Notes under the pieces: model-generated
Database searches by the model: none
Seen by the model: the letters and a program-made list of their open reading frames with translations, nothing else
Told to the model about the DNA's origin: nothing
Made by a program: the position numbers and the translations under genes
Assembly (NCBI GenBank): GCA_013299115.1
Contig: JAAFKA010000001.1
Coordinates: 248,001 to 312,000, forward strand
DNA length: 64,000 nt
From: Cytophagales bacterium
GTDB lineage: Bacteria > Bacteroidota > Bacteroidia > Cytophagales > Thermoflexibacteraceae
Reading direction: 5' to 3'
Shown: in pieces, positions 1-64,000 of the stretch
Position numbering within the stretch: the stretch's first letter is position 1
Layout of the letters: each line of letters begins with the position of its first letter

Positions 1-1
1 A

Positions 2-25
2 CAAGAAACCGCAAAAGTTTCTTGA
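2..25. terminator. Hairpin at the left edge, possible terminator
   Basis: The arms CAAGAAAC and GTTTCTTG enclose a short A-rich loop and are followed by a modest T-rich stretch. It could end a gene lying to the left of the window. The T-tract is weak, so this is tentative. Confidence 0.35.
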
Positions 26-51
26 TTTTCATTCAATATTCAACTTGTTAT

Positions 52-1335
52 ATGAAAAAAATTTTATCTCTATTAGCCTTTGTGCTATTTTCTTTTCAAT
101 TAATTGCCCAACACGAAGGACTTACTTTTTATGTAGATGGCGAAAATCTCCGTAGGGTAGGTAAATTTGATGCTGCTATCAAGGAGTTTAACAAGGCACT
201 CCAAAAAGAGCCGACTAATCACAAGTATTTGTATGCAAGGGCTCAATGTGAGTTTAAACTACGCCAAGATGAGGCAGCTGTACAAACTCTTAACTCTGCT
301 ATCAAAGCCAATATCGAATTTGTAGAGGCGTATGTACTCATGGCAGAAATAGCCAAAACAGGCAACAAAATGACAGAGGCTTGTCGATATTACGACTTGG
401 CTTTTACTCAGGAAAAAAATGTGGACAAAAAAGTGGACTACAAATTTTTCGTGATGAATAAATTGATTAAAGAAAAAAATATTGCAAGTGCTTTTGACAA
501 AGTAAAAGAGGCAAAAGAAGTTGCTCCTTTGAATGAAAGTGTGTTGTATTATTATGCAAAGTTGGGTAATTTACAGAAAAAATATACAGAGGCGAAAGAA
601 GCTATTTTGACTATTTCCACGCGTATTCCTACAATGAAAGCCGATGATGCTAGCAAGTTTTACTACGAATTGGGCTATGCTTACTTTCATTTAGAGGAAT
701 ACTCCAATGCTGATGCTACTTTCAAAAAAATAACAGCACCGTCTTACGTTACAAGAGCAGAAAGATTTACGCCAAAATATTTTTGCTCCTTAGCCTTAGC
801 CTATTTTAAGTACCACGAAAATGCTTTGAGTAAACAATATGTGGACAAAGCCGTAAAAATTCAACATGGCTACCCCTTGGCTCACGTTTTATTGGCTCAA
901 CTTTCTAAACGAAACAATGACCACAAATCTACTATTTCGCACTTAGAGTCTGCCGTAACTCACGAAAAAAACGTAATGCGTAAGATAGATTTGTACGACA
1001 AAATAGCCGATATGCAATTAGAATTAGGGCAATTCGACCTTTGCATTGCCACACTCCACAAATCTTTGGAATTGAAAGCCGATGATATGGAGGCTATTTT
1101 TACCCGCAATTTGGTATTTTACAAGAAAAATGAATTTCAGGCTTGTATCAATGGCGTGAGTGATGCCTTACGTAGCCCGATGGAAGATGCCAAAAAAGCA
1201 GAGTTTAATTTTTTGTTGGGTTTGTCTTACAAAAAACTGAATGACAAAACCAAAGCAAGGTCAGCTTTTTATTCGGCAGCAGCAAGTTCTCTAAAAGATG
1301 CAGCTGAATTGGAAATTGAAAATTTAACTGAATAG
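52..1335 (+). CDS. Secreted or periplasmic tetratricopeptide-repeat protein
   Basis: The product starts with a clear signal peptide: Lys-Lys, a hydrophobic stretch LSLLAFVLFSFQLIA, then a cleavage region near AQ. The rest is helical with repeated TPR-like patterns (for example AIKEFNKALQKEPTNHKYLY and the later CIATLHKSLELKADDMEAIF). TPR proteins are scaffolds for protein-protein contacts, so this is probably an envelope scaffold; no catalytic motif is visible. I chose ATG 52 over the in-frame upstream ATG at 22 because it places the signal peptide at the N-terminus. The exact partner is unknown, and the downstream gene is convergent. Confidence 0.85.
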   Translation: MKKILSLLAFVLFSFQLIAQHEGLTFYVDGENLRRVGKFDAAIKEFNKALQKEPTNHKYLYARAQCEFKLRQDEAAVQTLNSAIKANIEFVEAYVLMAEIAKTGNKMTEACRYYDLAFTQEKNVDKKVDYKFFVMNKLIKEKNIASAFDKVKEAKEVAPLNESVLYYYAKLGNLQKKYTEAKEAILTISTRIPTMKADDASKFYYELGYAYFHLEEYSNADATFKKITAPSYVTRAERFTPKYFCSLALAYFKYHENALSKQYVDKAVKIQHGYPLAHVLLAQLSKRNNDHKSTISHLESAVTHEKNVMRKIDLYDKIADMQLELGQFDLCIATLHKSLELKADDMEAIFTRNLVFYKKNEFQACINGVSDALRSPMEDAKKAEFNFLLGLSYKKLNDKTKARSAFYSAAASSLKDAAELEIENLTE

Positions 1336-1343
1336 AAAAATTA

Positions 1344-1431
1344 ACCGCAAAGTACGCAAAGTGGTGCGCAGGGTACGCAAAGAAAAACAACTTTTGCGCA
1401 CTCTGCGTATTTTCTTTGTGTACTTTGCGGT
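1344..1431. repeat. Long imperfect palindrome between convergent genes
   Basis: The arms ACCGCAAAGTACGCAAAG and CTTTGTGTACTTTGCGGT are nearly complementary and are joined by further ACGCAAAG-like direct repeats. It lies between the ends of two convergent genes and can form a long hairpin, so it may act as a bidirectional terminator. Three other palindromes of the same style (about 75-95 bp, built from short tandem words) occur at 22290, 30178 and 49141. Confidence 0.7.
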
Positions 1432-1453
1432 AAAAAACAGTCAACATTCAAAA

Positions 1454-2089
1454 TTATTTCCTTCCAAAATCAGCAGGATTTTCTCCCCATGCTTTGGTTT
1501 CCCATTTGAGTAATTTGTTTTGGTAGCTGTTGGTGTGCAGCCACTTTACAGCCCTGTCCATGAGTTCAAATAGTTTGGTATTGTATTCGGTTTTCTCTAA
1601 GTTAGTCCGCATTTCTTTGTTTTTGACCCAACCCAAGGCATTGCGACTATCAGAATAAATCGGAAGTAACAAATTATTGACTTTGCAATAAGCTAAGGCA
1701 TGAACTATTGCCAAAAATTCGGCTACATTGTTTGTCCCTTCCTCATAAGGTCCTTGCCTAAACAACAATTCTTTGGTTCGGGTATAAACTCCCTGATATT
1801 CTATGACTCCTGTGGCTGTGTTCCACGCCCCGTCGACTGAAATGCTTTCTAAAATAGGGCTACCAACCAATTTTTTTTCTTGCGTAGTTAATCCTGATGA
1901 TAGACTTGCCTTGCTACCAATAAAATTGCTACTGTTACTTCTAAAAGCCAATTCTGCCTGTTCTTTGGTCAAGAAAGACTTGTAAGCAGCCTGTGGAAAA
2001 CCCTCGATTTGTGTTTTGCACGCCTCCCATGTATCGAAAACCCCTGTTTTTCGTCCTCGCCAAACTACATAAAATTTTTTACCTGCCAT
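1454..2089 (-). CDS. rnhA: Ribonuclease HI with N-terminal viroplasmin domain
   Basis: RNase HI cleaves the RNA strand of RNA-DNA hybrids. Residues 1-50 (start MAGKKFYVVWRGRKTGVF) match the viroplasmin/RNA-DNA-hybrid binding domain, with the typical WRGRKTGVFDTWEACK pattern. The C-terminal part is an RNase H fold with all four catalytic acids visible: D in SVDGAW, E in NNVAEFLAI, D in YSDSRNAL and D in NPADFGRK. The length, 211 residues, is usual for this two-domain form in Bacteroidota. The product is cytosolic and the gene stands alone. Confidence 0.92.
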   Translation of the reverse strand: MAGKKFYVVWRGRKTGVFDTWEACKTQIEGFPQAAYKSFLTKEQAELAFRSNSSNFIGSKASLSSGLTTQEKKLVGSPILESISVDGAWNTATGVIEYQGVYTRTKELLFRQGPYEEGTNNVAEFLAIVHALAYCKVNNLLLPIYSDSRNALGWVKNKEMRTNLEKTEYNTKLFELMDRAVKWLHTNSYQNKLLKWETKAWGENPADFGRK

Positions 2090-2213
2090 AGATAAATAGT
2101 CGTCAGTTAATAATTGTAAGTTTTGTGGGTAGTGCCCCAGATGTAATACCCAGCACTAACAGTTCTTAGAAAGCTGTTGGTTCTAACGAAGTTACGGGAT
2201 TGTTCTTAAAATG

Positions 2214-3068
2214 CTAACTACTGCTTAATACAATTAACAAAATTAATTGAATAAGCAAAATTGCTGGTGAAATTAAATAGACCATTGCCTTGCCCATTGG
2301 CTGTGAATATACTTGGCGATGGTCTTGTATGCGTGGGCAACCAGCTATCTCGTCTAAGGCAATGGCAAGATTAGGATTATCTTCGATGTACAAAATGCCC
2401 TCTTTCTCCTCATCTGTTAGTAACTCAGTCAAATGAGTTTCAGCTATCATTTGTTGTGTTACTCCTTTTTTTGTTGTAAACTCAAAAGTCATTTTATACA
2501 CTTGGCGGTTATTAACTTTTGTAGTTGTAGCTTCGCTATTTATCAATTTGCCTCGTGTTAATTCTCCATGTTTGAGCAAAAAAACAGCTTTTTTGCCTTT
2601 TCGTAGTCCCAAAAAAATCATGATAAACGAAATAGTAGGAAAGATGAGCAAAAACAGCAATATCCATTTGGGAAACTCCGAAGTTCGCATATCTTCTATG
2701 TAAGAGATTTGAGGATTGGCAGGGGCATAAAAGATTTTGGCTCTACTTCCAATAGTTAAATCAGTTTGGGAGGTTTCGTAAGAGGTGCCCTGATAAGTTG
2801 TCTGTCCTACAACAAAATTGTAACGATAAGCATAGACTATTTTTTTGTTTACCCGACTGCTTGTGGCTTCTATTTGTGTGATGTTGCCTGAAGTAGTAGC
2901 CTCCTTTCCTACTAATTGCAGGTCTGTAAACATGGTTTTGCTTACAAAGAAAGGGACAAAAAAGAAACTAAAGACCGCAAATAGAAAACCTATTTGTGTT
3001 AAAGCACTGCCCAGCAAAGCATAAACCCAAGTGCTGAAAGGCAGCTGACGATGAATGGTATGAAGCAT
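2214..3068 (-). CDS. DUF3592-type membrane protein
   Basis: The 284-residue protein has hydrophobic segments near the N-terminus (about 15-45), in the middle (about 133-155) and at the C-terminus (about 260-283). Two similar soluble beta-rich stretches follow the first two segments; each starts with a GxxxxxxATTxxVNxRxVYxxxFxF-like pattern and ends in an acidic strand, as in DUF3592 proteins. The domain looks duplicated within the protein. Function is not established for the family. A TAnnTTTG box lies 29 bp upstream on the same strand. Confidence 0.75.
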   Translation of the reverse strand: MLHTIHRQLPFSTWVYALLGSALTQIGFLFAVFSFFFVPFFVSKTMFTDLQLVGKEATTSGNITQIEATSSRVNKKIVYAYRYNFVVGQTTYQGTSYETSQTDLTIGSRAKIFYAPANPQISYIEDMRTSEFPKWILLFLLIFPTISFIMIFLGLRKGKKAVFLLKHGELTRGKLINSEATTTKVNNRQVYKMTFEFTTKKGVTQQMIAETHLTELLTDEEKEGILYIEDNPNLAIALDEIAGCPRIQDHRQVYSQPMGKAMVYLISPAILLIQLILLIVLSSS

Positions 3069-3096
3069 AACAATAAAAATTTTTGAAGTAGTTTGA

Positions 3097-3104
3097 CAAA
3101 TGTA
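3097..3104 (-). promoter_or_regulatory. Putative -7 box for the DUF3592 gene
   Basis: Read on the minus strand the box is TACATTTG, an exact match to the Bacteroidota -7 consensus TAnnTTTG, 29 bp upstream of the start codon. No clear -33 TTG was identified. Confidence 0.45.
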
Positions 3105-3222
3105 GTCTTTGAGAACTCTAATACTATGGTAAGAAGACTAAAAATTTTACATATTTAACTAAATCTATAAAATATTACAACTTACAATTCAAAATATCTA
3201 ACTAACTGTCAATAACTTTTTA

Positions 3223-3230
3223 TACCTTTG
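3223..3230 (+). promoter_or_regulatory. Putative -7 box of the RNase P RNA promoter
   Basis: TACCTTTG matches TAnnTTTG exactly and ends 5 bp before the predicted 5' end of RNase P RNA, the spacing expected for a -7 element. Confidence 0.65.
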
Positions 3231-3235
3231 TACAG

Positions 3236-3630
3236 AAAATAAGCAAACTGTCTTATCACTGGTTTTTCTAACTTGCAAAAGTTACAAAACGAGAGGAAAG
3301 TCCGAACAACGCAGGGCATCGTACTTCCTAACAGGAAGGCTTGCACGACCAAAGTTTTGCAAGACGGAAAGTGCCACAGAAAAAATACCGCCTTTTGTTT
3401 CGGCAAGAGGTAAGGGTGAAAAGGCGAGGTAAGAGCTTCACCGCGCCGCAAGTGATTGGGGCGGCAGGGAAAACCCTACGAGTTGAAAGACCAAATAAAC
3501 CGACTATGAGGCTGCCCGTCTTGTCGGAGGGTAGGTTGATAAAGCCATTTGGCAACAAATGGCATAGATAAATGATAAGAGCCTTTGCAAAAAGGTACAG
3601 AATTCGGCTTATAGGTTTGCTTATTTTTTT
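3236..3630 (+). ncRNA. rnpB: RNase P RNA
   Basis: This is the catalytic RNA that matures the 5' ends of tRNAs. Conserved core blocks are present: GAGGAAAGTCCGAACA near 3291-3308, the AGGGTGAAAAGGCGAGGTAAGAGC-type block near 3413-3433, and ACAGAATTCGGCTTATAGG at 3597-3615 near the 3' end. The two ends pair as helix P1 (AATAAGCAAAC with GTTTGCTTATT), and a T-run follows at the 3' side. The length, about 390 nt, suits a bacterial type A RNA. Open reading frames crossing this stretch are not genes. Confidence 0.95.
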
Positions 3631-3704
3631 ATATCCAAAGCACATGGCATATCAGAAATACCTGTGCAGTTTCAGTAGAATTGAAGAAAAAGAGAAGAAT
3701 CTAT

Positions 3705-4385
3705 TTACACAATATTTTCATATACCACCACCACTTGGAAATTCTCAATCTTATGCTGCCAAATGTTTAAGTTCGTTACTTGTGTAGTTTGTGGACAGGT
3801 AAGTTGGGCTGTATAGCCTGTGGTGTTAGCAAAAACTCGAAGGTGCTGCCGAAAATCTAAACCTCTTTTGCCATACCATTTATACAATGCCTCTTTTGCA
3901 CACCAAAGCAGGGCGTAGTCTTGGGGAGTAGCCCATGCCAATTCGTCTGCATGAAAAACTCGGTGGGCTATGGCTTGCATTTTTGAACTTTGTTGCTCTA
4001 TATCCACACCTACTTTGACTGTGGGGTGTAGCACCACCCCAGCATACGGATACGCATGGGCAAGAGACAAATGCAAATCAGAATCGATGAGATAAGGTTT
4101 ACCGTTTGTGTCTTTGCCAATAGGCGTGGACAAGAATCCTAACTTTTCGGCTAATTGTTGGCACAAAATACGCGAAGCTAACCATTCTTTTTGCTGCTTT
4201 TCTATGCTCAATTGCTCAAAGGTAGGGTCTTGTGTGGCTGTGGGCAATAAGTCCAACAAGTCTGCTATACTTTCTGTAATATGCCAAACACCAACTATAT
4301 TGTTGGTTTGGGCATCAAAATTTTTAGTGAAAATTAAAGCCAACTCAATTAAGGTTTTTGCATTTCTGCCCCACATTTTTTGCAA
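3705..4385 (-). CDS. 4'-phosphopantetheinyl transferase superfamily protein
   Basis: The enzyme transfers 4'-phosphopantetheine from CoA to a serine of a carrier protein. The signature motifs VGVDIEQ (metal-binding Asp) and WCAKEALYKWYG (catalytic Glu and Lys) are present, and the Sfp-like length of about 215-225 residues fits. The ATG at 4385 overlaps the upstream dioxygenase gene by 37 bp. Family members usually begin just before the LIFTKNFDAQTN stretch, so a TTG about 15 codons further in is a plausible alternative start. The target carrier protein is not in the window. Confidence 0.85.
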   Translation of the reverse strand: MQKMWGRNAKTLIELALIFTKNFDAQTNNIVGVWHITESIADLLDLLPTATQDPTFEQLSIEKQQKEWLASRILCQQLAEKLGFLSTPIGKDTNGKPYLIDSDLHLSLAHAYPYAGVVLHPTVKVGVDIEQQSSKMQAIAHRVFHADELAWATPQDYALLWCAKEALYKWYGKRGLDFRQHLRVFANTTGYTAQLTCPQTTQVTNLNIWQHKIENFQVVVVYENIV

Positions 4386-4864
4386 GTGCGAAAGTGCTGA
4401 TTGTCATAAAAGTTTTGCATTACCACAGGCAGTTGCTGAACAATGTCTGTTAGTTCAAAATATTCCTCATACAAAAGATGGTTGCATTGCTCGCAAAACC
4501 ACAAAAACCCGTCTTGTTCTCCCTTGCGTCTGTATCTTTCTATGACCAAACCAATGGTATGGGCAGGGCGTTGAGGACTATGTGGCACACGCGGAGGCAG
4601 CAAAAACATATCTCCTTCATTGAGTTGAATGGTCTGCGGTTGCCCTTCGTTCATTATTTTGAGCTGGATAGTGCCTTCTAACTGCAAAAAAAGTTCTTCG
4701 CCCTCGTTGTAGTGATAATCTTTGCGTGAGTTGGGACCACCAACCACCATTACAATATAGTCGTCATTTGCTCGATATATTTGTTGATTGCCAACAGGAG
4801 GTTTGAGTAGATACCTGTGGTCGGCTATCCATTGTTTGAGGTTAAAAGGCTGTCTGATGTCCAT
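4349..4864 (-). CDS. nbaC: 3-hydroxyanthranilate 3,4-dioxygenase
   Basis: This cupin enzyme opens the ring of 3-hydroxyanthranilate on the kynurenine route to quinolinate and NAD. Iron ligands match the characterised bacterial enzyme in type and numbering: His51, Glu57 and His95, with substrate-binding Arg47 and Arg99 nearby. The bacterial C-terminal rubredoxin-like metal site is intact, with Cys124/Cys127 and Cys161/Cys164. The 171-residue length is as expected. The gene overlaps the phosphopantetheinyl transferase gene by 37 bp, suggesting co-transcription without an obvious shared pathway. Confidence 0.94.
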   Translation of the reverse strand: MDIRQPFNLKQWIADHRYLLKPPVGNQQIYRANDDYIVMVVGGPNSRKDYHYNEGEELFLQLEGTIQLKIMNEGQPQTIQLNEGDMFLLPPRVPHSPQRPAHTIGLVIERYRRKGEQDGFLWFCEQCNHLLYEEYFELTDIVQQLPVVMQNFYDNQHFRTCKKCGAEMQKP

Positions 4865-5211
4865 GGAAACAAACTGTTTTGGTACAAGAGGTTTTAGTAC
4901 AAGTGATTATAGTTTCTCAAAACCTTTTCTTGGTTCTTTTTAGAATACTATTCAAAAGTAGTGATTCATTTTCACTAAAAAAAACATCTTGTATTTCTAT
5001 AAAAAAATATTTAACTTTGCTATCAGTTTTGCTATCAGTAATATCGAGGAGTATGATGACTTTTAATAAAATTGGTTTAGCAATAGATAACTGTAAATGT
5101 TTAGAAGAAGCATTACAAGCCCTTCAAAAGATATAGACTCGCAAAATCGGGTAAAATCTTAGCTTTTCAAAGTTGAATCTGCAAAACTTATAACCCAAAA
5201 ACTATTTTTTC
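4865..5211. other. Intergenic stretch with no supported gene
   Basis: This 347-bp AT-rich gap separates divergent genes and presumably holds both promoters. An open frame runs through it (4879-5136), but its composition is low-complexity and it resembles no known protein. I see no repeat or hairpin worth calling. Confidence 0.4.
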
Positions 5212-6438
5212 ATGTTAAACTATCTGTGGGCATTTTTTTTCTTAGTTGGTTTTGTCATTGCGGGTGCAAAATTGCTGTTAGGAGATGTCGAGGTTTTTCC
5301 TTTGCTTATCAAAAGCCTTTTTGAAAGTGCCAAAACAGGATTTGAACTTTCGTTGGGCTTAACGGGCATGATGGCATTGTGGTTGGGTTTTATGCGAATA
5401 GGCGAAAAAGGCGGGGCTATTCAGGTGCTTGTCCGTTTGACCAGCCCATTTTTCAGCCGTTTGTTTCCCGAAATTCCTGCTCAACACCCCGCCTTGGGTG
5501 CTATTTTTATGAACTTGTCTGCCACTTTTTTAGGTTTAGACAATGCAGCCACGCCTTTGGGTTTAACGGCAATGAAGGAAATGCAAGCCCTCAATCCCGA
5601 TAAAAATACGGCTTCCAACGCCCAAATTATGTTTTTGGTACTCAATACAGCAGGACTTACGCTGATTCCTGCGAGCATCATCACGATACGTATGCAAGAA
5701 AAAGCTGCTTTCCCTGCCGATATTTTCATTCCTATTTTGCTTACCACCGCCATTGGCTTTATTTTTTCGGTGATTTTGGTGGCTGCCTACCAAAAAATCA
5801 ACTTATTAGACAAAGTTTTGTTGTCTTGGCTCTTAGGAATTGTGGCATTGGTGGCTTTGGTGGTTTATTATACTTTGCAGTTGCCACAAGATTCTATCAA
5901 TAGTTTGTCTAATACGGCAAGTAGCCTGTTGATTAGTGGTATTATTGTTTGGTTTATTGGTTTGGGGCTTTACAACCGAATAAATGTCTATGAAGTTTTT
6001 GTAGAAGGAGCAAAAGAGGGTTTTCAGACAGCCGTTGCCATTATTCCTTTTTTGGTAGCCATGTTAGGCGGAATTGCAGTTTTCAGGGCTTCAGGTGCTA
6101 TGCCTTTGCTCATTTCAGGCATAGAAACGGCAGTAGCTTGGCTGGGTTTCAATACAGATTTTGTGGCAGGTTTGCCCACTGCTTTTATGAAACCTTTTAG
6201 TGGCAGCGGGGCAAGGGGCATGATGGTCGATGCTATCAAAACCTACGGAGTAGATTCGTTTCAGGGCAGGTTAGCCTCTGTTTTGCAAGGCTCTACCGAA
6301 ACCACTTTTTACGTTTTGGCGGTTTATTTTGGCTCGGTAGGTATCAAAAATATGCGATATGCTGTTAGTTGTGGCTTGTGGGCAGACTTGGTAGGCGTGT
6401 TGGCAGCTATTGCAATGACTTATTTGTTTTTTGGGTAA
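5212..6438 (+). CDS. SpmA-SpmB fusion, nucleoside-recognition domain membrane protein
   Basis: The 408-residue multi-span protein carries two Gate (nucleoside recognition) domains. The SpmA-like half includes GLTGMMALWLGFMRIGEKGG and NLSATFLGLDNAATPLGL. The SpmB-like half includes GAKEGFQTAVAIIPFLVAML and PTAFMKPFSGSGARGMM. In Firmicutes SpmA and SpmB are separate proteins needed for spore-core dehydration; non-sporulating Bacteroidota carry the fused form, probably as an inner-membrane transporter of unknown substrate. Both halves look intact. Confidence 0.9.
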   Translation: MLNYLWAFFFLVGFVIAGAKLLLGDVEVFPLLIKSLFESAKTGFELSLGLTGMMALWLGFMRIGEKGGAIQVLVRLTSPFFSRLFPEIPAQHPALGAIFMNLSATFLGLDNAATPLGLTAMKEMQALNPDKNTASNAQIMFLVLNTAGLTLIPASIITIRMQEKAAFPADIFIPILLTTAIGFIFSVILVAAYQKINLLDKVLLSWLLGIVALVALVVYYTLQLPQDSINSLSNTASSLLISGIIVWFIGLGLYNRINVYEVFVEGAKEGFQTAVAIIPFLVAMLGGIAVFRASGAMPLLISGIETAVAWLGFNTDFVAGLPTAFMKPFSGSGARGMMVDAIKTYGVDSFQGRLASVLQGSTETTFYVLAVYFGSVGIKNMRYAVSCGLWADLVGVLAAIAMTYLFFG

Positions 6439-6475
6439 AGTTTGCCTACATTTAAACTTCTTAAATTATTTTTTT

Positions 6476-7534
6476 ATGAAAACCTGCCCAATAGTACTAA
6501 AAATTATGGTCTTTGTTTTGTTCAGCTACGTTTTATTTGCTTGTGCAAAAGCTAATAGAGAAAGTGCTGATTTTGGTGGATTTGGTGGTGAATCTAAAGC
6601 CAAAACACAAGACGAGGAAAGTGCCGTTGCTTTTGCACCTCCTCCACCTCCCCCACCAGCACCCTTAGACCAAACTACGCCCACACCCGAAGTGCCTACA
6701 CCGCAGCAAACTCCTCAAAACAAAGTTCGCACTACAACAGATTTTGCTACAAAAGATACGTTGGCAGATATTATTGTTCCACCAAAGAAATTTGTGCGTA
6801 CTGCAGAATTGCGAGGAAAAGCCAAAAATACCTTGCAAGCCACCCAAGCAGCCGAGCAAATTACCAAAAAATATGCAGGATTTATTACTTCCTCTACACT
6901 TGCCAATCATTTGGGCTATAACACCAGCGTAGTTGTGAGTGCAGATAGTGTGCTGCATACGCAATACATTACGCCGCAAGCTACGCTTACGTTAATAGTG
7001 CCTTACCAATATTTAGACAGTGCTTTGCAAAATTTGGTCAATTTATTGGAAGTGGTGGAAGAACAAAAAATAAATGCCGAAGATGTTTCTATTTCGTTGG
7101 TAGAAGAAAAAATGCGGACAACCTTAAACTACCAATCTAAAAACAGGCTGCAAAAGGCTGTAAACGAAGGTGGCGACAGGTTAGACCGAATAGTGGCAGC
7201 GGAGGAGGCAATGGTGAGCAGACAAGAAGCTATGGTAACAGCCCAAATTGCTACGTTGAGAATCCACGACAAGGTTTTTTTCAGCACTATTCAGATGCAG
7301 ATTTCACAACCCGAAATTATCAAGCAATTTGCCACTATCAACAAACAACAGGAGTTAAAAACTGTGCCTTTTTACTACAAATTCATAGAGGCATGGCAAA
7401 CAGGCTGGACTTCAATTCAAAATTTGGTCTTGTTTATCGTAGAAGGTTGGGCAGTTTGGTTGCTGTTGGTAGGTGCATGGGTTGGCTACAAAAAAATAAT
7501 CAAACCTTGGTGGGTAAATAGGAAAAAGGGATAG
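6476..7534 (+). CDS. DUF4349 lipoprotein
   Basis: From ATG 6476 the N-terminus is a lipoprotein signal with lipobox LFAC, so Cys21 or so is the likely lipidated residue. A low-complexity Pro-rich stretch (APPPPPPPAP) follows. The DUF4349 domain then begins at RTAELRGKAKNTLQATQAAEQI and includes a coiled coil around the RLDRIVAAEEAMVSRQEAMV region. A hydrophobic segment near the C-terminus (about 320-345) ends in a basic tail. The ATG at 6431 overlaps the upstream gene and would bury the signal, so I rejected it. A second DUF4349 gene lies at 46741. Confidence 0.85.
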   Translation: MKTCPIVLKIMVFVLFSYVLFACAKANRESADFGGFGGESKAKTQDEESAVAFAPPPPPPPAPLDQTTPTPEVPTPQQTPQNKVRTTTDFATKDTLADIIVPPKKFVRTAELRGKAKNTLQATQAAEQITKKYAGFITSSTLANHLGYNTSVVVSADSVLHTQYITPQATLTLIVPYQYLDSALQNLVNLLEVVEEQKINAEDVSISLVEEKMRTTLNYQSKNRLQKAVNEGGDRLDRIVAAEEAMVSRQEAMVTAQIATLRIHDKVFFSTIQMQISQPEIIKQFATINKQQELKTVPFYYKFIEAWQTGWTSIQNLVLFIVEGWAVWLLLVGAWVGYKKIIKPWWVNRKKG

Positions 7535-7634
7535 TGCCATAGCTACCATGCTCAGAACTAATATTTCTTGGAATCAAGTTTGAAATGAAATTTGGAAAAA
7601 CGAAGTTGCAAATTTGAAATGCAATTTTATTTTT

Positions 7635-7862
7635 ATTGGCAGGGCAAAAAAGCCACTACTAAGGTTTCTATAAAAAACTTTGGCAGTGGTCGATAGACCC
7701 TGCCAATAGTTTCGCTATTTTCCGTTCAACCATTGGCAGGGCAAAAAAGCCACTACTAAGGTTTCTATAAAAAACTTTGGCAGTGGTCTATAGACCCTGC
7801 CAATAGTTTCGCTATTTTCCGTTCAATCATTGGCAGGGCAAAAAAGCCACTGCCAAGGCTCC
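7635..7862. repeat. Tandem 97-bp BIME-like repeat array (2.3 copies)
   Basis: Units start at 7635, 7732 and 7829, exactly 97 bp apart, and the third is partial. Each full unit holds two hairpins of one family in opposite orientation: a TTGGCAG...CTGCCAA stem with an inner GGTC/GACC or GGC/GCC stem and one bulged base. Related single hairpins occur at 47705 and 49261. The array fills the gap between the convergent DUF4349 and secA genes. Confidence 0.85.
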
Positions 7863-7906
7863 CATAAGAAACTTTATAAGGATTGTAATTGCTATTGGCA
7901 GGCAAC

Positions 7907-10900
7907 CTATTCAATAATCCTGCACTTACCCACGCGGAGGTCTTGCTCTACACTCTTGAACTTCACATCTTTTTTCACTGTGCCATCGCCATACTGCACC
8001 GTTACTTTGTCGTTTCGGTTGGGTATTTTTACGGCTGTAACAGGTCGGGTTACAGGCGGAGGAGTCTGCTGCACAGGAGGCTGTTGCTGTCCGTTGCGTT
8101 TGTTGGGCTGTTGCGTTTCGTAAGAATCCTCTACGCTATGCACCTCATCTGCGTTTGCTTTTTGTTCTATTAGCTTTTGTTTGGGTGCTGCTTTTTGTAG
8201 CATTTCGCCTTCTTGCTCCAAGTGCATCATTTCCTCTATAAATCGTTGTTGGTTTTGCATTTCTTGTACGGCAGATGCGTGTTCGTCTTGTTTCAACAAA
8301 ACGGCTTTAGCCAAGAAAGATGAAATTTGTTCGTTTACATCGAGAATGAAAGACTCAAATAGTTTGTAAGCCTCAAATTTATAGACCAATAAAGGGTCTT
8401 TTTGCTCCAAACTTGCAAATTGTACTTGCTGGCGAAGGTCGTCCATATCTCTCAAGTGTTCTTTCCAAAGTTGGTCTATGAGGGCAAGCACCACGTTTTG
8501 CTCCATGTTCTGCACAAGGGCTTTGCCTTGCGTAGCCACAATCGCATAAAGATTTGCTCCTAATTGCAAGTTGCGTTTGCCATCAGTAAACACCAAATTG
8601 GCGTGTATGCGTGGGTCGTTGTTGGTCTGTGCCAATACATCTACCAACATAGGCATCAACAACTCAACGAGGTGTTGGTTTTTGTCTTGGTAGTGTTTGT
8701 ATGCCTCCGAGTACAATTTTTGGGCTATTTCGGCTGTTTTGCCTTTGCCAAACTCCTCTGTTGTTACGCCATGTGGCACAAAACCAAAATTGCCTGCTGC
8801 CATCACTTTGTAGTTTTCAAAATCACCTTTGTAGTTTTCGGCAAGGCTGCTGGCAACTCTCCTAAACATATTCATAATGTCTAAGCCCAATCTTTCGCCA
8901 TGCAAAGCATTTCTACGGATTTTATAGACCACTTCCCTCTGCATATTCATCACGTCGTCATACTCCAACAGTCTTTTACGCACTGCAAAGTTGTTTTCCT
9001 CTACTTTCTTCTGCGCCCTTTCTATGGACTTAGTTATCATGCTGTGCTGAATAACCTCACCTTCTTCTAAGCCCAACTTGTCCATAATGCTGGCAATACG
9101 GTCTGACCCAAAAAGTCGCATGAGGTCGTCTTCTAAGGAAACAAAGAATTGCGAACTACCCACATCACCCTGACGCCCCGACCTTCCTCTTAATTGCCTA
9201 TCTACGCGGCGAGATTCGTGTCTTTCTGTACCTATGATAGCCAAACCACCTGATTTTTTGGAGTCTGGTGTTAATTTTATGTCCGTACCACGACCCGCCA
9301 TGTTTGTCGCAATGGTTACGGTGCTTGGCATCCCTGCATTGGCTACAATTTCTGCCTCTTTTGCGTGTTGTTTGGCGTTGAGGACTTGGTGCTGAATGTT
9401 ACGCATACGCAACAAACGGCTGATTAACTCCGAATTTTCTACCGAAGTTGTACCCACCAATACAGGTCTGCCTGCGGCGGTAAGGGCTTGTATTTCTTCG
9501 GCTACGGCATTGTACTTTTCCCTTGCCGTTTTATACACTTTGTCCTCCATGTCTGCCCGCACTATTTTGCGGTTGGTAGGAATGACGACTACATCGAGTT
9601 TGTAAATATCCCAAAATTCGCCTGCTTCGGTTTCGGCTGTACCTGTCATACCCGCCAACTTGTGATACATACGGAAGTAGTTTTGCAACGTAACCGTAGC
9701 ATAAGTTTGGGTCGACTCCTCTATTTGTACGTTTTCTTTCGCCTCCAATGCTTGGTGCAAACCATCTGAATAACGGCGACCTTCTAAGACCCTGCCTGTT
9801 TGCTCATCTACAATTTTCACTTTGCCATCTGCCACTATATAATCCACGTCTTTTTCAAACATGGTGTAGGCTTTCAAAAGTTGTTGGACAATGTGAATCC
9901 GTTGTGTTTTAATGGAATAGTCCTCCATTAATTTTTCTTTCGCCAACACTTTTTCGTCATCATTCAAAGTTGCATTTTTCTCTATTTTGGAGATTTCCAT
10001 ACCCAAATTAGGCAATACGAAAAATGTTTTGTCGGCGGCTTCACCTGTCAAAAGAGCAATGCCGTTTTGGGTCAAGTCGATAGATTTATTTTTTTCCTCT
10101 ATCGTGAAAAACAAAGGCTTGTCGGCTTCGGGCATATTTCTGCCATTGTCCGATAAGTAATGATTTTCAGTCTTTTGCATCACTTGTTTCATACCTTGCT
10201 CACCCAAAAACTTAATCAAAGGGCGGTGTTTGGGCAAGCCCCTGTAAGCCCTGAACAAAGACAAACCACCTTCTTCGGTATCTCCTGCCTCTATTTTTTT
10301 CTTTGCTTCGGTCAAAAAGTTGTTAGTCAATTTGCGTTGCTCTTCCAATAACTTCACAATTCGAGGTTTGAGCAAGTGAAATTCTTGTTCGTCAGAGCCT
10401 TGCATCATAGGTCCCGAAATAATCAAAGGAGTACGTGCATCGTCCACCAAAACAGAGTCCACTTCGTCCACCATAGCAAAATAATGTTTGCGTTGCACCA
10501 ATTCATCAGGTGTCCGCACCATATTATCACGCAAATAATCGAAACCAAATTCGTTGTTTGTGCCGTAAGTAATATCGGCAGCGTAAGCCTGTCGTCTTTG
10601 TGGCGTATTGGGGTGGTGCTTGTCTATACAATCTACGTTCAAGCCGTGAAACTCCATCAACGGTGCCATCCATTCGCTATCACGTTTTGCCAAATAGTCG
10701 TTTACTGTTACAATGTGTACGCCTCTACCCGCCAAAGCACGCAAGTAAGCAGGCAAAGTAGCCACCAAAGTTTTACCTTCACCTGTTGCCATTTCTGCAA
10801 TTTTTCCTTGATGCAACACCACACCGCCAATCAACTGCACATCATAATGCACCATGTTCCACGTCATTTCTTGCCCCGCCACCAACCATTTGTTGAGCCA

Positions 10901-11374
10901 AATAGCTTGGTTGCCCTCTAAAACTACGCCCATGCGTCTGGTTGCAACGGCTATGTCGTGTTCGGTAGCCGTAACACTCAACTGTCCATTTTCGGTAAAC
11001 CTTCTGCTGGTTTCTTTCACCACCGCAAAAGCACGCGGCAACACCTCCATCAACACGACTTCGAGTTCTTGGTTGCGTTGTTTCTCCAATTCGTCTATCT
11101 GTTTAAAGATTGCCTCTTTTTGCAAAATAGATAAGTCCGTTTGGTCGGCAATTTGTTGGTGCAAATCAGCAATTTTGCCATCTATTTCTGCCAAATGTTT
11201 GGCTATGATAGCCTTTAATTCAGCCGTTTGGTTGCGGAGGTCGTCATCAGAGATGCTTTGCAATTTGTTATATTCGTCCCTCACCTGTTGGGTGTAAGGC
11301 AATATCTCCTTTAAATCTTTTTCAGCCTTTGTACCAAATACTTTGGCTATACTTTTGGTGATGAAATCAAACAT
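7907..11374 (-). CDS. secA: Preprotein translocase ATPase SecA
   Basis: SecA drives protein export through SecYEG using ATP. Motifs in order: the GEGKTLVATLPAYL Walker A region, the MVDEVDSVLVDDARTPLIISGP Walker B region, and the TNMAGRGTDIKL and GRSGRQGD helicase motifs. The protein, 1155 residues from ATG 11374, is longer than the E. coli enzyme, as is usual in Bacteroidota. It ends in a Gln/Pro-rich linker and a short conserved tail, without a CxCGSGKK-type zinc motif. An in-frame TTG 18 bp upstream is a less likely start. The partner secY is at 59312. Confidence 0.97.
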   Translation of the reverse strand: MFDFITKSIAKVFGTKAEKDLKEILPYTQQVRDEYNKLQSISDDDLRNQTAELKAIIAKHLAEIDGKIADLHQQIADQTDLSILQKEAIFKQIDELEKQRNQELEVVLMEVLPRAFAVVKETSRRFTENGQLSVTATEHDIAVATRRMGVVLEGNQAIWLNKWLVAGQEMTWNMVHYDVQLIGGVVLHQGKIAEMATGEGKTLVATLPAYLRALAGRGVHIVTVNDYLAKRDSEWMAPLMEFHGLNVDCIDKHHPNTPQRRQAYAADITYGTNNEFGFDYLRDNMVRTPDELVQRKHYFAMVDEVDSVLVDDARTPLIISGPMMQGSDEQEFHLLKPRIVKLLEEQRKLTNNFLTEAKKKIEAGDTEEGGLSLFRAYRGLPKHRPLIKFLGEQGMKQVMQKTENHYLSDNGRNMPEADKPLFFTIEEKNKSIDLTQNGIALLTGEAADKTFFVLPNLGMEISKIEKNATLNDDEKVLAKEKLMEDYSIKTQRIHIVQQLLKAYTMFEKDVDYIVADGKVKIVDEQTGRVLEGRRYSDGLHQALEAKENVQIEESTQTYATVTLQNYFRMYHKLAGMTGTAETEAGEFWDIYKLDVVVIPTNRKIVRADMEDKVYKTAREKYNAVAEEIQALTAAGRPVLVGTTSVENSELISRLLRMRNIQHQVLNAKQHAKEAEIVANAGMPSTVTIATNMAGRGTDIKLTPDSKKSGGLAIIGTERHESRRVDRQLRGRSGRQGDVGSSQFFVSLEDDLMRLFGSDRIASIMDKLGLEEGEVIQHSMITKSIERAQKKVEENNFAVRKRLLEYDDVMNMQREVVYKIRRNALHGERLGLDIMNMFRRVASSLAENYKGDFENYKVMAAGNFGFVPHGVTTEEFGKGKTAEIAQKLYSEAYKHYQDKNQHLVELLMPMLVDVLAQTNNDPRIHANLVFTDGKRNLQLGANLYAIVATQGKALVQNMEQNVVLALIDQLWKEHLRDMDDLRQQVQFASLEQKDPLLVYKFEAYKLFESFILDVNEQISSFLAKAVLLKQDEHASAVQEMQNQQRFIEEMMHLEQEGEMLQKAAPKQKLIEQKANADEVHSVEDSYETQQPNKRNGQQQPPVQQTPPPVTRPVTAVKIPNRNDKVTVQYGDGTVKKDVKFKSVEQDLRVGKCRIIE

Positions 11375-11469
11375 ATTTTTATTAGTTACCAATAAAAGCT
11401 AATAACTTAAATAGTGCCATTTTTGCTATTCCTGCAATTTTGTCAGGTTGTTAAACACAAAAAACGGTG

Positions 11470-11477
11470 CAAATATA
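11470..11477 (-). promoter_or_regulatory. Putative secA promoter -7 box
   Basis: On the minus strand the box reads TATATTTG, matching TAnnTTTG, and a TTG lies 20 bp upstream (plus-strand CAA at 11498-11500), a good Bacteroidota -33/-7 arrangement. The box is about 95 bp upstream of the secA start. Confidence 0.6.
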
Positions 11478-11555
11478 AAAAAGATTAAGAGGTTTTGCAA
11501 AATTGCACGAATTTAATTGTGTGGGAAGTGCAAACATGGAGGGAATCTATAATTT

Positions 11556-12260
11556 TTAATAATCCTGTATTTTGGGGTGTAGCATCAATTCATCTACAAC
11601 TACGTGCTGCGGTGCTTGCACTGCATACCAAACAGCTTCTGCCACATCTTCGGGTTTAAGCCATTCTTTTTTGCGGGTTTCGCCTTGCGTGCTACCTGCA
11701 AAATAGGTATCTGTCATACCAGGGTAGATGCACGTAACCCGAATGCCCAGAGGTCTTACTTCTTTTCTAAGAGCAGACGCAAAGGCATCTTGGGCAAATT
11801 TGCTGGCACAGTACAAACTTCCATGGGCAAAAGTTCTTTTGGATACATCAGAGGCAATCATCACAATATGTCCATAGTGTTGTTGGGTCATGGCGGGCAA
11901 TACAGCTTTGGTACACAAAAAAGTGCCTTTTACGTTAATGTCCATTACCATATCCCACTCGGCTGCGGTGGTTTGCTCCACACTTTTGAAAATACCCATG
12001 CCCGCATTGTTTACCAGCACGTCTATACGCCCAAAGGTTTTAAAAGTTTCCTTGCAAGCAAATTGGACTTGTTCCTCGTCTGTCACATCTGCCACAAAAT
12101 ACGTAGCTTTGCCTCCTTGTTTGCCAATTTGCTCCGTTAAAGCTGCCAATTCCTCCGCTTTGCGTGCCACCAAAACCACCTGCCACCCTTTGTGAGCAAA
12201 TAAAAGTGCTATGGATTTGCCTATTCCTTTGGAAGCCCCTGTAATTAAAATAGTTTGCAT
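11556..12260 (-). CDS. Short-chain dehydrogenase/reductase (SDR) family oxidoreductase
   Basis: This is a classical SDR of 234 residues. The N-terminal TGASKGIGKSIA is the glycine-rich nucleotide-binding motif, NNAGMG is the structural motif, and the catalytic Ser and YxxxK are present (YCASK). These are NAD(P)H-dependent oxidoreductases; the substrate cannot be deduced. The Arg in VARKAEE after the second strand suggests NADP(H) preference, an inference. It lies downstream of truB on the same strand, with a hairpin between them. Confidence 0.9.
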   Translation of the reverse strand: MQTILITGASKGIGKSIALLFAHKGWQVVLVARKAEELAALTEQIGKQGGKATYFVADVTDEEQVQFACKETFKTFGRIDVLVNNAGMGIFKSVEQTTAAEWDMVMDINVKGTFLCTKAVLPAMTQQHYGHIVMIASDVSKRTFAHGSLYCASKFAQDAFASALRKEVRPLGIRVTCIYPGMTDTYFAGSTQGETRKKEWLKPEDVAEAVWYAVQAPQHVVVDELMLHPKIQDY

Positions 12261-12278
12261 TGGTTATTGTATCAATGT

Positions 12279-12302
12279 TGTAACATACGCTTTAGCGTGT
12301 GC
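12279..12302. repeat. Dispersed CGCTTTAGCG repeat, single copy
   Basis: The element TTGTAACATACGCTTTAGCG and flanking bases closely match, in reverse complement, the 31-bp unit repeated twice at 46555-46616. The core ACGCTTTAGCGT is a small palindrome. Confidence 0.6.
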
Positions 12303-12304
12303 AA

Positions 12305-12344
12305 TTTTACACTTTCCAAGTCTTAAAGACTTGGAAAGTGTAAA
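12305..12344. terminator. Perfect 40-bp palindrome, likely terminator of truB
   Basis: The arms at 12305-12324 and 12325-12344 are perfectly complementary over 20 bp (TTTTACACTTTCCAAGTCTT and its complement) with no loop base to spare. The T-rich ends on both strands make it terminator-like. It sits between truB and the SDR gene, both on the minus strand. Confidence 0.6.
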
Positions 12345-12359
12345 AATTTGCTGCTATTG

Positions 12360-13025
12360 CTATTTTTTTATTTTCTCAATAAACTCCTCCAACTGCCATG
12401 CTTGCTGCACATCGAAAGTGCCTATTTTTGTCCGCCGCAAAGCAGCCAAATAGGCACCTACGCCTAATACTTCGCCAAAATCACGCACCAAACTCCGAAT
12501 ATACGTACCTTTCGAGCAAACAATTCGAAACTGAACAGAAGGCAAATTGATAGCAGTCAATTCAAATTCTTTAATTTCTACTTGTCTTGGTTTTACTTCT
12601 TTTTCTATTCCTTTGCGTGCAAATTCGTATGCTCTTTTGCCGTCTATCCAAACAGCAGAATGTAAGGGCGGCGTTTGCGAAATAATACCCATAAAAGGTT
12701 GCGTAGCAGCCAAAATCTGTGCTGTGGTAAGGTGGGCGATGCTCTGGTGATTTTCTACGGCAGTTTCCAAATCTACAGAAGGTGTGGTAGCCCCCAAAAT
12801 CAATTCGCCTGTATATTCTTTCTCAGCATCTTGGTAGTTGTTGATTTCCTTAGTTTTTTTGCCCGTACACAAAATAAGCAAACCTGTTGCTAAAGGGTCT
12901 AACGTACCAGCATGACCTATTTTTTTGAATTTTAGCGTATTGCTTATCTTGCGAACTACGTCAAAAGATGTCCACCGATACGGTTTGTCTATCAACAATA
13001 CTTCGCCAGTTTCGAAGTTAAACAT
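12360..13025 (-). CDS. truB: tRNA pseudouridine(55) synthase TruB
   Basis: TruB makes pseudouridine 55 in the T-loop of tRNAs. The N-terminal LLIDKPYRWTSFDVV motif and the catalytic block HAGTLDPLATGLL (catalytic Asp) are present, followed by GKKTKEINNYQDAEKEY and CSKGTYIRSLVRDFG. The 221-residue length fits the short Bacteroidota form lacking a long PUA domain. The gene starts 17 bp after ricT ends, so the two are probably co-transcribed. Confidence 0.95.
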   Translation of the reverse strand: MFNFETGEVLLIDKPYRWTSFDVVRKISNTLKFKKIGHAGTLDPLATGLLILCTGKKTKEINNYQDAEKEYTGELILGATTPSVDLETAVENHQSIAHLTTAQILAATQPFMGIISQTPPLHSAVWIDGKRAYEFARKGIEKEVKPRQVEIKEFELTAINLPSVQFRIVCSKGTYIRSLVRDFGEVLGVGAYLAALRRTKIGTFDVQQAWQLEEFIEKIKK

Positions 13026-13042
13026 GGCGTATGAAAATATGT

Positions 13043-14242
13043 TTATTTTGTTTTCTTTTTGGGTGCTGGTTTAGGATTTTTCTGTTGTGTGCCGTTGCCT
13101 CTGGCTCTGTTTGCCATATCTTTGGCTATTTTTTTGCGTTGCTCCTCGTTTGCGTTGCGTTTTCTGTCGGCTTCGTTCAGATTTTTGCCTTTTTCGGTTA
13201 CTGCCTGTGTATTTTGAGTAAGCATCTCCGTAGTCAAAGTTGGCACTATGATTCCTTTGGCGTTTTGCTCCAAGATATGCGTAGCCTGTGCAGCCGTCAT
13301 CGGATACCAAGTGCTTTCGGTGTCGTAGCTAAACCACAATATTTTTTTGAAAATATCGGTTTTTTGCAAGTGTGCCAATCCGCCTTCGGTTTGCAAAGGT
13401 TTTTCTATTTTGGGTATGTCCACCAAGGCATCGAGGTAAGTTTCCAATTCGTAGTTGAGGCAACATTTCAATCTGCCACACTGCCCCGAAAGTTTTACAG
13501 GGTTTAACGAAAGGTTTTGGTAACGAGCAGCAGCCGTAGATACACTCTTGAAGTCGGTAAGCCAAGTGGAGCAGCACAATTCTCTGCCACAAGCCCCGAT
13601 TCCACCCAAACGACCAGCTTCTTGACGTAAGCTGATTTGCCTCATCTCTACTCTGATTTTGAACTCCGCAGCCAAAATTTTTATCAATTCTCTGAAATCC
13701 ACCCTGTCGTCTGCCGAATAAAAGAAAGTAGCTTTGGTATTATCTGCCTGATATTCAACGTCTGACAACTTCATATTGATTTGCAACTCCTCTATAATTT
13801 GCCGACTACGAAACAGCGTAGGGTTTTCACGATTGCGAGATTCGTGAAATTTCTCCATATCTTTTTCCGTAGCTATTCGGTAAATAGTTTTCAGTTGGTT
13901 GTCGTTTTTTACCTTTTTTCGCAGCATTTGCAGCCTGACCAATTCGCCTTGCAGCGTAATTTCGCCTACGTGATGTCCGCCACCCGCATCTATCACAACT
14001 AAATCTCCTGTGGTAAGGTCTAAACCTGCTGTATTGCGGTAAAAATCTTTTCTACCACTTTTAAAACGTATTTCTACTACGTCAAATCGTTGTTGGGCGG
14101 GCAACTCCATGTTGCTCAACCAATCAAAAACATTCATTTTATTACAACCGCCAGTGCCACAAGCCCCATTGTTTCGACAGCCCGAAACTTTGCCGTCTTT
14201 TTTGGTGCTGCACCCACCGACTCCGCAAGAACTACAAGCCAT
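13043..14242 (-). CDS. ricT: RicT/YaaT-like PSP1 domain protein
   Basis: The PSP1 C-terminal domain is recognisable by the GGIGACGRELCCSTWL and SGQCGRLKCCLNYE Cys motifs. In Bacillus, RicT works with RicA and RicF as an Fe-S complex that affects RNA processing and development; no ricA/F genes are nearby. The N-terminal 35 residues are Cys-rich (CSSCGVGGCS, then CRNNGACGTGGC), a typical Bacteroidota extension likely to bind metal. The C-terminal tail is basic and low-complexity. truB follows directly. Confidence 0.88.
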   Translation of the reverse strand: MACSSCGVGGCSTKKDGKVSGCRNNGACGTGGCNKMNVFDWLSNMELPAQQRFDVVEIRFKSGRKDFYRNTAGLDLTTGDLVVIDAGGGHHVGEITLQGELVRLQMLRKKVKNDNQLKTIYRIATEKDMEKFHESRNRENPTLFRSRQIIEELQINMKLSDVEYQADNTKATFFYSADDRVDFRELIKILAAEFKIRVEMRQISLRQEAGRLGGIGACGRELCCSTWLTDFKSVSTAAARYQNLSLNPVKLSGQCGRLKCCLNYELETYLDALVDIPKIEKPLQTEGGLAHLQKTDIFKKILWFSYDTESTWYPMTAAQATHILEQNAKGIIVPTLTTEMLTQNTQAVTEKGKNLNEADRKRNANEEQRKKIAKDMANRARGNGTQQKNPKPAPKKKTK

Positions 14243-14272
14243 AGTAAAGTAAGTTAAATATTAGAAACTGTA

Positions 14273-14292
14273 GTGCGGACTTCAGTCCGCAC
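14273..14292. repeat. Perfect GTGCGGACT hairpin
   Basis: The arms GTGCGGACT and AGTCCGCAC are separated by TC. It lies in the 142-bp gap between the AIPR gene and ricT, about 30 bp upstream of ricT, and may be a dispersed repeat or the start of an AIPR terminator. Confidence 0.5.
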
Positions 14293-14317
14293 AATTCCAC
14301 ACAATTCGGACAAATTT

Positions 14318-14342
14318 ATCGGACACTTTTAAAGTGTCTGAT
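14318..14342. repeat. Palindrome on the downstream side of the AIPR gene
   Basis: ATCGGACACTTTTAAAGTG and the following bases form a near-perfect palindrome. Together with the preceding GGACAAATTT it is similar, in inverted orientation, to the element at 16376-16402 on the other side of the AIPR gene. Confidence 0.6.
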
Positions 14343-14384
14343 AATTACTTTTCCTAACAGTTTTTGCAAAGATAGATAATAAAC

Positions 14385-16259
14385 CTATTGCTCTGTATTA
14401 TTTTCTGGAATTTCTATTTTTTCAATATCCTCTGCCTCAAAAGATAGGGTTTCAAAGTGTTCTTTACAGATTTGGGCAAATGGGCGGAGTTGCTCGTTTA
14501 AAACCTCTTTTTGCAAACTAAGGGCATTATCAGATTCCGTAAAGATAAAAAAGAGCATTTTTTTTAAAATATGTCCTTCTTTATCAAAATAATACCTTTT
14601 TATCAACCTATTTAGGTCTGCATTTTTGCCGTATTTTTTTTCGCTATATCTCTCTATAATAATTTTCATAAAATTCAAGCAAAACCACGTATTCGATACT
14701 AAATGTTCAGATTGAATAAATTGATTGTGAATTAGATGAAGCCACATAAGTTGTAAAGGTACTTGTTGTTCTAAAAATCTTTTAATAAATAAAGCACTCA
14801 ATAATTTATTAAAATTTACAGATTGATTAAAAACTAATTCATATAAACCATTAAATTGTTCAGTTTGTGAAACAAATAGTGGATTTATATGATTTATTTC
14901 AAATACTTCTGCCACTGCCATATCATTGATAGCATAAGGGTTTTGTAGCCAAAAAGCTATATAAGCCTTTGCAAATTCACTACTTTTTATCACTTCCACA
15001 CCTTTTGGCACTACTCTAAATTCTCCTCGTCTTTTTTCGTACCAATAATTGGTTTTAAAAGACTCCTCTTGTAGCCTAACCTGCACTGCATCATTTGCCC
15101 AAAAATCTCTGTCTTCCATCGGATTTTGGGAGTTGGTATAACGAGTAATTTCCAAATTAATGTCGTCATTGTTTGACCGAATGAGTCGAAAGTTGATTTT
15201 TACTTCCAAATCCATAATTTCACGTTGCCCTTCGGTTGCATTTTTGTAGGCTGCATAAACAGAATAGACGGTTTGGGCACCGTTGATAATTTGCAAACCA
15301 CGCAACTCGGCTACTTGGCTGTCAAATCCAATGGGTTTGATTAGTTTGGAAATGGCAGTAACACCGTTGTTAAAGTACCAAAACATTTCAGGTTTTTTGT
15401 GCAGCGTATCTACAATGGCTTGATTGTAATTAGATTCGGGCAGCGGATTGCGTACATTGCTAAAAAACAAAGAAAATTTATACTTTTCAAACAGTTCAAA
15501 AATAGTTTTGGGTTTAAGTAACAAAAGATAAGCCTCATAAGGTTTTTCTATTTTGAGGTGGTCGCCTTTGCCCATAGAGTTTTCTGTTCTTTCTATTGGC
15601 AAAATTATTTTATCGTCAGTCGGGTTAGCATATTTGTAAGCCAGCGGATTGTTTACCTCTATTTGTTTGTAAGTAAATTCTATGTAATCTCGCCGCAATC
15701 TTTCTATGTCCATTACCTCTATTTTGCAAGGAAAATAAGCATTTTCGAAGTTTCGTAAATGTTCATTTACTTCCTCATTGTGTGGCAATAAACCCAAAAA
15801 AATAAATTTGACAGCCCCGCCCTTTTTTACTCTGTGTTCGTGCAGGTCATCGAGCCTTTGGTTAAAAAGTTGGTTGTTGCCTTTTCTTTTATCTTTCCTA
15901 AAAATAGATTCAAAATCTATCATAGCTTTTTTCACCTCATCAGCACTTATTTTCTCTATTTGATTGTCTTCTTTTAGTTTGGGTTTTACATTCCATTTCG
16001 ATTGAATAACATAAAAAATTTCCTCTCCATTTTCTTGGTTAGAAAAAATAATATCGCAAGAACTATCATCTTTGCCGTCTGTGATATAATCTTTGAAAAT
16101 TTTGGTAGGAGCATACATTTTCAGAAACCAAATCAACAACGCATAACCTTTTTGTTGGTTGGCTTGTTTGAGGTTTTTTTCTGCAATATCTGCCTGATTT
16201 TGGGCTATAATTTCCTCTAACTCTTGGTTGATAATATCGTAAAACTGGTCTAAAATCAT
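14385..16259 (-). CDS. AIPR-family abortive infection phage-resistance protein
   Basis: The middle of this 624-residue protein matches the AIPR family: the segment FFSNVRNPLPESNYNQAI, then FWYFNNGVTAI, then LQIINGAQTVYSVY, and ITRYTNSQNPM. AIPR proteins are linked to abortive phage resistance. The N-terminus contains a possible PD-(D/E)XK nuclease core: Asp69 in DDSSCDIIF and Gln86-Ser-Lys88 in YVIQSKW, with Gln replacing the usual Glu. It stands alone between related palindromes (14318, 16376), consistent with acquisition as a cassette, which is inference. Confidence 0.85.
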   Translation of the reverse strand: MILDQFYDIINQELEEIIAQNQADIAEKNLKQANQQKGYALLIWFLKMYAPTKIFKDYITDGKDDSSCDIIFSNQENGEEIFYVIQSKWNVKPKLKEDNQIEKISADEVKKAMIDFESIFRKDKRKGNNQLFNQRLDDLHEHRVKKGGAVKFIFLGLLPHNEEVNEHLRNFENAYFPCKIEVMDIERLRRDYIEFTYKQIEVNNPLAYKYANPTDDKIILPIERTENSMGKGDHLKIEKPYEAYLLLLKPKTIFELFEKYKFSLFFSNVRNPLPESNYNQAIVDTLHKKPEMFWYFNNGVTAISKLIKPIGFDSQVAELRGLQIINGAQTVYSVYAAYKNATEGQREIMDLEVKINFRLIRSNNDDINLEITRYTNSQNPMEDRDFWANDAVQVRLQEESFKTNYWYEKRRGEFRVVPKGVEVIKSSEFAKAYIAFWLQNPYAINDMAVAEVFEINHINPLFVSQTEQFNGLYELVFNQSVNFNKLLSALFIKRFLEQQVPLQLMWLHLIHNQFIQSEHLVSNTWFCLNFMKIIIERYSEKKYGKNADLNRLIKRYYFDKEGHILKKMLFFIFTESDNALSLQKEVLNEQLRPFAQICKEHFETLSFEAEDIEKIEIPENNTEQ

Positions 16260-16353
16260 TTTGATAAGTTATTTCAACAACTCGCAAGGTAATAAAAACC
16301 AACTAAAAACACAACTTATTTGCAAAGAGCAAAAAAATATAACAAAGATTTTC

Positions 16354-16361
16354 TATTTTTG
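16354..16361 (+). promoter_or_regulatory. Putative -7 box for the methyltransferase gene
   Basis: TATTTTTG matches TAnnTTTG and lies 81 bp upstream of the methyltransferase start codon. The AIPR-side palindrome lies between box and gene and would be in the transcribed leader. Confidence 0.45.
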
Positions 16362-16375
16362 CATACGAAACCAAT

Positions 16376-16402
16376 TATCGGATACTTTTGAAGTATCGGA
16401 TA
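16376..16402. repeat. Palindrome on the upstream side of the AIPR gene
   Basis: TATCGGATAC and GTATCGGATA are near-complementary arms around TTTTGA, with one mismatch. With the neighbouring TTTGTCC it aligns in inverted orientation with the element at 14318, so the AIPR gene sits between inverted copies. Confidence 0.6.
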
Positions 16403-16442
16403 AGTTTGTCCCTTACTTCAAAGTAATTTTACAATTAAGTTT

Positions 16443-17366
16443 ATGTCGACCAACTTACAACAACAAATAGAAAACAGTTTAGAACAAATTAACAAAATTT
16501 TTCCTGTTCAAGCTATTCTAAATCAAGAAGTTACCAAAAGTTTTATTCGCAATTATCATACATACAGCAGTTGGGGTTACAAATATTTGCACTCACGCGA
16601 AGGTTCACTGCATTTGGCTATGAACTACGAAGGTTATTTTACACCACAAGGTTTTTATGAGCAGACCCGCATCATTCACCAGTTCTTGGAGGCTTATCCT
16701 GCCCACACGCAAGTTCTCGAATTAGGTTCTGGCAATGGTTTCAATACCATAGATTTGGCAAAGAAAAATCCACAACGCCACTTTACAGGCTTAGACCTTA
16801 CGCCTGCTTCGCTGCGAACTGCCCGCCAAAAAAGTGCAAAACTAAGCAACACAAGGTTTACAGAAGGTGATTTTCAACAGTTGCCTTTTGGCGATGAAAG
16901 TTTTGATGTAGTCTTCGAAATAGAGGCTCTTTCTCATGCCAACCAACCCCAAAAAGCCTTGCAAGAAGCCTATCGGGTGCTAAAACCCAATGGATTGCTG
17001 ATAGCCATAGACGGTTTTCGTTACCCAAATTTTGAGCAACAACCCACCAGCATACAAAAAGCAGCCCAGTTGGTAGAGATAACAATGGCGGTGCAGCAAG
17101 GCGTGGAGATACAAGATTGGATAAAAATGGCAAATCAAATAGGCTTTGCGTTGCAAGAACAGGCAGATTATTCGGCTTTTGTCATTCCTAATTTGACCCG
17201 ACTTTGTAATATGGCAAAGGAATATTTTTATCCTACTTGGCGTGCAAAATTGCTTAAACTACTGTTACCCACACACTTAGCCAAAAATGCAGTAGCTGGT
17301 TTGCTCATCGGGGCTACTGTCAAAGCAAAAGCACAAGGGTATTTTAAGGTAGTGTTGCAAAAGTAA
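16443..17366 (+). CDS. Class I SAM-dependent methyltransferase
   Basis: The 307-residue protein has a Rossmann methyltransferase core: motif I VLELGSGNGFNT (SAM binding), then GLDLTPASL, DFQQLPFGDESFDVVFEIE and VLKPNGLLIAIDGF, in Methyltransf_11 style. The substrate is unknown; the layout resembles small-molecule or lipid methyltransferases. A C-terminal region with LLKLLLPTHLAKNAVAGLL may associate with a membrane. The nearest neighbour is a convergent acyltransferase gene. Confidence 0.85.
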   Translation: MSTNLQQQIENSLEQINKIFPVQAILNQEVTKSFIRNYHTYSSWGYKYLHSREGSLHLAMNYEGYFTPQGFYEQTRIIHQFLEAYPAHTQVLELGSGNGFNTIDLAKKNPQRHFTGLDLTPASLRTARQKSAKLSNTRFTEGDFQQLPFGDESFDVVFEIEALSHANQPQKALQEAYRVLKPNGLLIAIDGFRYPNFEQQPTSIQKAAQLVEITMAVQQGVEIQDWIKMANQIGFALQEQADYSAFVIPNLTRLCNMAKEYFYPTWRAKLLKLLLPTHLAKNAVAGLLIGATVKAKAQGYFKVVLQK

Positions 17367-17386
17367 GAGTTGTCTAATATAGTGGT

Positions 17387-17433
17387 TTCAGGTTTCTCAA
17401 AACCGCAAGACTTCGGGTTTTGAGAAATCCAAA
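17387..17433. repeat. Hairpin repeat of the GGTTTCTCAAAACC family
   Basis: GGTTTCTCAAAACC at 17391 and the inverted GGGTTTTGAGAAATCC near 17415 are degenerate members of the family that forms arrays at 34428-34612 and 35611-35803. It lies between convergent genes and may serve as a terminator. Confidence 0.65.
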
Positions 17434-17450
17434 ACACCTTAGTTGAACAG

Positions 17451-18776
17451 CTAAATTTTACTCATATAATCCACCTTACTTTTCTCCAACTCGGCTATAA
17501 TTTGCTCACGCAAGGGCAATAAAGTTGCATCTTGTTTGCAAATCGTTTGCAATTTTGCTTTTTCTCTTAGCCTTTTTGCAAAATGCCAATAGTAGTAACC
17601 TGCAAAGCCAGCCCCAACTAACACTGCATAGTAAGCCAATAAACCAAAAATCGAAGGGAAAAATTGCCAAAACAGCACGCCATAAGCAGCATAAAAGATT
17701 GAAAAACATACAATTCCAAGTCCGAAGTTGAAAGCAGCCAAAAAAGTACTGTCTTTGGTGAGGCTGCGGGCAAGCCACGCAGGAAGTTGGTAAGGCAGGA
17801 AATTGTGCAAAATTCCCAACAAGTAAACAGGAAAACCACCAACTAAAATGGGTATAGTTGCCAACCAATTTTGTTTAGGTGTATAGTTAGCTACGGTCTT
17901 GTCTTGTAATTTGTAAGTTGCCAATTTATCGAAATAGGTTGTTACAACTTCTTTGAAAACAGCCATGCGTTGCGGGTCAGTAGCCTGAAAGTGCTGCACT
18001 GCATCGGCAAAGTGCTGGGCAATGGTAAAAATCTGCTCTGTATTGTGTGAGGGTAGCTCTAAATCTCTTTGGAGTTGATGGCTATACAAAACCTCTATTT
18101 GGTGGACTAATTCGTCTGTTTCTTTGTCAGGAATGACTACTATCAGGCTTTTGAGTAGCTGCTCTACGTGGGCGGTGAGGGTAGCCACTGCCTGTTGAGG
18201 TTGCTCGGCATAGAGGGCTGCGTAACCCTCCACCCCAAAGGGCAAGGCATACTGCACAAACAAATCACTCTGAAATTGGCGAGGATTGCTGTAATTGATA
18301 CCAGCACAGACAATTTGCACCCCTAATTTGAAATTGTAAGCAGCCTCTGCACCCAATGCAATGCGGGCAAGTCCTGTTTTTATCTTTCTGAGGTTTCTTT
18401 CGTCTTCGCTACCTCCTTCGGGGAAAATGACCAATGCCCCACCCGCCGCCAAAGTTTCGTAACAGGCTGCGAAAGCCTCCTCGTTTTTGGCTGCTGACTC
18501 TTGGCTGTCTTGCCTGCGATAGATAGGCACCATATAAAACTGCCGAAAAATCCATTTCAATAGAGGATTTTTGAATACACCTCCATTGGTAAGGAAATAA
18601 ATAGGTCTTTTTATCCAGACTGCCAACACCAACGGGTCTAAAAAAGTGCTGGGGTGATTGGAAGCCAACAGCAAACCTCCTTTTTTGGGCAAATGTTCCA
18701 AATTGCGGAGATGAGCAGACCTAAAAAATATTTTGACAGCTATGAAAACAATCAGCCGAAGGAATTGATAAAACAT
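17451..18776 (-). CDS. PlsC-like glycerol-3-phosphate acyltransferase family protein
   Basis: The N-terminal 200 residues form a PlsC-type acyltransferase domain: NHPSTFLDPL (an HxxxxD active-site motif), YMVPIYRR and VIFPEGGSED (substrate-binding FPEG). These enzymes acylate lysophosphatidic acid or related lipids at the inner membrane. The C-terminal half has two to four hydrophobic spans (about 320-420) absent from the short PlsC enzymes, so this is the longer 440-residue Bacteroidota variant. Substrate unproven. Confidence 0.87.
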   Translation of the reverse strand: MFYQFLRLIVFIAVKIFFRSAHLRNLEHLPKKGGLLLASNHPSTFLDPLVLAVWIKRPIYFLTNGGVFKNPLLKWIFRQFYMVPIYRRQDSQESAAKNEEAFAACYETLAAGGALVIFPEGGSEDERNLRKIKTGLARIALGAEAAYNFKLGVQIVCAGINYSNPRQFQSDLFVQYALPFGVEGYAALYAEQPQQAVATLTAHVEQLLKSLIVVIPDKETDELVHQIEVLYSHQLQRDLELPSHNTEQIFTIAQHFADAVQHFQATDPQRMAVFKEVVTTYFDKLATYKLQDKTVANYTPKQNWLATIPILVGGFPVYLLGILHNFLPYQLPAWLARSLTKDSTFLAAFNFGLGIVCFSIFYAAYGVLFWQFFPSIFGLLAYYAVLVGAGFAGYYYWHFAKRLREKAKLQTICKQDATLLPLREQIIAELEKSKVDYMSKI

Positions 18777-18918
18777 AACAACAACTTAAAAAGTATTTAT
18801 TACTTAAATTTATATTTTTTTACTATTTAAAAAAATATTAAGATTTTATTTGCATTTATAAGAATAAACACTAATAATTGCCTATTGTTTATTATAAATG
18901 TTTAAAATTTTAAAAACT

Positions 18919-19338
18919 ATGGGATTTGTACAAGAATTTAAGGCTTTTGCCCTCAAAGGCAACTTAGTTGACATGGCAATTGGTGTGGTGATGGGTGCTG
19001 CTTTTGGTAAAGTAGTATCAGCCTTTATCGATGGTATGTTTATGCCTTTAGTCGGTTTAGTTACAAGTGGGCAAGATTTTTCAGAATTAGTCTTCCAGAT
19101 TAAGCCTGAAATTAAAGATGCTGCTGGCGTTGTAACACAGGCAGCTGTAGCCATTAAGTATGGTGCTTTCATTACAGTTGCCATAGAATTTGCTTTGGTA
19201 GCTTTTGTGATGTTTATGCTTATTAAGGGCATGAATGCAATGAAAAAAGCAGAACCTGCACCGCCACCACCTGCACCTCCAGCACCAACAAAAGAGGAAA
19301 TTTTGTTAGCTGAAATCAGAGATTTATTGAAAAAATAA
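18919..19338 (+). CDS. mscL: Large-conductance mechanosensitive channel MscL
   Basis: MscL is an inner-membrane channel that opens under high membrane tension to release solutes during osmotic downshock. The N-terminal helix MGFVQEFKAFALKGNLVDMAIGV aligns directly with E. coli MscL. TM1 with the GAAFGKVVSAFID pore-lining stretch, TM2 (about residues 75-100) and a cytoplasmic C-terminal helix preceded by a Pro-rich linker are all present. I prefer ATG 18919 to the in-frame ATG at 18898 because it matches family N-termini. A strong terminator follows. Confidence 0.93.
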   Translation: MGFVQEFKAFALKGNLVDMAIGVVMGAAFGKVVSAFIDGMFMPLVGLVTSGQDFSELVFQIKPEIKDAAGVVTQAAVAIKYGAFITVAIEFALVAFVMFMLIKGMNAMKKAEPAPPPPAPPAPTKEEILLAEIRDLLKK

Positions 19339-19354
19339 ACCATAATTGGGTAAT

Positions 19355-19397
19355 AAAAACCCCTTATAAAATTAGATAATTTTGTAAGGGGTTTTTT
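19355..19397 (+). terminator. Rho-independent terminator of mscL
   Basis: AAAAACCCCTTATAAAATTA and the near-complementary AATTTTGTAAGGGG arm flank a short loop, followed by six Ts. It starts 17 bp after the mscL stop. Confidence 0.85.
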
Positions 19398-19565
19398 GTA
19401 GCCCTTCATCAGAGGATAGTTTTGTCATTGCCATATTTTTTTGCTCTTTCTCAATAATCAACATATCCAAGCTGAGTGTGCCTAAAATGAAAATAACAAT
19501 ACTTTGATAATAACATTCTCAATTTGTTTTTGTTATTTTGGGGACAAATCGTTGTTGCTGTTCTC

Positions 19566-20558
19566 ATGTTTCCAAAAATTACCATTATCACTCCTTCTTT
19601 CAATCAAGGACAATATCTTGAAGCCACTTTACAATCAGTATTAGGGCAAAATTATCCTAATTTAGAGTATTTTGTCATCGACGGAGGCAGTAAAGATAAT
19701 TCGGTAGAAATTATCAAAAAATATGAATCTCAACTGAGTTTTTGGGTAAGTGAACCAGACAAAGGGCAGAGTGATGCCATTAACAAAGGTTTGAGGCAAG
19801 CCACAGGCGACATCATTACGTGGCTCAATAGTGATGACCAGCTAACCGCAGGCACATTACAAAAAGTGGCAACTTATTTTGAGCAGTATCCCGACAGTTG
19901 GGTTATTCATGGCAAAACCATTTTGTTCGGAGAGGAGTTAGACGAGCAAGAGAAAGGTAGTCCCGCCACAGGTGACTTGTTCCCTTATTATTTGGCTGCT
20001 TTGCCTTTTCCACAACCCTCTTCTTTTTTCAGAAAAGAAGCAGTACAGACGTATGGCTTACTTAATTCGCAATATCATTATGGTATGGACTACGATTTTT
20101 TTGTTCGAATAGCTCTCAATCACCCATTTTTGGCAGTGGAAGATGTATTTTCGCGGTACTTATTACACCCAGAAAGTAAATCTGTTGCACTAAGTGCTAA
20201 CTTTGCCACAGACTATGCTAAAATATTCTGTAAAGTTTTGAGGTCTGTTCCCTCAGCTCAGCCTCTGATAAAGCAATTACAAAAAGCAAAGTTATACTAC
20301 GAAGGTACAGACCAGTATAGTGTAGATACCACTTTGCCTTTGGGATTGTTTCATCAAGCTCTTTTATTAAATTTAAAGTACCAAATCACGTTTTATTATG
20401 ATGCTTTGCAAACTAAAGAAATCAGAAAAATTATACAATTTATAAAAGGTTTTGATAAAAATTTTCTCTCACAAGACCCTGAATTACAAAGTGTTGCTTT
20501 CCGTAGCCAATTACCAAAACCTCTTTTGCAGGGATTGAGGTGGTTGAAAAATAGGTAA
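19566..20558 (+). CDS. Family 2 glycosyltransferase
   Basis: The GT-A fold domain starts KITIITPSFNQGQYLEATL, followed by VIDGGSKDNS, EPDKGQSDAINKG and the DxD-type site LNSDDQL. These enzymes transfer a sugar from a nucleotide sugar, usually for surface polysaccharides or glycolipids; acceptor and sugar are unknown. ATG 19566 puts the first beta strand at the N-terminus, whereas the in-frame ATG at 19524 would add an unlikely leader. No other polysaccharide genes are adjacent. Confidence 0.9.
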   Translation: MFPKITIITPSFNQGQYLEATLQSVLGQNYPNLEYFVIDGGSKDNSVEIIKKYESQLSFWVSEPDKGQSDAINKGLRQATGDIITWLNSDDQLTAGTLQKVATYFEQYPDSWVIHGKTILFGEELDEQEKGSPATGDLFPYYLAALPFPQPSSFFRKEAVQTYGLLNSQYHYGMDYDFFVRIALNHPFLAVEDVFSRYLLHPESKSVALSANFATDYAKIFCKVLRSVPSAQPLIKQLQKAKLYYEGTDQYSVDTTLPLGLFHQALLLNLKYQITFYYDALQTKEIRKIIQFIKGFDKNFLSQDPELQSVAFRSQLPKPLLQGLRWLKNR

Positions 20559-20567
20559 AAAAGAAGA

Positions 20568-22214
20568 TTAGTTAAACAAAGCCTTAAATTTAAATTCTTT
20601 GCCATCGAACAAGCCTTTATCACTTAGTTTGAGTTCGGGAATTACCAACAAAGCCATAAAAGATAAAGTCATAAAAGGTGCTTTGAGTTGGCACCCCAAC
20701 TTTTTGGCTGCTTGGTCTAAGGCAGTGTATTGAGCAGCTACGGTTTCGCCATCTTGTGCAGACATAATGCCCGCAATGGGCAAAGGCAGAAGCAAAGTTT
20801 CGTTAGGTGTAACCACTGCTATTCCACCTTTTGCCTCTATAATTGCATTAACGGCTTGGCAAATTGCCTCTTCAGAAGTGCCTACAGCTGTGATATTGTG
20901 CGAATCATGCCCTACGGAGGAGGCAATAGCCCCTGATTTTAAACCAAAATTTTTGATAAAAGCTACGGCTGGTTCTATATTGGGTTGATACCGATTGACT
21001 ACTGTTAGTTTTAAAACATCGTCTTTCGTGTCTGCCATTACCCATTTTCCTATGTAGTGTGTTTGGGCTTTTGTGGGTAGCACCAAAGTTCGAGTAATCA
21101 ATTCGCCGTCAATAGCCTCTATGCAGTTCATAGTTTTGGCATCTTCGGGACAATCGACAACAAACTCTGAGGGTCTTTTGAGGTTGGTATCAAATTGGTT
21201 GATAATTTCAATCGGAACTGTTGGAATGAGGCTTTTTTGTTGGTCTGCCACCAATTCTCCTTTGATATAAGTCTGCAAAACTTTAAATTCTTGCAAATTA
21301 TTGACCACAATGCAATCTGCCGAATCTCCTTCTTGCAACTGCCCAACCGACAAACCATAATGTGTAATGGGATTGATACAAGCAACTTGCAAAACCTTGA
21401 ATACGTCTATGCCTTTGGCTACGGCTCGTCTTACCAATTCGTCTATGTGGCTTTCTACCAAATTATCGGGGTGCTTATCGTCTGAGCAAAACATCATTTG
21501 TTCATAATGTTCGTCCAATAAAGGAATTAAAGCCTCGAAGTTTTTGGCTGCACTACCTTCTCTTATCAAAATTTTCATGCCGTATTTCAGCTTGTCGGCT
21601 GCTTCGGCTGCCGTAACACATTCGTGGTCTGTACTCATACCTGCTGCTATGTAAGCCTTAGCTTGCTTACCTCGCAAGGCAGGTGCGTGTCCGTCTATGA
21701 CCTTGCCCAACTCTTTGGCAATAGCTATTTTTTCCATGACCTCTGGCACTTTTGCCAACACCGCAGGATAATTCATCATTTCTGCCAAATACAATAATTG
21801 GTGTTTTTCGAACAAATAACGAATATCGGCTGCATTAATTTCTGCCCCTGCCGTTTCGAAAGTGGTGGCGGGTACGCAAGAAGGCACACCAAAATAAAAG
21901 TGAAAATTGACCTTTTTTGCATTGTCAATTAGGTGTTCTATTCCCTTGACACCCAAGACATTGGCTATTTCGTGAGGGTCAGAAACCGTAGCCACTGTGC
22001 CATGTTTTACCGCCAACTTTGCAAACTCCGAAGGCATAAGCATAGAACTTTCTATATGCACATGGGCATCTATGAAACCTGCCAAAACATAGTGTTCGCA
22101 AACTTCGTTTATGGGAGTAATTTTGCTTATTTTGCCATTGGCAATGTGAATTTCGGCTGCAAAAATCTTGCGTTGCTTGATTTGCACGAAGTTGGCTTTA
22201 ATTTTGGTGGTCAT
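20568..22214 (-). CDS. ade: Adenine deaminase
   Basis: Adenine deaminase converts adenine to hypoxanthine and ammonia in purine salvage. This 548-residue amidohydrolase carries the metal-binding motif GFIDAHVHIESSML near residue 50, the DGHAPAL block, the STDHECVT block and the FCSDDKHPDN block. The C-terminal adenine deaminase domain includes SGAIASSVGHDSHNI and the conserved LPIAGIMS stretch. All family motifs look intact. The gene converges with the glycosyltransferase with 9 bp between stops. Confidence 0.95.
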   Translation of the reverse strand: MTTKIKANFVQIKQRKIFAAEIHIANGKISKITPINEVCEHYVLAGFIDAHVHIESSMLMPSEFAKLAVKHGTVATVSDPHEIANVLGVKGIEHLIDNAKKVNFHFYFGVPSCVPATTFETAGAEINAADIRYLFEKHQLLYLAEMMNYPAVLAKVPEVMEKIAIAKELGKVIDGHAPALRGKQAKAYIAAGMSTDHECVTAAEAADKLKYGMKILIREGSAAKNFEALIPLLDEHYEQMMFCSDDKHPDNLVESHIDELVRRAVAKGIDVFKVLQVACINPITHYGLSVGQLQEGDSADCIVVNNLQEFKVLQTYIKGELVADQQKSLIPTVPIEIINQFDTNLKRPSEFVVDCPEDAKTMNCIEAIDGELITRTLVLPTKAQTHYIGKWVMADTKDDVLKLTVVNRYQPNIEPAVAFIKNFGLKSGAIASSVGHDSHNITAVGTSEEAICQAVNAIIEAKGGIAVVTPNETLLLPLPIAGIMSAQDGETVAAQYTALDQAAKKLGCQLKAPFMTLSFMALLVIPELKLSDKGLFDGKEFKFKALFN

Positions 22215-22227
22215 GGGTGCTTTTTTA

Positions 22228-22235
22228 CAAAAGTA
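22228..22235 (-). promoter_or_regulatory. Putative ade promoter -7 box
   Basis: On the minus strand the box reads TACTTTTG, matching TAnnTTTG, 13 bp upstream of the ade start codon, so the mRNA leader would be very short. Confidence 0.5.
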
Positions 22236-22289
22236 GAAAAAAATAGCAGTTTATTATGTTTTCTGCATCAAAATTTTTACCTTTTTTGC

Positions 22290-22364
22290 CACTTAGATAC
22301 TAAGAAACACTAAGTTTCACTAAGAGTTTTTTAGTGAAACTTAGTGTTTCTTAGTATCTAAGTG
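22290..22364. repeat. 75-bp palindrome with perfect 33-bp arms
   Basis: The arms at 22290-22322 and 22332-22364 are perfectly complementary around a 9-nt loop and are built from CACTAAGTTTC-like words. It lies between the divergent ade and acpH genes, so it is not a simple terminator, although it could form a very stable hairpin in either leader. It resembles in style the palindromes at 1344, 30178 and 49141. Confidence 0.85.
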
Positions 22365-22411
22365 TTAGCTAATTATTTAATTTCATACCTACTATTTCAT
22401 ATCTATTACCA

Positions 22412-22996
22412 ATGAACTACCTTGCTCATTTATTTTTGTCTGACCACGAACCACAAAAAATGGTGGGCAACTTCATTGCCGATTTTGTAAGAGGAAATCA
22501 AGTGCAAGACCTGCCTTTGGGTATTCAACAAGGCATTAAATTGCACCACAAAATAGACCAATTTACAGACCAGCACCCCATTGTGTATGAAAGCAAACTA
22601 ATTTTGCGACCTCTGTATGGCAAATATGCTGCGGTGCTGGTCGATGTGTTTTACGACCATTTTTTGAGTCGGCAGTGGCAGGTTTTTAGTTCGCAAGACC
22701 GTCAGGCTTTTTGCGAAGAAGTGTATCAAAATCTCAAAACTAACGAACAGTGGTTGCCTACTTCTTTGCAAAGTTATTTGCCCGACATGATTAGGCATAA
22801 TTGGTTGTATTATTATGGCGAATGGGAAGGGGTGCGGCGAGCCTTGCAAAATCTGGCTAACAGGTCTGCACACCGCAAAGACTTGGCACAAGCCCTAAGC
22901 AGTTTGCAGACCCATCACGCCATTTTTGAGCAACATTTTCTTGCTTTTTTCCCCGAATTGATTGTCTATTGTAAAGAAATAGGGAAAATTAATTAG
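22412..22996 (+). CDS. acpH: Acyl carrier protein phosphodiesterase (AcpH-like)
   Basis: AcpH removes the 4'-phosphopantetheine group from ACP. This 194-residue protein has the family N-terminus MNYLAHLFLS, then MVGNFIADFVRG, GIKLHHKIDQFTD and VLVDVFYDHFLSRQW, with His and Asp residues in HD-domain-like positions. Bacteroidota carry short AcpH-like proteins of this type. It may act opposite to the phosphopantetheinyl transferase at 3705, an inferred link only. The next gene is convergent, 9 bp away. Confidence 0.88.
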   Translation: MNYLAHLFLSDHEPQKMVGNFIADFVRGNQVQDLPLGIQQGIKLHHKIDQFTDQHPIVYESKLILRPLYGKYAAVLVDVFYDHFLSRQWQVFSSQDRQAFCEEVYQNLKTNEQWLPTSLQSYLPDMIRHNWLYYYGEWEGVRRALQNLANRSAHRKDLAQALSSLQTHHAIFEQHFLAFFPELIVYCKEIGKIN

Positions 22997-23005
22997 AGCC
23001 AGAAG

Positions 23006-24346
23006 TTACTCATAAAAACTAATTTGTTTGGTTTTGTAATTGATTACAGTTTTGTATTTCCTCAAAAAATCGTAGCCCAACAGACCATCTATCATTTTGA
23101 CAGTGCCTGTGTTAAGATTCTCTACATCAGAAACCGTTGCTTTCATATTTTTGAAGGTCAAATCTCCAATTTTTAGCCCTTTTATCTTAATCAAAGGCAC
23201 AATTTTTACTTTTTTGTCTGCTCCGCTCAACTCATCTGTACCTTTGTCTTTGGTATGTTCCTTAATGGTTTGGTATTGATTAGTGCCAATTAGGGCAGTA
23301 GAAGCACCACTATCTATGCCAAATCTGAGGGTTTGATTGCCAATCGTAGCTTTTACCACCGCCAAGTGTGCTGTAATTTCTATTTCACCCTGATATAAAA
23401 GTTTGCCCTGCGGTTTTGGCAAATTTTCGGCATCAGCCTTATACAAATTCAGCAAATTGTCTTGATAGTTGTAAGTTGTTTGGTAAGTTGACAAGACGTT
23501 GTAACCAATCAAACCTAAAATTTCGCATTTGTTAGCTTTTTCTAAGTGTGCCATGTCAATCGCAAGGCATTTTACATCTTTCAAGGTCATACTTTGCCAC
23601 AAAAATTCAGTTGCTACTGCATAACTTGTGCCTACAATCTGCCCGCCAGCACCCGATATACCACCCAACACTTTGTTATTGTCGCCTTTGGGCAGGTCGT
23701 CAAAATATTGTTTGTTTAGAATTAAGACAGGAGAACCACTATCCACAATAAATTTACCCTTCCTTCCATTGATTGTTGCCTCCACAAAAATCAAGTTTTT
23801 CCTGACCTCAAAAGGGGAAGTTAAACTTTGAGGCATTATATTTTTGGGGTCTGCACTCAACTCTTTGTCTGCTTTCATTACAGAAGCTCCTTTTAAAATA
23901 TTGATTTCCAATAACTTGCCCACATTATCAATCAAAAAAGTATGTTGCCTTTCTGTGCCGTTTTCTAATTTAAAAGTTGTTTCGGCTTTGGTATTTGTGC
24001 TTTCAATTTCCAATTTAGTAACATTAATAGTTGCTATTTTGCTTGGATATTGCAAAAAAACTTGTTTCAAAACAGGTTGCAACATCGTGCCACTGATATT
24101 GGCTGCTTTGGTTTCAGGCAAGAGGTAAGGAGAAAGAGGTGTAAGATTTTTTTGGTTAATAGCCTCGCCAATAGCTTTTAATGCCTGATTAACCAATAAA
24201 TTGTCAGGTGCTATTTCATTAACTAACTTAACAGATGAGTCTGTTTGTGTAATAGTTTGCAAGTCATTTTGAGCAAATACTACATTTGTGCCTTTGGTTG
24301 CTAAGAAAAAAAAGGCAAAGGTAAGGAATTTTCTTACGTTTTTCAT
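23006..24346 (-). CDS. Secreted retropepsin-like aspartyl protease with two active-site halves
   Basis: A signal peptide (FLTFAFFFLATKGTNVVFAQ) leads to a 446-residue protein with two aspartic-protease-type motifs, KFIVDSGSPVLIL near residue 200 and RFGIDSGASTALIG near residue 340. Each domain ends in a GLIGYN- or GLLGYDFL-type motif, typical of retropepsin-like proteases. Two motifs in one chain suggest an intramolecular pseudodimer, as in pepsins. Location is periplasmic or outer membrane. Three matching dyads upstream (24368-24441) imply dedicated repression. Confidence 0.85.
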   Translation of the reverse strand: MKNVRKFLTFAFFFLATKGTNVVFAQNDLQTITQTDSSVKLVNEIAPDNLLVNQALKAIGEAINQKNLTPLSPYLLPETKAANISGTMLQPVLKQVFLQYPSKIATINVTKLEIESTNTKAETTFKLENGTERQHTFLIDNVGKLLEINILKGASVMKADKELSADPKNIMPQSLTSPFEVRKNLIFVEATINGRKGKFIVDSGSPVLILNKQYFDDLPKGDNNKVLGGISGAGGQIVGTSYAVATEFLWQSMTLKDVKCLAIDMAHLEKANKCEILGLIGYNVLSTYQTTYNYQDNLLNLYKADAENLPKPQGKLLYQGEIEITAHLAVVKATIGNQTLRFGIDSGASTALIGTNQYQTIKEHTKDKGTDELSGADKKVKIVPLIKIKGLKIGDLTFKNMKATVSDVENLNTGTVKMIDGLLGYDFLRKYKTVINYKTKQISFYE

Positions 24347-24367
24347 GGTAGATAAGAATTTAAGGTT

Positions 24368-24441
24368 TACGATTTATTTCGTATTACAAATATCTACGAC
24401 TGTGTTCGTAATTCAAAAATTTATCTACGATATTTTTCGTA
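24368..24441. promoter_or_regulatory. Triple operator: TACGA-N6-TCGTA dyads
   Basis: Three 16-bp dyads share TACGA at one end and TCGTA at the other, at 24368-24383, 24395-24410 and 24426-24441. Start-to-start spacings are 27 and 31 bp. Outer bases are also conserved (TCTACGA and TCGTAATT in two copies). They lie 22-95 bp upstream of the retropepsin-like gene. The TAC...GTA form resembles BlaI/MecI-type operators, but the regulator is not in the window and its identity is inference. Confidence 0.75.
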
Positions 24442-24467
24442 ATTTAAGATTTTTTAACTTCTTTTGC

Positions 24468-25577
24468 TCATTCTCCTGCATTACTCGGTGGCACTATCCA
24501 ACCATTCATTATGGCATGGCGGGCAGCTTCCTCAGTTTCTTGCATAACCAACACCTGCGTAAAACCACCATAAAAATCCTTAAAAACCTCGTTGATAAAT
24601 TTCAATCTTTCGGGGTCTTTCACATCTCTGATGTAAATAGCCAAAATTCTATTGGGGTACATTTCGGCAATTTTGCGGTAGCTGGGGGCATCTTGTTGTC
24701 CACTGTCGCCAATTAGGATAAATTGCAAATGAGGGTACGTGTCCATAATCTTGACAACTTCGTTGATTTTATGTTCCCCATGGGCAGACATACTTCCGCG
24801 TGATTGGTTGTCTATGCTGTAATCTCGAAGGCAAAATACGCCTTCGGGCAGGTCGTGTACGTCTATGAGGTGGGTCAAAAAGTCGTATAAATTCCAAGGG
24901 CTGCTGGATACATAAAACATGGGGTTGTGGTTATTGCCACTTTTGCCTTGTTGCAAAGCCCTATAAAAACTTCGCACTCCATCGAAAGGTACTCTGGTTA
25001 GGGCATTTTTGGTAAAGGTATTTTTTACCATTTTGATAATATCCGTAGCCGAAGTTTCTATAATGGTGTCGTCTATGTCGCTGACAATGCCAAAATCTGC
25101 CGAAGGTGGTGGTATCAGCACCTTGCCTGTTTCTTGCAACACGCCTACCTCAAACTGTCCAATGGGTGAGGCTTGCAAACGAACTTCAAAATTTTCGGCA
25201 CGGGGCAAAACCTGCACTGCTGCCTGTGAGTCTAACGCTAATTCGAAATAACCTTGATTGTCTGTTACTACAATATTGGGTATGCCCTGCCACTTGACCT
25301 CGACTATGGCTTGCGGAATGGCATCACTTTCCAACCGTTTATACATATTGAGCATATTGATAAAAGTGCTGTCTTGCTCCGTAGGCAAGGTTATTTTCTT
25401 GGTTTTCAGCACTCTACCTTTGATAAAAATTTTTTGGTCGGAGCCATAGCCTCTATACACCACCACCTGCACATCACTAAACTTGTCTAAGGTTTCTTGC
25501 ACCTTGTGTTTGAGGGAGTCTATTCCCTCTTCGGCTACCAAAGCTGCTTGCTTAATGAATTGTATCCAATCTGCCAT
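24468..25577 (-). CDS. App1-like (DUF2183) phosphatase domain protein
   Basis: The C-terminal domain begins DFGIVSDIDDTIIETSATDI, a HAD-type DxDxT motif. It continues with FYVSSSPWNLYDFLTHL, the GEHKINEV lysine motif and FILIGDSGQQDAPSY, matching the phosphatidate phosphatase App1 domain. The N-terminal half holds a beta-sandwich-like stretch with VVYRGYGSDQKIFIKGRVL. Family members dephosphorylate phosphatidate in yeast; bacterial substrates are untested. No signal peptide is visible, so it is probably cytoplasmic. Confidence 0.88.
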   Translation of the reverse strand: MADWIQFIKQAALVAEEGIDSLKHKVQETLDKFSDVQVVVYRGYGSDQKIFIKGRVLKTKKITLPTEQDSTFINMLNMYKRLESDAIPQAIVEVKWQGIPNIVVTDNQGYFELALDSQAAVQVLPRAENFEVRLQASPIGQFEVGVLQETGKVLIPPPSADFGIVSDIDDTIIETSATDIIKMVKNTFTKNALTRVPFDGVRSFYRALQQGKSGNNHNPMFYVSSSPWNLYDFLTHLIDVHDLPEGVFCLRDYSIDNQSRGSMSAHGEHKINEVVKIMDTYPHLQFILIGDSGQQDAPSYRKIAEMYPNRILAIYIRDVKDPERLKFINEVFKDFYGGFTQVLVMQETEEAARHAIMNGWIVPPSNAGE

Positions 25578-25622
25578 CGTCTTAAAAGTATTTAGAACTC
25601 ACAATTAACAACTAACAACTAT

Positions 25623-26015
25623 TTACTTTTCTGTTTTTTCTATCCAAACTAACTGAATAGGCAAGTTGGTAGCCATAGCAAAATACTGTACTTCGTCTTC
25701 TAAGTCCTCGTCTTGGCGGTTTAAGTGCCAACAAACAGACAAATTGCCTTTTTTGTCTTTAAATTTTTTGAGTATTCGCAAAATTTCCAGAATACATTTG
25801 GAACTGCTGGTGTTAAAGTAGGTAATTTTGACATGAAAATCAACAGCCAAAGAAGTTTCTGCCAAAAAACTTTCCAACCAATTATAAATAGGTTCGTAAA
25901 ATGCGTAGGTGTTTGTAATATACGACTGCCCTTCTATTTCGCACACCCCTGTCTGGGCATTGAAATTGATGTAAGGCATCACTGGGTTAGTTTTTTCTAT
26001 TAACAAACTTTGCAT
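25623..26015 (-). CDS. SiaC-family (DUF1987) regulatory protein
   Basis: From ATG 26015 the protein is 130 residues and begins MQSLLIEKTNPVMPYINFNA, matching SiaC family N-termini, then GVCEIEGQSYITNTYAFYEP and FNTSSSKCILEILRIL. In Pseudomonas SiaC is a threonine-phosphorylated partner of the diguanylate cyclase SiaD; the TSSSKC segment is the corresponding region. No siaA, siaB or siaD homologue is adjacent. The longer frame from 26063 has a non-family N-terminus and was rejected. Confidence 0.82.
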   Translation of the reverse strand: MQSLLIEKTNPVMPYINFNAQTGVCEIEGQSYITNTYAFYEPIYNWLESFLAETSLAVDFHVKITYFNTSSSKCILEILRILKKFKDKKGNLSVCWHLNRQDEDLEDEVQYFAMATNLPIQLVWIEKTEK

Positions 26016-26177
26016 TGGAGAAAAAGAGTATGGATTGAAAAGCATACAATACTGTTGCCACAAAGATAAAACAAAAAATTATACTTTGAGTTTATATTTT
26101 CGGCTATTTCATACATTGTAAGAATAACAGAAAATATAAAACTGCAAACGAAAAACTGAATAAAAGGTTTGGTTTTT

Positions 26178-27086
26178 CTATCCTTTCGTAAAACTTTCTC
26201 TTGGGTGAAAATCTTTAATCATTTGTTTTAAATATTCTCTGTCTAAATGCGTATAGATTTCTACGGTGGTAATAGACTCATGCCCCAACATTTCTTGTAT
26301 AGCCCGCAAATCTGCTCCACCCTCCAATAAATGGGTAGCAAAAGAATGGCGAAACGTATGCGGACTCACGTTTTTGGTAATTCCTACTGCTTCGGCACAC
26401 TCTTTCACAATATTAAAAATCATAATTCGGGACAAAGAAGTGCCTAAACGATTGAGAAACAAGTAATTTTCTTCACCTTTTTTGATATTTACGTTGCAGC
26501 GTATTTCGTTGATATAGAGCCGAATGTATTTCATGGCGTCTGTGCCTATGGGTACTATGCGTTGTTTGTTGCCTTTGCCTGTAACCTTCAAAAAATTAAT
26601 TTCTTCGTAAATATCAGTCAATTTGAGGTGGATTAACTCCGAAACTCTGATGCCTGTGCTGTATAAGGTTTCTATAATGGCTCGGTTTCGCATACCTTCG
26701 CGTGTGGAAAGGTCTATCCCTGCCAACATTTTTTCTATATCTGGAAACTCCAATACTTCGGGTAGCTTTTTCGACATTCTCGGAGGAGAAACAAACAAGG
26801 TAGGGTCTTGCTCTATTTCTTTATTATCGAGCAAATAATTGAAAAAAGATTTAAGCCCTGATAGGATACGGCTCTGCGAACTTGCCTCCACTAAATCGGC
26901 TAAGTATTGCAAAAAGTCGAGAATTACGGCTTCTGTAACTTGTTGTGGCAAAAGGTTTAGCTGGCGAAGTTCTATGTATTGGTACAGTTTTTCTATATCT
27001 CGCCGATAGGCTTGCACCGAATTGGCAGCCAGTCCTTTCTCTAACTTCAAATGATTTTCGAAACTGCTGATGCTAACAGACCACAT
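26178..27086 (-). CDS. xerD: Tyrosine recombinase XerD
   Basis: XerC/D recombinases resolve chromosome dimers at dif near the terminus. The catalytic set is complete: Arg147 (TGIRVSEL), Lys171 (GKGNKQR), His243 and Arg246 (HTFRHSF), His269 (LGHES) and Tyr278 (IYTHL). The 302-residue length and the N-terminal SAM-like core-binding domain (about 5-95) are typical of XerD, rather than of integrases of mobile islands. A phage-type integrase role is less likely, as no phage genes surround it. Confidence 0.92.
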   Translation of the reverse strand: MWSVSISSFENHLKLEKGLAANSVQAYRRDIEKLYQYIELRQLNLLPQQVTEAVILDFLQYLADLVEASSQSRILSGLKSFFNYLLDNKEIEQDPTLFVSPPRMSKKLPEVLEFPDIEKMLAGIDLSTREGMRNRAIIETLYSTGIRVSELIHLKLTDIYEEINFLKVTGKGNKQRIVPIGTDAMKYIRLYINEIRCNVNIKKGEENYLFLNRLGTSLSRIMIFNIVKECAEAVGITKNVSPHTFRHSFATHLLEGGADLRAIQEMLGHESITTVEIYTHLDREYLKQMIKDFHPRESFTKG

Positions 27087-27124
27087 GGGGATAAATATGA
27101 AATATGATGTTTTACAAAGCTTCT

Positions 27125-27163
27125 ACAGTTGGAGGCAATCCCCACCAAGGGGTATGGTACACA
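27125..27163. repeat. Dispersed CAGTTGGAGGCAA repeat, copy 1
   Basis: The CAGTTGGAGGCAA core, followed by CCCC...GGGG and GGTAC, also occurs at 53372-53407 with a few changes. The CCCC/GGGG parts can pair as a small hairpin. Here it lies between the divergent xerD and recQ genes. Confidence 0.65.
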
Positions 27164-27259
27164 ATACTACGCAACTTAGGGTAGCTAATTATTCCAAAGT
27201 TAGTGAAGAGTATTATAATTTTTATCATAGACTTAATTTTTATTTATTTTTGAATTAAT

Positions 27260-27267
27260 TAACTTTG
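27260..27267 (+). promoter_or_regulatory. Putative recQ promoter -7 box
   Basis: TAACTTTG matches TAnnTTTG and lies 35 bp upstream of the recQ start codon. Confidence 0.55.
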
Positions 27268-27301
27268 CAAATTGCAATTCATACACAACCTATATTATTA
27301 A

Positions 27302-29437
27302 ATGACTCCACAAGAAGCCCTAAAAAAATATTTTGGTTACGACCAGTTTCGCCCCTTGCAAACAGAGATTATTGGCAATGTGTTGGCAAAAAAAGATACT
27401 TTTGTGCTGATGCCCACAGGCGGCGGCAAGTCTGTTTGTTTTCAAATTCCTGCCTTAGTGCAAGAAGGGACTTGTGTAGTGGTGTCGCCGTTGATAGCCC
27501 TTATGAAAGACCAAGTGGAAGGGCTGCTGGGCAACGGCATTGCGGCGGCTTACCTCAATAGCTCGCAAAATCCTGCTGAACAACGGGCAGTGGAAACCAA
27601 AATGCAGCAAGGCAGACTGAAATTGTTGTACGTTTCTCCCGAAAAATTATTAAGTCAAGGCTTTATTGCTTTCCTCAAACCCTTGACTATCAGCTTGTTT
27701 GCCATAGACGAAGCCCACTGCATTTCTTCGTGGGGGCATGACTTCCGCCCCGAATACACGCAGTTGAAACACCTCAAACAGCATTTTCCTCATACGCCTA
27801 TCATGGCACTAACGGCTACGGCTGATAAAGTAACACGCAAAGATATTGTTACGCAGTTGGCTTTGCAAGACCCTGAAACTTTTATAGCTTCTTTCGATAG
27901 ACCCAATTTGTCTTTGACTGTTAAGCCAGCCCGAAGTCGTTTTGATATGTTGCTGTATTTTCTCAAATCAAGACCCAACCAATCGGGTATTGTCTATTGC
28001 TTGTCCCGAAAAAATACGGAGGGCGTAGCCGAAAAACTAAGAGAAAAAGGAATTAATGCCCAAGCCTACCACGCAGGTATGGAGGCAAGAGAGAGGGCAA
28101 AGGTGCAAGAGGATTTTATTACTGATAGAACTCCAATTATTTGTGCCACCATAGCTTTTGGTATGGGTATAGACAAGTCGAACATTCGTTGGGTGGTACA
28201 TTATAATATGCCCAAAAATATGGAAGGTTATTACCAAGAAATAGGCAGAGCAGGCAGAGATGGATTGGCAAGTGATACGCTGTTGCTTTATGGTTTAGAC
28301 GATTTGATGATGTTGCAAGAGTTTGCCCAAAACAGTGGACAACCCGAATTGCAGTTGTCAAAATTGGAGAGAATAAAGCAATATGCAGAAGCCCAAATTT
28401 GCAGACGAAAAATCCTATTGAGTTATTTTGGCGAAACCTTAGCCGAAAATTGCAATAATTGTGATGTGTGCAAAAATCCGCCTACTTTGTTTGACGGCAC
28501 CGTAGCCGTACAAAAAGCCTTGTCTGCCATAGTCCGCACAGAGGAAAAAATAGGGTCGGCTATGCTGATAGATATTTTGCGAGGGTCTAAAAGAGAAGAT
28601 TTAGTCAAAAAAGGTTACGACCAAATCAAAACCTACGGAGTAGGTCGTGAATACAATCCTTATGAATGGCAGCAAATTTTGTTGCAAATGCTGCACTTGG
28701 GTTTGGTAGAAATTGCTTATGACGACAACAAAGTGCTGAAAATCAATGAGTTTAGCAAAGATGTGTTGTATAAAAAACGTACCATTTTGCTTGTTCCCAT
28801 AGAAAACAATGCCTTTGATAGCAAGAAAAATGCAGCCGAGAAAGCAGCCAAAGAAAGACCCAAATCAGAGTCAGAAGTGCTTACCGAGCAGCTTTTTGAG
28901 GAACTGAAACAGACCCGACTCTTGCTTGCCAATCAACGCAACATAGCTCCTTATTTGCTGTTGAGTGATGCTTCGTTGCAAGACATGGCTACCAAAAAAC
29001 CAATTACGCCCTTGGCTATGCAAAACATTTCGGGTGTTGGTGCAGCCAAATACGAACAATACGGACAGGCTTTTTTAGATGTAGTAGTTGATTTTCTTTT
29101 GACAAGGGTACAAACAGGAGCAAAAATTACAGGGGGAACTTATTTGCAAACCCTTGCTTTGTATAAAAAGAAACTATCCATTCAAGCCGTTGCTGACCAA
29201 AGAGGTTTAAATCCTTCCACCATTGTGTCGCATTTGGCTTACCTCTACGAAAATGGCTATGAGATTGATTTTCAGGATATTGTATCTGATATGGAATACC
29301 TCGCCATTATCAAAACCTATCAAAATTTGGAAAAACCCGATGCAACCAAACCTATTTTTGAGGCATTGGGCGGAGAAATTGGTTACGAAAAAATACGCAT
29401 AGCCATAGCAAAGTTTAAGGTAAACGAGCAAAAGTAA
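27302..29437 (+). CDS. recQ: ATP-dependent DNA helicase RecQ
   Basis: RecQ unwinds DNA 3' to 5' in recombination and repair. The helicase core has PTGGGKSVC (Walker A, residues 39-47 approx.), IDEAHCISSWGHDFRPEY, the QEIGRAGRDG motif VI and the ATIAFGMGIDKSNIRWV block. Zinc-binding cysteines follow (CRRKILLSYF, then CNNCDVC), then the RQC winged helix and an HRDC domain (about 520-600). The protein ends in a helix-turn-helix (SIQAVADQRGLNPSTI). The 711 residues are typical of Bacteroidota. The AlbA_2 gene follows on the same strand after 24 bp. Confidence 0.96.
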   Translation: MTPQEALKKYFGYDQFRPLQTEIIGNVLAKKDTFVLMPTGGGKSVCFQIPALVQEGTCVVVSPLIALMKDQVEGLLGNGIAAAYLNSSQNPAEQRAVETKMQQGRLKLLYVSPEKLLSQGFIAFLKPLTISLFAIDEAHCISSWGHDFRPEYTQLKHLKQHFPHTPIMALTATADKVTRKDIVTQLALQDPETFIASFDRPNLSLTVKPARSRFDMLLYFLKSRPNQSGIVYCLSRKNTEGVAEKLREKGINAQAYHAGMEARERAKVQEDFITDRTPIICATIAFGMGIDKSNIRWVVHYNMPKNMEGYYQEIGRAGRDGLASDTLLLYGLDDLMMLQEFAQNSGQPELQLSKLERIKQYAEAQICRRKILLSYFGETLAENCNNCDVCKNPPTLFDGTVAVQKALSAIVRTEEKIGSAMLIDILRGSKREDLVKKGYDQIKTYGVGREYNPYEWQQILLQMLHLGLVEIAYDDNKVLKINEFSKDVLYKKRTILLVPIENNAFDSKKNAAEKAAKERPKSESEVLTEQLFEELKQTRLLLANQRNIAPYLLLSDASLQDMATKKPITPLAMQNISGVGAAKYEQYGQAFLDVVVDFLLTRVQTGAKITGGTYLQTLALYKKKLSIQAVADQRGLNPSTIVSHLAYLYENGYEIDFQDIVSDMEYLAIIKTYQNLEKPDATKPIFEALGGEIGYEKIRIAIAKFKVNEQK

Positions 29438-29461
29438 TTTATAAAGCAAAAACCATACAAA

Positions 29462-30109
29462 ATGAATCTTGCAATCGTAAGCCGTTTGGCAGCACAGGGC
29501 GAAGGTTTGACCATTGAATTTAAACGGAAGGCAAACCACCCCGATAAATTAGTGAAGGAAATGGTAGCTTTTGCTAATACCGAAGGCGGCAAGTTGTTGG
29601 TAGGTGTAGATGACGACGGTAGCATAGTGGGTGTAAAATATGCAAACGAAGACGAATTTGTGTTGAAACAAGCCATAGAAAAACATTGTTTGCCACCAAT
29701 AAATTACCAAACTTATAAAGTAGCCATAGCCCCTAATCGTCATGTATTGGTATTTGATGTGCAGCCCAATGTAGAAAAACCTGTTTTTGTGATTTACAAT
29801 TTCAAGAAAAACGTGGGTGTTGCCTATATTCGGGTGGCAGACCAAAGCCTACAAGCCAGCCGCGAAATGCGACAGATTTTGAAAGGACGTAGCCAAAATA
29901 TTGAAATTACATTTGCTTATACAGAAAAAGAAAGGATTTTGATGCAATATTTGGCTACAAACCTCAGAATAGATTTGGAAACTTATACAAAACTTATCAA
30001 CCTGCCAATGAATGAAGCCTCGCAGGTTTTGGTAAAACTAACCATTGCTAATGTAATTAAAATAGAACCCGAAGAAAGTAAAGATTGGTTTCGGGCAGTG
30101 ATGGTATGA
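29462..30109 (+). CDS. AlbA_2/Schlafen-type divergent AAA_4 domain protein
   Basis: The N-terminal 140 residues are an AlbA_2 domain: TIEFKRKANHPDKLVKEM, VAFANTEGGKLLVGVDDDG, then a strand and helix pattern to AYIRVADQSLQASREM. A C-terminal winged helix follows. Such proteins are often annotated as ATP-binding or transcription-related, and their role is not settled. The gene is 24 bp downstream of recQ and may be co-transcribed. Confidence 0.85.
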   Translation: MNLAIVSRLAAQGEGLTIEFKRKANHPDKLVKEMVAFANTEGGKLLVGVDDDGSIVGVKYANEDEFVLKQAIEKHCLPPINYQTYKVAIAPNRHVLVFDVQPNVEKPVFVIYNFKKNVGVAYIRVADQSLQASREMRQILKGRSQNIEITFAYTEKERILMQYLATNLRIDLETYTKLINLPMNEASQVLVKLTIANVIKIEPEESKDWFRAVMV

Positions 30110-30177
30110 TATTTTTGATTGTATAAATATGAATGTAGCATAAGAACTTGTTTAGTTGCCTTCAAGCAGACGACTTC

Positions 30178-30268
30178 GCACACAGATAACACTGATTAAA
30201 CTGATTTTTGCGGATAAAAAAAATAAAAAATCAGTGTTTTATCTGTAAAATCAGTGTTATCTGCGTGC
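30178..30268. repeat. Long palindrome of the CAGATAACACTGA type
   Basis: The arms GCACACAGATAACACTGA and TCAGTGTTATCTGCGTGC have one mismatch, and inner CTGATTTTT/AAAAATCAG words pair further. The word style matches the palindrome at 49141-49232. It probably marks the end of the recQ-AlbA_2 transcript. Confidence 0.75.
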
Positions 30269-30373
30269 AAAAGACGTTATAACTTTCCCAACTAAACAAG
30301 CCCTAAGTTTAACTCCATTGATAAATTAGCAAAAAAATATAAAAAAACATTATGCTTGCATAGTATTTTTTTA

Positions 30374-30381
30374 TATTTTTG
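30374..30381 (+). promoter_or_regulatory. Putative etfB promoter -7 box
   Basis: TATTTTTG matches TAnnTTTG, with a TTG about 15 bp upstream, shorter than the usual spacing. It would give a leader of about 145 nt before etfB. Confidence 0.4.
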
Positions 30382-30473
30382 CAACAACAAAAAAGCTTAC
30401 AACTTAGTTGTACTAACAAAGTTGTGTAGTTAAAATATATTTGCTTGTTTTGAGAAAGAGTATTTGTTTAGTT

Positions 30474-30491
30474 ATTCGCCTGAAGGCGAAT
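30474..30491. repeat. Short palindrome ATTCGCCTGAAGGCGAAT
   Basis: It has perfect 8-bp arms around GA. A close relative with one arm mismatch lies at 62185-62202, and both are next to a TATACAGT/ACAGTATA-like word. Confidence 0.65.
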
Positions 30492-30531
30492 ATACAGTGA
30501 AAAAATTGCAAAATTCTAACCTTCCAATAAT

Positions 30532-31263
30532 ATGAAAATTTTAGTTTGTATCAGCCACGTACCCGATACGAATGCCAAAATTCCGTTTAAAGACGGGCAG
30601 CCCGACCTTGCTGGCGTAACTTTCGTGATTGGTCCTTACGATGACTTTGCGTTGGCAAGAGCCGTAGAACTTCGCGATGCTTCGCAAGGCAAATTGACCG
30701 TACTCAATGTAGGCGGTGCAGATACCGAACAAACCATTCGCAAAGCCTTAGCCATTGGTGCAGATGATGCCATTCGGGTAAATGCAAGCCCTACCGACTC
30801 TTTCTTCGTTGCCTCGCAGATTGCTGCCATTGCCAAAGCTGAAAGCTACGACCTCATCATGATGGGACGTGAAACCAGCGACTACAACGGCGGACAGGTG
30901 CATGGCATGGTGGCTACGTTGCTCGGTATTCCTTGTGTTACGCCTTGTATGAAATTAGACGTGGCAGGTGGCAAAGCTACTATGTTGCGAGAAATTGAAG
31001 GTGGCAAAGAAACTGTTACAGCCAACTTGCCTTTGGTTTTAGGTTGCCAAGAGCCTATTGCAGAGTGGAAAATTCCAAACATGAGAGGTATCATGTCTGC
31101 CAAAGCTAAACCTTTGAAAGTAGTTGAACCTGTGGCGGTGGCTGCAAAAACTTCGGTTACAAAATACGAAGTGCCTGCTGCGCGTGGCAACTGCAAAATG
31201 ATAGACAAAGACAATGTGGAGGAGTTGGTAAAGTTGCTCAAAACAGAAGCTAAGGTCCTTTAA
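30532..31263 (+). CDS. etfB: Electron transfer flavoprotein beta subunit
   Basis: EtfB pairs with EtfA to carry electrons from acyl-CoA and other dehydrogenases to the quinone pool. This 243-residue protein has the MKILVCISHVPDTNAKI N-terminus, the YDDFALARAVELRD region, the AMP/FAD-zone GRETSDYNGGQVHGM and the conserved NLPLVLGCQEPIAEWKIPN. The usual next gene, etfA, starts only at 34651, because four accessory genes lie between them. Confidence 0.94.
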   Translation: MKILVCISHVPDTNAKIPFKDGQPDLAGVTFVIGPYDDFALARAVELRDASQGKLTVLNVGGADTEQTIRKALAIGADDAIRVNASPTDSFFVASQIAAIAKAESYDLIMMGRETSDYNGGQVHGMVATLLGIPCVTPCMKLDVAGGKATMLREIEGGKETVTANLPLVLGCQEPIAEWKIPNMRGIMSAKAKPLKVVEPVAVAAKTSVTKYEVPAARGNCKMIDKDNVEELVKLLKTEAKVL

Positions 31264-31470
31264 TTAGTTAGTAAGTTTTGTTTAGTTAGTAAGATAGTAA
31301 GTTTTAAGTTAGTAAGTTATTGATTAAAAAAATAACAGCCTAACAATTTTAGCCTAACAATTTTAGTCTACTAATTTACTACCTTACTAACTAAGAACTA
31401 AACAAAAACTTACTAACTTAAAACTTACTAACTAAACAAGGCTTACTAATTTAAAACTTACTAACTATTT
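31264..31470. repeat. TTAGTTAGTAAG / CTTACTAACTAA inverted repeat block, left
   Basis: The left half is made of GTTAGTAAG words and the right half of CTTACTAAC words, so the block can fold on itself. The first bases after the etfB stop, TTAGTTAGTAA, are the exact reverse complement of TTACTAACTAA at 34636-34646 just before etfA. The block separates etfB from the four-helix-bundle gene. Confidence 0.8.
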
Positions 31471-31471
31471 T

Positions 31472-31828
31472 ATGGGTGTTTTATTAGAAAAAAGTTACTC
31501 ATTTTCTGTAAGAGTAGTTAAGTTGTATAAATATTTAGCCAGTAAAAATTCGGAAAAATCTTTGATTATTCAACTATTGCGTAGTGGAACTTCTATTGGT
31601 GCAAATGTGGAGGAAGCATTAGGGGCACAAAGTGATAGAGATTTTGCTGCTAAATTATACATTGCTTACAAAGAAGCAAGAGAAACAAGTTATTGGCTTA
31701 GGTTACTAAAAGATACAGATTACCTAAAAACAAACGAGGCAACTTCTATGCTGAATGACTGTGATGAGGTCTTGAAATTGTTAGGAGCAACACTAACCAC
31801 ACTAAAAAATAAACAAAAACTAAAATGA
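31472..31828 (+). CDS. Four-helix-bundle protein of the 23S rRNA intervening-sequence family
   Basis: This 118-residue helical protein matches the S23/TIGR02436 family: SFSVRVVKLYKYLASKNSEK, then QLLRSGTSIGANVEEALGAQ and YIAYKEARETSYWLRLL. Members were first seen in intervening sequences of spirochaete 23S rRNA genes, but many are scattered in Bacteroidota genomes as accessory genes of unknown role. Here it sits between two CTTACTAA-type repeat blocks within the split etf locus, and no rRNA gene is present. Confidence 0.88.
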   Translation: MGVLLEKSYSFSVRVVKLYKYLASKNSEKSLIIQLLRSGTSIGANVEEALGAQSDRDFAAKLYIAYKEARETSYWLRLLKDTDYLKTNEATSMLNDCDEVLKLLGATLTTLKNKQKLK

Positions 31829-32055
31829 GTTAGCAAGCTATTAGTTAGTAAGATAGTAAGTTTAGTTAGTAAGATAGTAAGTTTTTAGTTAGTAAAAAAT
31901 AATTACTACCAACTTACTATCTTACCAACTTACTAACTAAAAGCTTACTAACTTACTAACTTACTAACTTACTAACTTACTAACTTACTAACTTACTAAC
32001 TTACTAACTTACTAACTTACTAACTTACTAACTTACTAACTTACTAACTTACTAT
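31829..32055. repeat. GTTAGTAAG/CTTACTAAC block ending in an 8-bp microsatellite
   Basis: After an inverted-repeat part like the left block, a nearly pure array of CTTACTAA units (about 13-14 copies, 31944-32053) runs to 2 bp before the ATG of the next gene. Its position suggests length variation could change translation or transcription of the methyltransferase gene. Confidence 0.85.
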
Positions 32056-33060
32056 ATGTCTTTTCAAAAAATCACACCACCGCCTTATGTTCAAGAAATG
32101 ATAGGTGGCACAAACGGCAATCATTATTTGGATTTGATAGGCAATTTAACTTCTTATCCTATTCCTGAAATTCCGCTGCCTGCGGTGCAACAAAACAATT
32201 TGTTGTTAGACATTGGCGTGGGTTGGGGACGGTGGATGGTGGCTGCTGCCGAAAAAGGTTATGTGCCTGTGGGAATTGACATTAAGCTGGAGTCTTGCGA
32301 AGCTGCTTTGACGGTCTTGAAAGATTTGGGGCATACAGGCTATACAGTGGTGGCAGATTTGCAAGCAATTCCGTTTCAGGACAATGTTTTTGAGCAAGTT
32401 TGGTCTTTTAGTGTCATTCAACACACGCATAGACGCAGGGCTTTGAATTGTTTGAAGGAAATTCACCGCATTTTGCAGCCCAATCAAAGTTGCAAATTGG
32501 AATTTCCCCTCAAACATGGTTTTTGGAACAAAAGGGTGATAGCCAACCGAACAGATAAAAACGAGGAAAATGATTTTGATTCTTGGTGTGTGCGTTATTA
32601 TGATTTGAAAGAATTGGAAAGTTGGTGCAATACCATTTTTGGAAATTTCAATTTTTCCAATCATTGCTATTTTGGCATTGGTATTTTGCCCTTAGATTTG
32701 TACTATGTGAAGTGGTACTATAAACCTATTGTGGCTACTTCTTTGCTCTTAAATGCAACTTCCAAAATAGTCAGTCCGCTAAAATACGTTTCGGATAGTG
32801 TGTATATTGAGGCAAAAAAACAAGCAAGCAATGGGGCAAATAGTGCAACCACTTTGCTAACAACGGAATGGAAAAAAGACGTTTTGCAAAAAGATTGGAA
32901 TAATTTGGCTATTGTTCCTCTACTAAAATGTCCTGTTTCGGGTAGCAAATTGGTGTATGATGCCGACCAAAATCGGATAATTGCAACAGAATCGGGGCTG
33001 TATTATCCTGTGAAAAACAATATTCCTGTGTTGTTGGAAACGGAAAAACAAATTTTATAA
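32056..33060 (+). CDS. SAM-dependent methyltransferase with C-terminal Trm112-like domain
   Basis: Motif I is LLLDIGVGWGRWMVAAAEKG, with GIDIKLESCEAA and DLQAIPFQDNVFEQVWSFSVIQH following, a Methyltransf_11 core. The last 45 residues (VPLLKCPVSGSKL to YYPVKNNIPVLL) look like a Trm112p-type small domain, usually a separate activator of methyltransferases or part of glycan-tailoring enzymes. The substrate is unknown. The nuclease-like gene follows after 2 bp, so the two are likely one transcript. Confidence 0.82.
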   Translation: MSFQKITPPPYVQEMIGGTNGNHYLDLIGNLTSYPIPEIPLPAVQQNNLLLDIGVGWGRWMVAAAEKGYVPVGIDIKLESCEAALTVLKDLGHTGYTVVADLQAIPFQDNVFEQVWSFSVIQHTHRRRALNCLKEIHRILQPNQSCKLEFPLKHGFWNKRVIANRTDKNEENDFDSWCVRYYDLKELESWCNTIFGNFNFSNHCYFGIGILPLDLYYVKWYYKPIVATSLLLNATSKIVSPLKYVSDSVYIEAKKQASNGANSATTLLTTEWKKDVLQKDWNNLAIVPLLKCPVSGSKLVYDADQNRIIATESGLYYPVKNNIPVLLETEKQIL

Positions 33061-33062
33061 CT

Positions 33063-33701
33063 ATGGCTTTCAGTGATTTTAAAACAATTTTTGACGTAGC
33101 CAATAGCTACCAAACAAAACTTACCAAAAACGTACTTTTTGGTGATGTGCTTCCTATGGAATTATCTAAGGAGTTCATGGAAGACCTTTCTTATTGTTTG
33201 GATATGAAAAAGCCTAATCCGAGTGCAATAGCTTTGTCCGAAAATTTAATTTCACCCATCATAAGATATGTAGGCAGGCATCACCGCAATTTGTTGATTT
33301 GGAGCAGAGAATATGACTTAAAAGTAGATGATAAATTATGTGGTACGCCAGATTATTTGTTTTCTTACACCGAACAGCCCGACACTGTTTCCAATACCAT
33401 GCCTTTGGTGTGCGTATCGGAGGCAAAAGTAGATAACTTTACCTTAGCTTGGGGGCAAACCTTAGCCGAAATGGTGGCTTGCCAAAAACTATATCCTACT
33501 ATGGTAATTTATGGTTTTGCAAGCAATGGGGAAATGTGGCAGTTTGCTAAATTGGAGGATAATGTGTTCCATCAGGACAAAAATAGTTATAATATTGCAA
33601 CCCAACCCAACCAAATAGCAGGACTTTTAAACTATATTTTTGCACAAGCAGTTTTAGAGGCACAAAAGTTTTTAAAGCACCATAACAACATGAGTGCATA
33701 G
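33063..33701 (+). CDS. Predicted PD-(D/E)XK nuclease-like protein
   Basis: A nuclease-type core is visible in this 212-residue protein: Glu60 in ALSENLISP, Pro96-Asp97 in GTPDYLFSY and Glu120-Ala-Lys122 in VCVSEAKVD, followed by a helix with Gln132 (GQTLAEMV). This order fits the PD-(D/E)XK superfamily. I do not recognise the specific family; related short proteins occur as accessory genes in Bacteroidota and cyanobacteria. It is tightly coupled (2-bp gap) to the methyltransferase gene, so a modification-linked nuclease pair is possible but unproven. Confidence 0.7.
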   Translation: MAFSDFKTIFDVANSYQTKLTKNVLFGDVLPMELSKEFMEDLSYCLDMKKPNPSAIALSENLISPIIRYVGRHHRNLLIWSREYDLKVDDKLCGTPDYLFSYTEQPDTVSNTMPLVCVSEAKVDNFTLAWGQTLAEMVACQKLYPTMVIYGFASNGEMWQFAKLEDNVFHQDKNSYNIATQPNQIAGLLNYIFAQAVLEAQKFLKHHNNMSA

Positions 33702-33760
33702 CAAGAGATAATATTTGTACCAGAAATATTCAAAAAATAAGACAAAAAAAGCTATAAACT

Positions 33761-34414
33761 ATGCTCAACACCGACTTTCTTTCTCCTGCTTTGTTGCAAG
33801 AAATAGCAACTAAATATGGCGGTGCTGCCGAAGTAGAGGCTATTCGTATCAATTTTGAGGGCATTACCACCTTCAATGGTGATATGCTTTGTGAATTATC
33901 AGCACAATATCCATTACTTGATTTTGAAACCGAAGGAACAACTATTTTACTCATTAAACCTATGCCAAACTTTTTTGATAACCAATCTAAACTAACTCGT
34001 CTGCTCATCAAATTGGGAATGTGGAATGAAATAAAAAACAACCAAAAGGGAGAACTTTTAGACTCTGGCGGCTCAGTGCAGTTTATAGAAGGTAGCGTAA
34101 AAATGCCCGATATTACCTATATTTTGCGTACTAAATTGGCAGACCAACCGAAAGAAAAAGTGATTTTGATAGTTCCTGATTTTGTAGTAGAATATGTATC
34201 AACTTATGATAGTTTGAAAGAGGCAAAGAGAAAAATGGAGTTTTATATGGAAAGAGGTATTGCATTAGGTTGGTTGATAGTACCCAAAGAACAGCAAACT
34301 TACGTGTATAAGCCCGATGAAGTTGTCCGCACAGTACATTTTCAAGACGAATTGACAGGGGAAAATGTGTTGCCCGATTTTCGGGTGGTGTTGGCAGAAC
34401 TGTTTGAGAGTTGA
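33761..34414 (+). CDS. Uma2-family (DUF820) predicted endonuclease
   Basis: The C-terminal half matches Uma2/DUF820, a restriction-endonuclease-like fold: VKMPDITYI (Asp117), VPDFVVEYVS (Asp140, Glu144), SLKEAKRKMEFYMERGIALGWLI and TYVYKPDE. All expected acidic and Lys positions are present. Members are common in multicopy families in cyanobacteria and Bacteroidota, with no agreed function. It follows the nuclease-like gene after 59 bp on the same strand. Confidence 0.88.
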   Translation: MLNTDFLSPALLQEIATKYGGAAEVEAIRINFEGITTFNGDMLCELSAQYPLLDFETEGTTILLIKPMPNFFDNQSKLTRLLIKLGMWNEIKNNQKGELLDSGGSVQFIEGSVKMPDITYILRTKLADQPKEKVILIVPDFVVEYVSTYDSLKEAKRKMEFYMERGIALGWLIVPKEQQTYVYKPDEVVRTVHFQDELTGENVLPDFRVVLAELFES

Positions 34415-34427
34415 AATTGTTTAGGTG

Positions 34428-34612
34428 CTTTCGGTTTCTCAAAACCGAAAGTTTATTTGCTTGCTTTCGGTTTCTCAAAACCGAAAGTTTATTTGCGTGC
34501 TTTCGGTTTCTCAAAACCGAAAGTTTATTGGTAGTGGTTTCGGTTTTGAGAAACCGAAAGTTTTGGTTTTGAGAAACCGAAAGTTTTGGTTTTGAGAAAC
34601 CAAAACCACAGT
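34428..34612. repeat. Hairpin array CTTTCGGTTTCTCAAAACCG, upstream of etfA
   Basis: Six hairpins are present: three with loop CTCA (CTTTCGGTTT/AAACCGAAAG arms), then three in the opposite orientation with loop TGAG. Spacers such as TTATTTGC are also repeated. The array lies between the Uma2 gene and etfA; a related array lies on the other side of etfA at 35611. Confidence 0.9.
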
Positions 34613-34650
34613 AAAACAAAAATTTAAAAAAAAATTTACTAACTAAAAAT

Positions 34651-35601
34651 ATGGCAATTCTTGTGTATGTGGAAACCGAAAATGGTTCTCCCAAAAAATC
34701 TTCCTTAGAAGCTGCAACCTACGGGGCAGCCGTAGGCAAACACTTAGGCAAAAAAGTGGTAGCAGTGGTAGCTGAAAACAATGCAGCAAATTTGGCTACA
34801 TTGGGCAACTATGGCATAACCGAAGTGTTGCAAGTAAAAACCGACCAAGCCTTAGCAAGTGATGTGGTGGCTGCAATTATAGCCGAAGCAGCACAAAAAA
34901 TAAGTGCCGAAGTGGTGGTTTTGTCCAAAACAACAGTCATTGATGCAGTTGCACCCATTTTGGGCATCAAATTAGAGGCTGCGGTGGCTTCTAACGTCAT
35001 TGCTTTGCCCGACTTTGCCAATGGTTTTGTGGTTCGCAAAGGCGTATTCACAGGCAAAGGTTTTGCAGATGTGAAATTGGAAAGTAACGTAAAAGTGCTG
35101 ACGATTAAGAAAAATGCAGTGGTAGTGCAAACCACAGGTGGCAGTGCTTCGGTGGCAGAGTTGAGCATGACCGTACCCGCAAGTGCAGTGGCAGTAACCG
35201 AAGTGCAGAAACAAACAGGCGACATTTTGTTGCCCGAAGCCGACTTAGTGGTTTCGGCAGGACGAGGCATGAAAGGGGCAGAAAACTGGGGCATGGTAGA
35301 GGAATTGGCAAAAACTTTGGGGGCAGCCACAGCTTGCTCAAAACCTGTTTCGGACATGGATTGGCGACCACACCACGAACACGTAGGACAAACAGGCATC
35401 AAAGTTAGCCCAAATTTGTATATTGCTTTGGGTATTTCGGGTGCTATTCAACACTTGGCGGGTGTAAACTCCTCAAAAGTGATTGTAGTGGTAAACAAAG
35501 ACCCCGAAGCTCCGTTTTTCAAGTCGGCAGATTATGGTATTGTGGGAGATGTGTTTGAGGTCATACCAAAATTGACCGCAGCCATCAAAAGTGCAATGTA
35601 G
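34651..35601 (+). CDS. etfA: Electron transfer flavoprotein alpha subunit
   Basis: EtfA binds FAD and forms the electron carrier with EtfB. This 316-residue protein has the N-terminal AILVYVETENG domain and the C-terminal FAD-binding signature with SAGRGMKGAENWGMVEELA, VGQTGIKVSPNLYIALGIS, GAIQHLAGVNSSKVIVVVN and KDPEAPFFKSADYGIVGD. The immediate upstream sequence TTACTAACTAA is the partner of the etfB-side repeat, so it was probably once contiguous with etfB. Confidence 0.95.
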   Translation: MAILVYVETENGSPKKSSLEAATYGAAVGKHLGKKVVAVVAENNAANLATLGNYGITEVLQVKTDQALASDVVAAIIAEAAQKISAEVVVLSKTTVIDAVAPILGIKLEAAVASNVIALPDFANGFVVRKGVFTGKGFADVKLESNVKVLTIKKNAVVVQTTGGSASVAELSMTVPASAVAVTEVQKQTGDILLPEADLVVSAGRGMKGAENWGMVEELAKTLGAATACSKPVSDMDWRPHHEHVGQTGIKVSPNLYIALGISGAIQHLAGVNSSKVIVVVNKDPEAPFFKSADYGIVGDVFEVIPKLTAAIKSAM

Positions 35602-35610
35602 GGTATAGTG

Positions 35611-35805
35611 CTTTCGGTTGCTCAAAACCGAAAGTAAGGTGTGGTTTTGGTTTCTCAAAACCGAAAGTTACTGGGTGGTTTCGGTTTCTCAAAACCGAAA
35701 GTTACTGGGTGGTTTCGGTTTCTCAAAACCGAAAGTTACTGGGTGGTTTCGGTTTCTCAAAACCGAAAGTTACTGGGTGGTTTCGGTTTCTCAAAACCGA
35801 AAGCC
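35611..35805. repeat. Hairpin array with 34-bp period, downstream of etfA
   Basis: Six CTTTCGGTTTCTCAAAACCG-type hairpins occur here; five end exactly 34 bp apart, separated by TTACTGGGTGG. All have the same orientation. Frames that read through it give repetitive peptides (GFSKPK and similar) and are not genes. Confidence 0.9.
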
Positions 35806-35835
35806 ACCTATACAAATAAGTTTAAATCATTTCAT

Positions 35836-36048
35836 ATGCAACTGTATCAACTTACGCCTCATGTGGCTATCATTATGAACTTTTGGAGCAAAGAAAAATG
35901 TAAAGATTTTATTGCCCAAATTGAAGCACGAGGTTATCAAAATGCAAAAATTAATATCCATACAGGATATTTTTCTCAGATTTGGAAAATATTAAAAGAT
36001 TTTTTATTTTTGTTCGCAAATTGCGAATTGCGAAATGAAAAAACATAA
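35836..36048 (+). pseudogene. Truncated N-terminus of a possible 2OG-Fe(II) oxygenase
   Basis: The start, MQLYQLTPHVAIIMNFWSKE, followed by KCKDFIAQIEARGYQNAKIN, resembles the N-terminal region of prolyl-4-hydroxylase-like dioxygenases (a helix after FxSxxxCxxFI). No iron-binding HxD...H motif follows: the frame runs into unrelated sequence and ends in the start of the next gene. It is probably a decayed remnant. The family call rests on about 40 residues and is weak. Confidence 0.35.
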
Positions 36049-36553
36049 CGGAATGCGTCCCTTAGATGTGGTCGTTTTACTTAAAATCATCGCCTATCCG
36101 AATGAAAATTGGAAACTTATCAACTTGGCTTCCGATTTGAACATTAGCCTATCGGAGATAAGTGTTTCGTTGTCCCGAAGTGCTTTTGCTGGGTTAATAG
36201 ATGCCACAAAAAGAAAGGTATTTCGGAGAAACTTATTTGATTTTTTACAACATGGCTTACGCTATGTATTTCCGCAACGAGCAGGTGAATTGGCTATTGG
36301 TATGCCTACGGCTCATTCTGCCCCTCTTTTTACTCAGCAACTCATCAGCGAAGACATTTATATTTGGGCAGATATGAATGGTAATGTTAGAGGACAAGTA
36401 ATAGAACCTTTGTATCCTACTGTTCCCTTTGCTTGCCAAAAAGATACGGTTTTATATGATTTATTGGCTATTGTAGAGATTTTGCGAGTAGGAAAAACAA
36501 GAGAAATACAGTTGGCTTTACAGAAATTAGACAAAATATTTTTTCAATCGTGA
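36035..36553 (+). CDS. Winged-helix HTH protein, likely antitoxin partner of the next gene
   Basis: Residues 8-60 form a helix-turn-helix (RPLDVVVLLKIIAYPNENWK, then NLASDLNISLSEISVSLSRS). The remainder has a conserved-looking block RYVFPQRAGELAIGMPTAHS and a C-terminal YDLLAIVEILRVGKTREIQ helix. The gene overlaps the downstream nucleotidyltransferase start by 4 bp (GTGA). HTH plus nucleotidyltransferase pairs of this type resemble AbiE-like toxin-antitoxin modules, in which the HTH protein represses the operon. Function is inferred from context. Confidence 0.7.
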   Translation: MKKHNGMRPLDVVVLLKIIAYPNENWKLINLASDLNISLSEISVSLSRSAFAGLIDATKRKVFRRNLFDFLQHGLRYVFPQRAGELAIGMPTAHSAPLFTQQLISEDIYIWADMNGNVRGQVIEPLYPTVPFACQKDTVLYDLLAIVEILRVGKTREIQLALQKLDKIFFQS

Positions 36554-37233
36554 ATTTACACCAAAGTTTAGTACGAATAAAAGCTATTGCTACTTTGTTA
36601 GGAGAACTAAATAAAGAAGTAGTTTTTGTGGGTGGTGCTACAGTGGCATTGTATGTACCAGAGCCTGCTGCCAGTGAAACACGACCAACAGATGATGTGG
36701 ATATAGTAGTAGAAATTGCTACTTATGCAGACTACACGCAAATAGAGAAACAGTTATTGGCTTGTGGATTTCAGCAAGACGTTTATTCGCCTGTTATCTG
36801 CCGTTATAAAGTGCAAGGAATTATAGTAGATGTAATGACAACTATTAATATTTTAGGTTTTAGTAATCGATGGTATCCTGAAGGATTTAAGACAGCCATT
36901 GAAATTGGCATTGACCAACAAACTATTATAAAAATTTTTTCTGTTGGTTATTTTATTGCTTCCAAAATAGAGGCTTTTAGAAGTCGGGGCAACGGAGATT
37001 ATCGTCTAAGTACGGATTTTGAGGATATAGTTTATATTTTTGAAAATCGCAAGACTATTCAGGAAGATTTAGAAACCACTAATGGTGCTTTGCGTGTATA
37101 TTTACAAGGACAATTTCGCATTTTCTTGGCAGATAAAAATATAGAAGAAGGCATATCAGCCCATCTTACGCCTCGTTTTGCAGCCCAGAAACTACCAATT
37201 ATATTAAAAATTTTGCAAAAATATATTGAGTAG
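36550..37233 (+). CDS. Nucleotidyltransferase, AbiEii-like putative toxin
   Basis: A minimal nucleotidyltransferase core is visible: VVFVGGATVALYV (GG motif, residues 25-37), then TDDVDIVVE (Asp49 and Asp51, the DxD metal site), and a third acidic strand in GIIVDVMTT. The start is GTG, overlapping the upstream stop by 4 bp, so translation is coupled. AbiEii-type enzymes of toxin-antitoxin systems can nucleotidylate tRNA; the substrate here is unknown. Length is 227 residues. Confidence 0.75.
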   Translation: MNLHQSLVRIKAIATLLGELNKEVVFVGGATVALYVPEPAASETRPTDDVDIVVEIATYADYTQIEKQLLACGFQQDVYSPVICRYKVQGIIVDVMTTINILGFSNRWYPEGFKTAIEIGIDQQTIIKIFSVGYFIASKIEAFRSRGNGDYRLSTDFEDIVYIFENRKTIQEDLETTNGALRVYLQGQFRIFLADKNIEEGISAHLTPRFAAQKLPIILKILQKYIE

Positions 37234-37474
37234 TGTGGTGGTGAAAAGTAAATTTTATCCGTAAAAAAAACAGGCACAAAATATGTTTTGCGGACTGATA
37301 TTATGTATAGAAAGTTGGCAGAGTAAGTTCTGTTTGAATTATCGTGTACTAAAAAACATTATTTTCATTCACACCTCATTTTTATCTATTTTTTTGAGTA
37401 ATTGCAACCAAAATACCCTATGAAAGAGAGAAACCTAAAAAACTCCCCTTTGGGGTTGGGAGCTTGCCAATTTT

Positions 37475-40400
37475 ATGTTAGACCGTATCATTTTTTTTTC
37501 CATTCACAACAAATTAATTGTAGCTTTATTTACAGTTGCCTTAATTTTATGGGGTTCGTACTCCTTTACCAAACTCCCCATCGATGCCGTACCCGATATT
37601 ACCAATAATCAGGTGCAGGTCATCACCGTCAGCCCGTCGTTGGCAGCACAAGAAGTAGAAAGGCTAATCACTTTCCCTGTTGAATTGACTATGGCTACCA
37701 TTCCCCAACAAACCGAAATTCGGTCTATTTCTCGTTTTGGTTTGTCGGTTGTTACCATTGTTTTTACAGATGACACCGATATTTATTGGGCAAGACAGCA
37801 AGTCTTTGAGAAGTTGCAACAAGCAAAAACCAAAATTCCTACCCACATCGGCGACCCCGAATTAGCTCCTGTTTCTACTGGTTTGGGCGAAATTTACCAA
37901 TATACCTTACACGCAAAAAAAGGCTACGAACAACGCTATTCGGCTATGGATTTGCGGACAGTGCAAGACTGGATAGTACGCCGCCAACTCTTAGGCACAA
38001 AAGGCGTGGCAGACGTGAGCAGTCTGGGTGGCTACGTCAAACAATACGAAATAGCTATTCAGGCAGACAAATTGCGGAGTATGAATATCACCATTACCGA
38101 TATTTTTGCAGCTTTGGAACAAAACAACGAAAATACAGGCGGGGCTTACATAGACAAAACTCCCTACGCCTACTTTATTCGCAGCGAAGGTTTGGTAAAA
38201 AGCCTCGATGAAATAGGCAAAATTATAGTAAAAAATAACAAAAATGGTACACCTGTTTTGATTAAAGATGTAGCAACTTTGCAGTGGGGTTATGCCACCC
38301 GATACGGTGCCATGACCCGAAATTTTGAGGGCAAACAGGGCGAAGTGGTAGGGGCTTTGGTGCTGATGCTCAAAGGAGAAAATTCATCGGAGGTTATTCG
38401 CAATGTGAAAGAAAGAGTAGAGCAGATTCGCAAATCTCTGCCCGAAGGATTGGAAATTACAGCTTTTTTAGACAGAACAACCCTCGTCAATAACGCCATT
38501 CAGACCGTAGCCACCAACCTCATCGAGGGGGCATTAATCGTCATTTTTGTCTTGGTTTTGCTCTTGGGCAACTGGCGAGCAGGGTTTATTGTGGCTTCGG
38601 TCATTCCGTTGGCTATGCTTTTTGCCATTTCTCTCATGAATTTTTTTGGTGTTTCAGGCAATCTCATGTCTTTGGGGGCTATTGATTTCGGCTTGATTGT
38701 GGACGGGGCAGTTATTATAGTCGAGGCGGTGCTGCACCAATTGAATACACACACAAGCCCCTCACTCAGCCCCCCAACCCCCGAAGGGGGAGTTACGGAA
38801 GAAGGTAAAACTCCCCCTTCGGGGGGTTGGGGGGCTTCTCCCCCTTCGGGGGTTGGGGGGCTTTCAGGGGGGCTGAGTGGGTTACTTGTCTATCAAGCCG
38901 CCACCAAAATCCGCAATTCGGCAGCCTTTGGAGAGTTGATAATTTTGATAGTTTATTTGCCCTTGTTGGCATTGACAGGCGTGGAGGGCAAAATGTTTAA
39001 GCCTATGGCACAAACTGTAAGTTTTGCTATTTTGGGTGCTTTTATCTTGTCTTTGACCTACGTGCCTATGTTGTCTGCCCTGTTGCTAAAACCGCAAATG
39101 CTGCATAAAAAGACGTTTTCAGACAAATTAATGGATTTTTTTGCAAGGATTTACACCCCAATTTTGCTTTTTGCTTTGCGGTGGAAAAAAACAGTCATAG
39201 GTTTTACTTTGGTATTTTTTTCAATTAGTTTGTTGGTTTTCAGGCAATTAGGTGGTGAGTTTATGCCCGAATTAGACGAAGGAGATTTTGCCGTAGAAGT
39301 TCGGTTGCCACAAGGAAGTTCCTTAGATGAAACAGTGCGAATTTCGTTGTTGGCAGGAGAAATTTTGCGAAAAAACTTCCCCGAAGTGAAGGAAGTAGTG
39401 GGCAAAATTGGGTCGGGAGAAATACCAACAGACCCCATGCCCATAGAGGCTTGCGACTTAATGGTGGTGCTGCACGACAAAAAAACTTGGACTTCTGCCC
39501 AAACCAAAACCGAATTGGCAGAAAAAATGTCGGCAACCTTAGAAAACATCATAGGCGTAGAGTTTGGTTTTCAACAGCCTATCCAAATGCGGTTTAACGA
39601 ACTGATGACAGGGGTGAGGCAAGACGTAGCCATTAAAATTTTTGGGGAAGATTTGGAAATATTGGCAACAGAAGCCCAAAAAGTGGCAAATTTGGTGGGA
39701 AATGTAGAGGGCGTAAAAGATTTGTATGTGGAAAAAGTGCGAGGTTTGCCTCAAATAGTGGTGCAGTTCGATAGGGACAAATTGGCGTTGCATCAGGTTA
39801 CTGTGCAGGAGGCAAACCACGTGTTGAGTACGGCTTTTGCAGGTGGCGTGGCAGGTTTGGTGTATGAAGGCGAAAAAAGTTTTGAGTTGGTAGTCAGGTT
39901 AGACTCTTCGCAACGCAAGGAGATAGACCAAGTTCGCAATTTGTTTGTGCAGAATCGCAAGGGAGAGCAAGTGCCACTTGCCCAAGTAGCCACGATTGAG
40001 TTTCAGAGTAGTGCCAGCCAAATTCAACGCGAAGACACCAAACGGCGAATAACGGTTGCCTTTAATGTCAGAGGTCGTGATGTGGAGAGTATAGTGAAAG
40101 AAATAGAGCAAAAAATGGATAAAAAAATTAAATTTCCCGCAGGATATTACTCCACTTTTGGAGGGCAGTTCCAAAATTTACAAGAGGCAAAAAGTCGGTT
40201 GGCGGTGGCTGTGCCTGTTGCCTTGTGTTTGATTTTGGTTTTGCTGTATTTTACTTTCAATTCTATCAAACAAAGTTTGTTGATTTTCTCAGCAATTCCT
40301 TTGTCTGCCATTGGTGGCGTGTTTGCCTTGTGGTTGCGAGGAATGCCGTTTAGCATTTCGGCAGGCGTTGGGTTTATTGCCCTGTTTGGCGTGGCTGTTT

Positions 40401-42064
40401 TAAATGGAATAGTGTTAATTGGAGAATTTAACTACCTGAAAAACAGTGGTTTGCAAGGTATCAAAGCCATTGTTTTGCAAGGCACACAAACCCGACTTCG
40501 CCCTGTGTTGCTTACGGCTTTTGTGGCTTCTTTGGGTTTTTTGCCTATGGCTTTGTCTTCGGGTGCAGGTGGCGAAGTGCAAAAACCTCTGGCTACTGTG
40601 GTCATTGGTGGTTTGCTTTCGGCTACTTTGCTTACGCTGTTGGTGCTGCCTTGCCTGTATGTATATGTAGAGTGGGGAGATAGAAAGAGAAAAGTAGCAA
40701 CAGCTTTGCCAACTTTGTCAATTATTCTTTTACTTTTTGCACCTTTTATTACATTAGGGCAAAATCCAATGACAAATGAAAATTTGGGTGCAACAAAAAA
40801 TCCAACTGTTGCAACTTTGCCCACAACCCAACCATTGAACTTACAACAATTAATAGCTTTGGGTTTGGAGCAAAATACGGCTGTGAAAATGGCAAAAACG
40901 CAAATCAAGTTGCAAAAAAGTATCAAAAAAACGGCATCGGACATAGGCAAAACCAACTTTAATTTTCAGTATGGGCAGTACAACAGTTTTGTGAACGACA
41001 ATAGTTTGACAGTCAATCAAAGTTTTCCTTTTCCCACGGTGATTAGTCGCCAAGTAGAGTTGGCAAAGGCAAATTTGGTGTTGGCAGAATTGGACAAAAT
41101 CACGACTGAAAAAGAATTGGTACGTGCCATTAGGTTGGCATATTTTGAATATTTGTTTTGGGAGGCAAAGCAGAAATTGCTACAACAACAGGACAGCCTT
41201 TACAAAGAATTTTTGCGGGTGGCTACGCTGCGGTGGCAAACAGGCGAAACCAACCAAATGGCAAAAGCTATGGCGGAGTTGCAGTGGGCAGAGAGGGAAA
41301 ACTACAAAGCCCAAACCCAAACGCAACGCAATGTAAGTCTTACCAAATTGCAAACTTTGCTGCACACCACACAACCTTTGGTGGTTGAAACTTTTGCAAC
41401 CTTGCCACAACTTACTTTACAAAATAGTTTGGAAAATAATTTGCAAAATAATTTGCAAAACAATTCGCAACCTATTGAAAATCAACATTTTGACAGTACT
41501 GCACTTGCCAATAATCCTTTGTTGGCTTCGCTGAAACAAGAGGTGCAGATAAGCAACTACGCCATAGCAGCCGAAAAAGCAATGCTGTTGCCCGACATTA
41601 CTTTGGGATTTTTTAGCCAAACTTTGGTGGGCTATCAAACCTCTTTTGATAAAAAAGAAACCTATTATAATTCCCAAAACAGGTTTAATGGTTTGATAGC
41701 AGGTTTGTCTTTTCCCCTGTGGATACGCCCACACAAGGCACGCATAGAGGTAGCCAAAGTGCAGCAAGAATTGGCAAAACAAAATTTGGAATATGCTCAA
41801 TACAATTTGTCGGGAGAATATGCCCAATTTTGGCAGCACTACCAACAAAGCCAACAAACCTTGCGTTACTATGCACAAACGGCTTTGCCTACCGCCGCCT
41901 TGCTCTTGACCCAAGCCCAACAGACTTTTGTCAATGGCGAAATCAGTTATGTGGAGTATTTTCAGGCTTTGAAAAGTGCCGTAGCCACCCAACAGGCTGC
42001 TACGGAGGCTGTTTTTCTGAATAATCAAGTGGTAATTCAGTTGGAGTTTTTGAGGGGGGAGTAG
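37475..42064 (+). CDS. CzcA/CusA heavy-metal efflux RND pump fused to a TolC-like channel
   Basis: Residues 1-1080 or so form an RND pump: KLPIDAVPDITNNQVQVIT, the TM4 proton-relay block DFGLIVDGAVIIVEA, and the second TM bundle with LLTAFVASLGFLPMALS. After a short basic and hydrophobic link, an outer-membrane efflux protein with two coiled-coil repeats follows (QLIALGLEQNTAVKMAKTQI to the C-terminus). Such fusions are known in Bacteroidota and expel cations such as Co, Zn, Cd, Cu or Ag. An odd GC-rich insertion encodes about 43 Pro/Gly-rich residues in the loop after TM4. No czcB adaptor gene is adjacent. Confidence 0.93.
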   Translation: MLDRIIFFSIHNKLIVALFTVALILWGSYSFTKLPIDAVPDITNNQVQVITVSPSLAAQEVERLITFPVELTMATIPQQTEIRSISRFGLSVVTIVFTDDTDIYWARQQVFEKLQQAKTKIPTHIGDPELAPVSTGLGEIYQYTLHAKKGYEQRYSAMDLRTVQDWIVRRQLLGTKGVADVSSLGGYVKQYEIAIQADKLRSMNITITDIFAALEQNNENTGGAYIDKTPYAYFIRSEGLVKSLDEIGKIIVKNNKNGTPVLIKDVATLQWGYATRYGAMTRNFEGKQGEVVGALVLMLKGENSSEVIRNVKERVEQIRKSLPEGLEITAFLDRTTLVNNAIQTVATNLIEGALIVIFVLVLLLGNWRAGFIVASVIPLAMLFAISLMNFFGVSGNLMSLGAIDFGLIVDGAVIIVEAVLHQLNTHTSPSLSPPTPEGGVTEEGKTPPSGGWGASPPSGVGGLSGGLSGLLVYQAATKIRNSAAFGELIILIVYLPLLALTGVEGKMFKPMAQTVSFAILGAFILSLTYVPMLSALLLKPQMLHKKTFSDKLMDFFARIYTPILLFALRWKKTVIGFTLVFFSISLLVFRQLGGEFMPELDEGDFAVEVRLPQGSSLDETVRISLLAGEILRKNFPEVKEVVGKIGSGEIPTDPMPIEACDLMVVLHDKKTWTSAQTKTELAEKMSATLENIIGVEFGFQQPIQMRFNELMTGVRQDVAIKIFGEDLEILATEAQKVANLVGNVEGVKDLYVEKVRGLPQIVVQFDRDKLALHQVTVQEANHVLSTAFAGGVAGLVYEGEKSFELVVRLDSSQRKEIDQVRNLFVQNRKGEQVPLAQVATIEFQSSASQIQREDTKRRITVAFNVRGRDVESIVKEIEQKMDKKIKFPAGYYSTFGGQFQNLQEAKSRLAVAVPVALCLILVLLYFTFNSIKQSLLIFSAIPLSAIGGVFALWLRGMPFSISAGVGFIALFGVAVLNGIVLIGEFNYLKNSGLQGIKAIVLQGTQTRLRPVLLTAFVASLGFLPMALSSGAGGEVQKPLATVVIGGLLSATLLTLLVLPCLYVYVEWGDRKRKVATALPTLSIILLLFAPFITLGQNPMTNENLGATKNPTVATLPTTQPLNLQQLIALGLEQNTAVKMAKTQIKLQKSIKKTASDIGKTNFNFQYGQYNSFVNDNSLTVNQSFPFPTVISRQVELAKANLVLAELDKITTEKELVRAIRLAYFEYLFWEAKQKLLQQQDSLYKEFLRVATLRWQTGETNQMAKAMAELQWAERENYKAQTQTQRNVSLTKLQTLLHTTQPLVVETFATLPQLTLQNSLENNLQNNLQNNSQPIENQHFDSTALANNPLLASLKQEVQISNYAIAAEKAMLLPDITLGFFSQTLVGYQTSFDKKETYYNSQNRFNGLIAGLSFPLWIRPHKARIEVAKVQQELAKQNLEYAQYNLSGEYAQFWQHYQQSQQTLRYYAQTALPTAALLLTQAQQTFVNGEISYVEYFQALKSAVATQQAATEAVFLNNQVVIQLEFLRGE
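38757..38885. repeat. GC-rich palindromic element inside the czcA coding sequence
   Basis: CACTCAGCCCCCC on the left pairs with GGGGGGCTGAGTG on the right, and inner CCCCCTTCGGGG-type words form further hairpins. The element keeps the reading frame and encodes SPSLSPPTPEGGVTEEGK followed by more Pro/Gly-rich sequence. Its composition is sharply unlike the surrounding gene. A partial relative (ACTCCCCTTTGGGGTTGGG) lies just upstream of the gene near 37441. Confidence 0.85.
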
Positions 42065-42067
42065 GGA
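41975..42067 (+). repeat. 93-bp direct repeat, copy A (3' end of the efflux gene)
   Basis: Positions 41975-42067 cover the last 30 codons and stop codon of the pump-channel gene. They match 45398-45490 with two mismatches (at 41996 and 42022) and no gap, exactly 3423 bp away. Together the two copies frame the TIR operon. Confidence 0.95.
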
Positions 42068-42092
42068 AATTGTAAGTAGTTTTTTTCTACTA

Positions 42093-44366
42093 CTAACTTC
42101 TTTTTTGTACTTGTTCCAAGAATATCTGCCATTGATTTTCTCTGTGAATATCAACAGTGAAAGCATTGTATTTTTGCAAAAAAATCATTAATTGACCTAT
42201 TTCTTGGGCTATTTTGCGATATAGTTTCACATCTTCTTGTGGAATATTCACTGTATCTTTGGCACTTTCCAAAATACTTTTGTAGGCTTCTATCCAATAT
42301 TTTGTATAATTAGCCCTTAAATGTGCCTTGTGAATGTCGGCATTATCCAAATAAATAGGAATAAACCTATTATGCACATCACCATTTTTCCAAATATAAA
42401 GCAACTCTTTCATACAGTTTTCACTCTCTAAATAATCTTTGCTTATCACAGCAATAATAGCTTTGTTATGCTTGATGAGTTTCATAAATTGGTCTGTATT
42501 GCCTTTATAACCTAATACATTTTTATCTTTTATAACAGCAATATTTTTGCTGGCTAATACTTGCTGTATTTCTTCTACAACTGCATGGCTTTGAGGTTTC
42601 CAAGAAAAGGAAACAAAAACACTTTCACGTATATTGAACCAATATTGCAGAGCTTCTATTTGATTTTCCAGCCCTGTATATTTCTCTTGCCATTCTTTGG
42701 GCAAAAGTAAGAAAATAGGATTATCATAAAAATATAAGTCTTTAAGATTAGTCAAGCCTTGTAAAGAAGAAATATCAGAAACTTGATTACTACTAAAATT
42801 TAATGCTATCAATTGGGTTAATTTTTGTAAACAAGAAATATCAGAAACTTGATTTTTTCTAAAAAATAATACTTCCAATTCAGTTAAATTTTGTAGGCAA
42901 GAAATATCTGAAACTTGATTATTATTAAAACCCAATAATTTTAACTTAGTTAGTTCTTGCAAACCAACAATATCAGTAACTTGATTGGAATAAAAGTCTA
43001 ATAACTCTAAATTTCTTAATCCTTGTAATGCAGAAATATCTGAAACTTGATTATAGGAAAAGAATAAACGACTTAAATTGTTTAAACTTCGTAGTACAGA
43101 AATATCTGAAACTTGATTACCAGAAAATTGCAATATTTTTAAATTAGTCAATCCTTGTAACCATGAAATATCTAAAATTTGATTATTGCTACTATCTAAC
43201 TTTTGTAAATTTCTCAAGTGTGCTACCAATGACAAATCTGAAATTTGGTTTCCACTAATATCCAATTCTACCAAATTAACTAATTGTTCTATGCCTTTGA
43301 GTGTAGTCAATTTGTTATTAGAAAGGTTTAATTTTGTCAAATTTTTAGGCAATGGAGGAATTTCCTCCAAGCCCAAACCACTCAAATCTAAAACAGTGTT
43401 TTTTTCGTCTTTTGATTTGGTATGTAAATCCAAATCTCTTACCAATTCGGCAATTTCTATATATTTTTTGGCAAAAGGCGAAAAGATTTGATTCAACGTA
43501 GGGGCTGCAAAAACAAGATTTTCCCACAAAGAAATGCTGGGTTCGTAGCTAATAATAGTTCTGTCTAAAAATTCTCTTACAGATAATTTGCTGTTTTTCT
43601 TCAAAGACAAATAGGGAATAAAATTGTTTTGTATCATTTGCCCAAAGGCTTTTTCAAATCTCCCAATCGTATCTTCATCACGAGCCACATCATTAGAAAA
43701 TTGCACTCTTGAATAGATAGGCATGATAATACCTTCCCTATATTTTTGCTCTGTGATATAAGGCGAATTGGCTACTTGCTGCATAACAGCCGCACAACCT
43801 TCTATATTTTGTTGCGTTGGAGCTACTACGGCTATGTTTACATCAGGAAATTGGATATTACAAATATTAGAATAGTCGTTTAAACCAGTTCTGCTGTCTA
43901 TGAAAATGAAATCATAATCCAATTTTTTTAACTCCATTTTGAGGTACTCAATGTATCGTTTGCCTCCAAACACTTCATAAAATTCGTACCAATCAAAATC
44001 TATACAAGTTGCTTTGTAAGCCGCTAAATCGACATATTGCCCCGCAGGAATAAGGTCTATACGCCCTTTTTCAAAAGTAAGGAGATTAGCAACATAGTCA
44101 TTCGTAAATTTAGGTAGTTCCTCTGCCGATTGTATTTCTACACCTTTTCGCCTTAACTTGATATAATCTTGGAATAAATCTATCAATCCTTTACATGAAA
44201 TATCTTTATATTTTTTTCCAAAATAAAAGTGTAACCCAGGAGCTTCTAAATCCCAATCAATTAAAAGGACTTTCTTTTTTTGATGATAACAAAAATAGGC
44301 AGCCAAATTAGCTACCAACTGACTACGCCCTACGCCGCCTTTATAAGAATAAAAAGATGCTACCAT
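42093..44366 (-). CDS. KGGVGR ATPase - leucine-rich repeat - TIR protein
   Basis: Three modules lie in one 757-residue chain. (1) Residues 1-310: a MinD/ParA-like ATPase with the variant Walker A KGGVGRS (Lys9, Arg14 in place of the usual Lys), LLIDWDLEAPG (Asp37) and FIFIDSRTG (Asp157). (2) Residues 342-550: nine 22-residue leucine-rich repeats plus a partial one, consensus NLxxLxFxxNQVSDISxLQxLT. (3) Residues 581-735: a TIR domain starting SVFVSFSWKPQSH, with AIIAVISKDYLES and a predicted catalytic Glu654 in CMKELLYIW. TIR domains often cleave NAD+ in bacterial immunity. I infer an LRR-sensing, ATPase-gated TIR effector. It follows its partner gene after 6 bp. Confidence 0.88.
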   Translation of the reverse strand: MVASFYSYKGGVGRSQLVANLAAYFCYHQKKKVLLIDWDLEAPGLHFYFGKKYKDISCKGLIDLFQDYIKLRRKGVEIQSAEELPKFTNDYVANLLTFEKGRIDLIPAGQYVDLAAYKATCIDFDWYEFYEVFGGKRYIEYLKMELKKLDYDFIFIDSRTGLNDYSNICNIQFPDVNIAVVAPTQQNIEGCAAVMQQVANSPYITEQKYREGIIMPIYSRVQFSNDVARDEDTIGRFEKAFGQMIQNNFIPYLSLKKNSKLSVREFLDRTIISYEPSISLWENLVFAAPTLNQIFSPFAKKYIEIAELVRDLDLHTKSKDEKNTVLDLSGLGLEEIPPLPKNLTKLNLSNNKLTTLKGIEQLVNLVELDISGNQISDLSLVAHLRNLQKLDSSNNQILDISWLQGLTNLKILQFSGNQVSDISVLRSLNNLSRLFFSYNQVSDISALQGLRNLELLDFYSNQVTDIVGLQELTKLKLLGFNNNQVSDISCLQNLTELEVLFFRKNQVSDISCLQKLTQLIALNFSSNQVSDISSLQGLTNLKDLYFYDNPIFLLLPKEWQEKYTGLENQIEALQYWFNIRESVFVSFSWKPQSHAVVEEIQQVLASKNIAVIKDKNVLGYKGNTDQFMKLIKHNKAIIAVISKDYLESENCMKELLYIWKNGDVHNRFIPIYLDNADIHKAHLRANYTKYWIEAYKSILESAKDTVNIPQEDVKLYRKIAQEIGQLMIFLQKYNAFTVDIHRENQWQIFLEQVQKRS

Positions 44367-44372
44367 TGGATT

Positions 44373-45263
44373 TTATAAATTGATTTTGGGTTCTTCTATT
44401 GTTTTAAATTCAGGAAAATTATTGCTAATTTTCGGCGCATTAAAATTAAGAATGTGATTGAGTTTTCTGAAAAGAGAATGTTTATTAGGCACTTCCAAAT
44501 CTATGTGTAAAAAGCCCAAATCCTCATATTTACCATTTGTAAAATAGTCGTAAAAGCATTGGCACAAAATATCATCAAAAATATTTTGAGTGATTTCTTT
44601 CATTACCTTTTGCAATCCGCTATCCAATTTTTCGCAAATGGGAATAATACAACCTCCAGTTTTCTTGTGGTCAAAAGATTTTGCTACTTTACGATTGTGC
44701 TTTTGGGTAATAGGGTGCAAAGCCCAAATATCTCCTATCAATACGATATTTTCCTCTTTTCCATTGATTTCTAATTTATAGTTTTTTGCTTGCTTGTCAT
44801 CATTGAAACTAATAAACTGATACAAAATTTCTACATCAAACTGTTGCTTAAAAATATCTAAAAGTTCTTGTATTGTTTCGTCATTATAGGGTTTCCAATC
44901 CGAAGGAGAATTACCATAACGAACATGGACTTCCTGCTGCTCAAAATTATCCAACACTTTTTTATCTTTCTTGTCTTTGCTCTCTTTTTTGATTTCTTGT
45001 AAATGGTTGGTTAGTTGCATTTTATCGCAAGCTAATACTAAAACATGAAGTACCTTTGGTTTCTGCAAAAACAAAGTCAAAAAAGTTTTTAACCGTTGAT
45101 AAAAATGGGCAGTTGCTTTGCCCATCAAGAACTCATTTTTTAATTCATTCAGGATAGTACGATGCTGTGGCAGAACATGGTTTTCTATTTGCTCAAAAAA
45201 CTCGGCAATGTGTATATTGTCTATCAAACTATTAAAGTGTTGGAGATTTATTTTGTTAGCCAT
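44373..45263 (-). CDS. Unrecognised partner protein of the KGGVGR-LRR-TIR gene
   Basis: I do not recognise this 296-residue protein. Residues 1-65 are helical (NSLIDNIHIAEFFEQIENHV, then LNELKNEFLMGKATAHFYQR) and in size and position resemble effector-associated adaptor domains. A charged linker follows, then an alpha/beta region with IVLIGDIWALHP, GGCIIPICEKLD and HIDLEVPNKHSLFRKL. All these motifs recur in the broken homologue at 47818-48634, which also precedes a KGGVGR-type ATPase, so the pairing is conserved. A role as sensor or adaptor is inference. It is the first gene of the operon; an imperfect -7-like box lies upstream on the minus strand near 45306-45312. Confidence 0.75.
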   Translation of the reverse strand: MANKINLQHFNSLIDNIHIAEFFEQIENHVLPQHRTILNELKNEFLMGKATAHFYQRLKTFLTLFLQKPKVLHVLVLACDKMQLTNHLQEIKKESKDKKDKKVLDNFEQQEVHVRYGNSPSDWKPYNDETIQELLDIFKQQFDVEILYQFISFNDDKQAKNYKLEINGKEENIVLIGDIWALHPITQKHNRKVAKSFDHKKTGGCIIPICEKLDSGLQKVMKEITQNIFDDILCQCFYDYFTNGKYEDLGFLHIDLEVPNKHSLFRKLNHILNFNAPKISNNFPEFKTIEEPKINL

Positions 45264-45539
45264 CGCAGTTTATTTTTTGCGTTTATTTTTCTGTAACTGG
45301 GTACGCAAAGTAGCAAAAAACAACAAGTATTCAAATTTTTTTGGTAAAACCTTAATAGTAATCAAACTTTGGAAGAGTTTTGAGTGAAAACCTTAGCAGT
45401 GCCGTAGCCACCCAACAGACTGCTACGGAGGCTGTTTTTCTGAACAATCAAGTGGTAATTCAGTTGGAGTTTTTGAGGGGGGAGTAGGGAGAAATATGAA
45501 ATTAGATGATTGGTTATCCAGTATTTGCATTTGAAAATA
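45264..45539. other. Gap containing the right end of the island
   Basis: It holds the promoter region of the two-gene operon, the second 93-bp repeat copy, and a 49-bp spacer before trhO. No integrase, tRNA or other gene is present. Confidence 0.6.
45398..45490 (+). repeat. 93-bp direct repeat, copy B
   Basis: This is a detached copy of the 3' end of the pump-channel gene, including the stop codon, 91/93 identical to 41975-42067. It has no upstream gene of its own, so it is a remnant or an attachment-like duplication. Confidence 0.95.
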
Positions 45540-46514
45540 TTATTTTACCACAACAGGGTTTCTTTTAACGGCTTTGTATGGATTGTAGCCGTTAGATTCT
45601 TTTTGGTAGTAGCCTGTGCCGTCATAAGGTCGTTTTTGTGGGGCTGTTTTACATTCCAAAGAGCAGGCACCGTCCATTGTTACGCCGCAAGCCTCGCATA
45701 TCGCAGCGTGGAGGTTACATTCTGCATTGGCACAATTTACCATTCTGCCCGAAATAGTGCCACATACGTAACATTTAGAAATTATTGTCGGGTTTACCTT
45801 GTTTACTTCGGCAGCTATTCGGTTGTCAAACACATAGCATTTGCCCTCAAAATCTTCGCCGCCTTGCTCTATGCCGTATTTGATAATGCCTCCTTCTAAT
45901 TGGTAAACATCTTCAAAGCCATTTTCGAGCAAATAAGCACTTGCTTTTTCGCATTTGATACCTCCTGTGCAGTAGGTAATCACTTTTTTGCCTTTGTACT
46001 GTTCCAATTCCTTTATTTTATCGGGAAAATCTCTAAAGTTCTCGATATCCAACGTAATTGCATTTTTGAACTTGCCTAATTCGTGTTCGTAGTTTGAACG
46101 GACATCTAAAACCACCACATCGGGTTGGTCTTTCATTGCCTTAAAATCAGCAGGCGCAAGGTGTTTGCCTGTGCGGATATTGGGGTTGATGTGGTGCAAA
46201 TCGGCGTGGACAATTTCAGATTTTGTTCTCACGTGCAGCTTGGCAAAGGCGTGGGTTTCGTAAGGCTCTACCTTAAAATCTGTGTGCGAAAATCTGGGGT
46301 CTGCTTTCACAAGTTCCATATAGCGTTGGCAGTCTGCACGCAAGCCCGACACAGTGCCATTCAGCCCTTCGGGCGCCACAATAATACGTCCTCTCAAATT
46401 GAGGTCTAAACAGAGGTAGTGGTGTGCCTCTCTAAATTGTTCGGGGTCTTCTATTGTCGTGTAGCAATAGTAGAGCAAAATATCATATTGTTTTTCCATA
46501 AATAGAACTGCCAA
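45540..46514 (-). CDS. trhO: tRNA uridine(34) hydroxylase TrhO (rhodanese family)
   Basis: TrhO (YceA) hydroxylates U34 of certain tRNAs on the way to 5-carboxymethoxyuridine. The rhodanese domain carries VVLDVRSNYEHELGKF and the catalytic loop YCTGGIKCEKASAYL. The N-terminal acylphosphatase-like part has LNLRGRIIVAPEGLNGTVSG. C-terminal Cys clusters (CYVCGTISGRMVNCAN, then CEACGVTMDGACSLEC) look like the usual zinc-binding tail. The 324-residue length is normal. Confidence 0.94.
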   Translation of the reverse strand: MAVLFMEKQYDILLYYCYTTIEDPEQFREAHHYLCLDLNLRGRIIVAPEGLNGTVSGLRADCQRYMELVKADPRFSHTDFKVEPYETHAFAKLHVRTKSEIVHADLHHINPNIRTGKHLAPADFKAMKDQPDVVVLDVRSNYEHELGKFKNAITLDIENFRDFPDKIKELEQYKGKKVITYCTGGIKCEKASAYLLENGFEDVYQLEGGIIKYGIEQGGEDFEGKCYVFDNRIAAEVNKVNPTIISKCYVCGTISGRMVNCANAECNLHAAICEACGVTMDGACSLECKTAPQKRPYDGTGYYQKESNGYNPYKAVKRNPVVVK

Positions 46515-46554
46515 GTTTCAGGCTTGGTGTTTGAGAAATGGTAAAAAGTTTATA

Positions 46555-46616
46555 CTAACACCACACGCTAAAGCGTAGGTTACAACTAACACCACACGCT
46601 AAAGCGTAGGTTACAA
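46555..46616. repeat. Two tandem copies of a 31-bp repeat
   Basis: CTAACACCACACGCTAAAGC and the following bases are repeated exactly with a 31-bp period. A related single copy lies at 12279-12302 in opposite orientation. ACGCTAAAGCGT is a small palindrome. Confidence 0.85.
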
Positions 46617-46740
46617 TGCAAAATTAAACAAAAATAAGGAAAAAGCAATAGTTTTTTGCGTAATTGCAACCAGTTTAATGGGCGTATAAAATGTTGAATG
46701 TTTAAATGCAAAATTCATAACTCAAAATTAAAAATTAAAC

Positions 46741-47649
46741 ATGGCACTTTCTTTCTTTAAAACCAAATTTGGCAGAGGTCTTGGTATCTTTATTGGTTTA
46801 TTTTTTCTGCTGTTCTTTTTGCGTTTGGCTTATGGCTACTATGAAGTGGACACCAATTTTGCTAATGATTTTTCCCAAGACTTTTTTAGTAGCAAAGGAG
46901 ATTTGCGAAAGAACTATGCTTCCGAAAAATTTTATGAAAAAGCACCGCTACCGCAGGGAGATATACAACAAAAAGTGAGCTATGCCAACCAGCAAAAGTA
47001 TGAAAAAACGGCTTCTATCAAGAGCAAAACCGCCAATTTTGAGGAAGACGAAAAGCAAATTAGGCAGTTGAGCAAAGGTTTGCAAGCTATTATTCAATAC
47101 GAGCAAAATATGGGCAACAAGGGCAGTAAAGAATTGCACTTGTTGGTTGGGGTCAATCCCGAAAAGTTTGATGAGGCGTATAGCCAAATTCAAAAAATAG
47201 GGGTTATCAAGGCTACTGAAATTACAAAAGTCGATAAAACTAACGAATATCGCAACCTCAATGCCCAAAAAGCCTCCTTAGAAAAAACTTTGCAATCTTT
47301 GAATGAACTCAAATCAAAAGGTGGACAAATTGCTGATTTTGTTTCCTTGCACGACAAGATTTTGGAAATAGAAACACAATTACAGACTTTGGGCGTAGAA
47401 TTAGGCAATTTCGATACAGAAAATGAGTTTTGTAGTATCAAATTTTCCTTGTATGAAGGTATCACCGAAAAGAAAATTAGCCTTGCCCACCGCATAAAAG
47501 TTGCTTTGGAGTGGACAATCCAATATTTTGCTTTGTTGGTATTTATTTTTCTCTGTATGGCGGTTTGTACTTTTGTGTTGCTGTTGGTCATAGAAAAGTT
47601 GCAACTTATCCAAAAATTATTGCAACAAACCAAAGAGGGGGAGGAGTAA
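46741..47649 (+). CDS. DUF4349 domain membrane protein, second paralogue
   Basis: The 302-residue protein has an N-terminal membrane span (LGIFIGLFFLLFFLRLAYGY), a DUF4349 body with KTASIKSKTANFEEDEKQIR, then a coiled coil around RNLNAQKASLEKTLQSLNEL, and a C-terminal span (TIQYFALLVFIFLCMAVCTF). Unlike the homologue at 6476 it lacks a lipobox and has an uncleaved-type signal anchor. The role of DUF4349 proteins is not established. Confidence 0.82.
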   Translation: MALSFFKTKFGRGLGIFIGLFFLLFFLRLAYGYYEVDTNFANDFSQDFFSSKGDLRKNYASEKFYEKAPLPQGDIQQKVSYANQQKYEKTASIKSKTANFEEDEKQIRQLSKGLQAIIQYEQNMGNKGSKELHLLVGVNPEKFDEAYSQIQKIGVIKATEITKVDKTNEYRNLNAQKASLEKTLQSLNELKSKGGQIADFVSLHDKILEIETQLQTLGVELGNFDTENEFCSIKFSLYEGITEKKISLAHRIKVALEWTIQYFALLVFIFLCMAVCTFVLLLVIEKLQLIQKLLQQTKEGEE

Positions 47650-47704
47650 AATAGATAGGACAGGCAGAACTCAAATTGGAGTTGGCAGCCGAAAAAATAC
47701 GTAT

Positions 47705-47738
47705 ACTCGGCAAGGTCTGAAAAAGACCATTGCCAAGG
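47705..47738. repeat. Single hairpin of the TTGGCAG/BIME family (variant arms)
   Basis: GGCAAGGTCTGAAAAAGACC and the following ATTGCC form the same stem layout as the units at 7635 (outer stem, bulged A, inner GGTC/GACC), but with changed bases on both arms, so pairing is preserved. Confidence 0.65.
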
Positions 47739-47817
47739 TTTCACTAAGAAAATGAAATAAGCATTTTTATTTTGCAAATTAGCAAAGAATTTTTTAAATT
47801 TACGAAAAGCCCAACAG

Positions 47818-48634
47818 ATGACTGCTATAGAACAAGCCGAAGACTTGGTTAATCAAGTGCAAATTGCAGAGTATTTTGCGTTTATGAAAAGCAAAGTAGG
47901 CGAAAATGCTATGCTAAATCAACTGCAAAAGAAATTTATTTTGGGCAAAGCTGACGAGGATTTTTACGACCAACTCAAAAGTCTTGCCCATTTGTTATTG
48001 GATACAACTAATGAAAATAGTAACCAAAACAGCAATCAAAACAGAGATTGAAAAAATTGCAGCCCTGCAAAGTTTAGGCAATTTATATGGCGAAAAACCC
48101 GCAAATTGGCAACCTTACCAAAATAATCCTGCTGAAACTATTGCTGATTTATTCAAAACCTATCATTCAGCTACCAGTATTGTGATAAAAGGCTAATTTC
48201 TCAATTCCTTCGACTGGGCTGATGATGACGAAAAAATAGACGATTTGCGTGATAGGTGGGCAAAGAAAATGATTTTGGTAACAGACGGCGTTGCTATTTT
48301 AAAACCTGAAAACTCGGTAGTAAAGGATATTTTTAATACTCAAGAAAATATTGGTGGGTTTATGCTACCTTTATGCGAAAAAATGAATGAAAGTGCAAAA
48401 AAATACATTACTTCGCAAGTAGCAAAAGAGTTGAAAACAACGCATAGACGTTTTTGCAAAAATTGGAAACAACCTTACTTTCATATTGAATTGGAAATTC
48501 CGAACAAAGATTTATTTTTTCGCAGATTGACTAATTTAGCAAGCAAAATGGATATTATGAGTTCGGCAAGTGTGCCTGAGTTTGACAAGCCAAAAAAAGA
48601 AATCAAATCATTAGCCAATTTAACCAATGACTAA
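47818..48634 (+). pseudogene. Broken homologue of the TIR-operon partner protein
   Basis: The parts align with the intact protein at 44373. Frame 1 (47818-48051) gives QVQIAEYFAFMKSKVGENAM and FILGKADEDFYDQLK, matching its N-terminal helices. A +1 frameshift in a repetitive AACCAAAACAGCAATC-type stretch near 48010-48050 moves to the frame holding GEKPANWQPYQNNP. A TAA at 48194-48196 interrupts that frame, after which the same frame continues with GGFMLPLCEKMNES and HIELEIPNKDLFFRRL to 48634. Two lesions suggest decay; one could be a sequencing error. Confidence 0.8.
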
Positions 48635-49139
48635 TCCATACAAAATTATTACTTTTTATTCTTTCAAAGGCGGGGCAGGTCGCAGCCAAATGGCTGTAAA
48701 CTTGGCTGCTTACTTGTATTATTACTTAGACAAAAAAGTTTTATTGATAGATTGGGATTTGGAAGCTCCATGTTTAGATGCCTACTTCAAACACTTTGAT
48801 AGAAAAACTATTACAAGAGGTTTGGTAGATGTTTTTGAGGATTATGTGAGGCTGATGCAAAAAGAAAGCAAATTGGAACTAAAAGATTTGCCTTTTTTAG
48901 ATTCGTCTTGCATTTATGGTATGTTGCCAAATCCAAGTGAAAAAGAAAATGAAAAAGACCGAAAAGGCAAAATAGATTTAATTCCTGCTATTAATTACAA
49001 TCGTGAAAATTATACGCATCTTATCAACAGTTTTGATTGGTTTGTTCGTATTGAATTTATTACTGGGCAAAATACCCATTCTTTTACACAAAGATTATTG
49101 GTTTTTATTCAAACTCTAAAAAGTAGATACTTCATATAG
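48627..49139 (+). pseudogene. Truncated KGGAGR-type MinD-like ATPase
   Basis: The 170-residue fragment begins YKIITFYSFKGGAGRSQMAV, the same variant Walker A as the TIR protein with Ala for Val, then KVLLIDWDLEAPCLDAYFKH and GKIDLIPAINYN. Similarity to the intact ATPase ends just after FDWF, before the second acidic motif, and no LRR or effector follows. The tail is unrelated and stops at a palindromic repeat. It overlaps the broken partner by 8 bp, the same gene order as the intact operon. Confidence 0.8.
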
Positions 49140-49140
49140 C

Positions 49141-49232
49141 ACGCAGATGACGCAGATTTAGCGGATTTTCACGGATTTTTTCTATAACTTACATAAATCT
49201 GTGAAAATCAGCGTAATCTGTGTCATCTGTGT
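49141..49232. repeat. Long palindrome of the CGCAGATGACGCAGATTT type
   Basis: ACGCAGATGACGCAGATTTA at the left and AATCTGTGTCATCTGTGT at the right pair imperfectly, with inner GGATTTT/AAAATC words. It begins 2 bp after the truncated ATPase stop, so it may mark the deletion junction. It is similar in style to 30178. Confidence 0.8.
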
Positions 49233-49260
49233 TCCAAATAAATTATGAGTTTCGTTGCCC

Positions 49261-49308
49261 TTCCGTTCAACCATTGGCAGGGTCTTGCGACCACTGCCAA
49301 GGTTTCAC
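49261..49308. repeat. Single hairpin of the TTGGCAG/BIME family
   Basis: CCGTTCAACCATTGGCAGGG is identical to the unit boundary in the 7635 array, followed by a hairpin TTGGCAG-GGTC-TTGC-GACC-A-CTGCCAA. This is the cleanest member of the family. Confidence 0.8.
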
Positions 49309-49328
49309 TCTTTTTGGTTTCACTTTTG

Positions 49329-52300
49329 TTAGTTACCTGTGCTATCTTTTTTCACGTCGTCTTTTGGCTCCTCTTTGGGAGTTTCTTTTGGTTTTTCGGG
49401 TTCCTCTTTGGGTTGTTCTTTTGGTTTTTCGGGTTCAGGTTTTTTGCCAAAACCACCAAATAAGCCGTTTTTAAGCCTATTGAGGGCATCTTCTGCACGT
49501 TTTTGAGGAGGTTGGGCGGTGCTGTCTTTTTTCAGCAAGTCTGAAATTACTTGTTTGCCTGTTTCCACGCCTACTTGCTTAACAGAGTCTATTGCCTGTT
49601 GCTTTTTTTCCTCTATTTTTTCTTTAAATTCTTGTTTAATGTCGTCTGCTGTGCCTTTGGCAAGGGCAAACGAAGGACTTTTGTAGTTGCCACCAATGTT
49701 GATAAGCAATTTTACGTTGTCTTTGGCTGCCATGTTCGTGCCTACGTACTGGTCGAGTTTGCTGCTAATTTCGCTGCCTAATCTGCCTTTGGGTACATTC
49801 ACTTCGAGCAAATATTCTAAACTGCCGTCTAAACCATTGCTGCCCTGAATAGACGAGGCTATATCTCCCAATTTGAAAGGCGTATTTTGTACGTAAAATC
49901 TGCCATTTTCTACCTTGCCTTGCAAATCTATGTCTTTCAGTTGGTTGCTCAAATTGTTTAATTTTAACAAAGATTTGAGTTTGTCTATCAATTCTGCATT
50001 TTGCAGGGCTGCGTCTATGAGTTTGATTAAGCCACCGCCACTCAACGAGGTCATAACGGGCATCATGTCTTGACCCAACAGCCCTTTGATATTGAAACCT
50101 GTGCTAAAATTGCCTGTGAGGTTTTGGGCTACGGGCATCAGAGATTGCACTGTATTGAAAGTTTTGTAGGCTTCGGATACGCCTACATTGGTAATATTGA
50201 GGTCAAAATCAAAGGTTGGTGCAGCCACGTTGGTTGGGTTGTAGCTGCCATTGGTAACAAAACTGCCACCTAACGTATTGAATTGGAAACCATTGAGGGT
50301 TAAAATTCCTTTGCGGAGTAGCACACCACCTTTTGCATTTTGGAGTTTCATATTGGTATAAAGCACCTCTTTTATGTCAGAAGCAAAGGTAAAATCTACG
50401 TTTTTTGGTAGTTCTATTACCGAATATTTGCCCTGTGGTTGGTCTTTTTTCTTGTCTTCGGAGAGCCACTCGTTGCAGTCAAATCTTGGCGAATTGAAAG
50501 TTAAATTGCCTCTAATTTCCTCACCAGACAACATATAAGGAATGTAATTGGAGATTTGCCCCGCCATCTGCACTTCCGATTTGCCGACCTTGCCGTTGTA
50601 TTTTTCGAGCAAAATATTTTGTGGTGTAAACGTGAGCAAAGCATCGGTAATGGTTACGCCTTGCGGTACGGCTGTGCTTGTAAACGTGAAGTTTTGCAAC
50701 GTCATATTGCCCGAAGTAGGCAATTTATCGTATTTTTTTGCTTGGGCATCAGACAATTTGCCTTTGGTTTTGATGTCTGCCACCAAATTTCCTGTCATTT
50801 TTTTGTCGTCTAAGGGGTAGATTTTGGTAATTTTTTCCAAATCCATCTCTCCTTTTACTTCTATATTGTACGCAATATCGTCTAAATTCTCAAAAGTGCC
50901 TTTCATATTAAAAGGTTTGCCTTGCAAAGCCAAATTCAGGTTGCTTAACTCTATTTTGGTGTCGGATTTTTTGCCTGTTGTGTTTGTAACGGTGGCATGA
51001 ACCGCCATATTTTCCATTGGCATAGTAGGATATTTTTCACTTTTTACGTAGCCGTCGGTGAGTTTCATTACGGCATTGATTTTTGGAATTGTCTTTTGCA
51101 AGGTATCATACACACCATTTGCCTTTACATTCAACTCAAACAAACCTTTGAGAGTTAGGCTGTCTATGGGAAAAACTTGGGTCATTTCTGCCAAATTAAC
51201 CTTTGCCGTAATGTCCGCATCAATCGGGTAGTTTTTGAGATTCATCACTTTCACCCTGCCGTTGATAGGATTTGAGCCTAATTTCATTGCAAACTTGCGA
51301 ATATCGACCACTGTGTTGGCGGTTACGCCTGTTTTGTTGTCCACCTCCATATCTATTAGCACCTCGCTGACTGGCGTAGGCAATTTTGGATATTTAAAAT
51401 AGCCATCGTTTACTTGCAATTTGAGGTTATAGGCGGGCATTTTTTTCAATTTTTCGTCATATTTGCCCCGCACAAAACCATTGAAAGCCATACTTCCTTT
51501 GGTATCGAGGTCTTCATAGCCTTTGAGAAAAACCGAAGGAATGAGAGAAATGAAGTTTTTAAATTCGGTTTTTTGGGCTGCAAAAGTCATGTCCATGTCA
51601 TAGACACCCGCATTAGGCATAGCAAAAAAACCTTCGAAGGCAGTAGAAAAGTCGTTGATTTTCAGTAAATTGTCTTTGAAAGTATATTTGCTTTGCACCA
51701 TATCCATAGCCAAAATCATGTCAGCTTGCAACTTTACTTTGTTTAGGTAAGTGGTGTTTTCGTAAGCCGTAGTCAGTTGGTCTATGGTCGTTTTGAGTTC
51801 GAGGTCAAACTCATCTTGGTTAAAATCTCCCTTGCCTGTGTGGTTGAGATTGGTAATGCGTAATTGGCTGTTTAGCAATTTGTCGTCATAAGTAATTTGT
51901 CCGTTTTTGATTTGCCACTGGTCTATGGCAGCCGAAAATTTGGTTTTGGCAGTATCTGTTTCAGCCTGTTCGGGTTGAGGTTTGGCTATGTCGTAATTTG
52001 CTTGCCCATTTTTCAACACTTTTACATTGATTTTGGGTTCAATCAAATAAATTCCATTGATTTTGATTTCCTCACCAAACAAAACAGATTTAATATCGAA
52101 GGCAATTTCAAAATCTTTCATCGCCAGCAAAGTATCACCCGCAAAAGGGGCTTGATTGCGTATCAAAAAATCGTCTAACGAAGCCGTAATGTGTGGAAAA
52201 TGAGGAATAATAGTCAAATCAAAGTCTGCAAAACTCACGTCTGCATTCACTCTTTGGTTGATTTGTTTCTCTATTTCGGCTTTGATTTTCGGTTTCATCA

Positions 52301-52373
52301 AAGCTGGCAAGACCAAGGCAGCCACTGTAAACAGGGCTACCAAAACAGTAAGGGTTATTAAAAACTTTTTCAT
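49329..52373 (-). CDS. AsmA-like membrane-anchored envelope protein
   Basis: A single N-terminal membrane anchor (FLITLTVLVALFTVAALVLP) precedes a 1014-residue beta-rich protein. The AsmA N-terminal signature is visible (NADVSFADFDLTIIPHFPHI, then FEIAFDIKSVLFGEEIKING). The C-terminal AsmA-like part includes GTLSGSL-like repeats and DIASSIQGSNGLDGSLEYLL. Bacterial AsmA and TamB-like proteins are thought to bridge the periplasm for lipid transport. The tail is a low-complexity KPKE/PKEEP repeat. Divergent promoter boxes separate it from the SDR gene. Confidence 0.88.
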   Translation of the reverse strand: MKKFLITLTVLVALFTVAALVLPALMKPKIKAEIEKQINQRVNADVSFADFDLTIIPHFPHITASLDDFLIRNQAPFAGDTLLAMKDFEIAFDIKSVLFGEEIKINGIYLIEPKINVKVLKNGQANYDIAKPQPEQAETDTAKTKFSAAIDQWQIKNGQITYDDKLLNSQLRITNLNHTGKGDFNQDEFDLELKTTIDQLTTAYENTTYLNKVKLQADMILAMDMVQSKYTFKDNLLKINDFSTAFEGFFAMPNAGVYDMDMTFAAQKTEFKNFISLIPSVFLKGYEDLDTKGSMAFNGFVRGKYDEKLKKMPAYNLKLQVNDGYFKYPKLPTPVSEVLIDMEVDNKTGVTANTVVDIRKFAMKLGSNPINGRVKVMNLKNYPIDADITAKVNLAEMTQVFPIDSLTLKGLFELNVKANGVYDTLQKTIPKINAVMKLTDGYVKSEKYPTMPMENMAVHATVTNTTGKKSDTKIELSNLNLALQGKPFNMKGTFENLDDIAYNIEVKGEMDLEKITKIYPLDDKKMTGNLVADIKTKGKLSDAQAKKYDKLPTSGNMTLQNFTFTSTAVPQGVTITDALLTFTPQNILLEKYNGKVGKSEVQMAGQISNYIPYMLSGEEIRGNLTFNSPRFDCNEWLSEDKKKDQPQGKYSVIELPKNVDFTFASDIKEVLYTNMKLQNAKGGVLLRKGILTLNGFQFNTLGGSFVTNGSYNPTNVAAPTFDFDLNITNVGVSEAYKTFNTVQSLMPVAQNLTGNFSTGFNIKGLLGQDMMPVMTSLSGGGLIKLIDAALQNAELIDKLKSLLKLNNLSNQLKDIDLQGKVENGRFYVQNTPFKLGDIASSIQGSNGLDGSLEYLLEVNVPKGRLGSEISSKLDQYVGTNMAAKDNVKLLINIGGNYKSPSFALAKGTADDIKQEFKEKIEEKKQQAIDSVKQVGVETGKQVISDLLKKDSTAQPPQKRAEDALNRLKNGLFGGFGKKPEPEKPKEQPKEEPEKPKETPKEEPKDDVKKDSTGN

Positions 52374-52394
52374 TGGTTTTGGTAATTAGTTTTA

Positions 52395-52402
52395 CAAAAA
52401 TA
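52395..52402 (-). promoter_or_regulatory. Putative AsmA-gene promoter -7 box
   Basis: On the minus strand the box reads TATTTTTG, matching TAnnTTTG, 21 bp upstream of the start codon. Confidence 0.5.
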
Positions 52403-52433
52403 ACAAAAAAATGTTTTTATACGTCATTTTATT

Positions 52434-52441
52434 TACTTTTG
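52434..52441 (+). promoter_or_regulatory. Putative SDR-gene promoter -7 box
   Basis: TACTTTTG matches TAnnTTTG and ends 14 bp before ATG 52456. Because it lies downstream of the alternative ATG at 52411, it supports the shorter start. Confidence 0.55.
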
Positions 52442-52455
52442 CAAAAAACCAAAAA

Positions 52456-53256
52456 ATGAATCTTTCTCTACAAAATAAAACCTCAGTCGTGTGTGGTAGC
52501 ACACAAGGTATCGGATTAGCTACTGCCCATGAATTAGCAAGCTTAGGAGCTACTGTGGTGTTGGTGGCTCGAAATAAAGAAAAATTGCAAGCCATAGCCA
52601 ACAGCCTGCCTTGCTCTTATCAACAAAAACATAGCTTTTTAGTGGCTGATTTTCAGCAACTTGACAATTTTTCAGCTACGATTCAAGCCTTTGCAACTGA
52701 ACTCCACGAACAGAACAAAGCAGTACATATTCTAGTCAATAATACAGGAGGTCCCACAGCAGGGCAAGCCATAGATGCCAATTTATCGGCTTTTTCAGAA
52801 GCATTTGCTGCCCACTTGTTATGCAATCAGGTATTAGTGCAAGCTTTTGTCCCCATGATGAAAGCAGAAAATTTTGGGCGTATTGTCAATATTATTTCTA
52901 CGAGTGTCAAGCAACCTTTGCACAATTTAGGGGTTTCGAATACCATCAGGGCTGCCGTAGCTAATTGGGCTAAAACTTTGTCTTTGGAGTTGGCAGCTCA
53001 CCAAATTACAGTAAACAACGTATTGCCTGGTGCCACCAAAACCCAACGATTGGCAAGCCTTATTCAAAATAAATCTGCCAAAACACAACGTACACCAGAA
53101 GAAATTAGCCAAGAAATGCTGGCGGAGATTCCTGCACGCCGTTTTGCAGAAGCCCAAGAAGTGGCAGCAGCAGTAGCTTTTTTGTGTAGCCCCGCCGCAG
53201 CCTACATCAACGGAATTAATCTACCAGTAGATGGAGGAAGGCTGGGGTGTTTGTAA
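52456..53256 (+). CDS. SDR family oxidoreductase
   Basis: The cofactor motif is CGSTQGIGLATAHELA, with NNTGGPTAGQAIDA and INLPVDGGR at the C-terminus, as in FabG-like SDRs of the 3-oxoacyl-reductase type. The classical YxxxK is not evident: the equivalent region reads IISTSVKQPLHNLGVSNTIR, with Ser in place of Tyr, as in a group of atypical SDRs. Catalysis may therefore differ. I chose ATG 52456 because of the promoter box position. Confidence 0.85.
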   Translation: MNLSLQNKTSVVCGSTQGIGLATAHELASLGATVVLVARNKEKLQAIANSLPCSYQQKHSFLVADFQQLDNFSATIQAFATELHEQNKAVHILVNNTGGPTAGQAIDANLSAFSEAFAAHLLCNQVLVQAFVPMMKAENFGRIVNIISTSVKQPLHNLGVSNTIRAAVANWAKTLSLELAAHQITVNNVLPGATKTQRLASLIQNKSAKTQRTPEEISQEMLAEIPARRFAEAQEVAAAVAFLCSPAAAYINGINLPVDGGRLGCL

Positions 53257-53306
53257 ATCATGTTGAATTTTTAGGTTTGAATGTTAAATTTTAATTTCAT
53301 ATCTAT

Positions 53307-53424
53307 TAGAGGTTATTACGATAATTTTTGTATAGAAAATTAACTTGTTGATTTTCAGTTAATTGACCTTGCAGTTGGAGGCAACCCCCGCCAAAGGGTA
53401 CGGTACAAATCGTAATAACCTCTA
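53307..53424. repeat. 118-bp element with 16-bp terminal inverted repeats
   Basis: TAGAGGTTATTACGAT at 53307-53322 and ATCGTAATAACCTCTA at 53409-53424 are perfect inverted copies. Inside lies CAGTTGGAGGCAACCCCCGC (53372), related to the repeat at 27125. The structure is MITE-like, but no target duplication was established. Confidence 0.7.
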
Positions 53425-53444
53425 TTGCCAGCCTATCGAATTGT

Positions 53445-53454
53445 ATAATTTTTG
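53445..53454 (+). promoter_or_regulatory. Possible promoter of the rplP-secY block
   Basis: TATAATTTTTG is close to the -7 consensus (one extra base), with a TTG at 53425-53427 about 18 bp upstream. Transcription would begin near 53461, leaving a leader of about 255 nt before rplP. Confidence 0.4.
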
Positions 53455-53527
53455 CAAAATAATTCGAAAATAAAAGCCAAAAAATTTGGAAAATCCAAAA
53501 CAGGCTGCTACTTTTGCAACCTCAAAT

Positions 53528-53657
53528 CACACAGGATACTATGTTCATTTGTACATGAGCATCAGTCCTAACAGTTTAAAGTCTTAACCTCTTTATGTTG
53601 TTAGCAAGTCTTCGCACCAATTTGTTTGAAAGGTGTAAAACTTGTATCTCTTGTGTG
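53528..53657 (+). ncRNA. Structured leader RNA upstream of rplP (candidate)
   Basis: The closing helix CACACAGG (53528-53535) pairs with CTTGTGTG (53650-53657). Within it three hairpins can form: ATGTTCAT/ATGAGCAT (53541 and 53555), CTAACA/TGTTAG (53568 and 53599) and CAAGT...CACC/GGTG...ACTTG (53605-53644). This is a compact multi-branch fold immediately followed by a terminator-like hairpin. It could be a regulatory leader for the ribosomal block or a small independent RNA. No known riboswitch motif was recognised. Confidence 0.45.
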
Positions 53658-53687
53658 CCTGCGAATAAAGTTTCGTGGGTTTTTTTT
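53658..53687 (+). terminator. Terminator-like hairpin just before rplP
   Basis: CCTGCGAA pairs with TTCGTGGG (two wobble pairs) around TAAAGT, followed by eight Ts. It ends about 30 bp before the rplP start and directly follows the structured leader, so it could be an attenuator or the end of a short RNA. Confidence 0.65.
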
Positions 53688-53717
53688 ATTGTATTTTACT
53701 AAATTAATTATAAAGTC

Positions 53718-54146
53718 ATGTTACAACCTAAAAGAACCAAGTACAGAAAGCAACAAAAAGGCAGAATCAAAGGCTTGGCTCAAAGAGGACATACGCTGGC
53801 TTTCGGGGACTTCGGTATCAAGTCTATGGAGATTGGTTTCATCACTGCTCGCCAATTAGAAGCTGCCCGTATAGCCGTAACTCGTGCCATGAAACGCGAA
53901 GGACAGGTTTGGATAAGGATTTTCCCAGACAAACCAATGACTCGCAAACCCGCAGAGGTGCGTATGGGTAAAGGTAAAGGTGCACCTGAATTTTGGGTGG
54001 CTTGTATCAAACCTGGTACTATTCTCTTTGAAGTGGTGGGTGTGCCACCAGAAGTTGCAAAAGAAGCATTAGCATTAGCTGCTCAAAAACTACCTGTTGT
54101 TACTAAGTTTATAGTAAACAGACAGTATGCCGAAACAGCCGCATAA
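53718..54146 (+). CDS. rplP: 50S ribosomal protein L16
   Basis: L16 organises the 23S rRNA near the tRNA A site. The N-terminus [20 protein letters not shown] and the conserved [40 protein letters not shown] and KLPVVTKFI blocks are all present, and the 142-residue length is typical. Unusually, rpsC, which normally lies directly upstream, is absent: an SDR gene and 461 bp of noncoding DNA precede it. Confidence 0.97.
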
Positions 54147-54164
54147 TTTTAATTGTTCAAAACA

Positions 54165-54362
54165 ATGAAATACAAAGAAACAAAAGACTTGTCGATAGAG
54201 GAGTTAGACAACCGAATAGCAGAAGCAAAACGGGACTTGGCAAAGTTAAAATTTGACCACCAAGTAGCACCTCTTGAAAATCCACTGCAAATCAGGGAGT
54301 TAAGACGTGATATAGCACGTTATCTAACTGCCCTCAATGCAAAACTTGCACAAGCAAACTAA
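54165..54362 (+). CDS. rpmC: 50S ribosomal protein L29
   Basis: This small helical protein near the exit tunnel reads MKYKETKDLSIEELDNRIAE with the terminal IRELRRDIARYLTALN motif. I chose ATG 54165, 18 bp after the rplP stop, over the in-frame ATG at 54153, which would add four residues atypical of the family. Confidence 0.95.
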   Translation: MKYKETKDLSIEELDNRIAEAKRDLAKLKFDHQVAPLENPLQIRELRRDIARYLTALNAKLAQAN

Positions 54363-54401
54363 CACAGTGTTCAGATACACTTTAAATTGTCTGAATAAAC
54401 A

Positions 54402-54659
54402 ATGGAAGAAAGAAAAGCAAGAAAAGTAAAAATTGGATTGGTAGTCAGCAATAAAATGCAAAAATCCATTACCGTAGCTGTTGAACGTAAGTTAAAACAC
54501 GCAAAATACGGGAAGTTCATGAAAAAAACTACAACTTTCATGGCACACGACGAAAACAACGCTTGTAACGAAGGAGATACTGTAAAAATTATGGAAACTC
54601 GTCCTTTGAGCAAAAACAAATGTTGGAGATTGGTCGAAATCGTTGAGAGAGCAAAATAA
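54402..54659 (+). CDS. rpsQ: 30S ribosomal protein S17
   Basis: S17 binds 16S rRNA early in assembly. The residues [20 protein letters not shown] and the conserved [17 protein letters not shown] near the C-terminus are as expected. Its 85 residues match the family. Confidence 0.96.
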
Positions 54660-54740
54660 TTTGTCGGAGATATTACTTCTCCAACGAAAAAGCCGATAGG
54701 CTCTTTGCTCCATAATTTCGCTTAGCAAAAAAATACTGAG

Positions 54741-55109
54741 ATGTTACAACAAGAATCAAGATGTAATGTTGCGGATAACAGTGGTGCAAAAGAGGTTTTG
54801 GTTATCCGTGTTTTGGGTGGCACCCGCAAAAAATATGCCCGCATCGGCGACAAAGTAGTAGTAACCGTGAAAACAGCCTTGTCTTCAAGCAATATGAAAA
54901 AAGGCACAGTTTCGAAAGCAGTCCTTGTAAGGTCACGCAAAGAAACTCGTAGAAAAGACGGTTCTTACATTCGTTTTGACGACAATGCAGTCGTATTGCT
55001 CAATGCCAATGACGAGCCAAGAGGTACTCGTATCTTTGGACCCGTTGCACGTGAACTTCGCGAAAAACAATTTATGAAAATTGTTTCTTTAGCACCCGAA
55101 GTTCTTTAA
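54741..55109 (+). CDS. rplN: 50S ribosomal protein L14
   Basis: L14 forms part of the subunit interface. The start [20 protein letters not shown] and the [18 protein letters not shown] and [20 protein letters not shown] blocks are all characteristic. Length is 122 residues, normal. Confidence 0.97.
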
Positions 55110-55136
55110 TTTAAACGCAGAAAGTTTCAGAACAAC

Positions 55137-55487
55137 ATGAGCAAGAAAAAAGTAGTTTTCAAGCAACATAAAAAATTGCACGTTAAATCTGGTGACAATG
55201 TGATGGTAATTTCAGGTGATGAAAAAGGCAAAACAGGAACTATCAGAGCCGTATTGAAAGAAAAGCAACGTGTAATTATAGAAGGTTTGAACTTAGCAAC
55301 TAAGGCTGTTAAGCCTTCTCAAAGCCAACCCGAAGGTGGCTTTATTCAAAAGGAGTTAAGTATTCACATTTCTAATGTGCAATTAATTGACCCTAAAACC
55401 AACAAACCAACTCGTATTGGTCGCAGACTAAACGAGAAAACAGGCAAGTTGGAAAGATACGCTAAAAAGTCTAACACAACGATTTAA
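55137..55487 (+). CDS. rplX: 50S ribosomal protein L24
   Basis: L24 is an early assembly protein with a KOW motif: [20 protein letters not shown]. The Bacteroidota-type C-terminal [20 protein letters not shown] follows. Length is 116 residues. rplE starts 2 bp after its stop. Confidence 0.96.
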
Positions 55488-55489
55488 TT

Positions 55490-56047
55490 ATGGCTATCAC
55501 ACCAAGATTAAAAGAAAAATATACAAAGGAAGTCGCAAGTACCTTGTTGAAAAAGTTTGAGTACAAATCTTCAATGCAAGTGCCTCGTTTGACTAAAATT
55601 TGTATCAACAAAGGGATAGGTTCTGCCGTTTCTGACAAGAAACAAGTAGATGTAGGCGTAGAGGAATTGACCACTATTTCAGGTCAAAAAGCTGTACCTA
55701 CAAAATCTAAAAAGGCTATTTCGAACTTCAAGTTGCGTGAGAATATGCCGATTGGAGCAAGAGTAACCCTAAGAGGAAACATGATGTATGAGTTCCTCGA
55801 TAGATTAGTTACAGTAGCCTTGCCTCGTGTAAGAGATTTCAAAGGCATTGCAGAGTCGGGTTTTGACGGCAGAGGAAACTATACGTTAGGGGTAAAAGAG
55901 CAAATCATTTTCCCTGAAATCAGTATAGACAAGGTAAGCAAAATTACTGGTATGGACATTACCTTTGTTACCACAGCCGAAACAGACGAAGAAGCTAAGG
56001 AATTGTTGAAAGCATTAGGTATGCCCTTTAGTTCAAACCAAAAATAA
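55490..56047 (+). CDS. rplE: 50S ribosomal protein L5
   Basis: L5 binds 5S r[60 protein letters not shown] and [20 protein letters not shown] are conserved blocks. The 185 residues fit. Confidence 0.97.
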
Positions 56048-56058
56048 TTTGACGGACA

Positions 56059-56328
56059 ATGGCAAAAGAATCAATTAAAGCTCGCCAACGCAAAAGAGAA
56101 CGTCTGGTAGCTAAATTCGCAAAGAAAAGAGCAGAACTCAAAGCAGCAGGAGATTACGTAGGGTTGGACAAATTGCCAAAAAATTCCTCAAAAGTTCGTT
56201 TACGCAACCGTTGTAAACTAACAGGCAGACCGAGAGGCTACATGAGAAAATTTGGTATCTGTCGTAACCAATTCAGAGAAATGGCAAGTGACGGCAAAAT
56301 ACCTGGAGTAACGAAATCAAGCTGGTAA
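56059..56328 (+). CDS. rpsN: 30S ribosomal protein S14
   Basis: S14 of the long (zinc-independent) type, 89 residues: [20 protein letters not shown], then [20 protein letters not shown] and the C-terminal GVTKSSW. The CxxC zinc motif of the short type is absent, as expected. Confidence 0.96.
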
Positions 56329-56440
56329 TATTCGGTTCTATTGGGCGGTAAAACGACCAAGAAAACTTTTCTAACACGCTAAAAACTAATTCTGTAACAA
56401 ATTCCTTGTGTGAGAACACAGGGTTCAAAATATTAGAACA

Positions 56441-56839
56441 ATGACAGATCCAATAGCAGATTATCTGACAAGGTTGAGAAACGCAATCAAGGCAAACCAC
56501 AGAATAGTGGAGATACCTGCTTCTAATATCAAGAAAGAGATTACGAAGGTGTTGTTTGACAAAGGCTATATCTTGAGCTACAAGTTCGAGGATAGCGAAA
56601 ACAAACAAGGGCTTATCAAAATAGCCTTGAAATACAACCCAGTAACAAAACTTTCTGCCATGATTCATTTAGAAAGGGTAAGTAAACCGGGCTTGCGTAA
56701 ATACACAAAGGCAGAAGATATGCCCAAGGTATTAAACGGCTTAGGTGTGGCAGTAATTTCGACCTCAAAAGGCGTAATGACTGATAAAGAAGCACGTCAG
56801 ATGAACGTAGGTGGCGAAGTTCTTTGCTATATCTACTAA
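56441..56839 (+). CDS. rpsH: 30S ribosomal protein S8
   Basis: S8 nucleates the central domain of 16S rRNA. The start [20 protein letters not shown] and the C-terminal [20 protein letters not shown] with GEVLCYIY are diagnostic. It is preceded by a 112-bp gap after rpsN, longer than other gaps in the block. Confidence 0.97.
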
Positions 56840-56953
56840 AAAGTTGCTCTTTTCTCATACCGTACTGTGTCGGACAGTTTCCGACAACATTTTTAACCTT
56901 AGAAACTAAGCCTTGCTCATAGCAAGTGCTGACATCTAAAAAAACATACTACA

Positions 56954-57511
56954 ATGTCGCGTATTGGTAAAAAACCATTGACACTTCCAAAAAGTGTAAC
57001 CATTACAGTAGCAGCAGGTAATGTTGTAAAAGTAAAAGGACCAAAAGGAGAGTTGTCGCAAACAGTAGATCCTGATATTACTTTCAAACAAGAAGACGGT
57101 GTGCTTACTGTTGAAAGACCTACTGAGCAAAAAAGACACAAAGCATTGCACGGCTTATACCGTTCTTTGCTCAACAATATGATTGTTGGTGTAACCGAAG
57201 GCTACAAAAAAGAAATGGAATTGGTTGGGGTTGGTTTCAAAGCCAATGCTGCTGGTCAGGTTTTGGAATTAAGTCTTGGCTACTCACACAATATTTATAT
57301 GGTTATTCCTGAAGAATTGAAAGTGGCAACTGAAACCCCAAAAGGTAAAGCGCCATTGATTACACTTACAGGTATAGACAAACAACTCATTGGTCAAGTA
57401 TGTGCAAAAATTCGCGAACTCCGCAAAGTTGAGCCATACAAAGGCAAAGGTGTGCGTTTTGTTGGTGAGGCTATCCGCCGTAAAGCTGGTAAATCCGCAG
57501 CTAAGAAATAG
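56954..57511 (+). CDS. rplF: 50S ribosomal protein L6
   Basis: L6 lies at the base of the stalk. MSRIGKKPLTLPKSVTITVA, the internal VGVTEGYKKEMELVGVGFKA and the C-terminal EPYKGKGVRFVGEAIRRKAG are conserved. Length is 185 residues. A 114-bp gap with a TGTCGGA/TCCGACA hairpin precedes it. Confidence 0.97.
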   Translation: MSRIGKKPLTLPKSVTITVAAGNVVKVKGPKGELSQTVDPDITFKQEDGVLTVERPTEQKRHKALHGLYRSLLNNMIVGVTEGYKKEMELVGVGFKANAAGQVLELSLGYSHNIYMVIPEELKVATETPKGKAPLITLTGIDKQLIGQVCAKIRELRKVEPYKGKGVRFVGEAIRRKAGKSAAKK

Positions 57512-57568
57512 TATTTTGGTTGTACGGCTGTTCAATCGTGCAAATAAATTGTTAATCATTTTTATAAA

Positions 57569-57919
57569 ATGGCTACTCAAAAATTACAAAGACGTGCTAA
57601 AATCAAACTAAGTATTCGTCAAAGAGTATCAGGTACAGCAGAAAGACCGAGATTATCTGTCTTCAGAAGCAACACCACAGTCTATGCACAAATCATAGAC
57701 GATACGCAAGGACGTACTTTAGTTAGTGCCTCATCAGTAGAAATTGCCAAAGGCAAAAATGCTACGATTGAAACTTCGAAAGAAGTAGGCAAAAAAATAG
57801 CCGAAAAAGCTCTACAAAGTGGAGTGAAAAAAGTCGTGTTTGACCGTAATGGTTATTTGTATCATGGCAAAGTGAAGTCTTTGGCAGACGGAGCAAGAGA
57901 AGGCGGCTTAGAATTCTAA
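57569..57919 (+). CDS. rplR: 50S ribosomal protein L18
   Basis: L18 binds 5S rRNA with L5. [20 protein letters not shown], then [20 protein letters not shown] and [20 protein letters not shown] match the family. Length is 116 residues. Confidence 0.97.
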
Positions 57920-57959
57920 CCGTTTTCAGTTTTATCACATTCTCGAACAAGATAAGAAT

Positions 57960-58478
57960 ATGTCGCAAATAAACGTAAGAAGCGTAAGAGCAAGCGAAAT
58001 AGAACTCAAAGACAGAGTAGTAGCTATTCAACGCGTTGCGAAAGTGGTAAAAGGTGGTCGCAGATTTAGTTTTTCGGCTATTGTGGTTGTAGGTGATGGC
58101 AAAGGTATTGTAGGTTATGGACTTGGCAAAGCTAACGAAGTAACTGATGCGATTGCAAAAGGCATCGAAGACGCAAAGAAAAACCTAATCAAAGTGCCTG
58201 TATTCAAAGGTACTGTACCCCATACCATGGAAGGTAAATTTAGTGGAGGTTTCGTTTTGTTGAAACCTGCTGCTCCCGGTACAGGCGTAATTGCTGGTGG
58301 TGCTATGCGTGCAGTGTTAGAGTCTGCGGGCATTACTGATGTATTGGCAAAATCAAAAGGTTCTTCTAACCCTCACAATGTAGTGAAAGCTACTGTTGAT
58401 GCGTTAATCAAAATGCGTGACCCTTTGACTGTTGCCCAGCAACGTGGAGTTTCTTTAACGAAAGTTTTTAAAGGCTAA
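57960..58478 (+). CDS. rpsE: 30S ribosomal protein S5
   Basis: S5 contributes to decoding accuracy. The N-terminal double-stranded-RNA-binding part ([20 protein letters not shown]) and [20 protein letters not shown] are present, followed by the [20 protein letters not shown] block. Length is 172 residues. Confidence 0.97.
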
Positions 58479-58483
58479 TCGTC

Positions 58484-58663
58484 ATGGCAAAAATCAAAAT
58501 TACACAAGTAAGAAGCACTATCAAAAGACCAAAAGACCAAAAAGCTACGATTGAGGCTTTGGGTTTAGGTAAAATAAACCGTACTGTGGAACACGAAGCA
58601 ACTCCACAAATTATGGGTATGGTGCGTAAAGTTGCTCACTTAATTTCTGTAACTGAGGCATAA
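58484..58663 (+). CDS. rpmD: 50S ribosomal protein L30
   Basis: This 59-codon gene starts 5 bp after rpsE and reads MAKIKITQVRSTIKRPKDQK, then ALGLGKINRTVEHEATPQIM and ends in VRKVAHLISVTEA. Both the sequence and the position between rpsE and rplO are diagnostic. Confidence 0.96.
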   Translation: MAKIKITQVRSTIKRPKDQKATIEALGLGKINRTVEHEATPQIMGMVRKVAHLISVTEA

Positions 58664-58667
58664 TATT

Positions 58668-59141
58668 ATGAAACTGCATACTTTAAAACCTGCACCTGGT
58701 TCTGTAAAAACAGGAAAACGTCTTGGCAGAGGTGAGGGTTCAGGAATGGGCGGCACTTCTACAAGAGGTAATAAAGGTGCTAAATCACGTTCGGGCTATA
58801 GCCGCAAGTTAGGCTTTGAAGGTGGTCAGATGCCCTTACAAAGACGTGTTCCAAAATACGGCTTTAACAGCCCTAACAGAGTGGAGTACAAAGGTATTAA
58901 CCTTGATACTTTGCAAACCTTAGTAGAAAAATTAGGCTCAACTACTATCACAGTAGAATTATTGAAGTCTAATGGCTTGGTATCTAAAAATGATTTGGTA
59001 AAAATCTTGGGTAGAGGCGAAGTAAAATCTGCTATTCAAGTTTCTGCTCATGCGTTTTCTGAAACAGCGAAAGCTGCCATAGAAAAAGCTGGTGGCAAAA
59101 CTACTGATGTTCCATTGGCAGCTCGCAAAGCTGTTGAATAA
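58668..59141 (+). CDS. rplO: 50S ribosomal protein L15
   Basis: L15 is a late-assembly protein. The glycine-rich N-terminus (GRGEGSGMGGTSTRGNKGAK) and GFEGGQMPLQRRVPKYGF are characteristic; the C-terminal part with VKILGRGEVKSAIQVSAHAF is typical. Length is 157 residues. Confidence 0.96.
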   Translation: MKLHTLKPAPGSVKTGKRLGRGEGSGMGGTSTRGNKGAKSRSGYSRKLGFEGGQMPLQRRVPKYGFNSPNRVEYKGINLDTLQTLVEKLGSTTITVELLKSNGLVSKNDLVKILGRGEVKSAIQVSAHAFSETAKAAIEKAGGKTTDVPLAARKAVE

Positions 59142-59311
59142 AGGAGAAAGGAGTACGGTTTCTGTAAATCGTACTCTATTCTTGTATCCTAATTTGTGTG
59201 AAATTGTGCAGAGCAAAGACTAATAAACTAAAAACACAAACAAACAGCTAAAATTATTGCTGCCTATTCTGTTGTTTTATTTATAGGGGTTGCTATAACG
59301 ATAAAAAATTT

Positions 59312-60652
59312 ATGAAAAAGTTTATAGAAACTATCAAAAATATATTCGCAATAGAAGAACTTCGCACTAAAATTATTAACACCATCGGGTTGTTATTGAT
59401 TTTTAGATTGGGGTCTTATATTGTGTTGCCCGGTTTGAATCCTGCTGTGTTGGCACAAGACACCAATACACAAGGTATTTTGGGGCTAATCAATGTTTTT
59501 TCTGGCGGTGCTTTTTCTCGTGCCTCTATTTTTGCTTTGGGTATCATGCCCTACATCTCTGCCTCTATCGTTATTCAGCTATTGACTATTGCTGTACCGC
59601 ATTTTCAACGGATGCAAAGAGATGGCGAATCGGGGAGAAAGAGAATGAACCAAATTACAAGGGTGCTTACCATCTTGATTGCATTGGCACAAGCATCTGC
59701 CTATATTACAGGTACGATACAAGCGGAGGCTATTATGATTGACCGTTGGTTCTTTACTGTTTCGGCTATGATTATCTTAATGTCTGGCACTATGTTTTGT
59801 ATGTGGTTGGGCGAAAGAATAGAAGACAGGGGAATTGGCAATGGAATTTCTATGCTGATAATGATAGGTATTATTTCGAGATTGCCGTTTGCTTTGATTT
59901 CAGAAGGAGCATCTAAGGGCAGTCAAGGAATGTTGTTATTTGTTTTAGAATTGGTAGCTTTGTTCTTTGTGGTAATGGGCGTTGTGCTAATTACCCAAGC
60001 TGTTAGACGTATTCCTATTCAGTATGCAAAACAAGTGGTTGCAAAAGGAAACAGAAATAGGGCTATGGCTTCAACGGGACAAAGGTCTTACTTGCCTTTG
60101 AAAATAACAACCGCAGGTGTGATGCCAATTATTTTTGCTCAATCTTTAATGTTTGTGCCTTCTTTATTGGCTTCTGCTTTTGCAGATACAAGTGATGTGG
60201 CTGTTTATATTTATACAAAATTCTCTGATTTTACCTCTTGGCAGTACAATTTGACTGTTTGCGTATTGATTATTTTGTTTACTTATTTCTACACAGCTAT
60301 CACTATCAATCCAAAACAGATAGCAGACGATATGCAACGCAATGGTGGTTTTATACCTGGTGTAGAGCCTGGTAATCCTACCGAAGAGTACATTGGTGGT
60401 GTAATAGACCGTATTACTTTGCCCGGTGCTTTGTTCTTGTCGGTGTTAGCTATTATGCCAGCTTTTGCAGCCTTAGCAGGTATTACTTCTGAATTGGCTC
60501 AATTTTATGGTGGTACTTCGTTGCTCATTATGATTGGTGTAATTTTAGATACTTTGCAAAGAATAGAAAGCTACTTGTTGATGAAACATTACGAGGGTAT
60601 GATGAAAACAGGTGAGGTTGGTGAACCCGAAGTAGTAAGTGCCATTCAATAG
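59312..60652 (+). CDS. secY: Preprotein translocase subunit SecY
   Basis: SecY is the channel of the Sec translocon; SecA (7907) is its motor. The 446-residue protein has ten predicted membrane spans. Conserved parts include INVFSGGAFSRASIFALGIM, PYISASIVIQLLTI, KGNRNRAMASTGQRSYLPLK (cytoplasmic loop) and PGVEPGNPTEEYI. A 170-bp gap separates it from rplO. The usual downstream genes map, infA and rpmJ are missing; a terminator and xseB follow. Confidence 0.97.
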   Translation: MKKFIETIKNIFAIEELRTKIINTIGLLLIFRLGSYIVLPGLNPAVLAQDTNTQGILGLINVFSGGAFSRASIFALGIMPYISASIVIQLLTIAVPHFQRMQRDGESGRKRMNQITRVLTILIALAQASAYITGTIQAEAIMIDRWFFTVSAMIILMSGTMFCMWLGERIEDRGIGNGISMLIMIGIISRLPFALISEGASKGSQGMLLFVLELVALFFVVMGVVLITQAVRRIPIQYAKQVVAKGNRNRAMASTGQRSYLPLKITTAGVMPIIFAQSLMFVPSLLASAFADTSDVAVYIYTKFSDFTSWQYNLTVCVLIILFTYFYTAITINPKQIADDMQRNGGFIPGVEPGNPTEEYIGGVIDRITLPGALFLSVLAIMPAFAALAGITSELAQFYGGTSLLIMIGVILDTLQRIESYLLMKHYEGMMKTGEVGEPEVVSAIQ

Positions 60653-60682
60653 TTTTTCTTGAAAATACTCTTTAAAATAAAC

Positions 60683-60715
60683 AAAGCCACAGATGAAAAT
60701 TTGTGGCTTTTTTTT
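60683..60715 (+). terminator. Rho-independent terminator after secY
   Basis: AAGCCACA pairs with TGTGGCTT around a short A-rich loop, followed by a long T-tract. It closes the ribosomal block transcript 31 bp after secY. Confidence 0.9.
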
Positions 60716-60783
60716 GGAAACTCTGTTAATAGTTTCTACAATCACATCTTTGCCAAATTTTGATAGTGCCACAACGTCTATTT

Positions 60784-60996
60784 ATGAAAAAAACAGCAAT
60801 TACCGAAAAAGCAAACAACGTAATCACTTACCAAGAGGCAAAACTCGAAGTAGAAAGCATAGTAAGGCAAGTGGAAAACAACGAAATACCAATAGAGCAA
60901 CAAGGAGAAGCCTTAGACAGAGCCACTTTTTTGTTGGACTTTTGCAAAACAAAGTTGCAAACTATAGAGAAAAGCCTTAATCAAAAATTAAATTAA
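60784..60996 (+). CDS. xseB: Exodeoxyribonuclease VII small subunit
   Basis: XseB is the small helical subunit of exonuclease VII, which degrades single-stranded DNA. The 70-residue product has TYQEAKLEVESIVRQVENNE, the PIEQQGEALDRATFLLDFCK helix and KLQTIEKSLNQKLN, matching the family. I chose ATG 60784 over 60760, which would add non-family residues. The large subunit xseA is not in the window. Confidence 0.88.
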   Translation: MKKTAITEKANNVITYQEAKLEVESIVRQVENNEIPIEQQGEALDRATFLLDFCKTKLQTIEKSLNQKLN

Positions 60997-61002
60997 GCAA
61001 AC

Positions 61003-61045
61003 TTTGCTACCCTCCAAGCACTTAAAGCCTTGTAAGGGTAGCAAA
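61003..61045. terminator. Hairpin between convergent xseB and SPFH genes
   Basis: TTTGCTACCCT and AGGGTAGCAAA are perfect 11-bp arms with a 21-nt loop, flanked by A/T runs on both sides, so it can serve both converging transcripts. Confidence 0.7.
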
Positions 61046-61051
61046 AAATTT

Positions 61052-62155
61052 CTACATAGGAGGCAAAGGCGGAGGTACAGTTCCAAAAACCGAAACTAAT
61101 TCTGGCACTTGTCCAGCCGTAGCCCACGCTGCCATGCCTTGTTTCCAAACGTGAGTTTGTTGGGTCAGTTGCCCTGTTTGTGCCATTTGTGCCAACTGTT
61201 GCAAGTTAAAAGGGCCTGTTTGTTGTCCATTCACAGCCACAAAAAACTGCACCATTGGCGGAGGTGGCGGCGGAGTCATATTATTTTGCTGGTTCATTTG
61301 GTTTTGCTGATTCATCTGGTTAATCATTTGATTGGCAATACCAAAACCCAAACCCATGCCCATACTTTCGTTCAACGCACCGCCTTGTGAATTGCCAATG
61401 GCATTGGCAGTTTGAAATTGAGTGTATTGATTGAGGTTGCCCAAAATGCCCATAGAACTGCGTTGGTCGAGAACTTTTTCCACTTCGGGTGGCAAAGAAA
61501 TATTTTCAATCAGCACTTTTTGTATCTGAATGCCATACTCTTCGAGTAAACCTGGTGCTATTTTTTCTTTTACGTAGCCCGAAAATTCATTGTAATTGGC
61601 AGCCATATCTAAAACAGGAATTTTGCTTTCGCCTATGATGTCTGTAAAACGAGTTACAATTTCGTTGCGGAGGTGGTCGGCTATGTCTTCTGTATAAAAC
61701 TCTGCATTAGTGCCTGCCAATTCTTTCAAAAATTTGCCCGCATCTGTTACTTTGAAGGTATAGCCACCAAAAGCCCTGATTCTAATAGCCCCAAATTCGG
61801 CGTCACGCAACATAATAGGATTTTTAGTTCCCCATTTCATGTCGTTGAAAGTTCGGGTGTTTACAAAATAAACCTCTGCCTTAAAAGGGCTATTGAAACC
61901 AAATTTCCAACTTTTGAGTGTAGTTAGAAGAGGCATATTTTGGGTGGTCAGCGTATAAGTACCGGGCGGATAAACGTCTGCTAATTGCCCTTCGTTGATA
62001 AAAACAGCCGTTTGCGACTCTCTTACCACCAACTGCGCCCCGTATTTAATTTCGTTGCCTTGTCTTTCAAAACGATAGACAATGGTATCTCTGGTATTGT
62101 CGAGCCACTCTATTACGTCTATGAATTGCCCTGTGAGTTTGCTGAAAAATGACAT
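61052..62155 (-). CDS. SPFH-domain protein with C-terminal GYF_2 domain
   Basis: Residues 1-235 match the SPFH/virion-core-like family (YdjI type): FIDVIEWLDNTRDTIVYRF, VVRESQTAVFINEGQLADVY, PPGTYTLTTQNMPLL and IRAFGGYTFKVTDAGKFLKE. A Gln/Asn/Met-rich linker and a proline run lead to a GYF_2-type domain (VQFFVAVNGQQTGPFNLQQL, then HVWKQGMAAWATAGQVPEL). YdjI-type proteins act in membrane stress responses in Bacillus; here the role is inferred. The next minus-strand genes upstream may belong to one functional group. Confidence 0.85.
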   Translation of the reverse strand: MSFFSKLTGQFIDVIEWLDNTRDTIVYRFERQGNEIKYGAQLVVRESQTAVFINEGQLADVYPPGTYTLTTQNMPLLTTLKSWKFGFNSPFKAEVYFVNTRTFNDMKWGTKNPIMLRDAEFGAIRIRAFGGYTFKVTDAGKFLKELAGTNAEFYTEDIADHLRNEIVTRFTDIIGESKIPVLDMAANYNEFSGYVKEKIAPGLLEEYGIQIQKVLIENISLPPEVEKVLDQRSSMGILGNLNQYTQFQTANAIGNSQGGALNESMGMGLGFGIANQMINQMNQQNQMNQQNNMTPPPPPPMVQFFVAVNGQQTGPFNLQQLAQMAQTGQLTQQTHVWKQGMAAWATAGQVPELVSVFGTVPPPLPPM

Positions 62156-62184
62156 GATTTGTGTGTTTTTTTTGTGTAACAGTA

Positions 62185-62202
62185 TATTTGCCTAAAGGCG
62201 AA
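62185..62202. repeat. Short palindrome of the ATTCGCC-AGGCGAAT family
   Basis: ATTTGCCTAAAGGCGAAT is an 18-bp near-palindrome related to 30474-30491. Confidence 0.55.
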
Positions 62203-62207
62203 TGGAA

Positions 62208-62252
62208 TCTTCGTAAAGATGTCATCTTTTGAAAAGCTGACATCTTTACGAA
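62208..62252. repeat. Perfect 16-bp-arm hairpin downstream of the NlpC gene
   Basis: CTTCGTAAAGATGTCA (62208-62223) and TGACATCTTTACGAAG (62237-62252) are perfect complements around a 13-nt loop. It sits between two minus-strand genes and probably limits read-through. A matching GCGAATG word flanks it on both sides. Confidence 0.75.
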
Positions 62253-62263
62253 GGCGAATGTAC

Positions 62264-62812
62264 TTAGACCACCCGCATGGCATTTAGAAATCTTTTGTTG
62301 TAGTAATCTGAAAAAAGAGTTTCTTCAACCACGCCACGCGAAGTGGAGGCATGAATCATCAGTTGCCCTGTGGCACCACCTCTGGTTACGATGCCTACGT
62401 GGGTTACAACCTTTGGTCGGCTGTCGTCTGTGGCAAAGAACACCAAATCTCCAGGTTGCAGGTCATTTCTACCAACAGGCTTGCCAAATTTGGCTTGGTC
62501 GACAGAACTGCGTGGAATTTTGACTCCTACGGTGCTAAAAGCCACAGAACTTAGCCCTGAACAGTCTATTCCTGCTTTGGTAGTACCTCCAATTTGGTGT
62601 TTTGTCCCCAAAAAAGTGCGAGCAGAAGTGATTGCACCCATTACAGCATCACTCACGCGGAGAGGTTGCTGTTTGGGAGTTTCTTCTTGGGGTTGGTTAT
62701 TGGCTACTACTTCGCTGAAAAACTTATCGAACAAGGCTTGATGAATCCGCAAATCTATGGTTACACTAATCGGATTGCCTTTGGCGTCTTTATTAAAAAC
62801 TATTCCTTGCAT
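62264..62812 (-). CDS. NlpC/P60 family peptidase
   Basis: The NlpC/P60 domain (about residues 55-182) contains the catalytic Cys in KAGIDCSGLSSVA, the His in VVTHVGIVTRGG and the third-site His in LMIHASTSRGV. Such enzymes cut peptidoglycan peptides or related amide bonds. No signal peptide is visible, so export is uncertain. The first 40 residues (FNKDAKGNPISVTIDLRIHQ) resemble small antitoxin-like N-termini by eye only. The preceding gene on the same strand is the coiled-coil protein at the window edge. Confidence 0.85.
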   Translation of the reverse strand: MQGIVFNKDAKGNPISVTIDLRIHQALFDKFFSEVVANNQPQEETPKQQPLRVSDAVMGAITSARTFLGTKHQIGGTTKAGIDCSGLSSVAFSTVGVKIPRSSVDQAKFGKPVGRNDLQPGDLVFFATDDSRPKVVTHVGIVTRGGATGQLMIHASTSRGVVEETLFSDYYNKRFLNAMRVV

Positions 62813-62876
62813 ATTGAATGAAAATAAAGGTTAGTAATAGATATGAAATGTTGGTAGTGCCACACAAGTTTGGTTC

Positions 62877-63992
62877 TTACCCCAAATTTGCATTTTTAAA
62901 CAGCGAAATATGCTCTTTGAGCCAAATAGAATTGTCTAAATCTTCCATTCTCCGCACGGTTTGCGATAGATTTTCCAAATCATTGATAACTTTTTCCTCT
63001 ACATTGCCTTCTATGTCGGTCAAAGATTGGTCTATGCTTTTGTTGGTATTTTTTTCTTGCAAATTTTTCAAATTAGCAGCCACACCTTGCAATTTTTGCC
63101 TATTGACTTCCTGAAACTTCAATCTGTCGAGTTCTTTGTCTATTTTTTTGTAATAGGCAACTCTGGTTTCTACTACATTCAGGTTTTTTTGTGCAGCCTC
63201 TATCAAGTTTTTGCCCAATTCTACACTTTCTACATCGAGTTCACTGTGAAAGTCGTTTTCCAAAATATAAGCATTTGCCCCATCAAGATTTTTGAATTGG
63301 TAAATTACTTTGGGATTATTCATTTTCGACATATCGAAGGCATCTCTTATCCGATAAATGGATTTGTAAGCCTCAAACATATTGTGTTCGAGTTCTTTTT
63401 TGAGTTGCAAATCGTCATTCAAAAACACTTGGTTGCCGCGTTGCACTTGATTTATTTTTTCCTCTGCCTCTGAAATTTTTGATTTTTGCACTATGGGTTG
63501 TTGTTGCAAAGGATTGGCAAAATTATTTGGCTGTTGTTGTTGGTAGTTGGGCGTAGTTTGGTTGAGAATAGGATTGACCTTAGCCCCGCTTAATTGCGTT
63601 TGCTGAAAACCATTGTAGGCTTGCTGCAAAATAGACAAAAATTTGGCAAATTGCCCACGTTGGAAATAACGGGCTTTGAGTTGTATTTTTTTGCCATCTT
63701 GGGTGCGAATGATGCAACGGGTATCGGGGTGGTAGGTGTTGCTGTGGCGACTATCATCATGGATTAAAATAGTGGCAACTTCGCCTTTTTTCAAAGGAGC
63801 AGACCCTCTTTTGCGATTTTTATATTTTTCGACCACCTCCACACTTTTAATATCGGCAAAATGAACAAAATGCTCTTCGTTTTGGTAGCCTGTGGTTAAA
63901 GACAAGGTGCTTTCCGTTATTTCTAAATCTTTGAGTTGGTGCTGAAAAAACTCCGTAGCTAACGGAATACCTACGGCAAACAAGCCAATCAT
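62877..63992 (-). CDS. Coiled-coil protein with N-terminal hydrophobic segment, incomplete 5' end
   Basis: The visible 371 residues begin with a hydrophobic stretch (IGLFAVGIPLATEFF), then a beta-rich region resembling a PH-like fold (STLSLTTGYQNEEHFVHFAD, then ATILIHDDSRHSNTYHPDTR). A Gln/Asn-rich linker with YQQQQPNN and a long coiled coil (about 200-370) follow. No stop precedes the ATG at 63992 before the window ends, so the true start may lie outside. I do not recognise the family; proximity to the SPFH and NlpC genes suggests an envelope-related group. Confidence 0.6.
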   Translation of the reverse strand: MIGLFAVGIPLATEFFQHQLKDLEITESTLSLTTGYQNEEHFVHFADIKSVEVVEKYKNRKRGSAPLKKGEVATILIHDDSRHSNTYHPDTRCIIRTQDGKKIQLKARYFQRGQFAKFLSILQQAYNGFQQTQLSGAKVNPILNQTTPNYQQQQPNNFANPLQQQPIVQKSKISEAEEKINQVQRGNQVFLNDDLQLKKELEHNMFEAYKSIYRIRDAFDMSKMNNPKVIYQFKNLDGANAYILENDFHSELDVESVELGKNLIEAAQKNLNVVETRVAYYKKIDKELDRLKFQEVNRQKLQGVAANLKNLQEKNTNKSIDQSLTDIEGNVEEKVINDLENLSQTVRRMEDLDNSIWLKEHISLFKNANLG

Positions 63993-64000
63993 AGAAAAAA

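Follow-up and report, generated by a model that had tools for sequence, protein, structure and literature searches.

The GC-rich palindrome inside a metal-pump gene of a Cytophagales-like bacterium (genome G000) is, at a probability that we put near 0.7, a short, non-autonomous copy of a translated, non-splicing mobile element that encodes a DUF559 nuclease and lives inside genes. Beyond the pump palindrome itself, the larger finding looks like an in-frame element encoding DUF559, of which the pump copy is the short form. The original prediction dealt with the pump gene and its surroundings; new with respect to it are a large and mostly intragenic family of copies, a palindrome that bounds DUF559 in metH, and short and nuclease-bearing forms at the same sites across species.

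In the product of the pump gene (Table 1), the Pfam domains were ACR_tran at residues 6-1065 and OEP at residues 1339-1513. As predicted, the gene contains a GC-rich compound palindrome, with inverted arms of 37, 25, 23 and 23 nt, and its reading frame stays open throughout. The sharp difference in composition was confirmed: the GC content was 66.7% at positions 38757-38885 compared to 42.7% in the remaining pump gene, and the highest value of any 129-nt stretch outside 38600-39050 was 56.6% in the window (the whole stretch of 64,000 nt that was analyzed). The related fragment described upstream of the gene was recovered as a degenerate half-unit shortly before the start codon (Table 1).

Table 1. 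Positions in the window of the pump gene and of the parts of its palindromic element.
Feature	Position	Strand	Remarks
Host gene, RND metal pump (ACR_tran) fused to OEP domain	37475..42064	+	1529 aa, open through the element
Whole translated palindromic element	38756..38887	+	44 codons, SPSLSPPTPEGG...GLSGLL; limits from comparison with relatives
Left outer arm of compound palindrome	38753..38775	+	pairs with 38867-38889
Half-unit 1 (reverse)	38768..38792	-	peptide SPPTPEGG
Half-unit 2 (forward, one extra G)	38811..38836	+	peptide TPPSGGWGA
Half-unit 3 (forward)	38838..38862	+	peptide SPPSGVGGL
Right outer arm of compound palindrome	38867..38889	+	pairs with 38753-38775
Degenerate single half-unit CTCCCCTTTGGGGTTGGGAGCTT	37443..37465	+	shortly 5' of the pump ATG

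The ends of the foreign stretch were defined by alignment with 29 related proteins. In this alignment the TM4 block precedes the element and VYxSAxKIRxSAAFGE follows it, and the loop concerned varies in length; in the pump protein, the flanking residues are VLHQLNTHT and VYQAATKIR. The predicted addition of a Pro/Gly-rich loop of about 43 residues held as far as an in-frame insert is concerned, its length being 44 codons. However, approximately 12-16 residues of close relatives (xLTQxQMDEE) are missing at this place, and the event is therefore an insertion plus replacement and no clean insertion. Two of the 29 relatives carry different GC-rich inserts in the same loop (the congener G001, in which the insert is palindromic, and G011). 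No such insert was noticed in the other 27, among which loop lengths differ, and DUF559 was seen at this site in none of the 29; the inserted loop is thus not a common property of the relatives, and many copies of the palindrome exist elsewhere in the genome. The TM4-TM5 loop of RND pumps is cytoplasmic, and the effect of the element in the pump is probably merely a longer cytoplasmic loop. Elsewhere in the window, tandem palindromes of the form TTTCGGTTT[C/T]TCAAAACCGAAA were observed at 34429-34567 and 35679-35800; a similar palindrome adjoins the Y1 (RAYT) gene L061, and a different repeat family surrounds this gene.

The genome-wide search for further copies revealed 99 exact occurrences of the core CCCCCTTCGGGGG in the 5.5-Mb genome and one occurrence of the reversed pattern. 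Allowing up to three mismatches, a 23-mer gave 286 matches compared to 39 control matches. Sixty stretches of G000 were taken, 58 of them around listed copies; with L080 left out of the cluster counting, the remaining 59 (about 1.06 Mb scanned) contained 128 clusters with 222 half-units, a lower bound for the genome, as later contigs may hold further copies. Simple head-to-head pairs made up 52 clusters and single halves 54. On inspection of 35 short pairs, the simple hairpin was CCCCC-TTY-GGGGG, with a 5-bp stem and a 3-nt loop. Because several host genes are duplicated or neighboring copies share the flank window, the 128 clusters collapsed to 81 groups by their flanking DNA. Open reading frames (ORFs) of at least 80 codons enclosed 113 clusters, while four overlapped an ORF end and 11 were intergenic; since ORF density in the scanned DNA was 86%, genes are not avoided by the element. 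GC-rich DNA has few stop codons and this count may flatter the intragenic share; under a stricter rule, 100 of the 128 clusters had at least 40 open codons on both sides. The exact 21-mer was found in nine of 395 Bacteroidota genomes, and the palindromic unit occurs in genomes of other orders too; the 23-mer was unmatched in eight of the 12 family members searched.

Several groups of copies were observed within related genes. Thirteen copies lie at the same place in paralogous genes (L104, L105, L108 and L116; Rhs-like by eye) with the peptide TPPSGAGGL or APPSGAGGL, and the recurrence of the same half-unit peptide at the same place indicates that the element was duplicated with the gene; the copy at L108:10882 is frameshifted behind the element. 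Related genes of approximately 820-850 aa (L074, L078, L090, L097, L100 and L120) carry varied half-unit combinations at one N-terminal place, where L100 had no Pfam match and the L120 copy was closed in the long frame. A second, related palindrome type (CTCCCTCCCCTTYGGGGAGGG..., peptide TPSPLGRVGVGL) is nested in or lies beside the main type, for example in L083, L097 and L114.

The reading frame across the copies was determined with a codon model derived from long ORFs that contain no copy, and both flanks had to be confidently coding on the same strand. The frame was kept in 66 of the 71 confident clusters, where one third would be expected, and 63 of these 66 were free of stop codons; after duplicates were collapsed, it was kept in 49 of 53. 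With the same caller, 635 of 669 uninterrupted DNA segments were assigned the same frame. One edge cluster and 56 clusters with unsure coding flanks were left out of the full set, as were 28 unsure cases of the 81 in the collapsed set. Four of the five frame-changing cases (L065, L087 and L111 twice) were classed as intergenic or at an ORF end, and the fifth was the frameshifted paralogue L108. The three possible frames of the half-units were used 100, 24 and 1 times among 125: the common frame gives SPxTPEGG and TPPSGVGGL, whereas the almost unused frame would give arginine-containing peptides (LPLRGLGG, PPNPRRG). This frame bias is what selection on the translated product would leave, and it counts against removal of the insert before translation.

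In-frame hosts were leuS (two), valS (two), metH, an acetyl-CoA-synthetase-like gene (two), methylmalonyl-CoA mutase, a pyruvate-carboxylase-like gene, an icmF-like gene (two; NCBIfam score 1494 against a cut-off of 1500), an ISP-type restriction-modification (R-M) protein (two), an MmeI/Eco57I-like methylase, a peptidase/ABC exporter (two) and a sortilin/BNR-repeat protein (six), among others. In an alignment of 72 leuS relatives, from which eight of 80 loci had been left out for ORF length, 68 had no residue at the first site and 48 had at most one residue at the second. The valS open frame at L114:7395-10955 also has an RloB-like domain upstream (residues 28-227), representing a fusion or a missed start.

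These results support a translated palindromic element that is RPE-like in behavior, and the predicted resemblance to the palindromic elements of Rickettsia is upheld in this sense. RPEs (Ogata, Claverie) are described, where cited in PMC3733652, as short palindromic repeats that lie in frame in many unrelated protein genes and are translated. The G000 element likewise consists of translated palindromes kept in frame inside many unrelated genes, but it belongs to another phylum, and its long form, which has ends of the same type, carries a nuclease; the likeness drawn here is one of behavior.

We further examined the nuclease form. PF04480 (DUF559, Vsr-like) had a single match in G000, in frame inside metH (residues 288-396 of 1456), with copies of the pump-type palindrome on both sides. 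DUF559 is sequence-related to the solved endonuclease-like protein 3hrl (E 6.5e-18). It was present in 15 of 30 chosen genomes, where the nine strongest matches lay in frames of 817-1257 aa, and at E<=1e-10 in 163 of the 395 Bacteroidota genomes sampled. Of the 150 DUF559 matches listed, 51 had a surrounding ORF of 297 aa or more, and for 38 the ORF reached 800 aa or more. In-frame copies were found in metH (one linker site, eight genomes), leuS (two sites), recG (four genomes), hsdR (five), mutS and ISP-type R-M proteins, with one host of each of these confirmed by Pfam. Further copies lay in hsdM-like, UvrD-like, AddA-like and N6-methylase-like proteins, named by eye, and in icmF-like proteins homologous by BLAST to the G000 icmF-like gene. 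Most in-frame copies were bounded by palindrome-derived peptides. Among 80 leuS loci, that of Nonlabens antarcticus JCM 14068 (L226) was the sole one with DUF559. A plasmid search returned 40 records with DUF559 relatives.

The comparison set comprised 71 distinct DUF559 copies, without the weak loci L274-L279; 52 were embedded, a proportion enriched by choice (40 regions were selected mainly for long ORFs) and not a frequency. Twelve alignment columns were identical in all 52 embedded copies, as expected if the putative nuclease stays functional. An intein splicing (Hint) domain was found in none of the seven DUF559 hosts scanned by Pfam, and the intein explanation was rejected on this basis; in the intein control L287, Intein_splicing was detected, below its curated cut-off. 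L287 (G139) is a phage-like protein with an apparent true intein that carries a DUF559-like nuclease, in contrast to the non-splicing insertions.

Inteins with homing endonucleases place a nuclease in frame in conserved host proteins, with related copies at the same site across species. The DUF559 form shares the in-frame nuclease, the conserved hosts and the same sites across species, and differs in that no splicing domain was seen in the seven hosts scanned. PMC11855218 describes a non-splicing insertion of the ShiLan type in a phage methylase, with an HNH nuclease hidden out of the host frame. It resembles the DUF559 form as an in-frame insertion with a homing-type nuclease and no detectable splicing domain, whereas DUF559 is in the host frame, lies between palindromes and has many short relatives. 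The literature surveyed, of which subscription papers formed little part, held in the portions consulted nothing matching a DUF559 bounded by palindromes in frame inside genes, or a nuclease for RPEs.

Short and nuclease-bearing forms occur at shared sites. G000 has 100 in-frame sites, of which 14 are in proteins with a DUF559-bearing homologue among those retrieved; two were set aside as the two ends of its own DUF559 element, and 12 were used. Five of these 12 short sites lie exactly at the DUF559 position of the homologue, namely leuS site 1, leuS site 2, the metH linker, the ISP R-M protein and the icmF-like gene. Random positions in the same proteins coincided in 44 of 702 cases (6.3%; P about 5e-4, simple binomial). 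Insertion-tolerant loops could be a partial cause of the shared sites.

Within the family, seven members (G002, G003, G004, G006, G008, G010 and G012) had an empty leuS site 1, G000 and G001 carried the short form there, and the mixed assembly G009 had an empty as well as a full site; G005, G007 and G011 had no readable site. Four Flavobacteriaceae had longer site 1 loops of another kind. The empty and DUF559-filled G009 alleles (L362 and L269) are 93% identical over 281 nt, and both contigs end at or near the site; they probably represent two strains. No exact element ends, target-site duplication or clean empty site at the nucleotide level emerged from this closest pair. The palindrome that encloses DUF559 in mutS of G001 recurs there as the short inserts of leuS and of the matching pump loop. 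The short form therefore shares its ends with a longer enzyme-coding element in one genome, a MITE-like trait seen in G000 metH and in G001 mutS compared to leuS and the pump. Occasional in-frame insertions are reported for Coxiella MITEs in PMC5896051.

In the tree, which is weak in detail as it rests on few columns, DUF559 copies grouped largely by host site across families and classes. The metH group (100/95) included the G000 copy, which has a different position in metH, as well as a single row from a different host (L343). The recG copies formed a group (99/96), and so did four of the five hsdR rows (99/98), with L349 placed elsewhere. By sequence relationship, grouping by site resembles that of site-specific homing endonucleases; vertical inheritance at each site may be an alternative cause. 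The G009 leuS DUF559 grouped (99/97) with copies from mutS and UvrD-like hosts of its own order and apart from those in leuS of Flavobacteriaceae, which points to an independent arrival at this leuS site.

Other origins of the palindromes were weighed. A drifting low-complexity loop or an assembly artefact, with no mobile element, would fit the varying TM4-TM5 loop length among pump relatives, but dozens of unrelated genes and contigs contain the sequence exactly or almost exactly, and the same unit is present in other orders, which leaves this explanation with hardly any credibility; it was ruled out by copy number. The copies may also be ordinary REP/REPIN-like palindromes that tolerate translation and are moved in trans by a Y1 (RAYT) transposase, with DUF559 unrelated. 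According to PMC3733652, intragenic REPs are known, CGTC REPs are reported without a dedicated transposase, and GTAG/CGTC REPs share with the G000 element hairpin units, head-to-head pairs and some locations inside genes. Three Y1_Tnp genes are present in G000, and at least one in 11 of the 12 element-bearing or related genomes searched. GTAG/CGTC REPs are described in PMC3733652 as mostly intergenic, whereas the G000 element is mostly in ORFs (113 of 128 clusters, above), and the hairpin of CGTC REPs has an 8-9 bp stem with a 4-5 nt loop compared to the 5 bp and 3 nt of the element. The tag of CGTC REPs sits at the hairpin end; CGTC within 14 nt upstream was found at only 69 of the 222 half-units, though these also speak for a REP-like origin. 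Among 30 Y1 loci examined (of 39 listed matches), three had a core-like hairpin within 600 nt; the 25-mer element was in none of those three, and the hairpins near two of them belonged to other repeat families. No Y1 gene at the 30 loci was bounded by the element, for which RAYT was rejected as its mover. Moreover, G253 has the element and no Y1 match, and a Y1 mover leaves the sites in common with DUF559 unexplained. We consider a Y1 origin quite improbable.

It is also conceivable, if unlikely in our judgment, that the palindromes came first and that DUF559 is a homing-type passenger inserting into them and no engine for the short elements. Short copies far outnumber DUF559 in G000 (128 clusters and one match), and the grouping of DUF559 copies, mostly by host site, is what one would expect of passengers that are inherited or site-specific. 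The flanks of DUF559 bear on this point. Inverted repeats flanked 30 of 50 embedded and 11 of 17 standalone copies, compared to 10% of 1340 mismatched pairs and 1.2% of 335 shuffles (four of the 71 copies were dropped for too little flank). Standalone genes, too, are thus often enclosed by inverted repeats, and the match within elements exceeds that of mismatched pairs; ends and nuclease therefore seem to belong together. Y1 genes score similarly, with 12 of 28 at or above 14, so that the generic score proves little alone. Several observations count against the preferred reading, among them that no DUF559 was seen at the pump site in the 29 relatives and that inverted repeats flank many but not all embedded copies. 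Moreover, at 12 DUF559 loci from genomes that have the element or are close to such genomes, the pump-type palindrome itself was within 300 nt on both sides at four, on one side at two and on neither side at six, although other palindrome types bound several of these. Of the nine genomes in which the exact 21-mer occurs, six also contain DUF559 at E<=1e-10. It was missing at this threshold in G021 and G406, with one copy of the 21-mer each, and in G105, with three; G406 had a weak match only, and G105 none at any threshold tried.

We return to the short form of a nuclease-encoding element as the preferred reading. Nuclease-driven movement is a candidate mechanism that we infer. DUF559 would cut either the palindromes or alleles that lack the element, and the element would be copied during repair, by homing or transposition. 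Short palindromes would be left after the nuclease part is lost, or be moved in trans by the nuclease. Insertion would probably be blind to frame, with frame-breaking insertions purged by selection. Since most copies found in G000 lie inside ORFs, in frame and free of stop codons, they form proline/glycine-rich stretches of the host protein. On a wider scale, and at what we regard as even odds, this may be a phylum-wide, splicing-free element in which DUF559 between hairpin palindromes enters loops of housekeeping proteins in frame, is produced as one of their domains and gives rise to palindromes without the nuclease, which spread as translated loops through dozens of genes; in that case, DUF559 would supply the mobility enzyme that translated palindromes, and perhaps CGTC REPs too, have so far lacked.

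Mobile DNA in bacterial genes is usually viewed as destroying the gene or being spliced out. In the present case, leuS, valS, metH and other genes retain it and are translated across it, and the long form appears to bring its own nuclease into the host protein. If the preferred reading is true, the translated palindromes known since the work on Rickettsia would gain a candidate enzyme, proline/glycine-rich stretches in Bacteroidota proteins would be explained and DUF559 would have a role. The movement of protein-coding palindromes would then become open to direct test.
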